48,342 nt of DNA from Phycisphaerae bacterium (lineage in GTDB: Bacteria; Planctomycetota; Phycisphaerae; UBA1845; Fen-1342). Location of the stretch: assembly GCA_023128695.1 (NCBI GenBank), contig JAGMDK010000260.1, positions 1-48,342 on the forward strand. The letters are read 5' to 3'. Below are positions 1 to 48,342 of this stretch, one piece after another. The notes beneath the pieces are model-generated. The model had not been told where the DNA came from. It searched no databases and saw nothing but the letters and a program-made list of their open reading frames with translations. How positions within the stretch are numbered: the first letter of the stretch is position 1; every line of letters begins with the position of its first letter. The translations under genes were made by a program, and so were the position numbers.

Positions 1-243
1 ATCAGCTTTCAGCGGTCAGCCATTTGCGCTGTTCGGCGAGCAGGTGCCTAACAGCAGTCATGTTGTCGCGTTGCTCTCAATAACACGTTATTTTGACATT
101 CGGTCGCTATCTGCTCGACTTTCGGCTGATCGCTGATTGCTGACCGCTGAATGCTTACGTCAATTATATAAACCTCGTCAAAGGTATCCATCTGAGCCTC
201 TTGACATAATGACCGTACGCGATCATGCGATACGCAGGAGAAC

Positions 244-383
244 GGGAGGGCGAAGCTCCCACGGGAGGGCGAAGCTCCCGCTGAGCCAGGCTCGGCAATG
301 TGTGCCACTGCTCTTGAGCAGTGTTTAGCTTGACGGGGTGGACCGAGATTATTCAGAAACACTGCTCAAGAGCAGTGGCACAC
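244..383. repeat. Repeat families A and B in a gene-free start region
   Basis: The first 417 bases hold no gene I can support. Positions 244-288 carry two tandem units of family A (core GGGAGGGCGAAGCTCCC), and 301-323 plus 359-383 carry an inverted pair of family B (core GTGCCACTGCTCTTGAGCAG). Both families recur at 7.4-7.7 kb and A again at 9.15 kb, so they are dispersed elements. Each B unit is itself palindromic around CTCTTGAG. The segments 3-22 and 118-150 are also loosely inverted copies of a TCAGCGGTCAGC-type sequence. Short open frames across this region are made of repeat sequence and are not credible genes. Confidence 0.75.
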
Positions 384-417
384 CAACCCGTCAATTGAAT
401 TGTGGCAGAACACTAGT

Positions 418-672
418 TTAGAGGAACTGCCGCGCGGCCAGGTGCAGCAGGTAGAACGCCAGCGCGATCAGCGTCATCCCGACCACGATGTTGACGAAGG
501 TGATCGCCGTGGCACGGGCCATGCGGTGCATGCTGTGAACGCGGGTGGCACGATAGACGGTCGCCACGCACGCCACTAGCGGCAGCAGCATCCACAGCCG
601 CGCGCCGGCCGGCAGGTCGAGCGGGTGGATGAACGGCCACCCCAGGAGCAGCAGGGCGGGCAGCATCGTCAT
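418..672 (-). CDS. Small hydrophobic membrane protein, unknown function
   Basis: An 84-residue protein starting MTMLPALLLLGW with hydrophobic stretches at about 3-15, 26-43 and 55-77, so it is probably an integral membrane protein with two or three spans. The start at 672 is chosen because its ATG overlaps the stop of the upstream gene as ATGA, a sign of translational coupling. A longer open frame upstream lies inside the neighbour in another frame and is rejected. I do not recognise the family. The pairing with a DUF6677-like membrane protein suggests that the two act together in the membrane. Confidence 0.7.
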   Translation of the reverse strand: MTMLPALLLLGWPFIHPLDLPAGARLWMLLPLVACVATVYRATRVHSMHRMARATAITFVNIVVGMTLIALAFYLLHLAARQFL

Positions 673-1202
673 GAGCTGCTCTCCTGCTTGGGCGTGCTGC
701 TGGCCGCCGCGGGCTCGGGCTCCAGTTCGCGATGGAACGTCGGCAGCCCCCCGGTTTGGGCGCGCGAGATCGCGTCGAGGATCGCCAGGAGGTTGAGCAG
801 CCCGGCCGTGGCCAGGTAAATTTGGGCCATGTCGGACTCGGGGTAGTACGCGACGTACTGGGAGCGCCGCGTGACCCATTGTTTGTGTTCTTCACTTTGC
901 TGGCCGTGCGTCGGTTGCGGAGGGATGGAATCGAAATTCAACTCCGCGAGGATGCCTTGCTCGATCTTTTGGCTGATGAGATAGCCGGGCACTGTGTAGC
1001 CACCGACACCCAGCTCGGCCAGGAACAGCCACTTGTTGGTCCGCGGGTTGACGGAATTGACCACGCCCCCCACGGCCAGCCCGGTCAGGTATGGGAAGCT
1101 GATCGCCACGAAGAAAACGAGCGCGAGCCGGCGATGTCCGAGCATAAAGTGCCCGGCCCCCGGCAGAATCCAGGTTAGCAACCCGGCTTGGATCGATTTC
1201 AT
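669..1202 (-). CDS. DUF6677-like planctomycete membrane protein
   Basis: A 177-residue protein beginning MKSIQAGLLTWILPGAGHF. The early Gly-Ala-Gly-His motif after a hydrophobic helix, followed by further spans at about 25-45 and 55-75, fits the small membrane proteins filed as DUF6677 in planctomycetes. Function is unknown. The start at 1202 is preferred over the longer frame to 1310 because homologues begin at the M-K-x-x-x-A-G-L-L segment. The C-terminal third is soluble and Pro/Glu/Ser-rich. The stop overlaps the next gene by four bases, so the pair is one transcription unit on the minus strand. Confidence 0.75.
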   Translation of the reverse strand: MKSIQAGLLTWILPGAGHFMLGHRRLALVFFVAISFPYLTGLAVGGVVNSVNPRTNKWLFLAELGVGGYTVPGYLISQKIEQGILAELNFDSIPPQPTHGQQSEEHKQWVTRRSQYVAYYPESDMAQIYLATAGLLNLLAILDAISRAQTGGLPTFHRELEPEPAAASSTPKQESSS

Positions 1203-1396
1203 GGTCGTGTCTTTGCTATCTGTCGGCACGTTGATCACTCCAGGCACGGAATAGTCGAGCAGTATAGGAGTCCCAGGCATTACTCGCAACGCCGAGAACA
1301 AAGGCGGCAAGGGGGGGCGGAAGGGTTCAGGGTTCAGGATTCAGGGTTGAACCGCCAAGGCGCCAAGAGCGCCAAGGTGGCCGAGGGTTCGGGATT

Positions 1397-1456
1397 GTAG
1401 GGTGCGTTTTAACGCACCGTCGTCGTCATAGATGGTGCGTCAAGACGCACCCTACG
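1397..1456. repeat. Repeat family F, inverted pair
   Basis: Two hairpin-forming units face each other: GGTGCGTTTTAACGCACC near 1400-1418 and GGTGCGTCAAGACGCACC near 1434-1451, each flanked by TAGGG/CCCTA. The segment just before (about 1320-1380) is low-complexity sequence of GGTTCAGG and CGCCAAGG units. The pair lies immediately behind the stop codon of the gene at 1460 and could act as its transcription end, but it has no T-run. Confidence 0.7.
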
Positions 1457-1459
1457 AGG

Positions 1460-1981
1460 CTACACGGGCATATCCGCTTGTTCGCCCTCCCCTTTGACCC
1501 CTTTGAAGGATGAAGTTTCCAGACAGATCATCCGATTGGCATCATTTGCAATCCTTCCGATGGCCTTGGCGCGCTCCATCGTGGCTTTCGACACTTTCTT
1601 GACGGTTATCGTGTCTCTCAGCTTATCAATGGTGTCCCGAAGACCCGAGAGGGCCTGCTTGGCAGCTTGCAGTGGGTCTACTTCTTCAGACGTTGGGAGG
1701 CCGTGCTTCTTAAGCTCCTCGGATAGGAGTACTTGAAGCGTTTCGTAGATGGCGACAGGGCAGTGAATCTGTTTTATCATTCCCTCAGAACCGATGAAGC
1801 CCCACAGCACCTTGTGATCTTTGTCGCGCGCGGTCACCCGAACACCATTTAGAACTGGCTCAAATACGATTTCCCCCGGAATCCTCCGATTGGGAGAGAT
1901 GTCTCGATCTGCGATTGTGTCACCAGCGACCTCCAACTGCTGATCGAAGGTCTTTCCGAATAGATCTGGATCGTGCGCCAT
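1460..1981 (-). CDS. Conserved-looking hypothetical protein
   Basis: A 173-residue soluble protein without signal peptide or membrane span. The N-terminal half (about 25-85) looks like a mixed alpha/beta domain with hydrophobic strands; the middle (about 85-130) is helical and Leu/Lys/Asp-rich and may form a short coiled coil. I do not recognise a family. The start is firm: an AGGAGG ribosome binding site stands five bases before the ATG. It lies 118 bases downstream of the exonuclease gene on the same strand and may be cotranscribed. It ends with TAG, showing that TAG is an ordinary stop in this genome. Confidence 0.65.
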   Translation of the reverse strand: MAHDPDLFGKTFDQQLEVAGDTIADRDISPNRRIPGEIVFEPVLNGVRVTARDKDHKVLWGFIGSEGMIKQIHCPVAIYETLQVLLSEELKKHGLPTSEEVDPLQAAKQALSGLRDTIDKLRDTITVKKVSKATMERAKAIGRIANDANRMICLETSSFKGVKGEGEQADMPV

Positions 1982-2099
1982 GGTTACCTCCTGGTAGTAT
2001 CTTTGCTCGAAGACAGGCGACAGCCCGAGAAGCAGAAGCGGGGCGTCGACGACCTGTGTCTTGTTCGGGATGCCGCTCAGGGCGATGACGGCCCACTTT

Positions 2100-3401
2100 C
2101 TAATCTGTGCTCACGCCCACCATCTGCCAGAACACGGGTTCGGCGATGATTCGCACGCCGTATCGCCTTGCCATTTCAGTCTTTCCGGACATCGAGTCGG
2201 GGTCTGCCGCCACCAAGTAATTGAGTTTCTTCGTCACGTTTCCTTTGACCACCATTCCCTTTTCCGTGGCAATCCTCTCAGCGCGTGCGCGCGTCACAGG
2301 ATCACCGTTGATACAGCAACCTAGTTGGCCCGTGAAACAGATCGTTTCTCCCTCGAGACTCCTTGCACTCGGTATTGCGGCAGTCGTACGGGTGTCCGCA
2401 TGCCCTGATTGGCACATCGCTGCATCAGCAAGCATCGAGGAGAGTCGCTCTTCCGACACGTTAAGGAGGTGTCGAACGTCATTCAGATCCTTTCGCTCGG
2501 ACTCGGTCAGAATCCCGTCCGCCAGCGCCACGCGCGTGAGATCGTCAACGTATTGTTCGTGTGCGGCAATCGCTTCATCACGAGCAATGCCGAATTCGCT
2601 GGCGATCGATGCAAGCGCGTCCACCTCCTCTGCGGTAACGCGCCGGTCCTCCAGCACTCTATCAAGAAGGGCGATGTACTCGTCCATCTCCGGCGTCGCG
2701 TCATTCGCTGGCGGAAGCTTTGCCAACAAACGCGAAATGTAAGATGGCTCGTTTTCACTCCGAGCGGTAGCTTCCTCTCGTCGGCATGTTCTACCACTCG
2801 AAGGCATGGCCGGCCAACGACTCTCTCCCGTCAGTACTCCCGCGACTCCTAGAGCATCGAGGTCGGATGGTGAAACCGACTTGGCGCCCTGAAGCCTTCG
2901 AATACACGCAAACAGCAGCGATGCGGTAGCACGTGCGTCATGCACGGCCGAATGCGCGTGCGGAATCGTAATCCCAAAGTGCTCGCAGACTTGGCCGAGC
3001 CTGCGACTTGGAATACTCGGATCGGCTGCACGTGCGAGCCGCATAGTGCAAAGGTGCGGAAAAGTCGGTGTCGCGACACCCGCTCGCTCTATCTCTGATC
3101 TGACAAAAGTCATGTCAAAGCGGACATTGTGTGCGGTAAAAACCGCCCCTGCGAGACGTTGCAAGACGTCTCCTACAACGTCCGTGAACTCAGGCGCAAG
3201 CCGCAACTGTCGCGCGGAAATGCCGTGTATCTGGGTGGGGCCGGCGTCCCGGCGTGGATTGACCAAAGTCACGTACTCGTCAAGAACTCGTCCACCATTG
3301 TCCAGGCGCACGATGGCAATCTCGACCACGCGATCGTTCTTCGCTGGAGAAAAACCCGTTGTCTCAACATCCACCACGGCGAACTCGACATCGACTGCCA
3401 T
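2100..3401 (-). CDS. DnaQ-like 3'-5' exonuclease with TerB-like and BRCT domains
   Basis: A 433-residue three-domain protein. Residues 5-170 form a DEDDh exonuclease: FAVVDVETTGFS holds the first two acidic residues, AHNVRFD is motif II, and HSAVHDARAT is the His/Asp motif III. Residues about 235-335 are acidic and helical with two repeated units containing DGILTESERKDL, like a TerB-type tellurite-resistance domain. Residues 348-433 are a BRCT domain (ETICFTGQL, KKLNYLV, A-x-x-Y-G-V), similar to that of DNA ligase. It probably trims DNA in a repair or nucleotide-damage setting; the exact role is unknown. GGAG stands ten bases before the start. Confidence 0.85.
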   Translation of the reverse strand: MAVDVEFAVVDVETTGFSPAKNDRVVEIAIVRLDNGGRVLDEYVTLVNPRRDAGPTQIHGISARQLRLAPEFTDVVGDVLQRLAGAVFTAHNVRFDMTFVRSEIERAGVATPTFPHLCTMRLARAADPSIPSRRLGQVCEHFGITIPHAHSAVHDARATASLLFACIRRLQGAKSVSPSDLDALGVAGVLTGESRWPAMPSSGRTCRREEATARSENEPSYISRLLAKLPPANDATPEMDEYIALLDRVLEDRRVTAEEVDALASIASEFGIARDEAIAAHEQYVDDLTRVALADGILTESERKDLNDVRHLLNVSEERLSSMLADAAMCQSGHADTRTTAAIPSARSLEGETICFTGQLGCCINGDPVTRARAERIATEKGMVVKGNVTKKLNYLVAADPDSMSGKTEMARRYGVRIIAEPVFWQMVGVSTD

Positions 3402-3415
3402 ATTGGTGTTACTCC

Positions 3416-3526
3416 TTAGTAGACGATGCGCGTGTCGAGCAGCGCCGATGGCCGTCCGGCGCGAGCGGCCGGGGCGGCCTCACGTTTGGCGGCGGTCCGT
3501 TTGATGGAAGTACGTTTGCGGGCCAT
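3416..3526 (-). pseudogene. Severed N-terminus of a site-specific DNA methyltransferase
   Basis: A 36-codon frame runs from an ATG through a Lys/Arg/Ala-rich leader (MARKRTSIKRTAAKR) to the residues SALLDTRIVY, then stops with TAA. From family knowledge, DNA adenine/cytosine methyltransferases of the N6/N4 type often start with such a basic leader followed by LLDTRVIYCGDNLEQL, the entry to their first conserved motif. The break falls exactly before the expected Cys-Gly-Asp. The exonuclease gene begins 14 bases after the stop. I read this as the 5' stump of a methyltransferase whose body was replaced; a functional 36-residue peptide is possible but less likely. Confidence 0.6.
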
Positions 3527-3790
3527 GGCGTTAGTCTATGCGAGGTGTTGTGCAATGGCCAATCCGAGGAAGAAAGAGGACATTCTACTTATCATTGGCG
3601 CGTTTCGCCGTCGCGGACGGGCACGCACAAGCTCCGTTTCCTCCTCGCTCCAGGTGACCAGGGCAGCCAAGCGTTCTCGACTCGCGTACGCCCGTCGCCT
3701 GCGACGCTTGTGCACGCCACCCGACGGGGCTCTGAGCGCGCATCGCCTATTTGTCCATAACGATATGGCGACACACACAGCTCTGTCGAA

Positions 3791-5716
3791 TTGTCTCGTG
3801 TTCGGGCAGAATACGTCTCCGTGGAAGATGAACGTGTGTCAAACTTGCCGCCGTCACCGGCCGAGCCGACGGAGGAGACTCCGCCGCGGACGCTGAGTCG
3901 CTTTATCGGGCATCTGAGCGCCGGGTACTGTCGGCTGCGCGCATCCGGCCGTGTTTCCGCTACGAACTCGGTTGTGATTGATGAACGGCTACAGACGCTG
4001 CTGTTGGCCGAGGCGGCGGTCCGTTACAGCGCGGACGACGCGGCCTGCCCGCCGCAGATTGTCGTCCTGGGGCCGACCCAGACCGGCAAGAGCACGCTGG
4101 TGAACTTGCTGCTCGGCAGCAGCGTCGCGGAGGTCAGTCCGCTGGCCGGTTTCACCGTGCATCCGGAGGGATTCTGGAATTCAACGGGTCCGCCAAGCGA
4201 TACTTGGGTCGCCACCTTGTTCCCGGGTTGGCAACGCCGTGAGCCCCGAGAACTCGACCGTGCGGACTTCGCGGCTTTCGCCCTGACGCCGGTCCGGTCG
4301 TCCGCGGTGGCGATCTCCGAGCAGAACCTGTTCGGCGGGGCGGAGCAACTGCCTTCCTGCGTCGTGTGGGACACCCCTGATTTCGACTCATTGGCGGCTC
4401 GCCGCTACGCACGGGGGGTGTTGGAAACCGCCGCACTGGCCGACGTCCATATTCTGGTTCTCAGCAAGGAGAAGTACTCCGATCTCTCGGTCTGGCACCT
4501 GCTGGAGCTGGTCGAGCCGCTGGCCCGCCCCCTGATTATCTGCCTCAACAAGCTTACTCCGGATGCCGAGGAAGCGGTCAGCGACTCTCTTCGCCGCCGA
4601 CTTTCTGAGCATGGCCGGGCCTGGGGCGACGTCCCGATCATTACTCTGCCCTACGATCCAACGCTCGCGACGGGTTGCTCAGCGGCCTCGGCGGAGTTGG
4701 TGCGGCGATTGCGGAACGCGGTCCTGGATCGCTTGAGCACCGTCACCGACCGGCCCGACATCCCCCCCCGGGCAGCCGGCGTGCGGGCGCTTCTTCGGCG
4801 ACACTGGGAGGCCTGGCTCGCGCCGGTCCAGGCCGAGCACGAGGCCGTCGAGCAATGGCAACGCATGGTGACGGCCGCCGCGACAAAATTCATGGAGGCG
4901 TATCAGCGTGACTACCTGGACCACCCGCAGCGCTACGACAGCTTCCGGCGGGCCTCGGTCGAACTGCTCAATCTGCTCGAAATACCACGAGTCGGCGGGT
5001 TGATGGCCCGCACCCGGCAGGTTCTTACGTGGCCGGCCCGCCAACTCATGGCCGCCGGGCACTCCTGGTGGCACCGGCGTCGCAAATCCGGCGGCATGGT
5101 TCACAGCCTGGGGGCCGAAGCAACCGTGCTCGTCGACACAATGGCGGCCTTGCTGGCTGGGCTCCAACGGGACGTAGTACGGCGTTGCTCGCCGACCTCA
5201 CCGGCCTACGCCGTCTGGCAGGCGCTCGAACTCAAGCTGGAGGCCGAGCAGGAGCAATTGCATCAGACATTCGACCGGGCGATTCACGCGCACCATGAAC
5301 AGGTCACTTCTGAAATTCGCACGGCGGCGAATAGCCTTTACGAGGAGTTGCAAAAGCACCCGGCCCGGCTCAACACCCTGCGGACGGCCCGGGCGACAAT
5401 CGACCTCGGCTCCATTCTGCTCCTGGTCAAGACCGGGGGGCTCTCGCCGTTGGACGCGGTTTGGGCACCGGCGGCGTTCGCACTGACCTCATTATTGATG
5501 CAAGGAGTCGCCGGACTCGAGTTGGGACGTGTGGACCGGTCCCTCAAGGCACGACAACGCCAGGCGGTGGAGGAAGAACTCGTACAAAAGACCCTGGTAC
5601 GCGAATTGAACGACCTGGTGACCAATCTCGAAGACGCCGGCCTATTTGCAATTACGCGTGAGCACCTGCAAGCGTCCACGCAGGCGCTGGAAACCTGGGA
5701 GAGAGCCGATGAGTGA
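3791..5716 (+). CDS. Dynamin-like / HSR1-type GTPase, first of a pair
   Basis: A protein of up to 641 residues with a P-loop GPTQTGKS at 94-101, a G3 motif in WDTPDFD, and a G4-like CLNKLTPD. After the G domain come long helical regions, a basic patch (WWHRRRK) and a hydrophobic segment near 540-570, as in membrane-acting dynamin-like or YfjP/HSR1-type GTPases. The start is uncertain: the full frame opens with TTG at 3791, while GTG codons at 3821 and 3836 are equally possible and none has a clear ribosome binding site. The stop overlaps the next GTPase gene by eight bases, so both are made from one message and probably work as a complex. Confidence 0.8.
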   Translation: MSRVRAEYVSVEDERVSNLPPSPAEPTEETPPRTLSRFIGHLSAGYCRLRASGRVSATNSVVIDERLQTLLLAEAAVRYSADDAACPPQIVVLGPTQTGKSTLVNLLLGSSVAEVSPLAGFTVHPEGFWNSTGPPSDTWVATLFPGWQRREPRELDRADFAAFALTPVRSSAVAISEQNLFGGAEQLPSCVVWDTPDFDSLAARRYARGVLETAALADVHILVLSKEKYSDLSVWHLLELVEPLARPLIICLNKLTPDAEEAVSDSLRRRLSEHGRAWGDVPIITLPYDPTLATGCSAASAELVRRLRNAVLDRLSTVTDRPDIPPRAAGVRALLRRHWEAWLAPVQAEHEAVEQWQRMVTAAATKFMEAYQRDYLDHPQRYDSFRRASVELLNLLEIPRVGGLMARTRQVLTWPARQLMAAGHSWWHRRRKSGGMVHSLGAEATVLVDTMAALLAGLQRDVVRRCSPTSPAYAVWQALELKLEAEQEQLHQTFDRAIHAHHEQVTSEIRTAANSLYEELQKHPARLNTLRTARATIDLGSILLLVKTGGLSPLDAVWAPAAFALTSLLMQGVAGLELGRVDRSLKARQRQAVEEELVQKTLVRELNDLVTNLEDAGLFAITREHLQASTQALETWERADE

Positions 5717-7409
5717 TCCGTTCGCGGCTCTGGTAACGCGCACCCGGGCGTGGTTCGAGCAAGCTCACGCTGCTGACTGGCTCGACGACGCCGACTTGGA
5801 CCGGTTGGCCGCGGTCGAGCAAGGCACGCCCGCCGATCTGTTCGTCGATCGACAGATGCGCCCCTTGGTGGTCGCGTTCTTCGGCGGTACCGGCGTGGGC
5901 AAGAGCAGTCTGCTGAACCGGATCGCGGGTGAGACCATCGCGCGCACCGGCGTCGAGCGGCCCACCTCACGCGAAGTGACGGTCTTCGTTCATGAGTCGG
6001 TGGAGCTGGCCGACTTGCCGCCTGAACTGCCGATCGACACCGTACACATCAAACGGCACACCTCCGACGCTCACCGTGACGTGCTCTGGATCGACGCCCC
6101 CGACATCGACAGCACCGAGGAAGCCAACCGGCGCTGTGCCCTGGCGTGGCTGCCACACGTGGACCTCGTGTGCTACGTGGTCAGTCCCGAACGCTACCGC
6201 GACGACGTCGGCTGGCGCGTCTTGCGGGAGCGCGGCCACAAGCACGGCTGGATGTTCGTTCTCAACCGTTGGGACGAGGGCGACCCCACGCAGGTCGAGG
6301 ACTTCTCAAACATGCTGGCCGACGCCGGTTTCCAGGACCCGCTGCTGCTGCCAACTTGCTGTGCCCCCGGAAAGACGCTCCCATCGCCCGATCAGTTTGA
6401 CCAGCTCCAGACCCTGCTCGGCGATCTGCTTGAGGCCCATGGCGTGCGGGAGCTGACTCGCCTGGGGCATCGAGCCCGCCTGCAAGAATTACGCCGCGCG
6501 CTCCAGGCCGCCCAGGAACACTTGGGCGAAGAGGCGCGCTGGGGACAACTCGCCGAGACGTGCCGGAAAAGCTGGCAGTCGGCGGCCGAAACCATCGCCG
6601 AGGGGGCCGAGTGGTCTCTGCGGGCCGTGGCGGGACGCTTTGGCGCGAACGCCGGTACGATTTGGGAGCAGCTCCGACGCCGCCTGTCGGCTGCGCCCGG
6701 CACGAAGTCCGACCAGGAAGGGGCCGAGCCGAAAGCGGCCGACGTCGTCCTGCTCGATCAGCTTACCGGGCATCTGTGGGATGACTGGACCCAATCCAAG
6801 CTCCAGGCCTGCCTCGACGCGACCGAAGTCAGTGCTCGCCGAGCCGGCTTGGCGGCCGTGCCGGTGCGGCGGAAATTGGACGCGGTGGGAGACTCAGCCG
6901 GCACCAGGGTCACGGAGTTCTTACATGATCATGTGCGGGCGGCGTTTGCGCGTCCCGGAAACACCCTGACGCGCATTACCCGCCGCCTCACTGGTTTCCT
7001 GATGGCTTTCCTGCCGGCGTTGGCTCTGTTGTGGGTCGCCTGGGCGGTGGTGGTGGGGTATTACAAAGCGGTGCACGGGGAGGAGTCGTTCCGCGGGCTC
7101 GACTTGGCGCTTCATAGCATCCTGCTGGTACTGATTGCCTGGGCGGTACCGTTCACGATCGACCGTTTGCTGCGGCCGTCTCTCGAACGAACCGCCCTGG
7201 GCGCCCTGCGGGCGGGGCTGCTGGCTGGGCTGGACGACGTCGGTTGCGAGCTGGAGCAGGCCCTGGCCGGCGCGACGGCGGAGGCCCACGACTATCAGCA
7301 GCACTCCCGCGCGCTGCTCACCGAGGTCGCCGGCTTATTGATCAAGCCGATCGACGCCCGCGCCCCCGCCCTGGCCCGACTCATGGCACAGACGCAGACT
7401 GCGGCATAA
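5709..7409 (+). CDS. Dynamin-like GTPase with C-terminal membrane hairpin, second of a pair
   Basis: A 566-residue protein with P-loop GGTGVGKS at 59-66, a conserved threonine in ERPTSREVT, G3 in LWIDAPDID and a G4 variant VLNRWDEG. Residues about 430-455 and 470-490 are two hydrophobic helices separated by a short loop, which form a membrane hairpin. The rest is helical. The ATG at 5709 lies inside the end of the preceding GTPase gene (ATGAGTGA). Family knowledge places such proteins in membrane remodelling or stress response; the substrate is unknown. Sequence similarity to the first GTPase appears limited to the G domain. Confidence 0.85.
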   Translation: MSDPFAALVTRTRAWFEQAHAADWLDDADLDRLAAVEQGTPADLFVDRQMRPLVVAFFGGTGVGKSSLLNRIAGETIARTGVERPTSREVTVFVHESVELADLPPELPIDTVHIKRHTSDAHRDVLWIDAPDIDSTEEANRRCALAWLPHVDLVCYVVSPERYRDDVGWRVLRERGHKHGWMFVLNRWDEGDPTQVEDFSNMLADAGFQDPLLLPTCCAPGKTLPSPDQFDQLQTLLGDLLEAHGVRELTRLGHRARLQELRRALQAAQEHLGEEARWGQLAETCRKSWQSAAETIAEGAEWSLRAVAGRFGANAGTIWEQLRRRLSAAPGTKSDQEGAEPKAADVVLLDQLTGHLWDDWTQSKLQACLDATEVSARRAGLAAVPVRRKLDAVGDSAGTRVTEFLHDHVRAAFARPGNTLTRITRRLTGFLMAFLPALALLWVAWAVVVGYYKAVHGEESFRGLDLALHSILLVLIAWAVPFTIDRLLRPSLERTALGALRAGLLAGLDDVGCELEQALAGATAEAHDYQQHSRALLTEVAGLLIKPIDARAPALARLMAQTQTAA

Positions 7410-7410
7410 C

Positions 7411-7663
7411 GGGAGGGCGAGGCTCCTGCCGAGCCAAGCCGTGTGCCACTGCTCTTGAGCAGTGCCCAAGCGACCGCCGGTCAGAAAAGACACTGCTCAA
7501 GAGCAGTGGCACACACGCCGAGCGGGAGGGCGAGGCTCCTGCCGAGCCAGGGGCGCCACGGCCCACGGGAGGGCGAGGCTCCTGCCGAGCCGGGGGCGCC
7601 ACGGCTCAGCAGGAGCTTCGCCCTCCCCTTGGCCACGGCTCAGCGGGAGCTTCGCCCTCCCTT
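7411..7663. repeat. Cluster of repeat families A and B
   Basis: Between the convergent GTPase and activator genes lie family A units (core GGGAGGGCGAGGCTCCTGCC) at 7411-7436, 7524-7550 and 7567-7591 in one orientation and at 7603-7627 and 7637-7662 in the other, plus an inverted pair of family B at 7441-7464 and 7491-7514. The last A unit extends into the activator gene and provides its final six codons and stop. The dense inverted arrangement would form strong hairpins and may end transcription from both sides. Confidence 0.85.
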
Positions 7664-9034
7664 TTGGTCGAGGTTGAATTCCGCCATCCGCTTGTACAGT
7701 GTGGTTCTGCTGATGTGAAGCCGGCGGGCCGCCTTGGCGACGTTCCAGCCCGTTGCCGTCAGGACCTCTCGCACCCGCTCAGGCGACAGGTCTGCCCGGC
7801 CACGCCCTCGTGAACGAACCGGCGCGTCGTGAGCCGGCGATTCCACGCCGCCGGATTCGCCCTGACGCAGTTCGAGCGGCAGGTGCGCGGGACGGATGAG
7901 GCCGCGGCGCGCCTTGACGAATGCGTGTTCGACAGCGTTCTCGAGTTCGCGTACGTTGCCCGGCCAGCGGTGGTCGAGCATGAGTGCCAGAGCTTCTTCG
8001 TCGATCCCGTCGATTGCCCGCCCCGTCTGCTCGCGGAACCTTTCGACAAAATGCTGGGCCAACAGCGGAATATCATCGCGCCGCCCGCTAAGCATCGGCA
8101 ACCGAATCGGCACCACCCGCAGGCGATAGTACAGATCCTGCCGGAATTGCCCGGAGGAAACCAGTTCCGCAAGCGGACGATTGGTGGCGGCGATCACGCG
8201 AATGTCGACCGCCAGCGGCTGCTCATCTCCCACGCGCTCGATCGTTCGCTCTTGGAGCACGCGCAGCAGCTTGACCTGTATGTTAGCGGATATGTCGCCG
8301 ATCTCATCGAGGAAGATCGTTCCGCCGGACGCCGCCTCGAACCGGCCGCGCTTGTCGCGCAGAGCTCCCGTGAATGCGCCGCGCGTATGCCCGAACAACT
8401 CGCTTTCGAGCAAGCTCTCCGGCAGGGCGGAGCAGTTCACGGCCACGAACGGGCCGGCGGCCCGGGGGCCGAGATGGTGAATGGCGTGCGCGACAAGTTC
8501 CTTACCGGTGCCCGTCTCGCCTTCGATCAGGACCGTGGCGTCCGAGTCAGCCACTTGCTCGATGAGCTCGAAGACGTCTTGGATTGCCTTGCTCTTGCCG
8601 ATGATGTTGTGAAGCCGATAGCGCGTGCCGAGATCACGCCTCAGGTTGACCAACTCGGTTATGTCGCTGAAGATCACGACCCCGCCCCCCGTTCTTCGCT
8701 CCCCCGCACGGAAGACGACGCTACGCATCGTAAAGACCTTCCGGTGCTCGGCGTTCATTTCGAGGTTCACCTCGTCGAAGCGGATCGGCTGCCTCTTCGA
8801 GATCGACTCCCTCAGCCGGGAGCCCGGGGCGCAGATCTCCTCGCCCAACAAGCAGGGGCAGCCGTGTTTCAAGGCTTCCGCTTTGGATATGTCCAAAAGC
8901 TCGCACGCAGCGCGGTTAATGCCGATCACATTGCCGTGGTCGTCGAGCGTGACGATCCCTTCATCGAGGCTGTCGAGAACCGCCTCGAAGTCGCCGCCGT
9001 CCAGCACCTGGTGTTCCGGCTGGCTCTTGCTCAT
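7640..9034 (-). CDS. PAS-containing sigma-54-dependent transcription activator
   Basis: A 464-residue NtrC-type activator. Residues about 13-125 are a PAS domain with a Cys cluster (C59, C61, C68). The AAA+ domain has Walker A GETGTGKE at 172-179, the sigma-54 contact loop GAFTGA at 219-224 and Walker B FLDEIGD. A Fis-type helix-turn-helix closes the protein (WNVAKAARRLHISRTTLYKR). There is no receiver domain, so the PAS domain is the likely sensor, perhaps of redox state. The ATG at 9034 is preferred to a GTG at 9091 because GGAGG stands just before it. The last residues GGRSSR and the stop are encoded by a repeat unit. Its targets are not evident; the large minus-strand operon just upstream is a candidate. 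Confidence 0.9.
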   Translation of the reverse strand: MSKSQPEHQVLDGGDFEAVLDSLDEGIVTLDDHGNVIGINRAACELLDISKAEALKHGCPCLLGEEICAPGSRLRESISKRQPIRFDEVNLEMNAEHRKVFTMRSVVFRAGERRTGGGVVIFSDITELVNLRRDLGTRYRLHNIIGKSKAIQDVFELIEQVADSDATVLIEGETGTGKELVAHAIHHLGPRAAGPFVAVNCSALPESLLESELFGHTRGAFTGALRDKRGRFEAASGGTIFLDEIGDISANIQVKLLRVLQERTIERVGDEQPLAVDIRVIAATNRPLAELVSSGQFRQDLYYRLRVVPIRLPMLSGRRDDIPLLAQHFVERFREQTGRAIDGIDEEALALMLDHRWPGNVRELENAVEHAFVKARRGLIRPAHLPLELRQGESGGVESPAHDAPVRSRGRGRADLSPERVREVLTATGWNVAKAARRLHISRTTLYKRMAEFNLDQKGGRSSR

Positions 9035-9094
9035 GGCAACCGCCTCCGTCAGTGGGGAGAAAAACGCCTCCTGCACACTTATCATAGACACAAG

Positions 9095-9109
9095 TGTTCA
9101 TGTTGAACA
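9095..9109. promoter_or_regulatory. Perfect palindrome TGTTCA-N3-TGAACA, possible operator
   Basis: A perfect 15-base inverted repeat with six-base arms lies about 60 bases upstream of the start codon of the PAS/sigma-54 activator gene. The position and symmetry fit an operator or an activator site, possibly for autoregulation. I cannot name the protein that binds it, and I found no second copy by eye. Confidence 0.4.
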
Positions 9110-9148
9110 GGCGGCTGGAGCAGTTTCAAAAAACATCTGGCGTCCGTT

Positions 9149-9220
9149 GGGAGGGCGATGCTCCCGTTGGGAGGGCGAGGCTCCTGCCGAGCCGCGGCTC
9201 GCCGGGAGGCTCGCCCTCCC
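9149..9220. repeat. Repeat family A cluster
   Basis: Two direct units and one inverted unit of the GGGAGGGCGAGGCTCC family, forming a long inverted repeat around CCGCGG. It sits in the 301-base gap between the activator gene and the GNAT module; the rest of that gap holds only the palindrome at 9095 and no gene. Confidence 0.8.
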
Positions 9221-9335
9221 AAAGCAACGGACTTTTACTGAACTAGCTCTAGACAATATCTCCCTGAGGCCCGATCCGGTCGGGGCGACGTCAAGCCGCC
9301 GCAACACATTTCGTGACAACGTGTTATCGCAGCGG

Positions 9336-9704
9336 TCAGTTTTCGTCGAAGAGCATCGTCAGGAAGTACACGCTCTCCTCGAGCTTGGTTTCGATCGACA
9401 GGCCGGAGTTGTGGAAAACTTGTAGCATGGCGTGGTTGTCCGCCATGACCTCTGCTACGAAGCCGTGGATGCCCTTGCCGCGGGCGACATCGAACAGGGT
9501 GGCGAACAGTTGCGAGCCCAGCCCCTTGTTCTGCCAGTCGTCGCGGACCACGAACGCCACCTCGGCCATGTTGCTCTGGCGATTAAGGTTGTAACGGCCG
9601 ATCGCAACGACGGCGTCTTCCTCGCCTTTGCCGGTCGCCGCCAACAGCACCATGTCGCGCTCGTAATCGACGCGCATGAATGCCTGCATCCGCTCGTGCG
9701 GCAT
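9336..9704 (-). CDS. GNAT acetyltransferase module cut off by an in-frame amber codon
   Basis: 122 residues from the first ATG, with the GNAT acetyl-CoA binding core (VAFVVRDDWQNKGLGSQLF) and a C-terminal VYFLTML strand. The same frame stays open upstream of this ATG up to the TAG at 9753-9755, and the intervening codons read LSETAVYHRFFSHIK, which is normal sequence for the start of this domain in fused CoA-transferase/GNAT proteins. There is no ribosome binding site before the ATG. It is therefore best read as the C-terminal part of the gene at 9753-11207, separated by one base change (Ser TCG to TAG), unless readthrough joins them. As a free protein it would lack its first strand and be doubtful in function. 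Confidence 0.65.
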   Translation of the reverse strand: MPHERMQAFMRVDYERDMVLLAATGKGEEDAVVAIGRYNLNRQSNMAEVAFVVRDDWQNKGLGSQLFATLFDVARGKGIHGFVAEVMADNHAMLQVFHNSGLSIETKLEESVYFLTMLFDEN

Positions 9705-9752
9705 CGACTTGATGTGACTGAAGAAACGGTGGTAAACAGCCGTTTCCGAGAG

Positions 9753-11207
9753 CTAGTAGAACATATCGCGCATCCGCGCCTCGTCGGTGAGACGCACCGG
9801 GCGGACGAACACCCGCGTCTCGTCCTTGAGTGATACCCAGCGCTCCAGCTCTTCCGGATACACCGGCGTCGAAACCGGCAGTTCGATCTGGTCGCGATAC
9901 ACCAGACCGCGCTGCTTCGCTTCCGAGAGCAGCCACGGGCGGAACTTTGGGTGCGCGATCTGGATCAGCCCCATCGCCCGCTCGCGGATCGTCTTGCCGT
10001 GCAGGTACGCGGCTCCGTATTCGGTCACGACATACTGCACGTCGCCGCGCGATGTGACCACGCCGGCGCCGGGCTTCAGCGTCGGCACGATGCGGGAGAT
10101 GCTCTCGTCCTTGGCGGTGGACGGCAGGGCGATGATCGCCTTGCCGCCGTTGGAGCGTGAGGCCCCGCGGACAAAATCGACCTGTCCGCCGATGCCGCTG
10201 TAGAACAATTCGCCGAGCGAGTCGGCGCACACTTGCCCGGTCAAGTCCACCTCAATCGCCGAGTTGATCGAGATCATCTTGTCATTCTTGGCAATATTGA
10301 ACGGGTCGTTGGTGTACTCGGTGGGATAGAACGCGATCAGCGGGTTGTTGTTGATGAAGTCGTACAGCTTGCGTGAGCCGAGCACGAAGCTGGCAATCAT
10401 CTTGCCGCGGTGAAACGTCTTGCGCTTGTTGGTGACGACGCCCTTCTCGACCAACGAAATCACCCCGTCGGAGAACATCTCGGTGTGGACGCCTAGATCG
10501 CGGCGGTCCTCGAGGAAGTGCAGCACGGCGTCGGGGATCGTGCCGATGCCGAGTTGGAGCGTCGAGCCGTCCTCGATCAGGTCGGCGATGTGCCGCGCGA
10601 TGCTCCGCGACATCTCGTCCGGCGCGCCCTGCGGGGCCTCCAGGATCGGCGTGTCGCACGGCACCAGCGCGGCGATGTCGCGCACGTTGATGAAGCAATC
10701 GCCCAGCGCCCGCGGCGTGTTCGAGTTGACCTCGGCGATGACGCAACGGGCGCTCTCGGCGGCGGACTTGACGATGTCGGTCGAAACGCCGTAGGAGCAG
10801 TAGCCGTGCTCGTCAGGTTCGCTGACCTGGATCAGCGCCACGTCGATCACGATCCTGCCCGTGTGAAACAGCCGGGGAATCTCGGAGAGGAAGATCGGGG
10901 TGTAGTCCGCGCGCCCCTGGCGAACCGCTTCGCGCACATTGGCGCCGATGAAAAACGCGTTGTGGCGAAAACGCTGGTCGAACTTCGGCTCGGCGTAGGG
11001 CGCCACGCCGAGCGTCATGATGTGTACGATCTCGGTGTCGTCCAGATTCTCGCGCGCCGCCAGCGCCTCGACGAGACACTGCGGCTCGCCGGCACCCGAG
11101 CCGACGAACACGCGATGCCCGTGGTGAATCCGCCGCACCGCCTGCTCAGCGGTCTCAATCTTGTCGGCGTAACGTTCCTGCCAGCCGGCCTTGGCTTCGT
11201 TGCTCAT
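9753..11207 (-). CDS. Acetyl-CoA hydrolase / 4-hydroxybutyrate CoA-transferase family protein
   Basis: 484 residues of a CoA-transferase of the acetyl-CoA hydrolase/AbfT type: N-terminal domain to about 210, then the C-terminal domain with LGIGTIPDAV, HTEMFSDGV (region of the catalytic Glu) and SGIGGQVDFVRGA. It would move CoA between short-chain acids such as acetate and butyrate or 4-hydroxybutyrate. After the domain comes a linker (YPEELERWVSLKDETR) and the first strand of a GNAT domain ending in RMRDMFY, then TAG. In family members with this fusion the next residue is Ser. The protein is therefore truncated, but the transferase part is complete. A GATGAG box precedes the ATG. Confidence 0.9.
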   Translation of the reverse strand: MSNEAKAGWQERYADKIETAEQAVRRIHHGHRVFVGSGAGEPQCLVEALAARENLDDTEIVHIMTLGVAPYAEPKFDQRFRHNAFFIGANVREAVRQGRADYTPIFLSEIPRLFHTGRIVIDVALIQVSEPDEHGYCSYGVSTDIVKSAAESARCVIAEVNSNTPRALGDCFINVRDIAALVPCDTPILEAPQGAPDEMSRSIARHIADLIEDGSTLQLGIGTIPDAVLHFLEDRRDLGVHTEMFSDGVISLVEKGVVTNKRKTFHRGKMIASFVLGSRKLYDFINNNPLIAFYPTEYTNDPFNIAKNDKMISINSAIEVDLTGQVCADSLGELFYSGIGGQVDFVRGASRSNGGKAIIALPSTAKDESISRIVPTLKPGAGVVTSRGDVQYVVTEYGAAYLHGKTIRERAMGLIQIAHPKFRPWLLSEAKQRGLVYRDQIELPVSTPVYPEELERWVSLKDETRVFVRPVRLTDEARMRDMFY

Positions 11208-11242
11208 CGTGATCTCATCCCAAATTCAATAGCCGGATACCT

Positions 11243-11351
11243 TCACTCGGCGGTCCCCAGCCCTGCGCGATGCTGTCCGCCCTGTATGATCTCCGCCTTC
11301 AGCAGGTGGAGCGGGACTGATGAGCGCTCGAGCCAGGCCCGCACGGTCGCG
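11243..11351 (-). pseudogene. C-terminal fragment of a PaaI-type thioesterase
   Basis: A frame in the gap between the receiver gene and the CoA-transferase gene reads TVRAWLERSSVPLHLLKAEI followed by a few residues and TGA. It aligns with TVRAWVERCSPPLHVLKAEV near the end of the intact thioesterase at 13175-13633, with similarity also at the DNA level. There is no start codon or catalytic part. It is a relic of a second thioesterase copy, presumably cut by the arrival of the receiver gene or by deletion after a duplication. Confidence 0.65.
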
Positions 11352-11390
11352 GCCGTGCCACTCTCCGGCGCTTGCCCGCGGCCCGCGCGC

Positions 11391-11801
11391 CTACAAGGGA
11401 TACTTGGGCTCCTCACGCTCTTCACCCAGAAGCTCATTGACGGTTGCGAGCAGCCTATCGATGTCAATCGGCTTGTCCAAAAACACGTCGACCGGCAAAT
11501 AGCTCTCGTCGGGGGCAAAGCGGTATGGTATCTGCTTTTCCTCATGTACGCAGGACAGAATAACAATCGGCAGATGCTGCATCTTCAGGTCTTCGCGGAT
11601 CGCTCGGGCGACCGCAAAACCCTCGTAGCCACTCGGCATCATGACGTCAAGAACAACGAGATCAGGAGCGCTGGACTTGACCTTCTCGATCCCTTGCTCA
11701 GGGGTCAGGGCTACCTCCACTTCAAAGTGCGCTTTCTCAAGCATCAGCCGCACGGCGTCCAGGAGGTCCTGATCGTCGTCGATCACGAGTATCTTAGCCA
11801 T
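11391..11801 (-). CDS. CheY-like response regulator receiver protein
   Basis: A 136-residue single receiver domain. The acidic pair is in VIDDDQD, the phosphoacceptor Asp in LVVLDVMMPSG, and the conserved Lys in DVFLDKPID. There is no output domain, so it must signal by contact with a partner. No histidine kinase is next to it. A GGGAGAG box precedes the ATG, and it follows the FAD reductase gene by 26 bases, at the tail of the long minus-strand train. Receivers of this type with an extra loop (VHEEKQIPYRF) occur in anaerobe redox clusters; its role here is not known. Confidence 0.9.
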   Translation of the reverse strand: MAKILVIDDDQDLLDAVRLMLEKAHFEVEVALTPEQGIEKVKSSAPDLVVLDVMMPSGYEGFAVARAIREDLKMQHLPIVILSCVHEEKQIPYRFAPDESYLPVDVFLDKPIDIDRLLATVNELLGEEREEPKYPL

Positions 11802-11827
11802 TGAGGCTCTCCCTTCTTCGAAGGCGG

Positions 11828-13174
11828 TTAGACCCGTCCCCGCATTTTACTGATGGCCACCTCCGCCGCGTTCACGAGCGGATACACGACCGGTGACGCC
11901 GTGAGGGCGGGATGGGTGCCGATCTGGAAGGTCGCAATGTCCTCAACGGTCATCCGCTTCTGCACACCAGCCGAAACCGCATTGATCATCTCACCCGTTG
12001 CCGTGTCACCACGCACCTGGCCACCCAGTATGACGCCCGAATTCGCCTCAAAGACCGCTTTCATCTTTGTTTGGGCCATGCCGGGCATGCCGCCCGGGTG
12101 CCGATTGGGCCCCTCGACGGTTGCGACCACCACGTCGTAGCCGTGCTGTCTGGCCATGGCCTCGGTCAGGCCGGCGGTACCGAGGGCGAAGTCGCCCACG
12201 CAGGTCGACCACACTCCGACCGTGCCGTAGTTCTGACGCGTGATTCCAAACAGGTTCGCTCCGGCGATCCGAGCCTCCATTTGGGCAATCGAGGCGAGCT
12301 TCAGGCCGGAAGGGCGGCCGCCAAAGAACGAGATTTTCTCGGCGCAGTCGCCGCACGCGAATACTGATGGATCCGAGGTCAGCATCGTCTGATCCACCGC
12401 GATCCCGCCGGTTAAACCAATGCGCAGGCCGGCCTTCTTTGCCAGGTCCACGTTAGCCACCGCGCCGATACCGAGTATCACGGCGTCCGCCATTATTTCG
12501 GAGCCGTCGGATAGCAGGACGGATTTAACGTGATCCCGGCCCTGAATTTGCTCGACCTTCGCGGCCGTCTTGATCGCAATTCCACGAGAGGCGAGCACCT
12601 CCTCCATCTCAACGCAGAATTCGTCATCGTAAGCCAGGCTGAGACAGTGTGGCATCATCTCCACGATCGTGACGTTGGCGTTGCCCATCTTCTTGATTTC
12701 ATCAGCGAACTCGATCCCGATGAACCCGCCGCCGATAATGACGACGTCCTTGGCGGCCTGAAGGCGCTCGAACAGCCGCCGCAAGTAATCGATGTCTTTC
12801 TGAATCGCGAAAACGCCATCGATATCAAACCCGGGAATCGGCGGCATGATCGGCAAGGAACCGGTTGCCATCACCAGACGGTCGTAACGTACACTCTCCG
12901 CGCTCGCATGGAGGAGCTTCTTGTCTCGATCGAGCTCGGTAACGTCAGCTTTCAACAGCTCGATGTTGTTGGCCTCGTACGGCGCGTCCGGCATGACATT
13001 CTTCTCCGGGTCCTTGAGCGTACCGAAGATGTAAGGAATCCCGCACGGGACGAGAACCTGCTCCTCACGCCGGACGACAAGAACCCGCTTGCTTGGATAG
13101 TGGCGACGCGCCGTGAGGGCCGCTGTTAATCCGGCGGCGCTGCCGCCTATGACAACTACGTCTCTCTCTTTCAT
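11828..13174 (-). CDS. FAD-dependent CoA-disulfide reductase / NADH oxidase family protein
   Basis: 448 residues of the pyridine-nucleotide disulfide oxidoreductase fold: FAD-binding VVVIGGSAAGLTAAL at the N-terminus, the single redox Cys (C44) in LVPCGIPY typical of CoA-disulfide reductases and NADH oxidases, a second nucleotide motif VVIIGGGFIGIEFADE, and the FAD motif VFACGDCAE. The C-terminal domain includes HPGGMPGMAQTKMK and carries the dimer interface. It would reduce CoA disulfide, persulfide or a related thiol with NAD(P)H. Its ATG follows the thioesterase stop directly (TGAATG), and GGAG precedes it. In this operon it may supply reduced sulfur or low-potential thiol chemistry; that is inference. 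Confidence 0.88.
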   Translation of the reverse strand: MKERDVVVIGGSAAGLTAALTARRHYPSKRVLVVRREEQVLVPCGIPYIFGTLKDPEKNVMPDAPYEANNIELLKADVTELDRDKKLLHASAESVRYDRLVMATGSLPIMPPIPGFDIDGVFAIQKDIDYLRRLFERLQAAKDVVIIGGGFIGIEFADEIKKMGNANVTIVEMMPHCLSLAYDDEFCVEMEEVLASRGIAIKTAAKVEQIQGRDHVKSVLLSDGSEIMADAVILGIGAVANVDLAKKAGLRIGLTGGIAVDQTMLTSDPSVFACGDCAEKISFFGGRPSGLKLASIAQMEARIAGANLFGITRQNYGTVGVWSTCVGDFALGTAGLTEAMARQHGYDVVVATVEGPNRHPGGMPGMAQTKMKAVFEANSGVILGGQVRGDTATGEMINAVSAGVQKRMTVEDIATFQIGTHPALTASPVVYPLVNAAEVAISKMRGRV

Positions 13175-13633
13175 TCATTCTTCTCCATGCCGTTGCTTCG
13201 TAATCCGTGCCTGGTCCATGAACTTTCCGCGTGCCGTGGCCATGAGCTGACCGTTTTGTACGACCTCAGCTTTGAGCACGTGCAAGGGAGGAGAGCAGCG
13301 TTCCACCCAGGCCCGCACGGTGACGGCCACGCCCGTGCGCACCGGATGCCGAAAGCGCACCGTCAGTTCCGCCGTCACGGCCGGGATGCCGTGAGCAAAC
13401 ATGCAATTGGTCATCGCGCCGTCCAGGAGGGAGGCAACCACACCACCGTGCAGCATACCTGCATAACCTTCAAAGGCTGCGTCGCAATCGAAGCGCGCCT
13501 GCACGCGGCCGTCGTCGGACGCCGCAAACTTCAGTCGCATGCTCCGGTCATTTGAGGGGCTACAGACCACGCAGTTTGAATGTACTTGGGCGCGCACCTG
13601 CTGCAACCCGTCTTGGGCGCACTCAATGGTCAC
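13175..13633 (-). CDS. PaaI-family hotdog thioesterase
   Basis: A 152-residue hotdog-fold protein with the signature LHGGVVASLLDGAM, in which His-Gly-Gly and the Asp of the following helix form the active site. It should hydrolyse a small acyl-CoA. The start is a GTG lying inside the end of the Mrp-ORP gene, with GGAGAG seven bases before it, so translation is coupled. A decayed copy lies at 11243-11351. The presence of a thioesterase, CoA-disulfide reductase and CoA-transferase in a row adds a CoA theme to an otherwise metal/sulfur operon. Confidence 0.85.
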   Translation of the reverse strand: MTIECAQDGLQQVRAQVHSNCVVCSPSNDRSMRLKFAASDDGRVQARFDCDAAFEGYAGMLHGGVVASLLDGAMTNCMFAHGIPAVTAELTVRFRHPVRTGVAVTVRAWVERCSPPLHVLKAEVVQNGQLMATARGKFMDQARITKQRHGEE

Positions 13634-14846
13634 AGATGTTCTCTCCGGCCTGTAACGCTCCGTTCAGGTATGCGGTTGCCAACTGCTCGGGCGTCTCGGC
13701 CGGTGCGCCCACGACGACAGTGATGCCGTTTTGCGCGAACAGTTGCTGTGCCCGCTGGCCCATGCCGCCGGTAATGATCACGTTGGCGCCAAGCTCGTGC
13801 AGCCAGCGCGGCAGGGCTCCCGGCTCGTGGGATGGTGGCTTGTGCATGGTCTTGCCGAGGATCGCCTTGTCATCCTCGTTGACCTCGTACAGTGCGAACT
13901 CCTCGCAATGTCCAAAGTGCATGCTCACACGTCCTGCCTGTACAGGGATTGCAATCTTCATACGACGATCCTCCTTGCCTTGATTCTCTGTTGCGACACT
14001 GGCGTGTGCTGGTGTTTGTTGTCCCAGGAGCAAGCCCACGACGTCGGCGAACGCCTGGGCGCCGAGACTGTTCGTACGGTTGTCAATGAACGGGATTCCC
14101 GCATCGCCTGATGTAACGATATCCGGATCGATCGGGATCGATCCCAGGAATGGCACGCTCATTTCATCAGCCAGGGCCTTGCCGCCACCTTTCTTGAACA
14201 AATCGATTTGCTGCCCACAGTTTGGGCAAACAAAGCCGCTCATATTCTCCACGATTCCCGCAACCGGCAACGACAGACTGTTGCAGAAGGACACGCAGCG
14301 GCGCACGTCCGCGACAGCCAGGTCTTGCGGCGTAGTTACGATCACGGCCTCCGCCGGCGAACCGACGAGCTGAGCGACCGACAGCGGTTCGTCCCCCGTT
14401 CCCGGCGGTGAATCGACGACCAAGACATCCAGGTTGCCCCAAGCGACGTTTGTCAGGAATTGGCGTATGAGGTGAAACTTGCGCGGGCCGCGCCAGATCA
14501 CGGGCTCGTTACCACTGGGCAACAGGAACCCGATCGACATGACCGCCAGTTTGTCGTTCATGTGGACCGGCGACATGTCCTCTCCGGAAACGCCGATCTG
14601 CTTACCCTCCAGCCCCAGTAGTTTCGGAATGCTCGGTCCGTGGACGTCGACGTCCAGGAGGCCGACGGCCTTGCCGGCTAGTGCCAGGGATACCGCCAGG
14701 TTGGCAGCCACGGTGCTCTTCCCGACGCCGCCTTTGCCCGACAGGACGAGCAGCTTTCGTCGGATGGTCTTCATCCGGGCTTGAAGCATCTGCTCGTCAC
14801 GCTGCCGCTGGGCCTCGTCAATTGGTTGTGCCTGTTGCTGTGACAT
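13623..14846 (-). CDS. Mrp/NBP35-type ATPase fused to a C-terminal ORP (NifX-like) domain
   Basis: 407 residues in two parts. Residues about 30-270 are an Mrp-type iron-sulfur carrier ATPase: deviant Walker A GKGGVGKST, DVDVHGPS, DSPPGTGD and the cluster-binding CPNC. Residues about 296-407, from MKIAIPVQ, are a dinitrogenase-cofactor-type domain (NifX/NifB/ORP) with HFGHCEEFALYEV and GANVIITGGMG. This is the MrpORP architecture known from sulfate reducers, where it is linked to the Mo-Cu orange protein. The ATG at 14846 has AGGAG six bases before it and overlaps the upstream MinD gene by 29 bases. An internal start at 13961 may yield the ORP domain alone. Confidence 0.92.
   Translation of the reverse strand: MSQQQAQPIDEAQRQRDEQMLQARMKTIRRKLLVLSGKGGVGKSTVAANLAVSLALAGKAVGLLDVDVHGPSIPKLLGLEGKQIGVSGEDMSPVHMNDKLAVMSIGFLLPSGNEPVIWRGPRKFHLIRQFLTNVAWGNLDVLVVDSPPGTGDEPLSVAQLVGSPAEAVIVTTPQDLAVADVRRCVSFCNSLSLPVAGIVENMSGFVCPNCGQQIDLFKKGGGKALADEMSVPFLGSIPIDPDIVTSGDAGIPFIDNRTNSLGAQAFADVVGLLLGQQTPAHASVATENQGKEDRRMKIAIPVQAGRVSMHFGHCEEFALYEVNEDDKAILGKTMHKPPSHEPGALPRWLHELGANVIITGGMGQRAQQLFAQNGITVVVGAPAETPEQLATAYLNGALQAGENICDH
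13959..13976 (-). promoter_or_regulatory. Internal Shine-Dalgarno and ATG within the Mrp-ORP gene
   Basis: Reading the minus strand, AAGGAGGAT at 13976-13968 is followed after six bases by an in-frame ATG (13961) that begins exactly at the ORP domain (MKIAIPVQAG). This would give a 112-residue stand-alone ORP. The match to the 16S tail is better than that of most gene starts in the window, and its placement at the domain boundary makes chance less likely. It may also be the fossil start of an originally separate gene. Confidence 0.5.
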
Positions 14847-15741
14847 TTGGACTCCTGAGCGTCTCCAGGACGTTTGCCCAGAGTTGTCGAACATCGGCCG
14901 TGACACCGTCCGTTGCATACTCGGTGATGGACTGCATCCTGATCTGAGCCTCCGTGATGGCCCGATCGTAGCGAACTCTCCCCGCCACCTTAAGACCGCG
15001 GCGGCGCGCCAAGGCTTCGATGTTTAGCGTGAGATTCTCGTTTATATCCCATTTGTTGATGCAAATCAGCGTTTCGACGCGGAAATGCCTGGTCAAATCT
15101 GATACACGTTCCAGATCATGCCGGCCGCTTAATGTCGGCTCCGTAACTACCAAGGCCAAATCAGCCCCTGTTATCGAGGCGATCACCGGACAGCCGATGC
15201 CTGGTGAGCCATCAATGAGAACCAGATCACGCGCGCGGCTTTTGGCGGTCTCCCGCGCCCGCTCGCGAACCAGGCTGACCAGCTTGCCGGAATTCTCTTC
15301 CGCGATACCTAACTTGGCATGCACCATCGGTCCGGCGCGCGTCTCGGATACGAACCACTCCCCGTTGATCGCGGGAGCAAACTCGATGGCCTCCTCGGGG
15401 CAGAACCAAGCACAGACGCCGCAACCCTCGCAGGCGATCGGATCGATGCGATACGCCTTTTCGCGCTGCCCTTCATCGGCTTCGCGGGAAGAAACCGCAT
15501 CAAACCGGCACACTTCCGCGCATTTCCCACAGGCCGTGCAGCGTTCGGGCATAATCCGGGCCTGCGAGCCGCCGGAAAACGTCTCGCGTTTGACAATCGT
15601 CGGGTCCAGGACGAGATGGAGATCGGCCGCGTCGACGTCGCAATCCGCCAGAACGGCGTTTTCGGCCAGCGTGGCGAACGCGGCCACGATCGACGTCTTT
15701 CCTGTCCCGCCCTTGCCACTGATGATGACCAGTTCTTTCAT
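14818..15741 (-). CDS. MinD-family ATPase with inserted 2x[4Fe-4S] ferredoxin domain
   Basis: A 307-residue P-loop protein: Walker A SGKGGTGKTS near the N-terminus, then a ferredoxin insert with two clusters (CTACGKCAEVC and CEGCGVCAWFC, about 65-115), then the rest of the MinD fold (LVLIDGSPGIGCP). Such ATPases occur as pairs beside ORP proteins in Desulfovibrio and other anaerobes, and a paralogue lies at 17687. The ATG at 15741 overlaps the methyltransferase stop as ATGA. It probably couples ATP hydrolysis to electron or metal-sulfur transfer during cofactor assembly; this is inference from the family. Confidence 0.9.
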   Translation of the reverse strand: MKELVIISGKGGTGKTSIVAAFATLAENAVLADCDVDAADLHLVLDPTIVKRETFSGGSQARIMPERCTACGKCAEVCRFDAVSSREADEGQREKAYRIDPIACEGCGVCAWFCPEEAIEFAPAINGEWFVSETRAGPMVHAKLGIAEENSGKLVSLVRERARETAKSRARDLVLIDGSPGIGCPVIASITGADLALVVTEPTLSGRHDLERVSDLTRHFRVETLICINKWDINENLTLNIEALARRRGLKVAGRVRYDRAITEAQIRMQSITEYATDGVTADVRQLWANVLETLRSPNVTATGTTN

Positions 15742-16313
15742 GAAGCGGTTCCCGTCTTTCGAAGCCTTTCCGGGCGGAAACCTCTGGCCCAAATGAGCCG
15801 GCGTCGCTCAATCAATCGCACCGAGGTTTCCTGATACCCAGCCTTATCGAGCATCCCGGCCAACTCCTCCGGGCTGTAGTAATCCTCACCCCACAGACGT
15901 TGCGCCAGCGAATCCCGTGGGAATTCCACAATCAGGATCTCCCCGCCGGGGCGCAAGACACGCTTGGCTTCCCGCAGGATTGTCCTGGCGTGTTTCATCT
16001 CGTGCAGGGCCCACAGCACTACGACCGCGTCCACGGATTCGTTCGCTGCGAAGTCAAGATGAGCTGCGTCTTTTCGAACGTAGCGAATCCGCGCGTTCCT
16101 GGATGAGCGAGGCCGTTTTGGAAAGTCCGCCGAGGAGATGTCAACCCCGGTGACGTGCTGGCGATACACTTGGGCCAGGTATTTCACCAACCCGCACGCG
16201 CCACAGCCGAGATCGAGGACGCGACCAGCCAGACGCAATTCGCGCCCGATCCGCTCATACAGTCGCGGCTTGATCCTGTCGTAGAAGTTCATCTTCAGCA
16301 TTTTGCCGGACAC
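15738..16313 (-). CDS. Class I SAM-dependent methyltransferase
   Basis: 191 residues with motif I VLDLGCGACGLVKYLA, the acidic loop GVDISS, and ALHEMKH followed by VLRPGGEILIVEF, as in UbiE/COQ5-like small-molecule methyltransferases. The C-terminus holds the DYYSPEELAGMLDKAGY segment typical of the type. The GTG start is supported by GGAG eight bases upstream. The substrate is unknown; within this operon methylation of a metal-binding thiol or an arsenic/selenium-type compound would be speculation. Coupled by ATGA to the MinD gene. Confidence 0.88.
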   Translation of the reverse strand: MSGKMLKMNFYDRIKPRLYERIGRELRLAGRVLDLGCGACGLVKYLAQVYRQHVTGVDISSADFPKRPRSSRNARIRYVRKDAAHLDFAANESVDAVVVLWALHEMKHARTILREAKRVLRPGGEILIVEFPRDSLAQRLWGEDYYSPEELAGMLDKAGYQETSVRLIERRRLIWARGFRPERLRKTGTAS

Positions 16314-16356
16314 GCTTTTAACTCCGTGCCGTCGCGACCTTGTGTTCCTCTTCCAT

Positions 16357-17307
16357 TCATTGAGGCGCGCTATCGTCGTCTGTTCGTTTCGCGAATCGGT
16401 AGAACGCTCCCGCGCCGCTACCCTCGCAGACCAGCACGTGCTCCCTGAGCAACTCGTCCAAGTACTTCACGACCTCATTGGAATGCAGTCCGAGCCCGGT
16501 GGCCAGATCGTTCAGTGTACACGGGCGCCGCATCAAGAGGTTGAGAATATCCTCCCGGCGGGCCTGATAATACTCGCCATGATGTACGGTTTGGTATTCA
16601 GCGATCACCTCGGCGCGGTCTCCGAAGAGCCGAGCGGCCTGTGTGAGTTCGTCAAGCGGCACCGGCCGGGCAAATGCCTCGCAGGGGGGGCGTGTTACCG
16701 TGTTCAACTGCACGCGGTCGGGCATAATCCGATCTAGCCAGCGAGCAATCCTCTCCTGCTGGATGCCGGCTGCGTTTAGACCTTTCAGGAGAAACACCTC
16801 GAGCCAGAGCGGTTTGGAGAACCGCTGCCGAAACTCCTCGATTCCAGTTACCATGCGGTCGAAGAGAATCGCCGCGTGCGGCCGGTTTACCCACTGGAAC
16901 GTGGCCTCGTCGCCGGCGTCCAGCGAGGGGATGACGAGATCCGCTTCCAGGAGCGCTTCCTGCACGTCACGGTCCCACAGCAGCGACCCGTTCGTCAGCA
17001 CGGCGACGGGCCGGTCGGTTCTTTCCTTGATCCCCGCGATCAGTGGCGCCAAACGGGAATACAAGGTGGGTTCGCCCGATCCGGACAACGTGACATAGTC
17101 GGCTTCCGGTCCGGCCGCCAGCCGGCACTCGAGTTCCTCCAGGACTTCGTCCAACGGGACATATTCCTTCCGTTCAATGGTCTTGTTCGTCGTTCGGCCG
17201 AGCTGGCAATAGATGCAGTCGTAGGAGCACGTCTTGAACGGTACCAGGTCGATGCCCAGTGAACGCCCCAGCCGACGGGACGGCACGGGTCCGAATACGT
17301 GGCTCAT
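16357..17307 (-). CDS. Radical SAM protein with C-terminal winged-helix segment
   Basis: 316 residues. The cluster motif CSYDCIYCQ lies near residue 27, and the glycine motif LSGSGEPTLYS follows. The first residues MSHVFGPVPSRRLGRSLGID are typical of a radical SAM group found in anaerobes and archaea next to Mrp/NifX genes. The last 70 residues (ILNLLMRRPCTLNDLATGLG onward) resemble a small winged helix. The reaction is unknown; a nearby precedent is NifB, which uses radical SAM chemistry in metal-cofactor assembly, but this protein is not NifB. AGGTGA precedes the ATG. Confidence 0.88.
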   Translation of the reverse strand: MSHVFGPVPSRRLGRSLGIDLVPFKTCSYDCIYCQLGRTTNKTIERKEYVPLDEVLEELECRLAAGPEADYVTLSGSGEPTLYSRLAPLIAGIKERTDRPVAVLTNGSLLWDRDVQEALLEADLVIPSLDAGDEATFQWVNRPHAAILFDRMVTGIEEFRQRFSKPLWLEVFLLKGLNAAGIQQERIARWLDRIMPDRVQLNTVTRPPCEAFARPVPLDELTQAARLFGDRAEVIAEYQTVHHGEYYQARREDILNLLMRRPCTLNDLATGLGLHSNEVVKYLDELLREHVLVCEGSGAGAFYRFAKRTDDDSAPQ

Positions 17308-17375
17308 CGGGTCACCTGTAGCTTCCAGGGAGGGACGATCATGGTGTCATTATATCCAGGCCTACGTTTCTTCTA

Positions 17376-17690
17376 CTAATCCGCGCCATCCTGATCGTGC
17401 GGGAGTCCACGGTGCGGAGCTTTCTGTCGCCGGCTTCCCAGGCGCAGAGCTGACAGGAAGAACGCGGAAATACCGCCGAACAGCCCGGCGAAAGCAGGCC
17501 CACCCGCGCACCCGGGCTGACCGCAGAACGGACACACGGAGAACGCGGTCAAGAACGCGAACAAGCCGGCCCACCACCCCAAAAAGCGGGCCAGCGGTGC
17601 CAGGAAGCGGCGCTTGGCCGATCGACACAATTTCCGTGTGCCAGGGCCGGCAGATTGTTCGGTGGTGCCGGACTCGTTCGCGCGACTCAT
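17376..17690 (-). CDS. Small membrane protein with Cys-rich CPFCGQPGC motif
   Basis: 104 residues. A basic N-terminus is followed by a hydrophobic helix (about 35-52), the motif CPFCGQPGC at about 53-61, and a second hydrophobic helix (about 64-83). The two CxxC-like elements lie at a membrane edge, which suggests metal or cluster binding or a disulfide switch. I do not recognise the family. The start is firm: AGGAG precedes the ATG, and the ATG overlaps the stop of the MinD gene as ATGA, so it belongs to this operon. It may anchor the ATPases to the membrane (inference). Confidence 0.7.
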   Translation of the reverse strand: MSRANESGTTEQSAGPGTRKLCRSAKRRFLAPLARFLGWWAGLFAFLTAFSVCPFCGQPGCAGGPAFAGLFGGISAFFLSALRLGSRRQKAPHRGLPHDQDGAD

Positions 17691-18553
17691 GGTTCTCCTG
17701 TCCGATGCGGCAGCAACGACTCCTCCAGCCGGGCCTGAAGCTGTTCGAACGCCGCTTGAGTCTCCGGCACGGCGTCGATCACGAGCTCCCCGCGCGAATA
17801 CGCCTCCGCGATGCGTCGGTCGTCTGGAATCTCAAGCAACACCGGAATCTGCTCGGCGGCACAGTAATCCACAACGCGGCCGTCGCCGACATCGGCGCGA
17901 TTGATGACCACGCCGAACGGAAGCTCCAGTTGCCGCACGGTCTCCACCGCCAGTATCAGGTCATTGAGCCCAAACGGCGTCGGCTCGGTAACGAGCACGA
18001 CGAAGTCACTATTAAGCACGGCCGTAATGACCGGACAGGACGTACCCGGCGGGGCATCGATGACGAGCCAGTCAACGTCCGGGGCCGCGGCCCTGACCGC
18101 CTTGATCACCGGCGGACTTTGGGCCTCGCCCACGTTCAGCAGACCGTGCACAAACTGGACCGGGCCGGCCTGCCCGCGCTCCACGACGCCAATCTCTCGC
18201 GGCACCTCGATAATCGCCTGGCAGGGGCAGGCCAAGGCGCAGCCGCCGCAGCCGTGGCACAGCTCCGGGTATACGAGGACCTTCTGTCCCAGACACACGA
18301 TCGCGCTGTATTGGCAAATCGCGCCGCACTGACCGCACTGCTCACACGCCTGTTCGATGACTCGCGGCACCGGTATCGCCACCGGCGTACGCTCAGCGAG
18401 GGCGGGTTTGAGGAACAGGTGTCCGTTGGGTTCTTCCACGTCGCAATCCAGGTACGCCGCGGAGCGTCCCTGGCGCGACACCGCCACGGCCAGATTCGTG
18501 GCCAGTGTTGTTTTGCCGGTTCCGCCCTTGCCGCTGGCTATGGCTATTCTCAC
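17687..18553 (-). CDS. MinD-family ATPase with inserted 2x[4Fe-4S] ferredoxin domain, second copy
   Basis: 288 residues: Walker A SGKGGTGKTT at 8-17, ferredoxin insert with CEQCGQCGAIC and CHGCGGCALAC (about 70-115), then LVIDAPPGTSCP and VLVTEPTPFG of the MinD fold. It is the partner of the paralogue at 14818. Two adjacent ATPases of this type accompany ORP proteins in known clusters, where a heteromeric complex is suspected. It opens with GTG and has only a weak ribosome binding site, so it may depend on translation from the ferredoxin gene 45 bases upstream. Confidence 0.9.
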   Translation of the reverse strand: MRIAIASGKGGTGKTTLATNLAVAVSRQGRSAAYLDCDVEEPNGHLFLKPALAERTPVAIPVPRVIEQACEQCGQCGAICQYSAIVCLGQKVLVYPELCHGCGGCALACPCQAIIEVPREIGVVERGQAGPVQFVHGLLNVGEAQSPPVIKAVRAAAPDVDWLVIDAPPGTSCPVITAVLNSDFVVLVTEPTPFGLNDLILAVETVRQLELPFGVVINRADVGDGRVVDYCAAEQIPVLLEIPDDRRIAEAYSRGELVIDAVPETQAAFEQLQARLEESLLPHRTGEP

Positions 18554-18598
18554 TGCACACCGTGGCTCATTACAGCCGTTGGCCTGAACAAGCCATGC

Positions 18599-18775
18599 CT
18601 ATTCGGGAACACTGATTGCCTCGGTTGGGCATTCGGCCACGCACGCTGCACAGTCGATACAGTTCTCTTCATCAATGACTGCCTTTTCGTTCTCCAGCGC
18701 AATAACCTCTACTGGGCACACGTCAACGCATGCGCCGCATCCCGTACACTTTTCAACATCTACCGTCGCCGCCAT
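18599..18775 (-). CDS. 2x[4Fe-4S] ferredoxin, small
   Basis: A 58-residue bacterial-type ferredoxin, MAATVDVEKCTGCGACVDVC at the start and CIDCAACVAECP for the second cluster. All eight cluster Cys are present, with the usual C-x2-C-x2-C-x3-C-P spacing. AGGAAGGAT precedes the ATG. It sits five bases after an ORP-type gene and just before a MinD-ferredoxin ATPase, so it is likely the electron carrier for the cofactor machinery. It ends with TAG. Confidence 0.93.
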   Translation of the reverse strand: MAATVDVEKCTGCGACVDVCPVEVIALENEKAVIDEENCIDCAACVAECPTEAISVPE

Positions 18776-18779
18776 GCGG

Positions 18780-19475
18780 TTATCCTTCCTGTTCCAACTG
18801 CTGAATCCGCTGCTGCAATTGGCGCATTTGTTCGGTCATGGCATCCGCCTGCCGCTTGAGCATCGCCAACTCATCCTCCTTGCTGAGGTCTTGACCCGGC
18901 GGCAACGTCGAAGCCGGATCGTCTCCTGGCGGTCCAGCACCCATGCCCATCCCGCGGCCCATGCCACCGCCGCGCCCCATGCCCCGTCCCATGCCGCCGC
19001 CTCGGCCCATACCACCACCCCTTCCCATCCCGCGGCCCATGCCCATGCCCCCACCGGACATCCGCGGTTGCTGGAATGGTGTCGGCTGGCCCTGAAGAGC
19101 GCTGGGCGCGCCAGCCATGCCGGCATGGCCGGGGACGTTTGGCTGTTCTGTCGGCTTGAGCTGACCGGCCTTGAACAGCTCGGCCACGTCCCGAACCGTC
19201 CCAGAGCAGCCGATAATCACGCCGATGCCGGCTGCCGACAGGGTCTGATGGGCGTTCGGGCCGCAGTTGCCGGTCAGAACGTACTGGACGCCCTTGTCGG
19301 CCATGATCCGGGCCGACTGAATCCCGGCTCCCTGACCGAGCTCCTGGCTGGCGTTGTCAATCGCCTCGAAGCTCATGTCGTCGGTCTCGACGATCAGGAA
19401 ATAGGGGCAGCGGCCGAAGCGCGGTTCAACACCCGACTCCAGCCGCGGTTCCGTAGCGGTAATTGCGATTTTCAT
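18780..19475 (-). CDS. ORP/NifX-type protein with Gly/Met/Arg-rich tail and coiled coil
   Basis: 231 residues. Residues 1-115 are a dinitrogenase-cofactor-type domain (MKIAITATEPRLESGVEPRFGRCPYFLIV, shown here in parts: MKIAITAT, FGRCPYFLIV, YVLTGNCGPNA). Then follows a low-complexity tract of GGGMGRG units (about 140-180) and a C-terminal helix LAMLKRQADAMTEQMRQLQQ likely to form a coiled coil. The tail resembles the layout of the DUF5320-type protein at 20900. It probably binds a metal-sulfur species; C24 and C93 by sequence are candidate ligands. The ATG at 19475 is chosen at the domain start; AAAGGA stands 12 bases before it. Confidence 0.88.
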   Translation of the reverse strand: MKIAITATEPRLESGVEPRFGRCPYFLIVETDDMSFEAIDNASQELGQGAGIQSARIMADKGVQYVLTGNCGPNAHQTLSAAGIGVIIGCSGTVRDVAELFKAGQLKPTEQPNVPGHAGMAGAPSALQGQPTPFQQPRMSGGGMGMGRGMGRGGGMGRGGGMGRGMGRGGGMGRGMGMGAGPPGDDPASTLPPGQDLSKEDELAMLKRQADAMTEQMRQLQQRIQQLEQEG

Positions 19476-19522
19476 GTGTGTTGTTGTCCTTTCGTTTAGC
19501 AGTCCGCCGCAACAGTCATGAT

Positions 19523-20434
19523 TCACAGTCCCGCGGAACCTGCGTCCTCGATTTCATTCGTGTCCCCGGCGGCAACCCGGGCGTGCCTCGATCTCCGCAG
19601 AATCAGACTGCCGACGCGGCAGCCCAGATCTCTGGCGATCACGGGGCATTTTGCCTTGAGCACAAAGAAGATGTCCTTCTCCACCTCGTTGAGCGTCTCA
19701 TAGTTGCCCTGACCTTTCGCGACGATCATGTCTGCCGCGTCGAAACGGTGCCGGAACTCGCTGCTGCAATCGTCGAGAATCGTGCCCGGCGCATCCGAAC
19801 CGTTGTCGATGACTTCGACCAGCCCGGGAATCCCCGCGGCCTGCGTGTCGGCGATCGTCACATCATTGATCACCGGAAAGCCCCGCACGGCCACGGTCAC
19901 CTTCTCGACCGGCATCTGTTCGAGCAACAGCCGGTCGAACACGATCTCCCCGGCGTTGTCGGCCAAATAGAGAATTCTTCGCGCCCCGGACAGCGTCTCG
20001 GCAAAGGCACGCATGTCGCCGTCCAGCGGTGCCGACGAAGCATCTTCAATCGCCTCGTGCAAGGCAGGTTCGTCAAAGTGGGCCTTGACGCCCATGTCAA
20101 TGACATTGCCGGCGATCGCCAGCCGCAGAGCTGTCTCCAACGGACGGGATGAGGCGTGCACCCGAGCGCGCAGCTTCGGATAGAGCTCCAGCGCCACCCG
20201 AGTGGAGTGATCCTTCAGCTCACGATACGGATCACTTTGACCCGTCAGGCGGCGAATCAGACGATGGATGCGTTGGCCCATCGCCGGCGGTGATTGCCAC
20301 AGGTCCATTTCACTAGCGGCTCGCAGGATCTCTCGCAGCAGCCGCTCGTGAACCTCCTCGTCGTCGGTCACCAAGCGCACGGAATCAAGCGCCTGTCGGA
20401 CGAAGCAGGGCACGCACTCAAGGTAGGTTTGCAT
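19523..20434 (-). CDS. DUF89 / ARMT1-like metal-dependent phosphatase family protein
   Basis: 303 residues of the DUF89 group. The N-terminal MQTYLECVPCFVRQALD with its CxxC is typical of the prokaryotic subfamily, and LADNAGEIVFDRLL plus VIDNGSDAPGT are the metal/phosphate site. Members are damage-control phosphatases that remove harmful phosphometabolites; this subfamily is often encoded beside Mrp and NifX genes in anaerobes, where its role is unknown. The gene start lies 17 bases inside the preceding ferredoxin gene, so the two are coupled. Confidence 0.9.
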   Translation of the reverse strand: MQTYLECVPCFVRQALDSVRLVTDDEEVHERLLREILRAASEMDLWQSPPAMGQRIHRLIRRLTGQSDPYRELKDHSTRVALELYPKLRARVHASSRPLETALRLAIAGNVIDMGVKAHFDEPALHEAIEDASSAPLDGDMRAFAETLSGARRILYLADNAGEIVFDRLLLEQMPVEKVTVAVRGFPVINDVTIADTQAAGIPGLVEVIDNGSDAPGTILDDCSSEFRHRFDAADMIVAKGQGNYETLNEVEKDIFFVLKAKCPVIARDLGCRVGSLILRRSRHARVAAGDTNEIEDAGSAGL

Positions 20435-20900
20435 TGCTCGTGGCCGATCCTCTTAACCTGATGGCCCCGCGGGGGCACGCTTCCACACAGGCCCCGCAAC
20501 CGCGGCAGGCCTCCGCGTTCACCGTGACGGCCGTCTCGCCCAGGGTGATCGCCTCGGTCGGACAGACCGTCTGGCAAACCCCACACAGGGTGCACGCTGC
20601 TTCGTCGACACTCGCGACCAGCGGTGCATGAGCGGCGCGCCGTGCGGCCTCGCGCAACCTTACTGCGTCCAGGTGCTCCATGGCAAGGGTCTGGTCCTTC
20701 AAAGGGCTGAGCATCCGCGGTTTGGCCGGCGCGGCGCCTCTCGGAAGGTTCGGGGGCTGCGCTGTCCGATCACTCCTGCCGCCTTGGAGCGCGCGCCGCA
20801 TGCGTCCGCCCCGGCCACGCCCGCGTCCCATTCCGCGGCCATCGCGACGACCACGACCACCAGCACCCGGCGGCCCCGTTCCGTCACCGCGCGGCATCAT
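20418..20900 (-). CDS. Ferredoxin with Gly/Arg-rich MPxGDGTGP leader
   Basis: 160 residues. The first 40 are a glycine/arginine-rich segment starting MMPRGDGTGPPGAGGRG; residues about 95-155 form a 2x[4Fe-4S] ferredoxin (CTLCGVCQTVCP and CRGCGACVEACP). The leader repeats the opening of the two genes just upstream (20900 and 21300), so a DUF5320-like start has been joined to a ferredoxin. The ATG at 20900 overlaps the stop of the DUF5320-type gene as TGATG. It may dock with the same partner as its neighbours and deliver electrons to it (inference). Confidence 0.88.
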   Translation of the reverse strand: MMPRGDGTGPPGAGGRGRRDGRGMGRGRGRGGRMRRALQGGRSDRTAQPPNLPRGAAPAKPRMLSPLKDQTLAMEHLDAVRLREAARRAAHAPLVASVDEAACTLCGVCQTVCPTEAITLGETAVTVNAEACRGCGACVEACPRGAIRLRGSATSNANLP

Positions 20901-21259
20901 CAACCCTCTTTTTCCTTGGCCGCCTCGAGTTCCGCGATCCGTTTCCTGATCTCACCGAGCGTGCCTTCAAAATGCTCCGCCTGAGCTCTCAGTGCTTGAA
21001 CTTCCTGCTCGGCCATCACTGGCGGATAGTACGGCGCGGCCCCGTAAGCGGGCTGTGCGCCGACAACTCCCATCGGATAGTACCCATGGCGCCATCCGCG
21101 GCCCCAGCCGCGCCCGCGGCCCCAGCCGCGGCCCATGCCCCAACCGCGCCCCGGCATCTGGTTCGTGTAACCGGGCATTGAAAACCCGGCGCAGTAACCT
21201 GCCGCTCGTCCCGTCATTGAGCCCAGTCCGGCAGGGCCCGTTCCATCTCCACCTGGCAT
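20900..21259 (-). CDS. DUF5320-type Gly/Arg/Trp-rich protein
   Basis: 119 residues: MPGGDGTGPAGLGSMTGRAA at the start with a Cys in GYCAGF, a middle tract of GWGMGRGWGRGRG units, a Tyr/Pro segment, and a helical C-terminus (VQALRAQAEHFEGTLGEIRK) with coiled-coil character. The family is widespread in anaerobes near Mrp/NifX genes and has no known function. A very good ribosome binding site (AAGGAG, seven bases before the ATG) predicts high expression. The glycine/arginine tract could bind RNA, anions such as molybdate, or partners; none is shown. Confidence 0.85.
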   Translation of the reverse strand: MPGGDGTGPAGLGSMTGRAAGYCAGFSMPGYTNQMPGRGWGMGRGWGRGRGWGRGWRHGYYPMGVVGAQPAYGAAPYYPPVMAEQEVQALRAQAEHFEGTLGEIRKRIAELEAAKEKEG

Positions 21260-21299
21260 GATGTTGCTCCTTTTTCAAAATGCCCTGGAATCCGTCAAC

Positions 21300-21485
21300 T
21301 TAGCTGCCCCTTCCACGTCCTGCATCGCTGCCTTGCCTCTGGCCACGACCGCTGCCGCGACCCCGTCTGGGCCGTTGGCCTTGTCCGCCGCCACCGCTCC
21401 CTTTTTTTCCGCCCTTGCAAGGCCCCAGACCTCTGCCGGTCCCGGAACCTTGTCCTTGCGGCCCAGTTCCATCGCCTGCCGGCAT
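21300..21485 (-). CDS. Small Gly-rich protein with MPxGDGTGP start
   Basis: 61 residues, MPAGDGTGPQGQGSGTGRGL followed by GPC, a Lys/Gly stretch and Arg/Gly repeats. It shares the DUF5320-type opening with the next two genes. The start is certain: GAAAGGAGGTGATCAC, a near-perfect complement to the 16S tail (21489-21502), precedes the ATG, one of the strongest sites in the window. One Cys is present. It is probably a short member of the same system made in large amount. Confidence 0.8.
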   Translation of the reverse strand: MPAGDGTGPQGQGSGTGRGLGPCKGGKKGSGGGGQGQRPRRGRGSGRGQRQGSDAGRGRGS

Positions 21486-21490
21486 TGTGA

Positions 21491-21904
21491 TCACCTCCTT
21501 TCGTGCTTGTCTGAAGACGAAAAGCGTTGCAGGTCGAGCGCCTGCATCCAATGTCCTTCTACAGTCGGCTCTCTGATACATTCAAGCTCCCCGCGCTTGA
21601 ACTGCTCCACGGCCTGCCCCACGTGCCCAGTGGCCCCGACGTAGACCTCGACATCGCCGGCTTTCAGTCTGGCCAAGGCTTTGGGGCCGACCTTCCCGGT
21701 AATCACGGCATGCACGCCCAGTTTGAGGATGGCCTCGGCTGCCTTGATTCCTGCGTACCCGAGAATATTGAGATTCCCCTTGTTGTCGTGAACCGTAGAC
21801 CGATCGGTCTCGGTATCAACCACCACGAAGAACCTGGCCCGCCCGAACCGCGGATCAAGCTCGGCCCCCAGATTCGATCCTCTTGATGTGACCGCTACCT
21901 TCAT
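21491..21904 (-). CDS. ORP/NifX-type cofactor-binding protein
   Basis: 137 residues, MKVAVTSRGSNLGAELDPRF at the start, then FGRARFFVVVD, AAEAILKLGVHAVITGKVGP and QAVEQFKRGEL, all hallmarks of the dinitrogenase iron-molybdenum cofactor (NifX/NafY/ORP) fold. Family knowledge: these bind Fe-Mo or Mo-Cu-S clusters or their precursors. No Cys is evident in the core, as in Desulfovibrio ORP, where the cluster is held non-covalently. A GGAGGGGG stretch precedes the ATG, which overlaps the stop of the gene upstream as ATGA. Confidence 0.9.
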   Translation of the reverse strand: MKVAVTSRGSNLGAELDPRFGRARFFVVVDTETDRSTVHDNKGNLNILGYAGIKAAEAILKLGVHAVITGKVGPKALARLKAGDVEVYVGATGHVGQAVEQFKRGELECIREPTVEGHWMQALDLQRFSSSDKHERR

Positions 21905-22311
21905 GCCATCCCCCTCCAACGGCCCGCTCCTGGCCGGCCGCCGTGACGCCGACCTCCCCGAAACCGTCGGCGCCGACCGCAGCAGCCCGGCATCAAGAAT
22001 GCCTCGTCCGGCAATTGCCCCGCGAGGAAGGCCCGTAGAACGTCCTCCACCGGCCCGCAAATTTGCGGTATGAGCCGTATTCCCGCGGAGGTCAACATCG
22101 CCTCAAGCGGCCACGAGATCGCGCCGCAGATAAGCACGTGCACGCCGAGCGCCGTCACCCGGCTCGCCCTAGCCGCAAGCCGCGTTTCTTCGAGATCCAC
22201 CTCACTCCGGCCGATCTCGGCGTCACGCTCGACGTCTACCACCAGCAAACGCCTGGCGACGTCGAAGACCGGAGAAATCCGGCCGTCCCATGTTGGAAGC
22301 GCTACTCTCAT
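21901..22311 (-). CDS. ORP/NifX-type protein with Arg/Gly tail, first gene of the operon
   Basis: 136 residues: MRVALPTWDGRISPVFDVAR, then GVHVLICGAISWPLEAML and LRAFLAGQL of the NifX/ORP fold, followed by PGCCGRRRRFRGGRRHGGRP, a basic Gly-rich tail with two adjacent Cys. The ATG at 22311 is preferred; a TTG at 22329 would add six residues. It is the promoter-proximal gene behind the sigma-54 promoter at 22366, with a leader of about 44 bases. The basic tail resembles the Arg/Gly tracts of the DUF5320-type neighbours. Confidence 0.87.
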   Translation of the reverse strand: MRVALPTWDGRISPVFDVARRLLVVDVERDAEIGRSEVDLEETRLAARASRVTALGVHVLICGAISWPLEAMLTSAGIRLIPQICGPVEDVLRAFLAGQLPDEAFLMPGCCGRRRRFRGGRRHGGRPGAGRWRGMA

Positions 22312-22365
22312 CACTGAGGACTCGTGCAAGACGCGCGCCGCCCCAGACGATCAGCCTCGATTCCT

Positions 22366-22381
22366 GGCGAAGTGTAGGCCA
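22366..22381 (-). promoter_or_regulatory. Sigma-54 (-24/-12) promoter candidate
   Basis: Read on the minus strand the sequence is TTGGCCTACACTTCGCC. GG and GC are spaced exactly as in the consensus TGGCAC-N5-TTGC (12 bases between the equivalent G residues). Transcription would begin near 22355, about 44 bases before the first ORP-type gene. The neighbouring gene encodes a sigma-54 activator, and two palindromic sites lie upstream at a fitting distance, which together make the call strong despite mismatches in the flanks. Confidence 0.65.
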
Positions 22382-22430
22382 AGCAAGCACTTACGCTCGC
22401 TCGCCCCGGCCTGACAATGAGCATCAGGCA

Positions 22431-22443
22431 TTGCATAATGCAA
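22431..22443. promoter_or_regulatory. Activator site 1, TTGCA-N3-TGCAA
   Basis: A perfect palindrome TTGCATAATGCAA, centred about 82 bases upstream of the predicted sigma-54 start site. The second copy with the same arms lies 32 bases away, about three helix turns, so both face the same side of the DNA. This is the normal layout of an enhancer for a NtrC-type activator, most likely the product of the gene at 22478. Confidence 0.65.
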
Positions 22444-22462
22444 GCACCGCTGGCCGCCGGTC

Positions 22463-22475
22463 TTGCACACTGCAA
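22463..22475. promoter_or_regulatory. Activator site 2, TTGCA-N3-TGCAA
   Basis: TTGCACACTGCAA, the same five-base arms with a different spacer, centred about 114 bases upstream of the predicted start site and two bases beyond the stop codon of the activator gene. The arms are conserved while the spacer is not, which is what binding-site selection would leave. Confidence 0.65.
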
Positions 22476-22477
22476 TA

Positions 22478-23845
22478 CTATTCCTTCTTCCGGCTCCCGT
22501 GCCCCGTATCCGGCAGTGCGATCCCCATGGACTTGATCTTGCGGAACAGAGTGCTGGGGTCAATGCCCAGCTCGCGGGCAGCGGCCGTACGGTTGCCGCC
22601 GTGCCGGCGGACTGCATCCGTGATGTGCATGGCCTCAAGGGCTTGCAGCGTGAGAGCGCCCTGGCCTCGCGGAGGCTTGAGGTCGGTGTCGCCACGCATT
22701 GCTGGCGGCAGATGATGTGGTTCTATCAGGGCGCCTCGGCAAAGCACGAACGCGTGCTCGATGACGTTCTCGAGCTCGCGCACGTTGCCCGGATAGTCGT
22801 GTTCCATCAGCAGCGCCAGCGTCTCTTCCGAGATGCCGGCCACGTCTTTGTCCTGGAGGCGATTGAACTTACTGATGAAACGCTCCACCAGCAGCGGGAT
22901 GTCCTCCCGGCGATCGCGCAACTCCGGCAGCTTCAGCCGGATCACGTTGATGCGATAAAACAGATCCTGCCTGAAAACGCCCTTCTTCACCAACCGGTTC
23001 AGGTCCTGGTTGGTGGCGGCGACCACGCGCACATCCACCTTCACCGGCTCGACGGACCCGAGTGGCTCGAACACTCTTTCCTGGAGGACGCGGAGCAACC
23101 GGGCCTGCATGGCGGGCGAGATATCACCGATTTCGTCGAGCAGGATCGTTCCGCCGTCCGCGCTTGCCAATCGTCCCGGCTTGTCGTGCCGGGCGTCGGT
23201 AAACGCGCCGGCCTTGTAGCCGAACAGCTCCGATTCCAACAGGGTGTCCGGCAGCGCGCCGCAATTGACCGCAACGAAACGCTTGTCACGGCGCGGCGAG
23301 AGGCTGTGCAACGCCCGGGCGACCAGCTCCTTGCCGGTACCGCTGGCGCCCTCGATGAGCACGGTTGTGTTGCTCTCGGCGATTTGCGGGAGCAGGTCGA
23401 AAAGCTGCCGCATCGCCGAACTGCGGCCGACGATGTCCGCGAACGTGTATTTCGCCTCCAACTCCTTGCGCAGCTCCTCCACCAGGCTGAGGTCCCGGAA
23501 GGTTTCCACACCACCGATCGTATCGCCAGCGGCGTTCTTCAGGGCTGCCGCCGAGATGCTGATAGGAATGCGCCGGCCATCGGCGTCGAGAATGTAGATG
23601 GCCTTATTCACGATCGACCGCCCGGAGCGGAGCGTCTCCTTCAGGGCACACTCGTTCTCGCAGATGCTCGCCCGGAACACGTCGCAGCACCGCCGCCCGA
23701 TGGCTTCCGCACGTGGCACGCCCGTGATTTGCTCGGCCGCCCGGTTGAACGACGTGATCCGCCAATCCTCATCGACGGTGAAAACGCCGTCGGCGATGGA
23801 GTCGAGGATAGTGTCCGTCACACGCTTCTCGGATGATGCGGTCAT
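22478..23845 (-). CDS. PAS-containing sigma-54 activator, likely regulator of the ORP-type operon
   Basis: 455 residues. A PAS domain (about 10-115) carries four Cys (C53, C54, C62, C66) in the pattern CC-x7-C-x3-C. The AAA+ domain has GASGTGKE at 166-173, the sigma-54 loop in the variant form GAFTDA at 213-218, and LLDEIGD. The C-terminal Fis-type helix-turn-helix reads GGNRTAAARELGIDPSTLFR. There is no receiver domain. The Cys cluster could hold an Fe-S cluster or sense oxidation. It is encoded directly upstream of the operon with its presumed binding sites in between, as for the ORP regulator of Desulfovibrio. A paralogue lies at 7640. Confidence 0.92.
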   Translation of the reverse strand: MTASSEKRVTDTILDSIADGVFTVDEDWRITSFNRAAEQITGVPRAEAIGRRCCDVFRASICENECALKETLRSGRSIVNKAIYILDADGRRIPISISAAALKNAAGDTIGGVETFRDLSLVEELRKELEAKYTFADIVGRSSAMRQLFDLLPQIAESNTTVLIEGASGTGKELVARALHSLSPRRDKRFVAVNCGALPDTLLESELFGYKAGAFTDARHDKPGRLASADGGTILLDEIGDISPAMQARLLRVLQERVFEPLGSVEPVKVDVRVVAATNQDLNRLVKKGVFRQDLFYRINVIRLKLPELRDRREDIPLLVERFISKFNRLQDKDVAGISEETLALLMEHDYPGNVRELENVIEHAFVLCRGALIEPHHLPPAMRGDTDLKPPRGQGALTLQALEAMHITDAVRRHGGNRTAAARELGIDPSTLFRKIKSMGIALPDTGHGSRKKE

Positions 23846-24057
23846 GGCAGCTTCATCTGTTTCGCTTGAACAACCGCCACTATGCTAGTCTACGTGTCTG
23901 CCGCGAGGAAGCGCTCGTGCTGAAGCGCCTTCGTCTGCGTTCCCTCTTATAATTTTCCTCGCTACCAATAATTGTCCCGCTTGCGAGTGTGAGGTACTAT
24001 GCACCTGGAAGAAATCGGCGTGTCGGTGTGAATACCCTGTGCGTTGGCTCGCTTTAA

Positions 24058-24087
24058 TTGACACGGCCGCTTCGCCGGCGATATGCT
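24058..24087 (+). promoter_or_regulatory. Sigma-70-type promoter for the YqiJ/flotillin operon
   Basis: TTGACA at 24058-24063 is a perfect -35 box; TATGCT at 24082-24087 is a good -10 box, 18 bases apart. Transcription would begin near 24094, leaving a short leader before the ATG at 24123. It lies in the 277-base divergent gap between the sigma-54 activator gene and this operon; the remaining gap has no gene. Confidence 0.6.
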
Positions 24088-24122
24088 GGCCACGCTCACG
24101 CCGTGCCGAGTGAGGGAACATC

Positions 24123-24986
24123 ATGTGGACGGAACTTCTGGCCAGTTCGGCGGGCGATCTCCTGATGGGAGCGAACCTCCCGTTCGTGGCGTCGTTCTTG
24201 CTGGCGGTGCTGTTCACTCTGCTGAGCGTGTTGGGCCTGGGTCATTCCGACGCGGACGCCGACGTCGACGCTGATGCGGATCTGGATCATGACATCGACC
24301 TCGATCACGATGTGGACGTGGACCTCGAGCACGACTTGGACCTGGAGGTCGATCACGATGTCGATCTCGAGGTTGACCATGACATTGATATGGACGCCGA
24401 CCACGATCTGGACGTGGACCATGACGTGGAGACCGAAATCGCGCACGATCATGATGTGGAACATGACGCCGAGGTCCACGCGGGGCACGAAGCCGGCGTT
24501 GACACGGTCTCGGCGATAACGCTTAACGACGTGCTGTACTTCTTCGGCATCGGGAAGGTTCCGCTATCGATCCTGCTGATGACGGCTTGTTACACCTTCG
24601 GGCTGGTCGGCTGGCTGCTGAATACCAGCGCGGCTCGTCCGGGCGGCGAGGTGGGGGCGTGGTTTACGGTTAGTCTGCTGGGTGCCTTGACGGCTAGTCT
24701 GGTGATGATGCGCTTGGTCAGCAGTGTCATCGCCCGCTACCTGCCGACCAAGGGTGTTTCCGGCTTCACTCGCCGACAACTTGTCGGAATGCGGGGCGTG
24801 GTCGGTCTGCCGGTGGATGAGCAGGGCGGCCGGGCTCAGTTCACCGATCCCGAGGGAACGCTGCACCAGATCCGCTGTCGAGTCGTGCCCGGCGGTAAGC
24901 CGTTGCCGAAGGGCGCGAAGATCATAGTGGTTAAGTATTTGCTCAAGGATGACCTGTACTACGTTGCCGCCGACCGGCGCCGTTAA
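24123..24986 (+). CDS. YqiJ-like membrane protein with long Asp/His repeat
   Basis: 287 residues. A first membrane span (about 18-39) is followed by an extraordinary Asp/His/Val/Leu tract at 41-122 with thirteen His, five of them exactly eight residues apart (62, 70, 78, 86, 94). Then come two more spans (about 147-163 and 178-200) and a C-terminal OB-fold-like domain (LVGMRGVVGLPVDEQGGRAQ), as in YqiJ/NfeD-type partners of flotillins. The pair with the next gene matches yqiJ-yqiK. The acidic-His tract would bind divalent metal ions strongly or act as a flexible charged spacer. GAGGGAAC precedes the ATG. Confidence 0.82.
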   Translation: MWTELLASSAGDLLMGANLPFVASFLLAVLFTLLSVLGLGHSDADADVDADADLDHDIDLDHDVDVDLEHDLDLEVDHDVDLEVDHDIDMDADHDLDVDHDVETEIAHDHDVEHDAEVHAGHEAGVDTVSAITLNDVLYFFGIGKVPLSILLMTACYTFGLVGWLLNTSAARPGGEVGAWFTVSLLGALTASLVMMRLVSSVIARYLPTKGVSGFTRRQLVGMRGVVGLPVDEQGGRAQFTDPEGTLHQIRCRVVPGGKPLPKGAKIIVVKYLLKDDLYYVAADRRR

Positions 24987-25072
24987 CGCTCACGGCCGGC
25001 GCGGCTGAGCGTGCGTCTCGCAATACGCTGCTGCCGAGGCGGCGGCGACAATACAAGAAAGGGGTACTAGTA

Positions 25073-27121
25073 ATGACATTCTTCATCGCAGTGCTGGTTG
25101 GTTTGGTGCTGATCATCGGACCGTTCATCGTCGGATCACAAATGGGCATGTCGACTTTTTCAACGGCCGTCTGCGTGGTCATTGGGGCGGCTGTGTTAGG
25201 TCTGACCGCTTTGATGGCGATGATCACCAAACTCTACCGCAAAACTTCCGCCAACCAGGCTTTCGTCAAGACCGGCGGGCGTAAGGCCAAGGTGATTCTG
25301 GACAAGGGTGATTTCGTCATCCCGGTCTTGCACAAGCTGGTCGAGGTCTCGTTGGAGACGATGCGTCTGGACGTCAAGCGGTTCGCCGCCGACGCTTTGA
25401 TCACCAAGGACAACCTGCGGGTGGACATCAACAGCGAGTTTTATATTCGCGTGCAGCCCAGTCCGGAGGACATCCTGGCCGCCGCCCGTTCTCTGGGTGA
25501 AAAAAGCGTGCGGGCCGACGCGGTCAAGGCCCTGGTGGGCGAGAAGCTGATTTCGGCCCTGCGGGCCGTGGCGGCCACCAAGGAACTGATGGAATTGCAG
25601 CTCAAACGTGACGAATTCGCCTCGGCGGTGCAGGAAAACCTGGTCGCCGACCTGCGGCAGAACGGTCTGACGCTCGAGACGGTGACCATCAGCATGTTGG
25701 ACCAGACGCCGTCGGAGAATCTGAACCCGCGGAACATATTTGACGCCCAGGGGCTGCGGAAGATCACGGAGATCACCCAGGCCCAGAACGTGCAGCGCAA
25801 CCGTATCGACCGCGACGCGGAACTGGCCATCAAGGAAAAGGACGTGTCCACGCGTAAGGATGTCCTGAACCAGGAAAAAGACCAGGCCGAGGCCGAGGCC
25901 AGTCAGGCGACCGAGGTGGCCAACATTCAAGCCGTCAAGTTGCGCGAGCGGCAGGAATATGAGATTAACCAGCGCCGCGAGGTTGAGCTGGCCGCCGTGG
26001 CCAAGGACGAGGCGGTCAATAAGGCGGAGATCACCAAGAACGAGGTCATCCAGGTGGCCGACGTCGAGCGCGAGCGCGAGGTGCAAACCCAGGCGGTGGT
26101 ACGCGACCGGACCGTGCAGGAAGCCGAAGTCAAGAAGAACCAGGCGGTCGAGGTCGCCAAGCGGCTCAAGGAAATCGAGGTCGCCAAGAAGGAGACCGAG
26201 CGGGCGACGGCCGAGGCCCAGACCCGAGCGGCCGAGGCCACGCGCGAGGAGGAAACCCAGCGGATCGAGACCGTCAAGGTGACGGCTTCCGCCGACCGCA
26301 ACGCGGCCGAGAAGATGATCACGGAGAAGCAGGAGGTTGACATCCTCAAGTACCAGGAGTTGACCAACGCCGACATCAAGGCGTACGAGTTGGAGAAGGT
26401 TGCCGGTGGTGAGCTCGAGGCGGCCAAGATGCAGAAAGAGGCCAAGCTGGTCCTGGCCATCGCCGAGGCCGAGGCGGCCAAGAAACGGGCCGAGGGGGCC
26501 GAGGCGGAACAGATGGTCCCGGTGAGCGTCGACCGCGAACGGGTCGACGTGGAGAGTGCCCGCGTCGAGGTCGAGCGTCAGGCGTTGCAGAACAAGCAGG
26601 AGTTCAGCGAGGCGGCCTTGAAGTTCGAGGTCCAGAAGCTGGAGATTCAGGCCGGGGCCGACGTGCAGAAGGCGTTCGCGGAAGCGATCGGGCAGATGCT
26701 TACCGACGCCAACATGCAAATCTTCGGCGACCCGACCACCCTGTCGAACATGACGACCCGCTTCATGAGTGCCGCCGGCTGGGGCCAGTCGTTTAACGGC
26801 TTGCGGGCTACCCTGCCGGACGACGCGCGGGAAGCCGCCGCGAAGTTGCTGACCGGCACCGGAGTGGCGTTGTCGTCACTGGTGGAACGCGCCACCGGCA
26901 AACGGCTCGATCCCGACCTGATCGAAGAGACCGTCCGCCGCGTGGTGGATGAGAAGCTCTCCGCGCCGGCGAACGATTCGCGGTCGGCGGCGTCTTCCCA
27001 ATCCGCTTCCAAGTCGGGCGCGGGACAGATTGCCAAAGACAAGCAGGCCGCCCCGCCGGACGCTTCGAAAAAGGGACCGGAACACAGGCCCAGACCTGAC
27101 TCCGATCATCGCGGGAAGTAA
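25073..27121 (+). CDS. Flotillin (YqiK-type SPFH protein)
   Basis: 682 residues. Two N-terminal hydrophobic stretches (about 2-20 and 28-48), the SPFH domain (about 60-240, including FVIPVLHKLVEVSLETMRLD), a very long Glu/Lys/Ala coiled coil (about 240-520) with repeated E-V-A units, and a flotillin C-terminal region ending in a disordered tail rich in Ser, Lys and Pro. It would scaffold lipid microdomains in the membrane together with the YqiJ-like protein encoded 86 bases upstream. AAAGGGG stands before the ATG. The large open frame on the opposite strand is a mirror of the coiled-coil codons. Confidence 0.93.
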   Translation: MTFFIAVLVGLVLIIGPFIVGSQMGMSTFSTAVCVVIGAAVLGLTALMAMITKLYRKTSANQAFVKTGGRKAKVILDKGDFVIPVLHKLVEVSLETMRLDVKRFAADALITKDNLRVDINSEFYIRVQPSPEDILAAARSLGEKSVRADAVKALVGEKLISALRAVAATKELMELQLKRDEFASAVQENLVADLRQNGLTLETVTISMLDQTPSENLNPRNIFDAQGLRKITEITQAQNVQRNRIDRDAELAIKEKDVSTRKDVLNQEKDQAEAEASQATEVANIQAVKLRERQEYEINQRREVELAAVAKDEAVNKAEITKNEVIQVADVEREREVQTQAVVRDRTVQEAEVKKNQAVEVAKRLKEIEVAKKETERATAEAQTRAAEATREEETQRIETVKVTASADRNAAEKMITEKQEVDILKYQELTNADIKAYELEKVAGGELEAAKMQKEAKLVLAIAEAEAAKKRAEGAEAEQMVPVSVDRERVDVESARVEVERQALQNKQEFSEAALKFEVQKLEIQAGADVQKAFAEAIGQMLTDANMQIFGDPTTLSNMTTRFMSAAGWGQSFNGLRATLPDDAREAAAKLLTGTGVALSSLVERATGKRLDPDLIEETVRRVVDEKLSAPANDSRSAASSQSASKSGAGQIAKDKQAAPPDASKKGPEHRPRPDSDHRGK

Positions 27122-27178
27122 TAGGTGGTCGCGGAAGTATCGACGGTCCGCTGTGCGCAATGGTACTAACCTTCTCAT

Positions 27179-27202
27179 GCGGCTCGCTTCCGCGTGTTTT
27201 TT
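27179..27202 (+). terminator. Possible rho-independent terminator after the flotillin gene
   Basis: GCGG-CTCGCTT-CCGC followed by GTG and six T. The stem is only four pairs, but the 3' arm can also pair with GCGGAAG at 27131-27137. It lies in the convergent gap between the flotillin and lipoprotein genes, where a terminator is expected. Weak evidence. Confidence 0.35.
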
Positions 27203-27222
27203 CGCCGTGGTGGTCGGCCGTG

Positions 27223-27864
27223 TCAGCGCGTCCAGCCTTGAAGCAGGAAGACGCAGGTGCTGGCGAGATCTTCAGCCTGGGCGAGCGAGAGCAAGTCACA
27301 TTCGTTGCAGGCTTTGTAGATCGAGATCACATAAGAGTCGTCAACATAGATATCAATGTGGTAGCCGTACAGCACCGGCGGCTGATTCGCGACGACTTCG
27401 CACCGGGCGCCGCCGTTGGTGTACTCGCCGGCGGCGTCCTGACCAAGCGAATTGGGGTCGGCGATCGCCTCTGCCTCTTCGTCGGCGTAAACGTTGGTCA
27501 CCACGGTCGGTGCTCGATCTCCCCAGAAATAGGCGTTCCCGAGCAAGACCGCATCGAGAAACCGCTGGAACGCTTCGAACTCGAGCTCTCCGTCCGTGTA
27601 CAGTTGAATAGCGGGCCCGAACACGCCGCCATGTGGGCCGGGGGCGTAGTACACGACTCGGGCTTCGCGCTCGGCACTGACGCGTTTGACCATGAGGGTC
27701 ATGTCGCCACCGAGCGCCGCCGCACCGCCGCCGGCGAGGCCGTCTGGTGCCGCGTTCAACACGTCGAGCAGGCAGCCGCACCCCGCGGATAAGGTTATGC
27801 CGACCAAGGCTGTCACCGCTGCCATCGCCATTCGGGTCCTTGTTCGTCGATATGGAACGGTCAT
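27223..27864 (-). CDS. Predicted lipoprotein, unknown function
   Basis: 213 residues with a basic N-terminus and hydrophobic core ending in the lipobox LSAGC (C29), so it is likely lipid-anchored outside the inner membrane. The mature part has several Tyr- and Asp-rich segments (VYADEEAEAI, YGYHIDIYVDDSYV) and three Cys near the end (KACNECDLL, STCVF). I do not recognise the fold. The ATG at 27864 is chosen because AGGAGG precedes it by nine bases; upstream codons in the same frame come from repeat D-like sequence. It stands alone. Confidence 0.68.
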   Translation of the reverse strand: MTVPYRRTRTRMAMAAVTALVGITLSAGCGCLLDVLNAAPDGLAGGGAAALGGDMTLMVKRVSAEREARVVYYAPGPHGGVFGPAIQLYTDGELEFEAFQRFLDAVLLGNAYFWGDRAPTVVTNVYADEEAEAIADPNSLGQDAAGEYTNGGARCEVVANQPPVLYGYHIDIYVDDSYVISIYKACNECDLLSLAQAEDLASTCVFLLQGWTR

Positions 27865-27932
27865 CGTACGCGTCCTCCTGTGTGTAGGGACATTCCAGTA
27901 CCGCGTTTCATGGATACGCTGACCATGACAGA

Positions 27933-27992
27933 CCCAGAGAGCCGCAGGCTTTAGCCTACGCGGCGCCGCGCGGGCTTCACGCCCTCTGTCCG
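27933..27992. repeat. Degenerate repeat family D
   Basis: A worn copy of the family whose clean form at 35003 and 40457 reads AGCCGCGGGCTTCAGCCCGC. Here AGAGCCGCAGGCTTTAGCC is followed by the opposite arm GCCGCGCGGGCTTCACGCC. It lies upstream of the lipoprotein gene. Confidence 0.6.
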
Positions 27993-28171
27993 CTAGTCGC
28001 ATAACCAATGAGACACGGTACTTGAAGCGATGTCAACGGCGTTGCAGCCACCGACGGGTATGCTGGTCCCGGATACCCTGACCTCCGCGGGTTCATTTGT
28101 GACTATTTTCGGGCCGCGGTTTGACGTGGAAGCGGAGGGTGAACGAGGTTTCGGGGACCAGCGGGTCGCGG

Positions 28172-28283
28172 GATCGTGACCTCGCACGGCGGTTCGATTA
28201 ACATCGAGAGCCGGTCCGGCCAGTGTACGCGGTTTGAAATCCGTCTGCACATCAGCGGGCCGGAAGAGACTCAGACCGCCTGA
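28172..28283 (+). pseudogene. C-terminal stump of a sensor histidine kinase
   Basis: A 37-codon segment reads GIVTSHGGSINIESRSGQCT, then RFEIRLHI and a short tail to TGA. This is the end of a histidine kinase ATPase domain (the region after the G2 box, normally xGIVxxHGGxIxVxSxxGxGT). Everything upstream of Gly-Ile-Val is unrelated to a kinase in this frame, so the gene is cut. A matching response regulator start lies 107 bases downstream on the same strand. Confidence 0.65.
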
Positions 28284-28288
28284 CAGAA

Positions 28289-28361
28289 CCGGGAGCGTAA
28301 GCGACCGGCCAGCTCCGCCACCCGCGTATTTGCGTGGCCCCTCGCTCACGCTCGGGGTTCT
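28289..28361. repeat. Inverted repeat family G (GAGCGTAAGCGA type)
   Basis: CCGGGAGCGTAAGCGACCGG at about 28290-28309 faces the related unit CCTCGCTCACGCTCGGGG at about 28339-28357 on the other strand. It fills the space between the kinase stump and the response regulator stump. Similar GAGCGT(A/G)AGCGA units are common dispersed repeats in planctomycetes (family knowledge). Confidence 0.6.
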
Positions 28362-28389
28362 GTTAGGGACTTTCAGGAGGCTGCTCAAG

Positions 28390-28449
28390 ATGGCGCCCGC
28401 GACTGAGAGGGAACGCATCCTGGTCGTCGATGACGCGCCCGAAGCCCTG
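28390..28449 (+). pseudogene. N-terminal stump of a response regulator
   Basis: From an ATG the frame reads MAPATERERILVVDDAPEAL, the exact opening of a receiver domain with its acidic pair, and then departs from the family; the frame runs on to 28527 with no further similarity. It overlaps the end of the opposite-strand transporter gene. Together with the kinase stump it marks a deleted two-component system. Confidence 0.6.
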
Positions 28450-28477
28450 GGCCGCCGATTCACTACAACAGCACCAC

Positions 28478-30904
28478 CTACGTTTTCAACGCCTCGTAAT
28501 AAACAAACCTCTTGCTGCCCCACATAACCGACAACGTTAATACGAGAATGATCAGCAGCAGCAGCCATGCCAGGGCTGACGCATAGCCCATGTCATGTAG
28601 ATCAAATGCTTTGTTGTACAAATATAAAACATAGAACCGTGTTGCATCGCCCGGGCCTCCGGCGGTCATCACGTAGGCCTGCGTGAAGACCTGGAAGGAT
28701 GCGATGATCGCCATGATGGTATTGAAGAAGATCACCGGGCTGAGCATCGGCAGCATCACGTGCCAGACGCGGTGCCGCCAGGTGGCTCCGTCGATCGCCG
28801 CGGCTTCATAAAGCTCTTTGGAGATGCCCTTGAGCCCCGCCAGGTAGATCATCATGCTGCCGCCGACCATCCAGAAGTTCATGATGACAAAGGCGGGCAC
28901 GGCCCAGGTCTCGGCGTCCTTCTCGAACCAGCGCGGGGCTTCCAGGCCGACGAGCTCCAGCACTGGATTAAGCAGGTCGTTCAGCATCCCGTCTTCATGG
29001 TGGAAGACCCATTTCCACAGGATCGCGATGGCCACGCCGGCCAGCACGCTGGGCAGGTACCACGCCGCTCGGAAGAATCGGATGCCGGGAATCTCGTGGT
29101 TCATCAGCATCGCCGCGAGCAAGGCCGCGAGTTGTCCCAGCGGTACCGCCAGCAGAGCATAGAAAGCAGTCACCGCCAGCGACTTGGCGAAGCCGGCGTC
29201 GTGGTATATTTGCTTGACGTTGCCGGCCGCGACCCACTCCGCGTGATCCAAAGTCGCCAAGCCGCTCCAATTTGTGAACGCCAGTAACAGTGATAACACG
29301 ACGGGGAACGCCGTGAAGGCCAGGAAGCCGAGCACCCACGGGCTGACCATGCCCATCCCAGCCAGCTCTTCGCGGAACGCGACTCGGCTCGGTCGCCGCC
29401 GCCACCAGACGAAGACTCCGATCACCAGCAGCCCCGCCACCGGCAGTATGAACCCCAGCGCGACACGCCCCCACGGCATTAGCGGATACTCCCCGCGCAG
29501 CACGTCCGAGCGGCGGAACTCCTCCCACTCCGCTTGTACGTCCGCCAAGACCGGCGTCGTTGCCCGCTGCCCGATTTTATAGATCTCCTCCATTCGCTTG
29601 CGCAGCTTGTCGAGGTACTTCGGGTCCGCCGGCCAGTCGATGGCCCGTGCATAAGGGATCATGTCGAGATAGACGCGGTCGTTTACCGGCTTTATCGCGG
29701 GATTGGTAAAGGCCTTGCTCTGGGCGACGCGGATCATGGACGGGATCGCCAGGCCTTGCTCCGAGACCAGTCGCTGCCCTTCCTCGTCGCACAGGTAGCG
29801 AATCAGCAGCCACGCCTCGTCAGAGTGCCGCGTCTTGGCGGACAGCGCCCACGCGGACGTGAAGATGCCGTTCACCGGCGCGTGACCCTCGGCGTGCGGC
29901 AGCGGGGCGAAATCCCACTCGAAGTCCTCGATCAGCCGGTAGACCGGGATCTTCCAGCGTCCGAACGGTCCGGCCATTCCGATCCGGCCGGACAGAAATG
30001 GATCCTCGCCGGTTTCGAGTTGCGTCTTCGCGCTCCGCAGTGCGTGAGTATCTTCCTCAAACCACCCCCGCAGCCGATCCAACGTCTGCTGCAACCGCTC
30101 TTCGGTGAAGTCGAACGTCTCGAAGCGGTCGTACGTGAAATCGACGCCGTGTGTCCAGCAGAACAGCCTCAGCATCGGCTCCCAGGTTACACAGTCGGCC
30201 CCGAAGCAGCCTTCAAGCTGACCGATCTTCCGGGCGGTCGTGATAAACTCTTCCCAGGTCCAGCCGTCGAGCGGCGGTTCGGGCACGCCGGCCTTCTTGA
30301 ACAGGTCCTTGTTGTAATAGAAGCCGACCGTGGTGAAGTCCTTGGCGATCGCGTATAGCGGCCCGTTGCCGATCGTGGTTCCATCAAAGCGGAAGCAATC
30401 GATGACGTTGGTATAGAAATCATCAAGCCCCAGCGCATCCGGATCCTCTGACTGGGCATCGCTTTCGAGGAACGGCTCCAGCTCGGCCAGTAATCCATAG
30501 TCTGCCCAACCCGCGATCTTCTCATAGCCGAGCTGGAAGACGTCCGGCGGATCGCCCGCGGCGACCATCGTCTGAATCTTGGTCGTGACGGCTTCGGCGC
30601 CGCCGGGATGAATCCGTTCGACGCGGATGTGGGGGTACTTTTTCTCGAATCCCTCGATCAGCCGGACGACGATCGCGGCTTCACGGTCGTCGCCCCAGTG
30701 GACCAGCCGAAGCTGGACCTGCCCGGGTTCGAGTTTCTCCCCCAGGAATGGCCGGGCCGCCACCCAGCCGAAAGCCCACAGCGTGATCAGGCCGGCAATG
30801 ACGGCCACCGCGGTGCGGAAAGCAAACCCGATTTGATGGAAAGTGCCTTTGGCCAAGTGGAATCCTGTCGCTTCGGAAACGCGGACGGACTGGATAACGG
30901 CCAT
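28478..30904 (-). CDS. Sugar ABC transporter: binding protein fused to MalF/UgpA-type permease
   Basis: 808 residues. A hydrophobic anchor (about 28-50) is followed by a family 1 solute-binding domain (about 60-470: VQLRLVHWGDDREAA, AAGDPPDVFQLGYE, GRIGMAGPFGRW), a transmembrane helix (about 485-505) and then a complete MalF-type permease (about 520-808) with the ATPase-docking EAA loop ELYEAAAIDGATWRHRVWHV. Fusion tethers the binding protein to its permease. It stands back to back with a GH13 amylase and malQ, which points to maltodextrin uptake. The usual second permease (MalG) is not found downstream, where only gene stumps remain, and no ATPase gene is in the window. Confidence 0.9.
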   Translation of the reverse strand: MAVIQSVRVSEATGFHLAKGTFHQIGFAFRTAVAVIAGLITLWAFGWVAARPFLGEKLEPGQVQLRLVHWGDDREAAIVVRLIEGFEKKYPHIRVERIHPGGAEAVTTKIQTMVAAGDPPDVFQLGYEKIAGWADYGLLAELEPFLESDAQSEDPDALGLDDFYTNVIDCFRFDGTTIGNGPLYAIAKDFTTVGFYYNKDLFKKAGVPEPPLDGWTWEEFITTARKIGQLEGCFGADCVTWEPMLRLFCWTHGVDFTYDRFETFDFTEERLQQTLDRLRGWFEEDTHALRSAKTQLETGEDPFLSGRIGMAGPFGRWKIPVYRLIEDFEWDFAPLPHAEGHAPVNGIFTSAWALSAKTRHSDEAWLLIRYLCDEEGQRLVSEQGLAIPSMIRVAQSKAFTNPAIKPVNDRVYLDMIPYARAIDWPADPKYLDKLRKRMEEIYKIGQRATTPVLADVQAEWEEFRRSDVLRGEYPLMPWGRVALGFILPVAGLLVIGVFVWWRRRPSRVAFREELAGMGMVSPWVLGFLAFTAFPVVLSLLLAFTNWSGLATLDHAEWVAAGNVKQIYHDAGFAKSLAVTAFYALLAVPLGQLAALLAAMLMNHEIPGIRFFRAAWYLPSVLAGVAIAILWKWVFHHEDGMLNDLLNPVLELVGLEAPRWFEKDAETWAVPAFVIMNFWMVGGSMMIYLAGLKGISKELYEAAAIDGATWRHRVWHVMLPMLSPVIFFNTIMAIIASFQVFTQAYVMTAGGPGDATRFYVLYLYNKAFDLHDMGYASALAWLLLLIILVLTLSVMWGSKRFVYYEALKT

Positions 30905-30918
30905 CCATGCCTGCGGCC

Positions 30919-30941
30919 ATTCGAGCCGATTCGAGTATAAT
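30919..30941 (+). promoter_or_regulatory. Promoter with direct repeat for the amylase-malQ operon
   Basis: A perfect -10 box TATAAT (30936-30941) is preceded directly by two copies of ATTCGAG spaced by three bases (30919-30925 and 30929-30935). The repeats occupy the spacer and so could bind a regulator of sugar use. Transcription would begin near 30948, next to the ATG at 30949, giving a nearly leaderless message. No good -35 box is seen. Confidence 0.5.
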
Positions 30942-30948
30942 CCTACGC

Positions 30949-33438
30949 ATGATGCGCATCAAACCGACCACACGAATTGCGTTTGTTTTGCCTGTTAACC
31001 TGAAGCGGGGCTTGGTAATTAGCCTGCTAACGACTGTTGCCTTCATGTCATTAGCCTGGGCCGACTGGCCGCCGGCGGCCGCGCTGCACGTCGAGCAGGA
31101 CGCCGATCCCGGGCGGCTGCCGCCGACCGTGCGGGCCGAACCCACCACCGGCGGGACCTGGCGATGCACCTTCCGCTACAAACCGCCCGGCCGACCCGAT
31201 TCCGTCACGCTGGCCGGGACCTTCAATAGCTGGAACCGCGCTGCGACGCCGATGGAAGGCCCCGACAACAACGGCTTCTGGGAGATCGTCGTCGATTTGC
31301 CCGGCGGAGAACACCTCTACAAATTCGTGCTCGACGGCGAGCGCTGGCTGCACGACGCCAACAACCCCGACAGCGTGCCCGACGGCCACGGCGGGCGCAA
31401 CTCCGTCCTGCGGCTAGGGAGCATCGCAAACCTAAAGCAAGCCGACGCACAACTCGGCGACGGCCGCATCGAAGCTCGGGCCATCGAACACCATCCGGAT
31501 CGTCCACTTTATTACCAGCGTCTCTCGCCCACGCGCGCCCTCGTCCGGCTCCGGACCCTCGCCAATGATATTGAACGTGTGAAGGTCGCCGTACGATATG
31601 GAGGGACGGCGGAGATGTCGGTGGCGCACCAGGACGCGTTTTTCACGCTGTGGGAGGGAACTGTAACCGTCCCCAGCGACATCAGCAGCGACGAGATTCG
31701 TTACACCTTTGTTCTGACCGACGGGGACTTGCAAGCCAGTAGCCCCAAGACCTATGGAGTACCCGTGTCGAAGGAAAAAGTCTTTCAAACGCCCGAGTGG
31801 GCCAGGCACGCGGTCTGGTATCAGATCATGCTCGACCGCTTCCGCAACGGCAATCCGGACAACGACCGCGACCCAGTCCGCCCCTGGACCAGCGCGTGGT
31901 TCACCAAATCCGAGTGGGAGGGTAAGGACGGGCAGGCTTTCTATAAATACTTCGTCTTCGATCGCCAATACGGCGGCGACATCGACGGGCTGGAGGAGAA
32001 GCTGCCCTATCTCAAGGAACTAGGCGTCAACGCGATCTATCTGAACCCGGTCTTCAAGGCCGAGAGTCACCATAAATACAACGCCGAGACGTACCTGCAC
32101 ATCGATGACCACTTCGGCGCCAAGGGCGATTACGCCGAGATCGCCGCCGGTGAGGACCACAACGACCCCTCGACCTGGAAATGGACCGAGACCGACAAGC
32201 GCTTTCTCCGTTTCCTGAAAACCGCCCACGCCCAGGGCTTCAAGGTCATCGTCGACGGCGTCTTCAACCACGTCGGCACCGCCCACCCGGCGTTCCAGGA
32301 CGTCAAGAAGAACGGCAAGCAGTCGAAATACGCCGACTGGTTCAACGTGACCTCGTGGAAGCCGTTTAAGTACGAGGGCTGGTTCGGGCATGACGCGTTG
32401 CCGGTATTCAAGAAGAGCAAGGACGGCCTGGCCAGCGCGCAGGTCAAGCAACATATCTTCAACGTCACCCGCCGCTGGATGGACCCCGACGGCGACGGCG
32501 ACCCCAGCGACGGCATCGACGGCTGGCGGCTCGACGTGCCCAACGAAATCCCCGCCCCGTTCTGGGTCGAGTGGCGTGAGGTCGTCAAGTCGGTCAACCC
32601 CGACGCCTACATCACCGGCGAAATCTGGGAGCGGGCCGAGCAATGGCTCGACGGCGAGCATTTCGACGCCGTCATGAATTACGAATTTGCTCGCGGCGCG
32701 ATTGGCTGGATTTTCGATAAGAAATGGAAGATCACGCCGAGCGAGATCGATCGGCGTTTCCGCGAGCTGCGTCTGGCGTACCCGCTCGCGGCGACGCAGG
32801 TGCTCCAGAACCTGATGGACAGCCACGACACCGACCGTGTGGCGTCTATGCCCCGCAACGCGGATCGGGCGTATGACCACGCCAACCGCATCCAGGACAA
32901 CGGCCCGGAATATGACAACGCCAGGCCGTCGCCCGAGGATTACGCCCGCGCCCGCCTGACTGCGCTGCTCCAGATGACCTACATTGGGGCTCCGATGGTC
33001 TACTACGGCGACGAGGTCGGCATGTGGGGCGCCGACGACCCGACCTGCCGCAAGCCGATGCTTTGGGCGGACCTCGAGCCGTATGAAAAGCCGGAAGAGA
33101 ACTTCGTGATGAAGGATCAACTGGCATACTACAAGCAGATCATCGCCCTGCGAAAAGCGCATCCGGCTTTGCGGACTGGCTCCTTCCTCACGCTGCTGAC
33201 CGACGACGAAAAGGATGTGTGGGCGTTTCTGCGCAAGGATGACAACGAGCAATTAATCGTCGCCCTAAACGCCTCGAACAAAGAGGTCGAGGTGATCGTG
33301 CCATTGCCGCTGAGCGCGCCGAACAAGTGGAAGGGTGTGTTCAACGCGGAGGGCATCTTCAACGCGGATGGTCACAAAATGCACCTGCGCGTCCCCGCCC
33401 TCGGCGGCGTAGTCCTCCACGCGGCCACGCCGAAATGA
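30949..33438 (+). CDS. Secreted GH13 alpha-amylase / neopullulanase-type enzyme
   Basis: 829 residues. Signal peptide (hydrophobic GLVISLLTTVAFMSLAWA), an N-terminal starch-binding E-set domain of CBM48/AMPK type (about 60-145: SVTLAGTFNSWNR), a second E-set region, then the catalytic barrel from about 280: region I VIVDGVFNHVG, region II DGWRLDVPNE with the nucleophile Asp, region III ITGEIWE with the acid/base Glu, region IV LMDSHDTDR. A C-terminal beta domain follows. It cuts starch, pullulan or cyclodextrins outside the cytoplasm to feed the transporter encoded divergently. Start chosen at 30949 for the signal peptide; an open frame extends upstream without a ribosome binding site. Confidence 0.92.
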   Translation: MMRIKPTTRIAFVLPVNLKRGLVISLLTTVAFMSLAWADWPPAAALHVEQDADPGRLPPTVRAEPTTGGTWRCTFRYKPPGRPDSVTLAGTFNSWNRAATPMEGPDNNGFWEIVVDLPGGEHLYKFVLDGERWLHDANNPDSVPDGHGGRNSVLRLGSIANLKQADAQLGDGRIEARAIEHHPDRPLYYQRLSPTRALVRLRTLANDIERVKVAVRYGGTAEMSVAHQDAFFTLWEGTVTVPSDISSDEIRYTFVLTDGDLQASSPKTYGVPVSKEKVFQTPEWARHAVWYQIMLDRFRNGNPDNDRDPVRPWTSAWFTKSEWEGKDGQAFYKYFVFDRQYGGDIDGLEEKLPYLKELGVNAIYLNPVFKAESHHKYNAETYLHIDDHFGAKGDYAEIAAGEDHNDPSTWKWTETDKRFLRFLKTAHAQGFKVIVDGVFNHVGTAHPAFQDVKKNGKQSKYADWFNVTSWKPFKYEGWFGHDALPVFKKSKDGLASAQVKQHIFNVTRRWMDPDGDGDPSDGIDGWRLDVPNEIPAPFWVEWREVVKSVNPDAYITGEIWERAEQWLDGEHFDAVMNYEFARGAIGWIFDKKWKITPSEIDRRFRELRLAYPLAATQVLQNLMDSHDTDRVASMPRNADRAYDHANRIQDNGPEYDNARPSPEDYARARLTALLQMTYIGAPMVYYGDEVGMWGADDPTCRKPMLWADLEPYEKPEENFVMKDQLAYYKQIIALRKAHPALRTGSFLTLLTDDEKDVWAFLRKDDNEQLIVALNASNKEVEVIVPLPLSAPNKWKGVFNAEGIFNADGHKMHLRVPALGGVVLHAATPK

Positions 33439-35042
33439 TCCCCAAACCGTCATTCCGTCTCAGTGACCGAGCCGGCGGCCTACTGCTCCACCCGACGTCC
33501 CTCCCCGGCCCACACGGCTGCGGCGACCTGGGCCCGGAGGCGTATCACTTCGTGGACTTTCTCGCCGCCGCCGGTCAACGCTGGTGGCAGATGTTGCCGA
33601 TCAATCCCGTCGGCCCCGGCGGCAGTCCCTACAGTGCCCTTTCCGCCTTTGCCGGCAATCCGCTGCTGATCAGCCTTACGCGGCTCGCCGAAGAGGGTCT
33701 GCTGAGTAAACCAGACATAAAACCAGTCCGCGGCTTGAAGCTCGACCGCGTTCGTTACGGTGCCGTCACACGGTTCCGGACGGCCCGGCTGTGGAAAGCC
33801 TTTGATGCCTTCGTCCGTGATGGTGGCTTAACCAGTCGTGTTTACCTTCGATTCTGCAAGGTTCATGCGGACTGGCTCGACGACGACGCACTCTTCAGCG
33901 CCCTGCGACGTGCCCACGACAACAAGAGTTGGATAACCTGGAATACCGAACTTCGTCTGCGACGAAAAGCGGCCCTGCGCAAAGTCACTGACGACCTGCG
34001 CGACGAGATCGACTTCGAGCGCTTCCTGCAATTCCAGTTCGACCGCCAATGGTCGGACCTGCGAAAATATGCTCACGATAACGGCGTCGGCCTGATCGGT
34101 GATATCCCGATCTTCGTCGCGCACGACAGCAGCGATGTCTGGGCCCGCCGCGCTCTGTTCGATCTGGACGCTTCCGGACGGGTGAAAACCGTCTCGGGCG
34201 TGCCGCCGGACCTGTTCAGCCGCGACGGCCAACGCTGGGGGCACCCTCAATACCGCTGGCGGCGACACAGGACAACTGGCTTCGCTTGGTGGCTGGCGCG
34301 GTTCCGGCGGGCATTCGCACAATTCGACGCGGTCCGTATCGACCACTTCCTCGGCTTCCAGCGCGTCTGGGCGGTGCCGGGCCGGGCCAAGACCGCCCGC
34401 CGTGGAAAGTGGATCAAGACGCCGGGAGCCGAGCTATTCAGCACAGTACGCCGCAAACTCGGTCGGCTGGAGATCATCGCCGAGGATCTGGGAGTGGTCA
34501 CGCCGGAGGCCGTGGCGCTGCGCGAGCGTTTCGGCCTGCCCGGCATACGGCTGCTGCATTTCGCCTTCGGCAACGATGAGGGCGACCGCTACAACCAGCC
34601 GCACACCTACCCGCGCAACTGCGTCGTTTACCCCGGCACGCACGACAACGAAACCACGGTCGGCTGGTTCGAGCGGCTGCGGCGTGAGCACCGCCGGCAG
34701 CGTCATCGCACACAGATGACTGAGTACGAGCGCGTTCTGCGTTACCTGGGCACCTCCGGCCGAAAGATTCACTGGGACATAATCCGCCTAGCGCTATCGT
34801 CGCCCGCCAACACCGCGATCATCCCCGTGCAGGACCTCCTCGGGCTGGACAACGCCGCCCGCATGAACACCCCGGCGACCACCGCCGGCAACTGGCAGTG
34901 GCGATTAGTGAAGGGGCGGCTCACGGCCCGTTTGGCGAGACAACTCCACGGCTTGACCGATGCGTACGGGCGGTTACCTGTAAGCGGCGGTTCATCACAC
35001 CCTGGAGACGAGCCGCGGGCTTCAGTCCGCGCGGTGCTCTGA
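33435..35042 (+). CDS. malQ: 4-alpha-glucanotransferase (amylomaltase)
   Basis: 535 residues of the GH77 family: GLLLHPTSLPGPHGCGDLG at the start, LPINPVGPGGSPYSALSAFA, the nucleophile region DAVRIDHFLGF, the acid/base IIAEDLGVVTPE, and PGTHDNETTVGW with the third carboxylate. It rearranges maltodextrins in the cytoplasm. The ATG overlaps the amylase stop as ATGA. The natural end is near LTDAYGRLP; the last dozen or so residues (GDEPRASVRAVL) and the stop come from a repeat D arm inserted at 35003, which has replaced the original 3' end without hurting the domain. Confidence 0.95.
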   Translation: MIPKPSFRLSDRAGGLLLHPTSLPGPHGCGDLGPEAYHFVDFLAAAGQRWWQMLPINPVGPGGSPYSALSAFAGNPLLISLTRLAEEGLLSKPDIKPVRGLKLDRVRYGAVTRFRTARLWKAFDAFVRDGGLTSRVYLRFCKVHADWLDDDALFSALRRAHDNKSWITWNTELRLRRKAALRKVTDDLRDEIDFERFLQFQFDRQWSDLRKYAHDNGVGLIGDIPIFVAHDSSDVWARRALFDLDASGRVKTVSGVPPDLFSRDGQRWGHPQYRWRRHRTTGFAWWLARFRRAFAQFDAVRIDHFLGFQRVWAVPGRAKTARRGKWIKTPGAELFSTVRRKLGRLEIIAEDLGVVTPEAVALRERFGLPGIRLLHFAFGNDEGDRYNQPHTYPRNCVVYPGTHDNETTVGWFERLRREHRRQRHRTQMTEYERVLRYLGTSGRKIHWDIIRLALSSPANTAIIPVQDLLGLDNAARMNTPATTAGNWQWRLVKGRLTARLARQLHGLTDAYGRLPVSGGSSHPGDEPRASVRAVL

Positions 35043-35103
35043 AAGACGAGAGCGTTCCGCCGGGCGGATGGCCGCGCGGGCTAAAGCCCGCGGCTCGTCT
35101 CCC
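35003..35103. repeat. Repeat family D, complete inverted element
   Basis: Arms GGAGACGAGCCGCGGGCTTC (from 35004) and the mirror-image GAAGCCC/GGGCTAAAGCCCGCGGCTCG (ending near 35102) enclose about 40 bases. The left arm lies within the end of malQ and gives its stop codon; the right arm ends 65 bases before the pterin synthase gene. The whole can fold into one long hairpin and may end transcription of malQ. Confidence 0.8.
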
Positions 35104-35169
35104 TGGGTTAAACTTACAATCTTGAACGGGCAGCGCGCAAACGCCGTTGTCTAGTTGTGAGGAGTGGCG

Positions 35170-35559
35170 ATGTTTGAATTAAGCGTGTCCGGCCGGTTCA
35201 CGGCGACCCACCAACTCCGCGCGTCCCACGGTGCGGCCGAGATGCTGCACGAACACATTTGGCACGTCAAAGTGACGGTGGCCGGTCAGAAGTTGGATGC
35301 CGCGGGCCTGCTGATCGATTTCGGCGTCTTGAAAGCCCGGCTGACCGACCTGCTCGACATCTTCGACGGAAGGAACCTCAACCAAGTGCCGCCGTTCGTT
35401 GAGCAGAACCCCTCGGCTGAAAACCTCGCGTTTCACCTGGCCGAACAGTTGGCCGACCGACTGCCCGAGGCAGTCCGTCTCAAGTGCGTCGAGGTGGAAG
35501 AAGAGCCTGGTTGCGTGGCGCGGTACACTCCCACGGCCTGGTCTCCGGCGGATGGGTAA
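35170..35559 (+). CDS. 6-pyruvoyl/6-carboxy-tetrahydropterin synthase family protein
   Basis: 129 residues of the T-fold pterin synthase family. Zinc ligands are His14 (FTATHQL), His27 and His29 (LHEHIWHV); DFGVLKARL is the family signature after the first strands, and EEEPGC near the end holds the pterin-anchoring Glu. The Cys that QueD carries a few residues before the HxH is absent; Glu24 stands at about that place, as in the PTPS-III group, which works in folate rather than queuosine synthesis. The ATG at 35170 has GAGGAG before it. A role in folate or tetrahydropterin synthesis is therefore as likely as preQ0 synthesis. Confidence 0.85.
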   Translation: MFELSVSGRFTATHQLRASHGAAEMLHEHIWHVKVTVAGQKLDAAGLLIDFGVLKARLTDLLDIFDGRNLNQVPPFVEQNPSAENLAFHLAEQLADRLPEAVRLKCVEVEEEPGCVARYTPTAWSPADG

Positions 35560-35583
35560 GCTCAACTCATGGGTTACAAAGCA

Positions 35584-36543
35584 TTACTCGTTTACACAAT
35601 TCAAAACATTGCCGCTGCCGGCAAACTCCCGGACGATGCGGACGGTCTCTTCGGCTACCGCGAGTTGGGCCTGTTGCGTCGAAGCACCGATGTGGTGCGT
35701 GCCGTAAAGGTTCGGGACATCGGCCAGCGGGGAGTTGATTTCCTTCCCGTCCGCGGGGGGTTGGTTCTCGTACAGGTCGACCGCCGCGGCCCGAATCGTG
35801 CCCTCTTTCAAGGCTGTGATGAGGGCGGCTTCATCAATAATTGTCGCGCGGCTGGTGTTGATTATGCAGGCCTGCGGCTTCATCATCGCCAAGCGCTCGG
35901 CGTTGATCAGATGCTTGGTGTCTCCGGTGCCCGGGACGTGCAGTGTGATGTAGTCGGACTCGCGGAAGAGCGTATCCAGAGTGGCGCGTTTGCACTTCGG
36001 ATGGTCCACGGGTTGCAGGTCGGGCACGATGTCGTAGAACAAAACGTTCATCTCGAAGGCCAGGGCCCGCTTGGCGATCTCGGTTCCGATCCGGCCGACG
36101 CCGACGATGCCCAGCGTGCTGTTCTTCAGCCCGCGGGCCTTGCTGTAAACCTTCTTGTCCCATTTGTGCGCCCGCAGGTCGGCCACGTTGTCTGAAATCC
36201 GGCGGTCGAGGTTGATCAGGTGCCCCATGGCCAGCTCCGCGACCGCGACGGCGTTCATCCCGGGACAGTTTGCCACCTTGATGCCGCGCTCCTGGGCCCC
36301 GGCGATATCGATCGTGTCATAGCCCGAGCCGGCTCGAATAATGACCTTGAGTTGCTTGCCGGCCGCGAGCGTATCCGCTTTCACCTTGGTCGAGCGGACG
36401 ATCAGCACGCTCGGCTCATACTCGGCCACGCGCTGGGTCAGCGCGGCCTCCTTGAGTTCGGGCTCACACGTGACTTCGTCGGCCAGTTTCTTGAGTTCTT
36501 CGATCCCAGCAGCTTCAAATTTGTCGGCGATCAGGATTTTCAT
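35584..36543 (-). CDS. D-3-phosphoglycerate dehydrogenase-like 2-hydroxyacid dehydrogenase
   Basis: 319 residues with the full D-isomer dehydrogenase set: RAGSGYDTID with the catalytic Arg, NAD-binding LGIVGVGRIGTEIAKRAL, INTSRATIIDEAAL, and GTHHIGAST with the catalytic His. It lacks the ACT domain of full-length SerA and is the short type. It would oxidise 3-phosphoglycerate to 3-phosphohydroxypyruvate in serine synthesis, or act on a similar hydroxy acid. The ATG at 36543 is taken at MKILIADKFE, the usual opening; the frame to 36762 is upstream noise. Convergent with the pterin synthase gene, 24 bases apart. Confidence 0.88.
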   Translation of the reverse strand: MKILIADKFEAAGIEELKKLADEVTCEPELKEAALTQRVAEYEPSVLIVRSTKVKADTLAAGKQLKVIIRAGSGYDTIDIAGAQERGIKVANCPGMNAVAVAELAMGHLINLDRRISDNVADLRAHKWDKKVYSKARGLKNSTLGIVGVGRIGTEIAKRALAFEMNVLFYDIVPDLQPVDHPKCKRATLDTLFRESDYITLHVPGTGDTKHLINAERLAMMKPQACIINTSRATIIDEAALITALKEGTIRAAAVDLYENQPPADGKEINSPLADVPNLYGTHHIGASTQQAQLAVAEETVRIVREFAGSGNVLNCVNE

Positions 36544-36706
36544 CAGGCAACTCTCGCAGGTGGTCTCTAATACAACACGCAAAGGAAGCGGAGCAGCGTA
36601 CGTCACTACTCCATGCGAAGCCGTCATTATAGATGTGAATAGGCTCCAGCCCAAGGGGTGGCTTTGTTCTAGATCGCCGTCGCTGGTGTGCCACATGGCA
36701 GACACG

Positions 36707-38071
36707 CTATTTCTTTGCTCCCTCGATTCGGTGCAAAAGCTCTTCGGCCGCGTGGCGGGCATGGGGTGAAGCCTCCTTTTTCAGGATGCGTTGGAGAAGC
36801 CGTTTCGCCTCGTTGGTTTGCTCCGTCCGCCAGCACGCTTCGGCCCGCACGACCAGGGCCCAGTCGCGCTGCCAGGGCTCGATTTCGCGTGCCGGCCGCG
36901 ACTGTGCCGGCTTCTCGTCCTGTTCGATCAAGAACCACGCGGCCTGTCGCTCCGCTTCGGACCAGCGCTTCAGCTTGGCCAGCGTGCGCGCCAGCAGGAT
37001 GCGATATGTCCCTTTGTGCGGCGTATGTGCAACAAGCTGCTCCGCGAGCGGGAGCGCCTTGGTGTAATCATCCGCACGGAACGCGTTGGCCGCGTCGAGC
37101 CACGTCTGTTCCTCGTCAAATGGCTCGGCGTCGTCCGGCGTTTGGGCGCTTTTGCCGAGCCGCGGTTTCTCGCCGGTGTGTGTCACCGTGTCGGCCTGGC
37201 GGACCTTTGACGGCGGCAAAGGGCCGACCTCCTCGAAGCGGATATCGTCGAACCAGCACGTGCCCGCGGGCCAATAAGCCCACAGCTTGATCCGCACGTA
37301 CTTCACCGTGTGCTGATGATCGCTGAAGACCTTGGCCGGCGTGATGTCGAAATCAAGGTTGAAACGCTGCCACTGGGCGGACGGGTCGATGTCCTTGCGC
37401 ATCGTGTAGACCGCGTCGTCAAAGGTCTTGAGCTCACCCTGCACCCGGCGAGTGACGGTGGCGTAGCCGCGGATGAAGACCTTCATCCTGGGGCCGTCCG
37501 AGCGCGTATAGCCGGTGCAACGATAGCGCGTGTTCGGCTTGATTGGGATCTTCGTTTCGCTGAGCAGGGCGACGCCGTAACCTGACATGAGCTTTTTGTC
37601 GCCGGTCATCTGGACGACGGCGCCGAACTCGTCGCCGAAATCGATCAGGCGGACGTTGTCGGGCCGCTGGGTGGTCCAGTCGGCGGGCAGCATTCCCGTT
37701 TCATCCGCTTGCTCGAAGTCGCCGTTGCGCAGGAGGTTGGTGGGTTGGCGGGCGGGCTGCGAGGCCGGCTCGGCGATGTCCTGCGCGGGGGCGAGTGTGA
37801 TCAGGCCGGCAAACATCAGGAGGCCTAAGGCAAGATGGAGTTGTGACCGTGTGGCACCGGCTTCCAGCCGGTGAAAACACAGGCTGGAAGCCTGTGCCAC
37901 ACACGGCCGGCACGGGGGCCAACCGCTATATTGTAATGTGGCATTGGGTAGTGTGGCACCGGCTTCCAGCCGGTGGAAACACAGGCTGGAAGCCTGTGCC
38001 ACACATGTGGCACCGGCATCTTGCCGGTGAAAACACAGGCTGGAAGCCTGTGCCACACACGGCCTGTTCAT
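36707..38071 (-). CDS. Exported protein with carbohydrate-binding-like and TPR regions, N-terminus invaded by repeats
   Basis: 454 residues. The ATG overlaps the upstream stop as ATGA. Residues 5-22, 23-40 and 57-74 are three copies of CVAQASSLCFHRLEAGAT (with small changes), each encoded by a 54-base repeat C unit. Only then comes a normal signal peptide core (LHLALGLLMFAGLITLAPAQ, 79-97). The mature part has a jelly-roll-like domain (about 110-280: NLLRNGDFEQADETG, AGTCWFDDIRFEEV), as in carbohydrate-binding modules, and C-terminal TPR-like helices (about 330-450). Function unknown; it closes a cluster of surface or membrane proteins. Confidence 0.72.
   Translation of the reverse strand: MNRPCVAQASSLCFHRQDAGATCVAQASSLCFHRLEAGATLPNATLQYSGWPPCRPCVAQASSLCFHRLEAGATRSQLHLALGLLMFAGLITLAPAQDIAEPASQPARQPTNLLRNGDFEQADETGMLPADWTTQRPDNVRLIDFGDEFGAVVQMTGDKKLMSGYGVALLSETKIPIKPNTRYRCTGYTRSDGPRMKVFIRGYATVTRRVQGELKTFDDAVYTMRKDIDPSAQWQRFNLDFDITPAKVFSDHQHTVKYVRIKLWAYWPAGTCWFDDIRFEEVGPLPPSKVRQADTVTHTGEKPRLGKSAQTPDDAEPFDEEQTWLDAANAFRADDYTKALPLAEQLVAHTPHKGTYRILLARTLAKLKRWSEAERQAAWFLIEQDEKPAQSRPAREIEPWQRDWALVVRAEACWRTEQTNEAKRLLQRILKKEASPHARHAAEELLHRIEGAKK
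37849..38060. repeat. Repeat family C, three units with one family E unit
   Basis: Three 54-base units made of TGGCACCGGCTTCCAGCCGG and its partner ACAGGCTGGAAGCCTGTGCC at 37849-37903, 37951-38004 and 38006-38060; the third has CATCTTGCCGG in the first half. An E-type unit (CGGCCGGCACGGGGGCC) lies between the first two. The unit length is a multiple of three and several frames are free of stops, so the host gene stays open. Confidence 0.9.
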
Positions 38072-40617
38072 TTCTTGGTTTTCCGGGGCTTTGCTTCGCA
38101 TTCTTTGAGCTTCTCGAGGGCCTGTGCAAGGAATTCGGTGTAGGTGAAATCGACCGTGATCCGTTGCAGTTCAGCCCGGGCGTCTTCATAGCGTTTGAGT
38201 GCGAGATAGCAATTAGCTCGCAGCCAGACGGCTTCGGGCACGTGGACCGCGCGGGGGGCGACGCGTTCGGCCAGGTCGAGGTAGCGCAACGCCAACTCGC
38301 CGGGGTGCTCGACGAATAAGACCTTGCCGCGCAGGAAGAACGTCAGGCCTTCGAGCTTCTGGAGCGGGAATTGATCTTCCCATTTATCGAGCACCTCACG
38401 CGCCCATTTATACTGGCCGCGATACAGCAGGTCTTCAACCGTGTAGGCGTAGCCGCCGGTCTTGGCGAGCTTTTCCGCCTGCTCGACGCGCTGCTCGGCG
38501 GTTTCCTCGACCAGCCGGTACAACTCCTCCGCCTGCCCGTAGTCGGCAGTAACTAGAGCCAGATCGGCCTCGCCGAGCTGGACGGCCCGACGCAATCTCT
38601 TGAAGTAGCGTCCCTCTCTGTTCTCGGCTCTTTCCCGCAGCACCTGATAGAGCTCTTTCGCCTGCCTGGGCCGGTCGAGATGCCACGCGAGCACGTGCGC
38701 GCGGCGGAGCATCAAGTTGAGCCGGTCGCGATTGGACTCGGCCTCGCGGAGGACGCGCTGTAACAACTCATCCGCCAAGCGAGGATCGTAGGCCTGCGGC
38801 TGCAAGCAACTCTCGGCGGCCGACAGGGCCACGCGCGAGGCGTCCTCCGCCGTGGGGAAACGAGCGATGTACGCCCGCGCCGCGCGGAGGTGTTGCGGCC
38901 ACTGTTCCAGATTGCCGCAGAACTCGATATACAACGCCAAATCATCCCGCTCCATGTGGCGCGCGTCGTAATCGCAGGTAGCCTTGAAGTACTCGTCGGA
39001 ATTGCCGTACTTGCGGCTGCGGGCGACTGCGTCGGTCTGGAAAAGATGCGGCGCGCAGGTGACGGAGTCGTGGTTGCCGGCGGCGTCCGTCACGGTCAGC
39101 GTGACCTCCGGCCGTCCGAGACGAAAGTACACGTGCTCGACCTCACGGCCCGTCCCGTGCAAACCGTCGCCGAAAGACCACTCCCGCCGCGTGATCTCGG
39201 CGGCGCTGCTGCGGCCGTGGTCTGTAAAGCGGACCATGGTGGCCTGGAGTTCCTCGGTGTCGCGAATCCAGTAGGTGCTGAGGGTCTGGACGTGGGGTAC
39301 AGCGAGGAGGGGCTTGTCGTGGGCCTCATAATTGCCGGCCCGCGCGCGGCGGACGCCGAGCCACTGGTCGGGCGGGATTCCCTTGAAGCGCTCCGCGCCC
39401 GGGGGCCTCCAACCCAGAAAGGCCATCTGCCCGCCGGAGTCTTCTTCCTGGAAGTATTGCACGTGGGCCACGCCCGCGCGGAGCTTGATGGTACCGTTGA
39501 CTTCGCCGCGTTGGGCGCCGTCGATGCCGTGTCCGCCGGGCCAGGTCACGACGGTCTTTTTGTTGATGATGACCCAACTACCGTCGTCGCTGACGGTGCA
39601 GAAGGCGTACTCGCCGGGCTGGTCGATACGCAGGTAGCCCTCGTAGACACTGATGTAATTCTCGCTGGTGCCGAAGGGGTTGAAGCCGTCGGAGACGCCG
39701 GCTCGGAAGCCGGCCCCCTCGAGGGCGGCGTCCTTGATCATGTGCCTCAGTTCGCGGAGCGTCTCGGGGTGGCCGGGCTCGGATTTGCGATAGACGCGCA
39801 GCAGTACGCCGCGGCGGGGTTTGAACTCGGTTGGTTTCTTGGGTTCGGGCAGGGCCTCCGGGACGACGAGCACTGCCAGTTCCTGTTCGAGTTCCTGGAG
39901 CGCGGCGCGCATTTCTGCGATCGGCGTACCGGTTCGACCGGCTTCCTCCGCGTCGCGCAGGCGCTCTCGCATGGCCGTTACCTTTGCCTCGATGTTCGCG
40001 CGGCGTTTGAGCAATTCGTTACGCTGGGCGGCGTTCTCACTCCAGGCCTGCCAGAGCTGCCGAAACTCGGCCAGCAGCGGGCTGGTGGTCTTGATCGGCT
40101 CGGCGTCGCGATTGCCGTAGTAGAGCCAGGTGGTCAGCCTTGTGTCCGGGGGGACGCGAAATCGGATTAGCGTGCTGAGCTGAGAGTCGTGGCGAATGAT
40201 CTCGAAGGCCCGCGGGCGGCCGTTGCCGTCGACCAGGCGCAGATCGCGACCGTCGGGTGTTGTGCGGCCGGCCAGAGCAATATGTACAAAGGCAACGTCA
40301 CCCTCGCCCGGTTTGCACGGGATACGAACGCGGTATCGCCAGTCGGTGTGCCACCATTCGGCGGCGAGCAGAGCGGGCACAAAGTAAAATGCTATCAATA
40401 GAACCAGTGTCCGCGGACAGATTGTCCACCTTGAAGAGAAACGATTCCACCTTGAAGAAGAGCCGCGGGCTTCAGCCCGCGCGGTCGATCGCGACGCAGA
40501 ATGGTCCTCGCCCGCGGGACACCGCGCGGGCTGAAGCCCGCGGCTCTTCGGAGGACACCGCGAGCGACGGAGTCGCTCGGAATTACTGTGTTGCACACCG
40601 TGTTCGTGTTTGCTCAT
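38068..40617 (-). CDS. Large exported protein with PA14-like, PKD-like and TPR-type regions
   Basis: 849 residues. ATGA overlap with the gene upstream fixes the start, but residues about 22-54 (KSRGLQPARCPAGEDHSA onward) are encoded by a repeat D element, and the signal peptide core LVLLIAFYFVPALLA begins only at about 71. The mature part starts EWWHTDWRYRVRIPC, a DUF2341-like opening, then a coiled coil (about 185-250), a PA14-like domain (about 295-410: YEGYLRIDQPGEYAFCTVSD), a PKD-like fold (about 450-520: REWSFGDGLHGTG) and TPR-like helical repeats to the end. Likely acts at the cell surface in binding polymers; function unknown. Confidence 0.8.
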   Translation of the reverse strand: MSKHEHGVQHSNSERLRRSRCPPKSRGLQPARCPAGEDHSASRSTARAEARGSSSRWNRFSSRWTICPRTLVLLIAFYFVPALLAAEWWHTDWRYRVRIPCKPGEGDVAFVHIALAGRTTPDGRDLRLVDGNGRPRAFEIIRHDSQLSTLIRFRVPPDTRLTTWLYYGNRDAEPIKTTSPLLAEFRQLWQAWSENAAQRNELLKRRANIEAKVTAMRERLRDAEEAGRTGTPIAEMRAALQELEQELAVLVVPEALPEPKKPTEFKPRRGVLLRVYRKSEPGHPETLRELRHMIKDAALEGAGFRAGVSDGFNPFGTSENYISVYEGYLRIDQPGEYAFCTVSDDGSWVIINKKTVVTWPGGHGIDGAQRGEVNGTIKLRAGVAHVQYFQEEDSGGQMAFLGWRPPGAERFKGIPPDQWLGVRRARAGNYEAHDKPLLAVPHVQTLSTYWIRDTEELQATMVRFTDHGRSSAAEITRREWSFGDGLHGTGREVEHVYFRLGRPEVTLTVTDAAGNHDSVTCAPHLFQTDAVARSRKYGNSDEYFKATCDYDARHMERDDLALYIEFCGNLEQWPQHLRAARAYIARFPTAEDASRVALSAAESCLQPQAYDPRLADELLQRVLREAESNRDRLNLMLRRAHVLAWHLDRPRQAKELYQVLRERAENREGRYFKRLRRAVQLGEADLALVTADYGQAEELYRLVEETAEQRVEQAEKLAKTGGYAYTVEDLLYRGQYKWAREVLDKWEDQFPLQKLEGLTFFLRGKVLFVEHPGELALRYLDLAERVAPRAVHVPEAVWLRANCYLALKRYEDARAELQRITVDFTYTEFLAQALEKLKECEAKPRKTKK
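40457..40550. repeat. Repeat family D inside a coding region
   Basis: Left arm with AGCCGCGGGCTTCAGCCCGC at about 40461-40480 and right arm with its mirror image at about 40525-40549, within the first codons of the 849-residue gene. The element keeps the reading frame open across its whole length. Confidence 0.85.
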
Positions 40618-43600
40618 TCGGACTCGCTAAGCTGCTGGAAATAGCGGCGGACGGCGGCCTGGTATTCCTCGGGGACCGGTTCGTCCATGGCGTCGAGAAT
40701 CTGGCGCCGCTGGTCGGCGGGGAGGTGGTAGGCGCGATCGATACGCAAGGCGATCTCCCGCGCCGCCAATTCGCCGGCCAGCCGCAGGTTCTGCAACACC
40801 ATCTGCTGTGTTCTGAACATGTCGGCGTAGCGGCCTTCCGCCGCCGCCTGCTCGACTTCACGCATCAGCCGGATACTTTCCTCCAAGCTGGGGATCTCAA
40901 CCCGTACGACCTGAAGCTGACCCACGACGCGTTGGGCCTTCTGACGAATACGCTTCTGCCATTCCCGCATGTGTCGCAGGTCCTCGTACATCGGCGGCGG
41001 GCTCTGGCCCTGGAGACCCTCCTGCCCGGCGCCGCGGGCCTTGCCGCCGCCGGTGGCACCGCCGGTGGCCATCTGCTGCAACTCCTTAACGACGCCTTGT
41101 TCGTATGAATCGTTGGTGATGCGGGTCGGCGTCTTGCGCCCCTGCAAGCCCTTGGCGACGTTTTCGACGAGTTGGCCCTGGCTGCGGCCGGAGCGGCCCT
41201 CGCCGGAGCGGCCCGAGAGCTCGTTGTTGTCGGGCAGTTGGTTGCCGGTCTTGCCGACGGCGGAGAAGTTGCTGATCGGCCCGCCGGCGACCTCCCAGCC
41301 GGCCCCCTCGGCAATCGAATCCGCCCAGGCGCTGGTCAGGTCCTCGGCCGCGTCGTTGAGCTCGTTCTGGTCCTCGATCAGGTCGCCGATGTAATCCCAC
41401 AACTGGTCCGGCAGCTCGACCATCGGAATATCGGGAAAGTCGAGCGGCTCCTCCATGATCCACTTGATGTAGTCCGGCGAGTTCGGCAGCCACATCTCCA
41501 TTTCTTCGACCAGCGATTCGGCCAACTCGCGCCCGGACTGCTCACGAGGCACCGCCAACTCGACCAGGTCGGGCGTGAGATTGAGACTGGCCGCCTCGAT
41601 CTGCTCGACCATCTCCTTGTAATCGTTGGCGATCGAGCGGTCGGCGAAACCCTGCTCGGTCAGCTTCTCGATGTCCTTGACCGACTCGGCGAAGATCTCG
41701 GCCCATTTATCCTCCGTGCCCTTGAGTTGCTCGAGTTTCTGGAGGTCCTCGTCGGTCAGGTCGTCGGCCTTGCGGGCCAGCTCCTCGGTGTCCTCGATGA
41801 CCTGATCCTGCTCGGGGATGAACTCGCGGAGCTTTTCGAGCAGGTCGCGGATATTCGCCAGTGCCTTCTCCCGCTCGTGCTCGGGCAGCTCGGCCAGGAC
41901 CTGCTGGGCCTGCTCCGCCTTGGCCAACGCCGCGCGCACCCGGCCGATCAGCTCCTCCAGACGGTCGATGATCTCGTCCAGCACTGCGATGATCGGCGGC
42001 TTGAGGCGGTAGCGCTCTTTGTATTCGCCGCCGTAATCCGCCAGAAGCTGAATCGCTTGTAGCATGTGGCCGTCGGCCAGGCTCACAAGTTCGGCCATGA
42101 TGTTTTCGTTGGGACGCAGGGACTTCCGTTCTTTGTCGATCGTAGTCACCGTCAACTCGCGGATGTCCTGCTGCCGGTCGCGAAGCGGCTCGACGGCGCG
42201 GTCCAGGTCGAATGCGGCCCGGTTCTCGCGCTGCCAGGCGAGGAGTTGCCGCAAGGCGTCCAACAATCGCCGCGCCTGGGCGGCCAGCAGTGCTCCATCG
42301 GCGTCAGCCGCGGCAATGGCGACCGACCACGTTCGGCCGACGCCGACATTCGCCCGCGGCACGCAGTTATCCTCCGCGAGCGCTCGATACAACAGCACGT
42401 CGTTGACCTCCAAGCCGAAGTCCGCCAGGGCGAGTGAGGCGGTCACCGTTTGTCGGCGGGCGTCACCCGGTGTGAAGTCAAACGTCTGAGTATTGGTCCA
42501 GTCGCCCTCGCCGTGCCGCGTTTGGAGGGTCACGCGTCTGAGGCCGATGTCGTCCTCGGCCTCGATGTGGACGTCGAACTCGGCGTTGGCCGCCAGGATC
42601 AGATCGCGGCCGGGACGGGTGACGAGAACCGCGGGGGCCTGATCCGGTTCGGCGGTCAGCGTGTAGCGGGGAGGATTCGCATTGGACAATGCGCGTCTGT
42701 CAGTGAGTCGAATCGCATAGCTGCCGCTGCGCTGGAGGATGAAGCGCGCCTGGGCTCGATCTTCCGAATGGATTTGCAACGGCAAGATCGTCCCATCCGC
42801 CAATTCGAGTTGCCCTTCGGATAGCGGGACGGACGCCGTAAGGGACAAATCGATGGTGGAGCCGATCAAGGCGGAGACGTCGCCGACGTTGGGTTGTAGT
42901 GCTCGGGACTGCCCGCCGGCGTATTCCGGCCGCGTTACCGTGAGCTGCAATTCGCTGACTCGCGGTCGGGGCTGGACGCTGACGTGATATGTGGTGCTCA
43001 GCGACCGTCCGGCTCGCACGCGGTACTCCAGCGGATGCCAGACCGCCTGGAAGGAATAGGCAAACACATTGTCGGCAAACGTAGCGGTCGGTGCCTCGCC
43101 GGCCGAACCCAATGTAGCGGCCGGGCCCCGTACCGGCCGTGTGTGGTACAGGCTTCCAACCTGTGTTTCCACCGGCAAGATGCCGGTGCCACACGAAGAT
43201 GCCGCGGTCGGGCTCATTACCGCGCTGATCCATTGCAAATCCGCGACGCGATACTCCAGGTACACCTGCTCCGGGACATGGCCGCGCAGCGAAGGTTGCA
43301 CTTCCGCGCTAACGGTCAGCGGATCGCCCTCGATTAGCTCGATGTCGCCCGGATGTACGAGCGGCTCGGTTGCCAACAGGTGCGTTGTGGGGCTCACCGG
43401 ATGCACCAGCCGCGAAAGCCCGTTCGCAACCCACTGCGGCCGTACCGCGGTGTAGCCGAGCAAGACGACTAACGCGACAACGACCGTCATGAGCGCCTTG
43501 CGAACGGGATGAAAGTCCACGCCCCGGGCGGCGGCGCGCGGATCGAGCGCCGCGGCGCTCTCGGCGATGGCGACCTGCACCAGCGGGTCTTGCTGCGTCT

Positions 43601-43940
43601 TGCGGCTGGCGATGAACTGGACGGCGTTGATCAGCCGGTTGTGCAGGTCAGGAACGCGGGCCTCGTACATCAGCGCCAGCCGATCGGCCGCCGGTCGCGC
43701 CATGCTCAGGCGATAGGCCAGAGTGATGCCGCCGCCCAGGCCCGCGACCACCAGCATCCCCCAGCCCAGCAGGAATTGCCCGCTCGTCAGCATGAGGAGG
43801 TTGTCGACCACAACCATGACCAGCAGCCAGACCAACAGGCCGACCGCCGCACCGGCGCCGAAGCAGTGCAGCTCGCGGCGGCGCCAGTGGCGGAAAATGC
43901 CGCCGATCATCGTGGCGATCTTCCGTTCGAACAGGTTCAT
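40614..43940 (-). CDS. Large DUF4175-like membrane protein
   Basis: 1108 residues. Two N-terminal membrane spans (about 28-48 and 57-75), a third near 150-167, a beta-rich middle (about 200-560) with Ig-like strands, and a long Glu/Lys/Leu-rich helical region (about 580-820) followed by a Gly/Gln-rich linker and a helical C-terminus. This is the layout of DUF4175-type proteins that accompany MoxR/DUF58/VWA genes. In-frame repeat sequence (CGTGILPVETQV and VRGPAATLG) interrupts it near residues 248-278. Stop and next start overlap. It probably spans the inner membrane with a large periplasmic part; role unknown. Confidence 0.82.
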   Translation of the reverse strand: MNLFERKIATMIGGIFRHWRRRELHCFGAGAAVGLLVWLLVMVVVDNLLMLTSGQFLLGWGMLVVAGLGGGITLAYRLSMARPAADRLALMYEARVPDLHNRLINAVQFIASRKTQQDPLVQVAIAESAAALDPRAAARGVDFHPVRKALMTVVVALVVLLGYTAVRPQWVANGLSRLVHPVSPTTHLLATEPLVHPGDIELIEGDPLTVSAEVQPSLRGHVPEQVYLEYRVADLQWISAVMSPTAASSCGTGILPVETQVGSLYHTRPVRGPAATLGSAGEAPTATFADNVFAYSFQAVWHPLEYRVRAGRSLSTTYHVSVQPRPRVSELQLTVTRPEYAGGQSRALQPNVGDVSALIGSTIDLSLTASVPLSEGQLELADGTILPLQIHSEDRAQARFILQRSGSYAIRLTDRRALSNANPPRYTLTAEPDQAPAVLVTRPGRDLILAANAEFDVHIEAEDDIGLRRVTLQTRHGEGDWTNTQTFDFTPGDARRQTVTASLALADFGLEVNDVLLYRALAEDNCVPRANVGVGRTWSVAIAAADADGALLAAQARRLLDALRQLLAWQRENRAAFDLDRAVEPLRDRQQDIRELTVTTIDKERKSLRPNENIMAELVSLADGHMLQAIQLLADYGGEYKERYRLKPPIIAVLDEIIDRLEELIGRVRAALAKAEQAQQVLAELPEHEREKALANIRDLLEKLREFIPEQDQVIEDTEELARKADDLTDEDLQKLEQLKGTEDKWAEIFAESVKDIEKLTEQGFADRSIANDYKEMVEQIEAASLNLTPDLVELAVPREQSGRELAESLVEEMEMWLPNSPDYIKWIMEEPLDFPDIPMVELPDQLWDYIGDLIEDQNELNDAAEDLTSAWADSIAEGAGWEVAGGPISNFSAVGKTGNQLPDNNELSGRSGEGRSGRSQGQLVENVAKGLQGRKTPTRITNDSYEQGVVKELQQMATGGATGGGKARGAGQEGLQGQSPPPMYEDLRHMREWQKRIRQKAQRVVGQLQVVRVEIPSLEESIRLMREVEQAAAEGRYADMFRTQQMVLQNLRLAGELAAREIALRIDRAYHLPADQRRQILDAMDEPVPEEYQAAVRRYFQQLSESE
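43108..43194. repeat. Repeat families E and C inside the DUF4175-like gene
   Basis: An E unit (GTAGCGGCCGGGCCCCGTAC) is followed by a C-type unit with one half reading TACAGGCTTCCAACCTGTG and the other CCGGCAAGATGCCGG. They lie in frame between two conserved-looking stretches of the host protein and add about 30 residues. Confidence 0.85.
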
Positions 43941-43962
43941 GACGGTCTCCAGTTGCCGCTCA

Positions 43963-46500
43963 TCATGCCAGGCGGCTCCTACGTCTTAGTATCCACTCGG
44001 TGCAGAGGAGAGCCAGGAAAATCGCGGCCAAAATACGATCGCCGGCGGGCCCGCTCGTTTGGGCACGGACGGTCTGCACGGGGTCGGCGGGGAGTTCGGC
44101 GGCCCACTTTTCGATCTGGTCAGGCCGGATAACGCGCCCGCCGCTGAGCTGGGTGATCTGCGCCAACCACTGCGGGTCGGGCCGCGTATCCAGTGTTTCG
44201 AGATCGGGACGTTCGATTTGGACGGTGGCAACGGCGGACAGCTCTGTTGTCTTATCATCGGGCTTGAGCGGCTCGGCCCGCACGAACAGGTCCAGCCGAC
44301 CGGCCGCGCCGGCGGCAGAAGTGCCGCGGAAATGGTTGTCGTCCAATTCGGCGAGTGGAACATCCCAGTGGTCGCCGTCTTCATTCAGCGCGGTCGCGGT
44401 GACGTGGTAGCGGTCCAGCGTGGAGATGTTGCGATCGGCATCACCAATGTAGCGGCCGGCCCCCGTACCGGCCGTAGGCACACGAGCGGTTCCCGAACTA
44501 CTACGGCCGGTACGGAGCCCGGCCGCTACATCTTCGTGTGGTACCGGCATCTTGCCGGTGTGTGGCACCGGCTTCCAGCCGGTGGGACGACCGGCACGGG
44601 GGCCGGCCGCTACAGTGCGGCACAACTCGATGCTCAGCTCGATCGTCTGCCCCAGCTTGTAACGATAGCGGTCTGTCGCGACGGTCAACTGTAGCGGCGT
44701 CTCCTCCTCGCCGGTTGCCATCCAGCGTACCAGTTGGCCCCAGAACTGGGTGTAGAACGAGCTGTCGCCGGTGAAGCCGCCGACTACCATCCGCCAGCGC
44801 CACGTCGTATCGACCGCGAACACCATCGTCCGCCCGGCACCGACTTCCTGCACGATGAGCACCGGCAGACCGGACGACGCCGGACGCGGAGGTCCAGTGC
44901 CACCGTTCGTCGGACTTGGAGGTCTGACGCTGCTGGGCGCGGTGATCTGGGGGTTGACCGCCAACACCTGGGCGGCGGGTTTGACGCCCGCGATGCGACT
45001 GCACCCGGCCAGCGGCGGCAGGGCGTGGAAAAACGCGGTGTCACGGACGCGGTCGTTCGTCAGATCGAAGATCGGGTGCTGGCGGCCGGCTTCGGTGAGC
45101 TTGAGGTTAAACGGCTGATCGCTCTGTGGGTTCGGGGCGGCGCTGAACTCGACCGGGAGGATGTCGCGCAGCACCGTTGCGCCGAGGCCGTCCGGGCCGA
45201 AGCTGCGATAGCCGCCGGTCAGCAGCACCGCGCCGCCGCCGTCCGTGACCCAGGTGCGCAACGCGGACAGCTCACTGGTGGAGAAGAAGGTGGCCTCGAC
45301 GTCGCCGAGGATGACCACGTCGAGATTGGCCAATTGTTCCGGCAGCAAGAGCCCCTGCGAGCCGCGGTCGGTGCCGGGCCGGGCCGTGCGGACGGTCGCG
45401 ACCACGTTGATATCCGGATCGTTGGCGAGCGCCTCGCGGAGGAACTTGCCCTCCCAGCGTAGCACGCCATCGACGTAAAGCACGGTGAGCGGCTTGGCGC
45501 TGACGTGGAGAGGGAAGGTTTGGCGATTGTCGGCCAGGCTGATCTCGCCGGGCTGCGGGTCGATCTGGACGGCGTAGGTGAACTCGCCGGGGCGGCGGGG
45601 AATGAAGGTAAGCTCTGTCCGCACGACCGGGCGCTCCGTCGGCCAGCGGATCGTGGTGGCCGCGACTACTTTGTCGCCCTCGAGAATGGAGACTTGTACT
45701 TGTGGCACAGGCAGCTTGCCTGTGTCCACACCGGCAGGATGACGGTGCCAGACACCTTCGCCGGCGATATCCACCGCGACCCGGACGGTGTTGCCGACCA
45801 GCGCCCGCCGATTCGCTGAGACCGCCTGGAGTGCCAGGTTGCGAGTATCGGCCGCGGCCGCGTCGCCGACGATTTGCAGGGCGTGGACCGGGACGCGTAG
45901 TTGTTCCACGCCGCCGGTCGCGGGTCGTTCCGAGACCTGGCGACCGTCGGAGAGCAGCACGATGCCGGCGAGGTGCCGGTCACGCAGGTCCTGCTGGACG
46001 CGGACCAGCGTGTCGGTGAGCGCGCTGCGCGGGCCCCCGGCCTCGTCCGGCAGCTTCTCAAAATCCAGCGCCCGGGCCTGGACGTCGAACAAGCGGAGGT
46101 CGTGTGTCTGTGCCAAGGCGGGACGAAGCTGTGTATTGAGAACATCGACAGCGCACTCATACCGACTGACGGGCTCACCGTCCGCCGCTGCCCTTTCTCC
46201 GCTCGGCTGCGACATCGAGGCGCTGTCGTCCAATACGATCGCGAGGGTGGTGGGCTGCGCGATCAGCTCTTCGCGCACGCACGCCGGGTGACAAAGTGCC
46301 ACGAATACACAGATGATCGCACCGAGGCGCAACGTGAGCAGGCCGATGCGTATCGGCGGCGTGTGTTGTCGGCTGCGGAGCCCGACGGTGTAGGCGAACA
46401 CCACCGCGGTGATGCCGAGGGCCAGCAGCAGGCTTTCGAGCCACCCGAAGCCGGGCGACTGAAACGAGAGCGAGCCGAGGGTGTGCATTGCCGCCGTCAC
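43963..46500 (-). CDS. VWA-domain membrane protein with glutamine-amidotransferase-like domain
   Basis: 845 residues. N-terminal spans (about 18-36 and 47-66), then a von Willebrand A domain opening TLAIVLDDSASMS (MIDAS DxSxS), followed by beta domains and, at about 395-600, a class I amidotransferase-like fold (VVILGDVEATFFSTSELSAL, GGGAVLLTGGYRSFGPDGLG), and a final membrane helix (ILAAIFLALLCTEWILRRR). GTG at 46500 is preferred: it has GGAGG eight bases before it and overlaps the previous stop; an ATG at 46488 is the alternative. Three blocks of repeat-encoded residues lie in frame. It fits the VWA member of a planctomycete MoxR-type surface cluster. Confidence 0.82.
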   Translation of the reverse strand: MTAAMHTLGSLSFQSPGFGWLESLLLALGITAVVFAYTVGLRSRQHTPPIRIGLLTLRLGAIICVFVALCHPACVREELIAQPTTLAIVLDDSASMSQPSGERAAADGEPVSRYECAVDVLNTQLRPALAQTHDLRLFDVQARALDFEKLPDEAGGPRSALTDTLVRVQQDLRDRHLAGIVLLSDGRQVSERPATGGVEQLRVPVHALQIVGDAAAADTRNLALQAVSANRRALVGNTVRVAVDIAGEGVWHRHPAGVDTGKLPVPQVQVSILEGDKVVAATTIRWPTERPVVRTELTFIPRRPGEFTYAVQIDPQPGEISLADNRQTFPLHVSAKPLTVLYVDGVLRWEGKFLREALANDPDINVVATVRTARPGTDRGSQGLLLPEQLANLDVVILGDVEATFFSTSELSALRTWVTDGGGAVLLTGGYRSFGPDGLGATVLRDILPVEFSAAPNPQSDQPFNLKLTEAGRQHPIFDLTNDRVRDTAFFHALPPLAGCSRIAGVKPAAQVLAVNPQITAPSSVRPPSPTNGGTGPPRPASSGLPVLIVQEVGAGRTMVFAVDTTWRWRMVVGGFTGDSSFYTQFWGQLVRWMATGEEETPLQLTVATDRYRYKLGQTIELSIELCRTVAAGPRAGRPTGWKPVPHTGKMPVPHEDVAAGLRTGRSSSGTARVPTAGTGAGRYIGDADRNISTLDRYHVTATALNEDGDHWDVPLAELDDNHFRGTSAAGAAGRLDLFVRAEPLKPDDKTTELSAVATVQIERPDLETLDTRPDPQWLAQITQLSGGRVIRPDQIEKWAAELPADPVQTVRAQTSGPAGDRILAAIFLALLCTEWILRRRSRLA
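44449..44620. repeat. Repeat families E and C inside the VWA gene, large block
   Basis: Three E units (GTAGCGGCCGG type, two orientations) and two C-type units (TACCGGCATCTTGCCGG and TGGCACCGGCTTCCAGCCGG) follow one another for about 170 bases. The host reads them as segments such as GRPTGWKPVPHTGKMPVPH. No stop arises in that frame. Confidence 0.88.
45701..45752. repeat. Repeat family C unit inside the VWA gene
   Basis: TGGCACAGGCAGCTTGCCTG followed by CACCGGCAGGATGACGGTG, a divergent C unit, read by the host gene as WHRHPAGVDTGKLPVPQ between two beta-strand segments. Confidence 0.75.
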
Positions 46501-48342
46501 GCCACCTTCCTCCGTTTCGCGGCTTTCTCGTCGGTCCGCGCGCCGATGATCCGGTTGGCGATGAGCGGTTCGAGGAGGACGAATATGAGCACGGTCCAGA
46601 GCAGGGTGTCCCAGATGCCGCGCCCGGCCGGGCCGCCGCCGAGCAGCGTGGCGACCGTTTGATCGTCGCCGCCGGCCCGTCCGCCGGCTTCCACGATTTC
46701 CAGCCGCCAATTGCCGGCGAGCTGGGCGGCGAGGTCGAGGTCGAGCAATTGCGGGACGGATTCGCCGCGGGGGGTATTGACGGCCCGGACCGTTTTGTGT
46801 GGCACCGGCATCCTGCCGGTGTGTGGCACCGGCATCTTGCCGGTGTGTGGCACCGGCTTCCAGCCGGTGGGCCGGCCGGTACGGGGCCCGGCCGCTACAT
46901 CTTCGTGTGGCACCGGCTTCCAGCCGGTGGGACGGCCGGCACGGGGGCCGGCCGCTACGTTGTTGCTGCCGGACGGAAATTCCAGTCGGTAGAAACCGGG
47001 ACGATCAACTACCTCCGCCGGCAAGACGGCCAAGGGCTCCGCACCGGCTACGCGTACGGCCGCCCTTAGTCGGGCACCGTCAGGCCGCACAACGTAGACC
47101 GGCTGGTCGAGATCCCATCCGCCGCGGAGCAGCACAATTTCCTCGCCGACCGCCTGGGCAGCTCCGCCGGTGCCCCCGCCGGCCAGGTAGCTGACCAGGC
47201 GGCTGACGAGTGGCAGGAATAGGCGGCGCAGCGGCAGGTTGGTCCAGCGCGGCTCGGGCGATGTAGTGAAGAGGATCACTTTGCCGCGCCCGTAGCCGCG
47301 CTCGACGATCAGCGGCAGTTGCTGTTCGAGCAGCGCCACGATCCAGGCTTCGCGCGGCACGACGGCGTACGCACGGTACACGTCGACGCCGGCCAGCGCG
47401 CCGCGCAGCGTACCCTTGAAGCGTTGCAGCATGGGATGATCGAGATCCGCTTGCACTAATCTGAGCGGATGTTCGGCGCCCTCGGTATCCAGCAGATCGC
47501 GCAGCTCGGCCGGCAGCAACCCGCCCAGCGGACGGTGCGGTCCGCCGAGGAGCGTGTTATAGAAATCGAGCCTCGCATGCGGCCCCAGAAACACTGCCAG
47601 CCCGCCGCCGGTCTGAACGAACTGCTCCAGGCGTTCGACTTGCGGCAGCGGCAGCTCCCTGACGGCGCTGAGGATCACCACGCGCTGACTGTCGAGCACG
47701 ACGCCCGGGAGATCGGCCGGCGCCACCACGTCGATCCGGACGCTGTCACCTTCGCTGCCGAGTGCCTGTAGAGCCGTGCGCAAGTAGAGTGCCGCGGAAT
47801 GTCGGTCAGTTGACGGACTCGGAGCTCCGACGCTGCTGGTTATTTGCCCGTCGACCACTAGAACGGAAAGTTGCGGGCTGACGGTGACAGTCGCGAACAG
47901 CGTGTTATCAGCCGGCAGGGCGTCACGAACGTCAACGCTCAGACTCAGACGATGCTCGCCCGGCTCCGTGAAGATCAGCGGGATGCGCTCCATGTGCGGG
48001 CTGGAGCCGGGCAGTTCGAGCGGTCGGCGAACATGTTCCTCGCCGTCCACGCGCAAGACCATTTCCACCGGCGTGTTTTCCGCGCGGTAGTTGAGCAGCC
48101 GTACTCGCAGCAGGTTCGGCTGACCCGCCACCGCGGTGCCCTGACTGAGCACCATCCGGTCGGCCACCACGTTGTCCTCAGTCGGCGGATTGAGGCGAAT
48201 CATCGCCGCCCCGACCACGTGCGGCGGCGCCGGCCAGTCGCCGGCCCGCCAGTCGGTTTCCTGCAAATCGGAGAGAATGAGCAGTTGTCGGTGTCGCGGG
48301 CCGGGCTCGTCGAACAGTTCGGCGGCGCGGGCCAGGGCCGCG
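46497..48342 (-). CDS. BatA/VWA-type membrane protein, 5' end beyond the window
   Basis: At least 614 residues; the frame remains open to the window edge, so the start is missing. The first visible residues AALARAAELFDEP and QLLILSDLQETDW are the later part of a VWA domain. Beta-sandwich regions follow (about 60-150), then an amidotransferase-like stretch (VVILSAVRELPLPQVERLEQ, GGGLAVFLGPHA) and a final membrane helix (LLWTVLIFVLLEPLIANRII). A block of repeat-encoded residues (TGWKPVPHTGKMPVPHTG) lies about 60 residues before the next domain. It resembles its downstream neighbour in layout and probably pairs with it. Confidence 0.82.
   Translation of the reverse strand, partial: AALARAAELFDEPGPRHRQLLILSDLQETDWRAGDWPAPPHVVGAAMIRLNPPTEDNVVADRMVLSQGTAVAGQPNLLRVRLLNYRAENTPVEMVLRVDGEEHVRRPLELPGSSPHMERIPLIFTEPGEHRLSLSVDVRDALPADNTLFATVTVSPQLSVLVVDGQITSSVGAPSPSTDRHSAALYLRTALQALGSEGDSVRIDVVAPADLPGVVLDSQRVVILSAVRELPLPQVERLEQFVQTGGGLAVFLGPHARLDFYNTLLGGPHRPLGGLLPAELRDLLDTEGAEHPLRLVQADLDHPMLQRFKGTLRGALAGVDVYRAYAVVPREAWIVALLEQQLPLIVERGYGRGKVILFTTSPEPRWTNLPLRRLFLPLVSRLVSYLAGGGTGGAAQAVGEEIVLLRGGWDLDQPVYVVRPDGARLRAAVRVAGAEPLAVLPAEVVDRPGFYRLEFPSGSNNVAAGPRAGRPTGWKPVPHEDVAAGPRTGRPTGWKPVPHTGKMPVPHTGRMPVPHKTVRAVNTPRGESVPQLLDLDLAAQLAGNWRLEIVEAGGRAGGDDQTVATLLGGGPAGRGIWDTLLWTVLIFVLLEPLIANRIIGARTDEKAAKRRKVA
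46797..46965. repeat. Repeat families C and E inside the BatA/VWA gene
   Basis: Four C-type units in tandem (TGGCACCGGCATCCTGCCGG, CATCTTGCCGG, then two TTCCAGCCGG forms) alternating with two E units. They are read in frame by the host gene as about 55 residues of Gly/Trp/Lys/Pro/His-rich linker. Confidence 0.9.

Follow-up and report, generated by a model that had tools for sequence, protein, structure and literature searches.

The closest described relative of the locus considered here is the OrpR system of Desulfovibrio vulgaris Hildenborough. In the report on that system (PMC3897727), OrpR (DVU2106) and the orp1 and orp2 operons are described with palindromic sites for the activator at -131 and -88, the activator gene lies between two divergent operons and represses its own expression, and a figure legend marks Shine-Dalgarno sequences in the promoter regions. 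DVU2106 was also listed with a GAFTDA motif in a sigma-54 regulome (PMC4641369), and MrpORP (DVU2109) was described as having two domains, a Mrp/NBP35 ATPase and a dinitrogenase-cofactor (NifX-like) domain (PMC6345978).

The window, that is, the whole 48,342-nucleotide stretch of Phycisphaerae DNA that was analysed, very likely contains an OrpR-type sigma-54 circuit made up of an activator, paired palindromes, a promoter at 22325-22340 and an ORP-type operon. Such a circuit is in outline already known as OrpR/orp of Desulfovibrio. What appear to be new, as read from the sequence, are a corrected promoter, a merged co-directional operon and a probable near-leaderless start, as well as a paired operator that forms a conserved module across families, with single sites reaching a second phylum. 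An earlier note on this DNA had tied activator, palindrome pair, sigma-54 promoter and operon together; that tie is strongly supported when genera, families and two phyla are compared, although the note misplaced the promoter and missed the probable near-leaderless start.

The operon, its activator and their Desulfovibrio counterparts

The activator gene and the operon, which occupies the minus strand from 22311 down to 13623 as one run in the same direction as the activator, comprise the following genes.

22478-23845, minus strand: activator gene, OrpR-like, with PAS, sigma-54 AAA+ with GAFTDA, and Fis-type HTH
21901-22311, minus strand: first operon gene, NifX/ORP-type (PF02579), ATG at 22311-22309
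21491-22060, minus strand: second NifX-type gene (PF02579), whose ORF as listed extends upstream of the MKVAV start conserved in the family
20900-21259, minus strand: DUF5320 gene
20418-20903, minus strand: ferredoxin-type gene with two 4Fe-4S motifs
19523-20434, minus strand: DUF89/ARMT1-like gene
18780-19526, minus strand: NifX-type plus DUF5320 gene
17687-18553, minus strand: ParA/MinD-type ATPase gene with ferredoxin insert
16357-17307, minus strand: radical SAM gene
14818-15792, minus strand: second ParA/MinD-type ATPase gene with ferredoxin insert
13623-14918, minus strand: MrpORP-type gene (PF10609 and PF02579), a Mrp/NBP35 ATPase with a NifX/ORP domain fused at its C-terminus

The activator gene thus adjoins ORP-type genes, the MrpORP-type gene included, and the operon resembles the genes of the ORP complex (DVU2103-2109; PMC6345978) in its Mrp-NifX-like fusion and its ferredoxin-type and NifX-type partners, but forms one longer run that additionally holds DUF5320, DUF89 and radical SAM genes. 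As in D. vulgaris, a single-component sigma-54 activator with GAFTDA is found with ORP-type targets, and palindromes lie upstream of sigma-54 promoters, with centres at about -123 and -155 in the window and at -131 and -88 in D. vulgaris (PMC3897727); the centres in the window are near the -131 position given there for the orp1 site. Unlike the divergent D. vulgaris arrangement, the window has its activator and a single merged operon in the same direction, with the operators behind the activator gene, and is further set apart by the 32 bp separation of the pair and the probable near-leaderless start. Relatives of the same order belonging to family f4 (e.g., L042-L049) carry the same activator family and have paired palindromes before a NifX1 operon and a single palindrome before a NifX2/Mrp operon. 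As in D. vulgaris, their activator has a divergent operon on either side, in contrast to the one merged operon of the window; being present in f4 and absent here, the divergent layout is a variable and non-essential trait of the family. In L042-L049, one of the divergent operons has a near-leaderless promoter and the other a leader with a Shine-Dalgarno sequence.

Pfam matches of the activator (PF00158, PF25601, PF13426 and PF02954) outline an N-terminal PAS domain, a sigma-54 AAA+ domain and a C-terminal Fis HTH, and no receiver domain was found in the Pfam scan. The GAFTDA loop is present in the window activator and in 89 of 99 homologs, and the genome has one sigma-54 factor gene. PAS cysteines Cys53, Cys62 and Cys66 are present in 99, 98 and 99 of 99 homologs, respectively, and could hold an iron-sulfur cluster, so that they form a candidate cluster site in the window activator. 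OrpR itself reportedly holds a [4Fe-4S] cluster, according to a 2021 paper on the protein.

A second gene for a sigma-54 activator, sharing 43% identity with the first, occupies 7640-9091 on the minus strand, next to genes for acetyl-CoA hydrolase/transferase and pyridine nucleotide-disulfide oxidoreductase; no TTGCA palindrome was found near it. Another copy of the activator, 80% identical, was seen at L173/L234 (G110:C66), with one TAG reported in frame.

The palindrome pair, the promoter and the predicted start

The control elements between the activator gene and the operon are as follows; offsets are counted from the start of the distal palindrome.

22463-22475, minus strand: distal palindrome TTGCAGTGTGCAA, starting 2 nt past the activator stop codon, centre about -155
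22431-22443, minus strand: proximal palindrome TTGCATTATGCAA, centre about -123
22366-22381, minus strand: earlier -24/-12 candidate TGGCCTACACTTCGCC, offset 94, score 7/12
22325-22340, minus strand: likeliest sigma-54 promoter CGGCGCGCGTCTTGCA, with -24 GG and -12 GC, 10/12 consensus positions
22314, minus strand: predicted transcription start, 12 nt past the -12 C (±2 nt), from sigma-54 geometry

The earlier description of two TTGCA-N3-TGCAA palindromes with unlike spacers, 32 bp apart, proved exact, the plus-strand letters being TTGCATAATGCAA at 22431-22443 and TTGCACACTGCAA at 22463-22475, and their placement between activator gene and operon, both on the minus strand, was borne out. The separation of 32 bp is measured from start to start. 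Two copies of the motif in the window compare with 0.01 expected from window shuffles, and only four occur in the whole 4.47 Mb assembly, the remaining two being within a coding ORF of contig C169 and on a short contig without ORP genes. On the opposite strand, a sigma-70-like match (CTGACA-17-CATAAT, 22411-22439, plus) overlaps the proximal palindrome, perhaps by chance.

Candidate promoters were scored against the sigma-54 consensus TGGCACG-N4-TTGCW over 12 positions. CGGCGCGCGTCTTGCA lies at offset 135, and 14 of the 15 loci aligned have a -24/-12 element at offset 130-137, with a mode of 136. The corresponding promoter of sister genome G006, TGGCACGCATCTTGCG, matches 11 of 12 consensus positions; the -24 of the window element opens with CGG, not TGG, and in several relatives the -12 reads GT or GA, not GC. 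That the true promoter might instead be the element at 22366-22381 was the earlier proposal, which would imply a leader of about 44 nt; its exact GG-N10-GC spacing was confirmed and its TGGC is a good -24 core. Its -12, however, is TCGCC, not TTGCW, for a score of 7/12; in G006 the TTGGCC at this position has become TGAGCA, with loss of the GG; and in the other aligned relatives no element was found at the same offset. Matches to TGGC-N7-TTGC with up to one mismatch, of which TGGCCTACACTTCGCC is one, number 73 in the window against 51 expected. With a better and conserved element at 22325-22340, TGGCCTACACTTCGCC is very probably not the promoter, and a true promoter at 22366-22381 is considered most improbable; the likely element lies some 41 bp nearer the gene. 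The distances of about 82 and 114 bases quoted earlier for the palindromes are thus wrong, having been counted from the misassigned promoter. With that promoter rejected, the predicted start falls at about 22314, and the palindrome centres fall at about -123 and -155.

Sigma-54 transcripts usually start 12 nt after the -12 C, and the predicted start in the window is therefore only about 3 nt ahead of the ATG, a start codon that can be inferred with confidence, as the first strand of the NifX fold, which is conserved, starts at this ATG. Of the 44 palindrome-bearing loci of NifX1 type, 35 have a -24/-12 element 12-16 nt ahead of the ATG, compared with 0.1 in dinucleotide shuffles, and with the usual start geometry the NifX1 mRNA leader would be 1-5 nt; a strong Shine-Dalgarno sequence was found in none of the 35 loci having the close promoter. 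NifX2-type loci with a palindrome have the element 25-55 nt before the ATG and a strong Shine-Dalgarno sequence, in each case 13 of 13. More distant relatives (L265-L272) have longer leaders. The operon mRNA of the window therefore probably has almost no leader, the start being a predicted one. A broader reading is favoured with some reserve, namely that across at least two phyla the NifX1 operon is leaderless (1-5 nt), whereas the NifX2/Mrp sister operon, with the same activator and palindrome, keeps a leader and Shine-Dalgarno sequence. Could the same circuit operate with an mRNA that is not leaderless, supplied mainly by read-through from the activator gene or by an additional upstream promoter? 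Activator and operon do run in the same direction, and the interval between them yielded no terminator-like site, as such an arrangement would have it, but the strongly conserved promoter-to-ATG distance of 12-16 nt, without a Shine-Dalgarno sequence, and the retention of both leader and Shine-Dalgarno sequence in the sister operon make this rather unlikely. In the partly available texts from a full-text literature search on leaderless transcripts together with sigma-54 or RpoN, general start-site maps were found and the present case was not described.

Conservation of the operator among relatives

Orthologous activator regions were taken from relatives, the order, the class and Desulfobacterota. 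A perfect palindrome was found within 800 bp of the activator in 33 of 100 such regions, compared with a mean of 0.22 per 100 for 59 control palindromes matched in composition, and a palindrome with at most one mismatch was found in 54 of 100 within the same distance; since some close relatives are included, the locus counts are not all independent. In many genera the palindrome starts a few bases past the activator stop codon, and pairs 31-33 bp apart recur upstream of the same operon in many genera. The scan of related genomes that had been proposed for the paired motif in front of ORP-type genes was rewarded: a pair-only search of 114 genomes of the order found it in 11, against 0 for a reversed control, with a spacing of 32-33 bp in nine of the 11, the other two being a tandem repeat and an 18-bp pair. 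The earlier note had also named the lack of palindromes in relatives with the same gene order as telling against its reading, and on this point the outcome favoured it. A wide-gap pair scan of public genomes gave, among the matches listed, mostly unrelated chance or tandem-repeat pairs, and among the 80 loci listed the same locus appeared only in L096, a Planctomycetota MAG. This match and two weak PF07596 hits in the genome would fit a planctomycete as the probable source of the DNA.

Two arrangements bear on what the motif accompanies. In genome G013, activator (L036, C190) and operon (L284, C10) are on separate contigs, and the operon, with NifX1 and DUF89 genes, keeps the paired palindromes and a promoter near the ATG; the motif thus follows the operon, given that the pair persists where the operon is parted from the activator. 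In Desulfobacterota L206 and L207, perfect palindrome copies flank the activator gene on both sides. Several activator orthologs were without the motif within 800 bp, the operon of some being situated elsewhere, and the same was true of many OrpR-like activators in Desulfobacterota L213-L231, which may use a different operator.

Many repressor families typically use short symmetric operators, which, together with the lack of palindromes near the activator at some ortholog loci, could suggest that the palindromes serve another regulator, for example a repressor, and that the activator works through different sites. Against this, the sites keep an almost constant distance from the sigma-54 promoter and, like enhancer sites, are placed far upstream; in D. 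vulgaris, palindromic sites of DVU2106/OrpR have been described (PMC3897727). The presence of the palindrome also tracks the recognition helix of the activator, being more common with TLFRK/TLYRK than with TLWRK/TLRRK (Fisher p ~4e-4, a value that ignores relatedness, with up to one mismatch allowed in the motif). A different regulator is accordingly held to be very unlikely, and the palindromes are taken further as sites of the OrpR-like activator.

Proposed circuit and its significance

What the sequences themselves show is the palindrome motif with its spacing, a conserved promoter at an almost constant distance from it, and the families to which the genes belong; from D. vulgaris and the family we infer binding by the activator, looping and a redox signal. 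By analogy with D. vulgaris OrpR, the activator (22478-23845) would sense redox or iron-sulfur status through its cysteine-bearing PAS domain. Conservation of the pair suggests that activator dimers may bind the two TTGCA-N3-TGCAA sites, which are separated by three helical turns, after which the bound activator would oligomerise and, with DNA looping, drive sigma-54 RNA polymerase at 22325-22340. The single downstream ORP-type operon would then be transcribed from about 3 nt before the ATG, and its first gene read as a nearly leaderless message. Between activator sites and promoter, an IHF consensus with at most one mismatch is weakly enriched (11 of 35 loci, about 5.7 expected), and the genome has two HU/IHF-family genes.

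In summary, comparison with the OrpR/orp system has provided a searchable OrpR-family operator, a paired TTGCA-N3-TGCAA motif 32 bp apart and about 91 bp before the -24 GG, and would extend the OrpR circuit beyond sulfate reducers. The promoter correction matters in that mutational or start-mapping work would otherwise target the wrong bases. Should the near-leaderless start prove real, it would tie leaderless translation to a sigma-54 redox switch in an unusual and conserved way, and, if the contrast between the NifX1 and NifX2/Mrp operons holds, a single redox activator would feed two modes of translation start.
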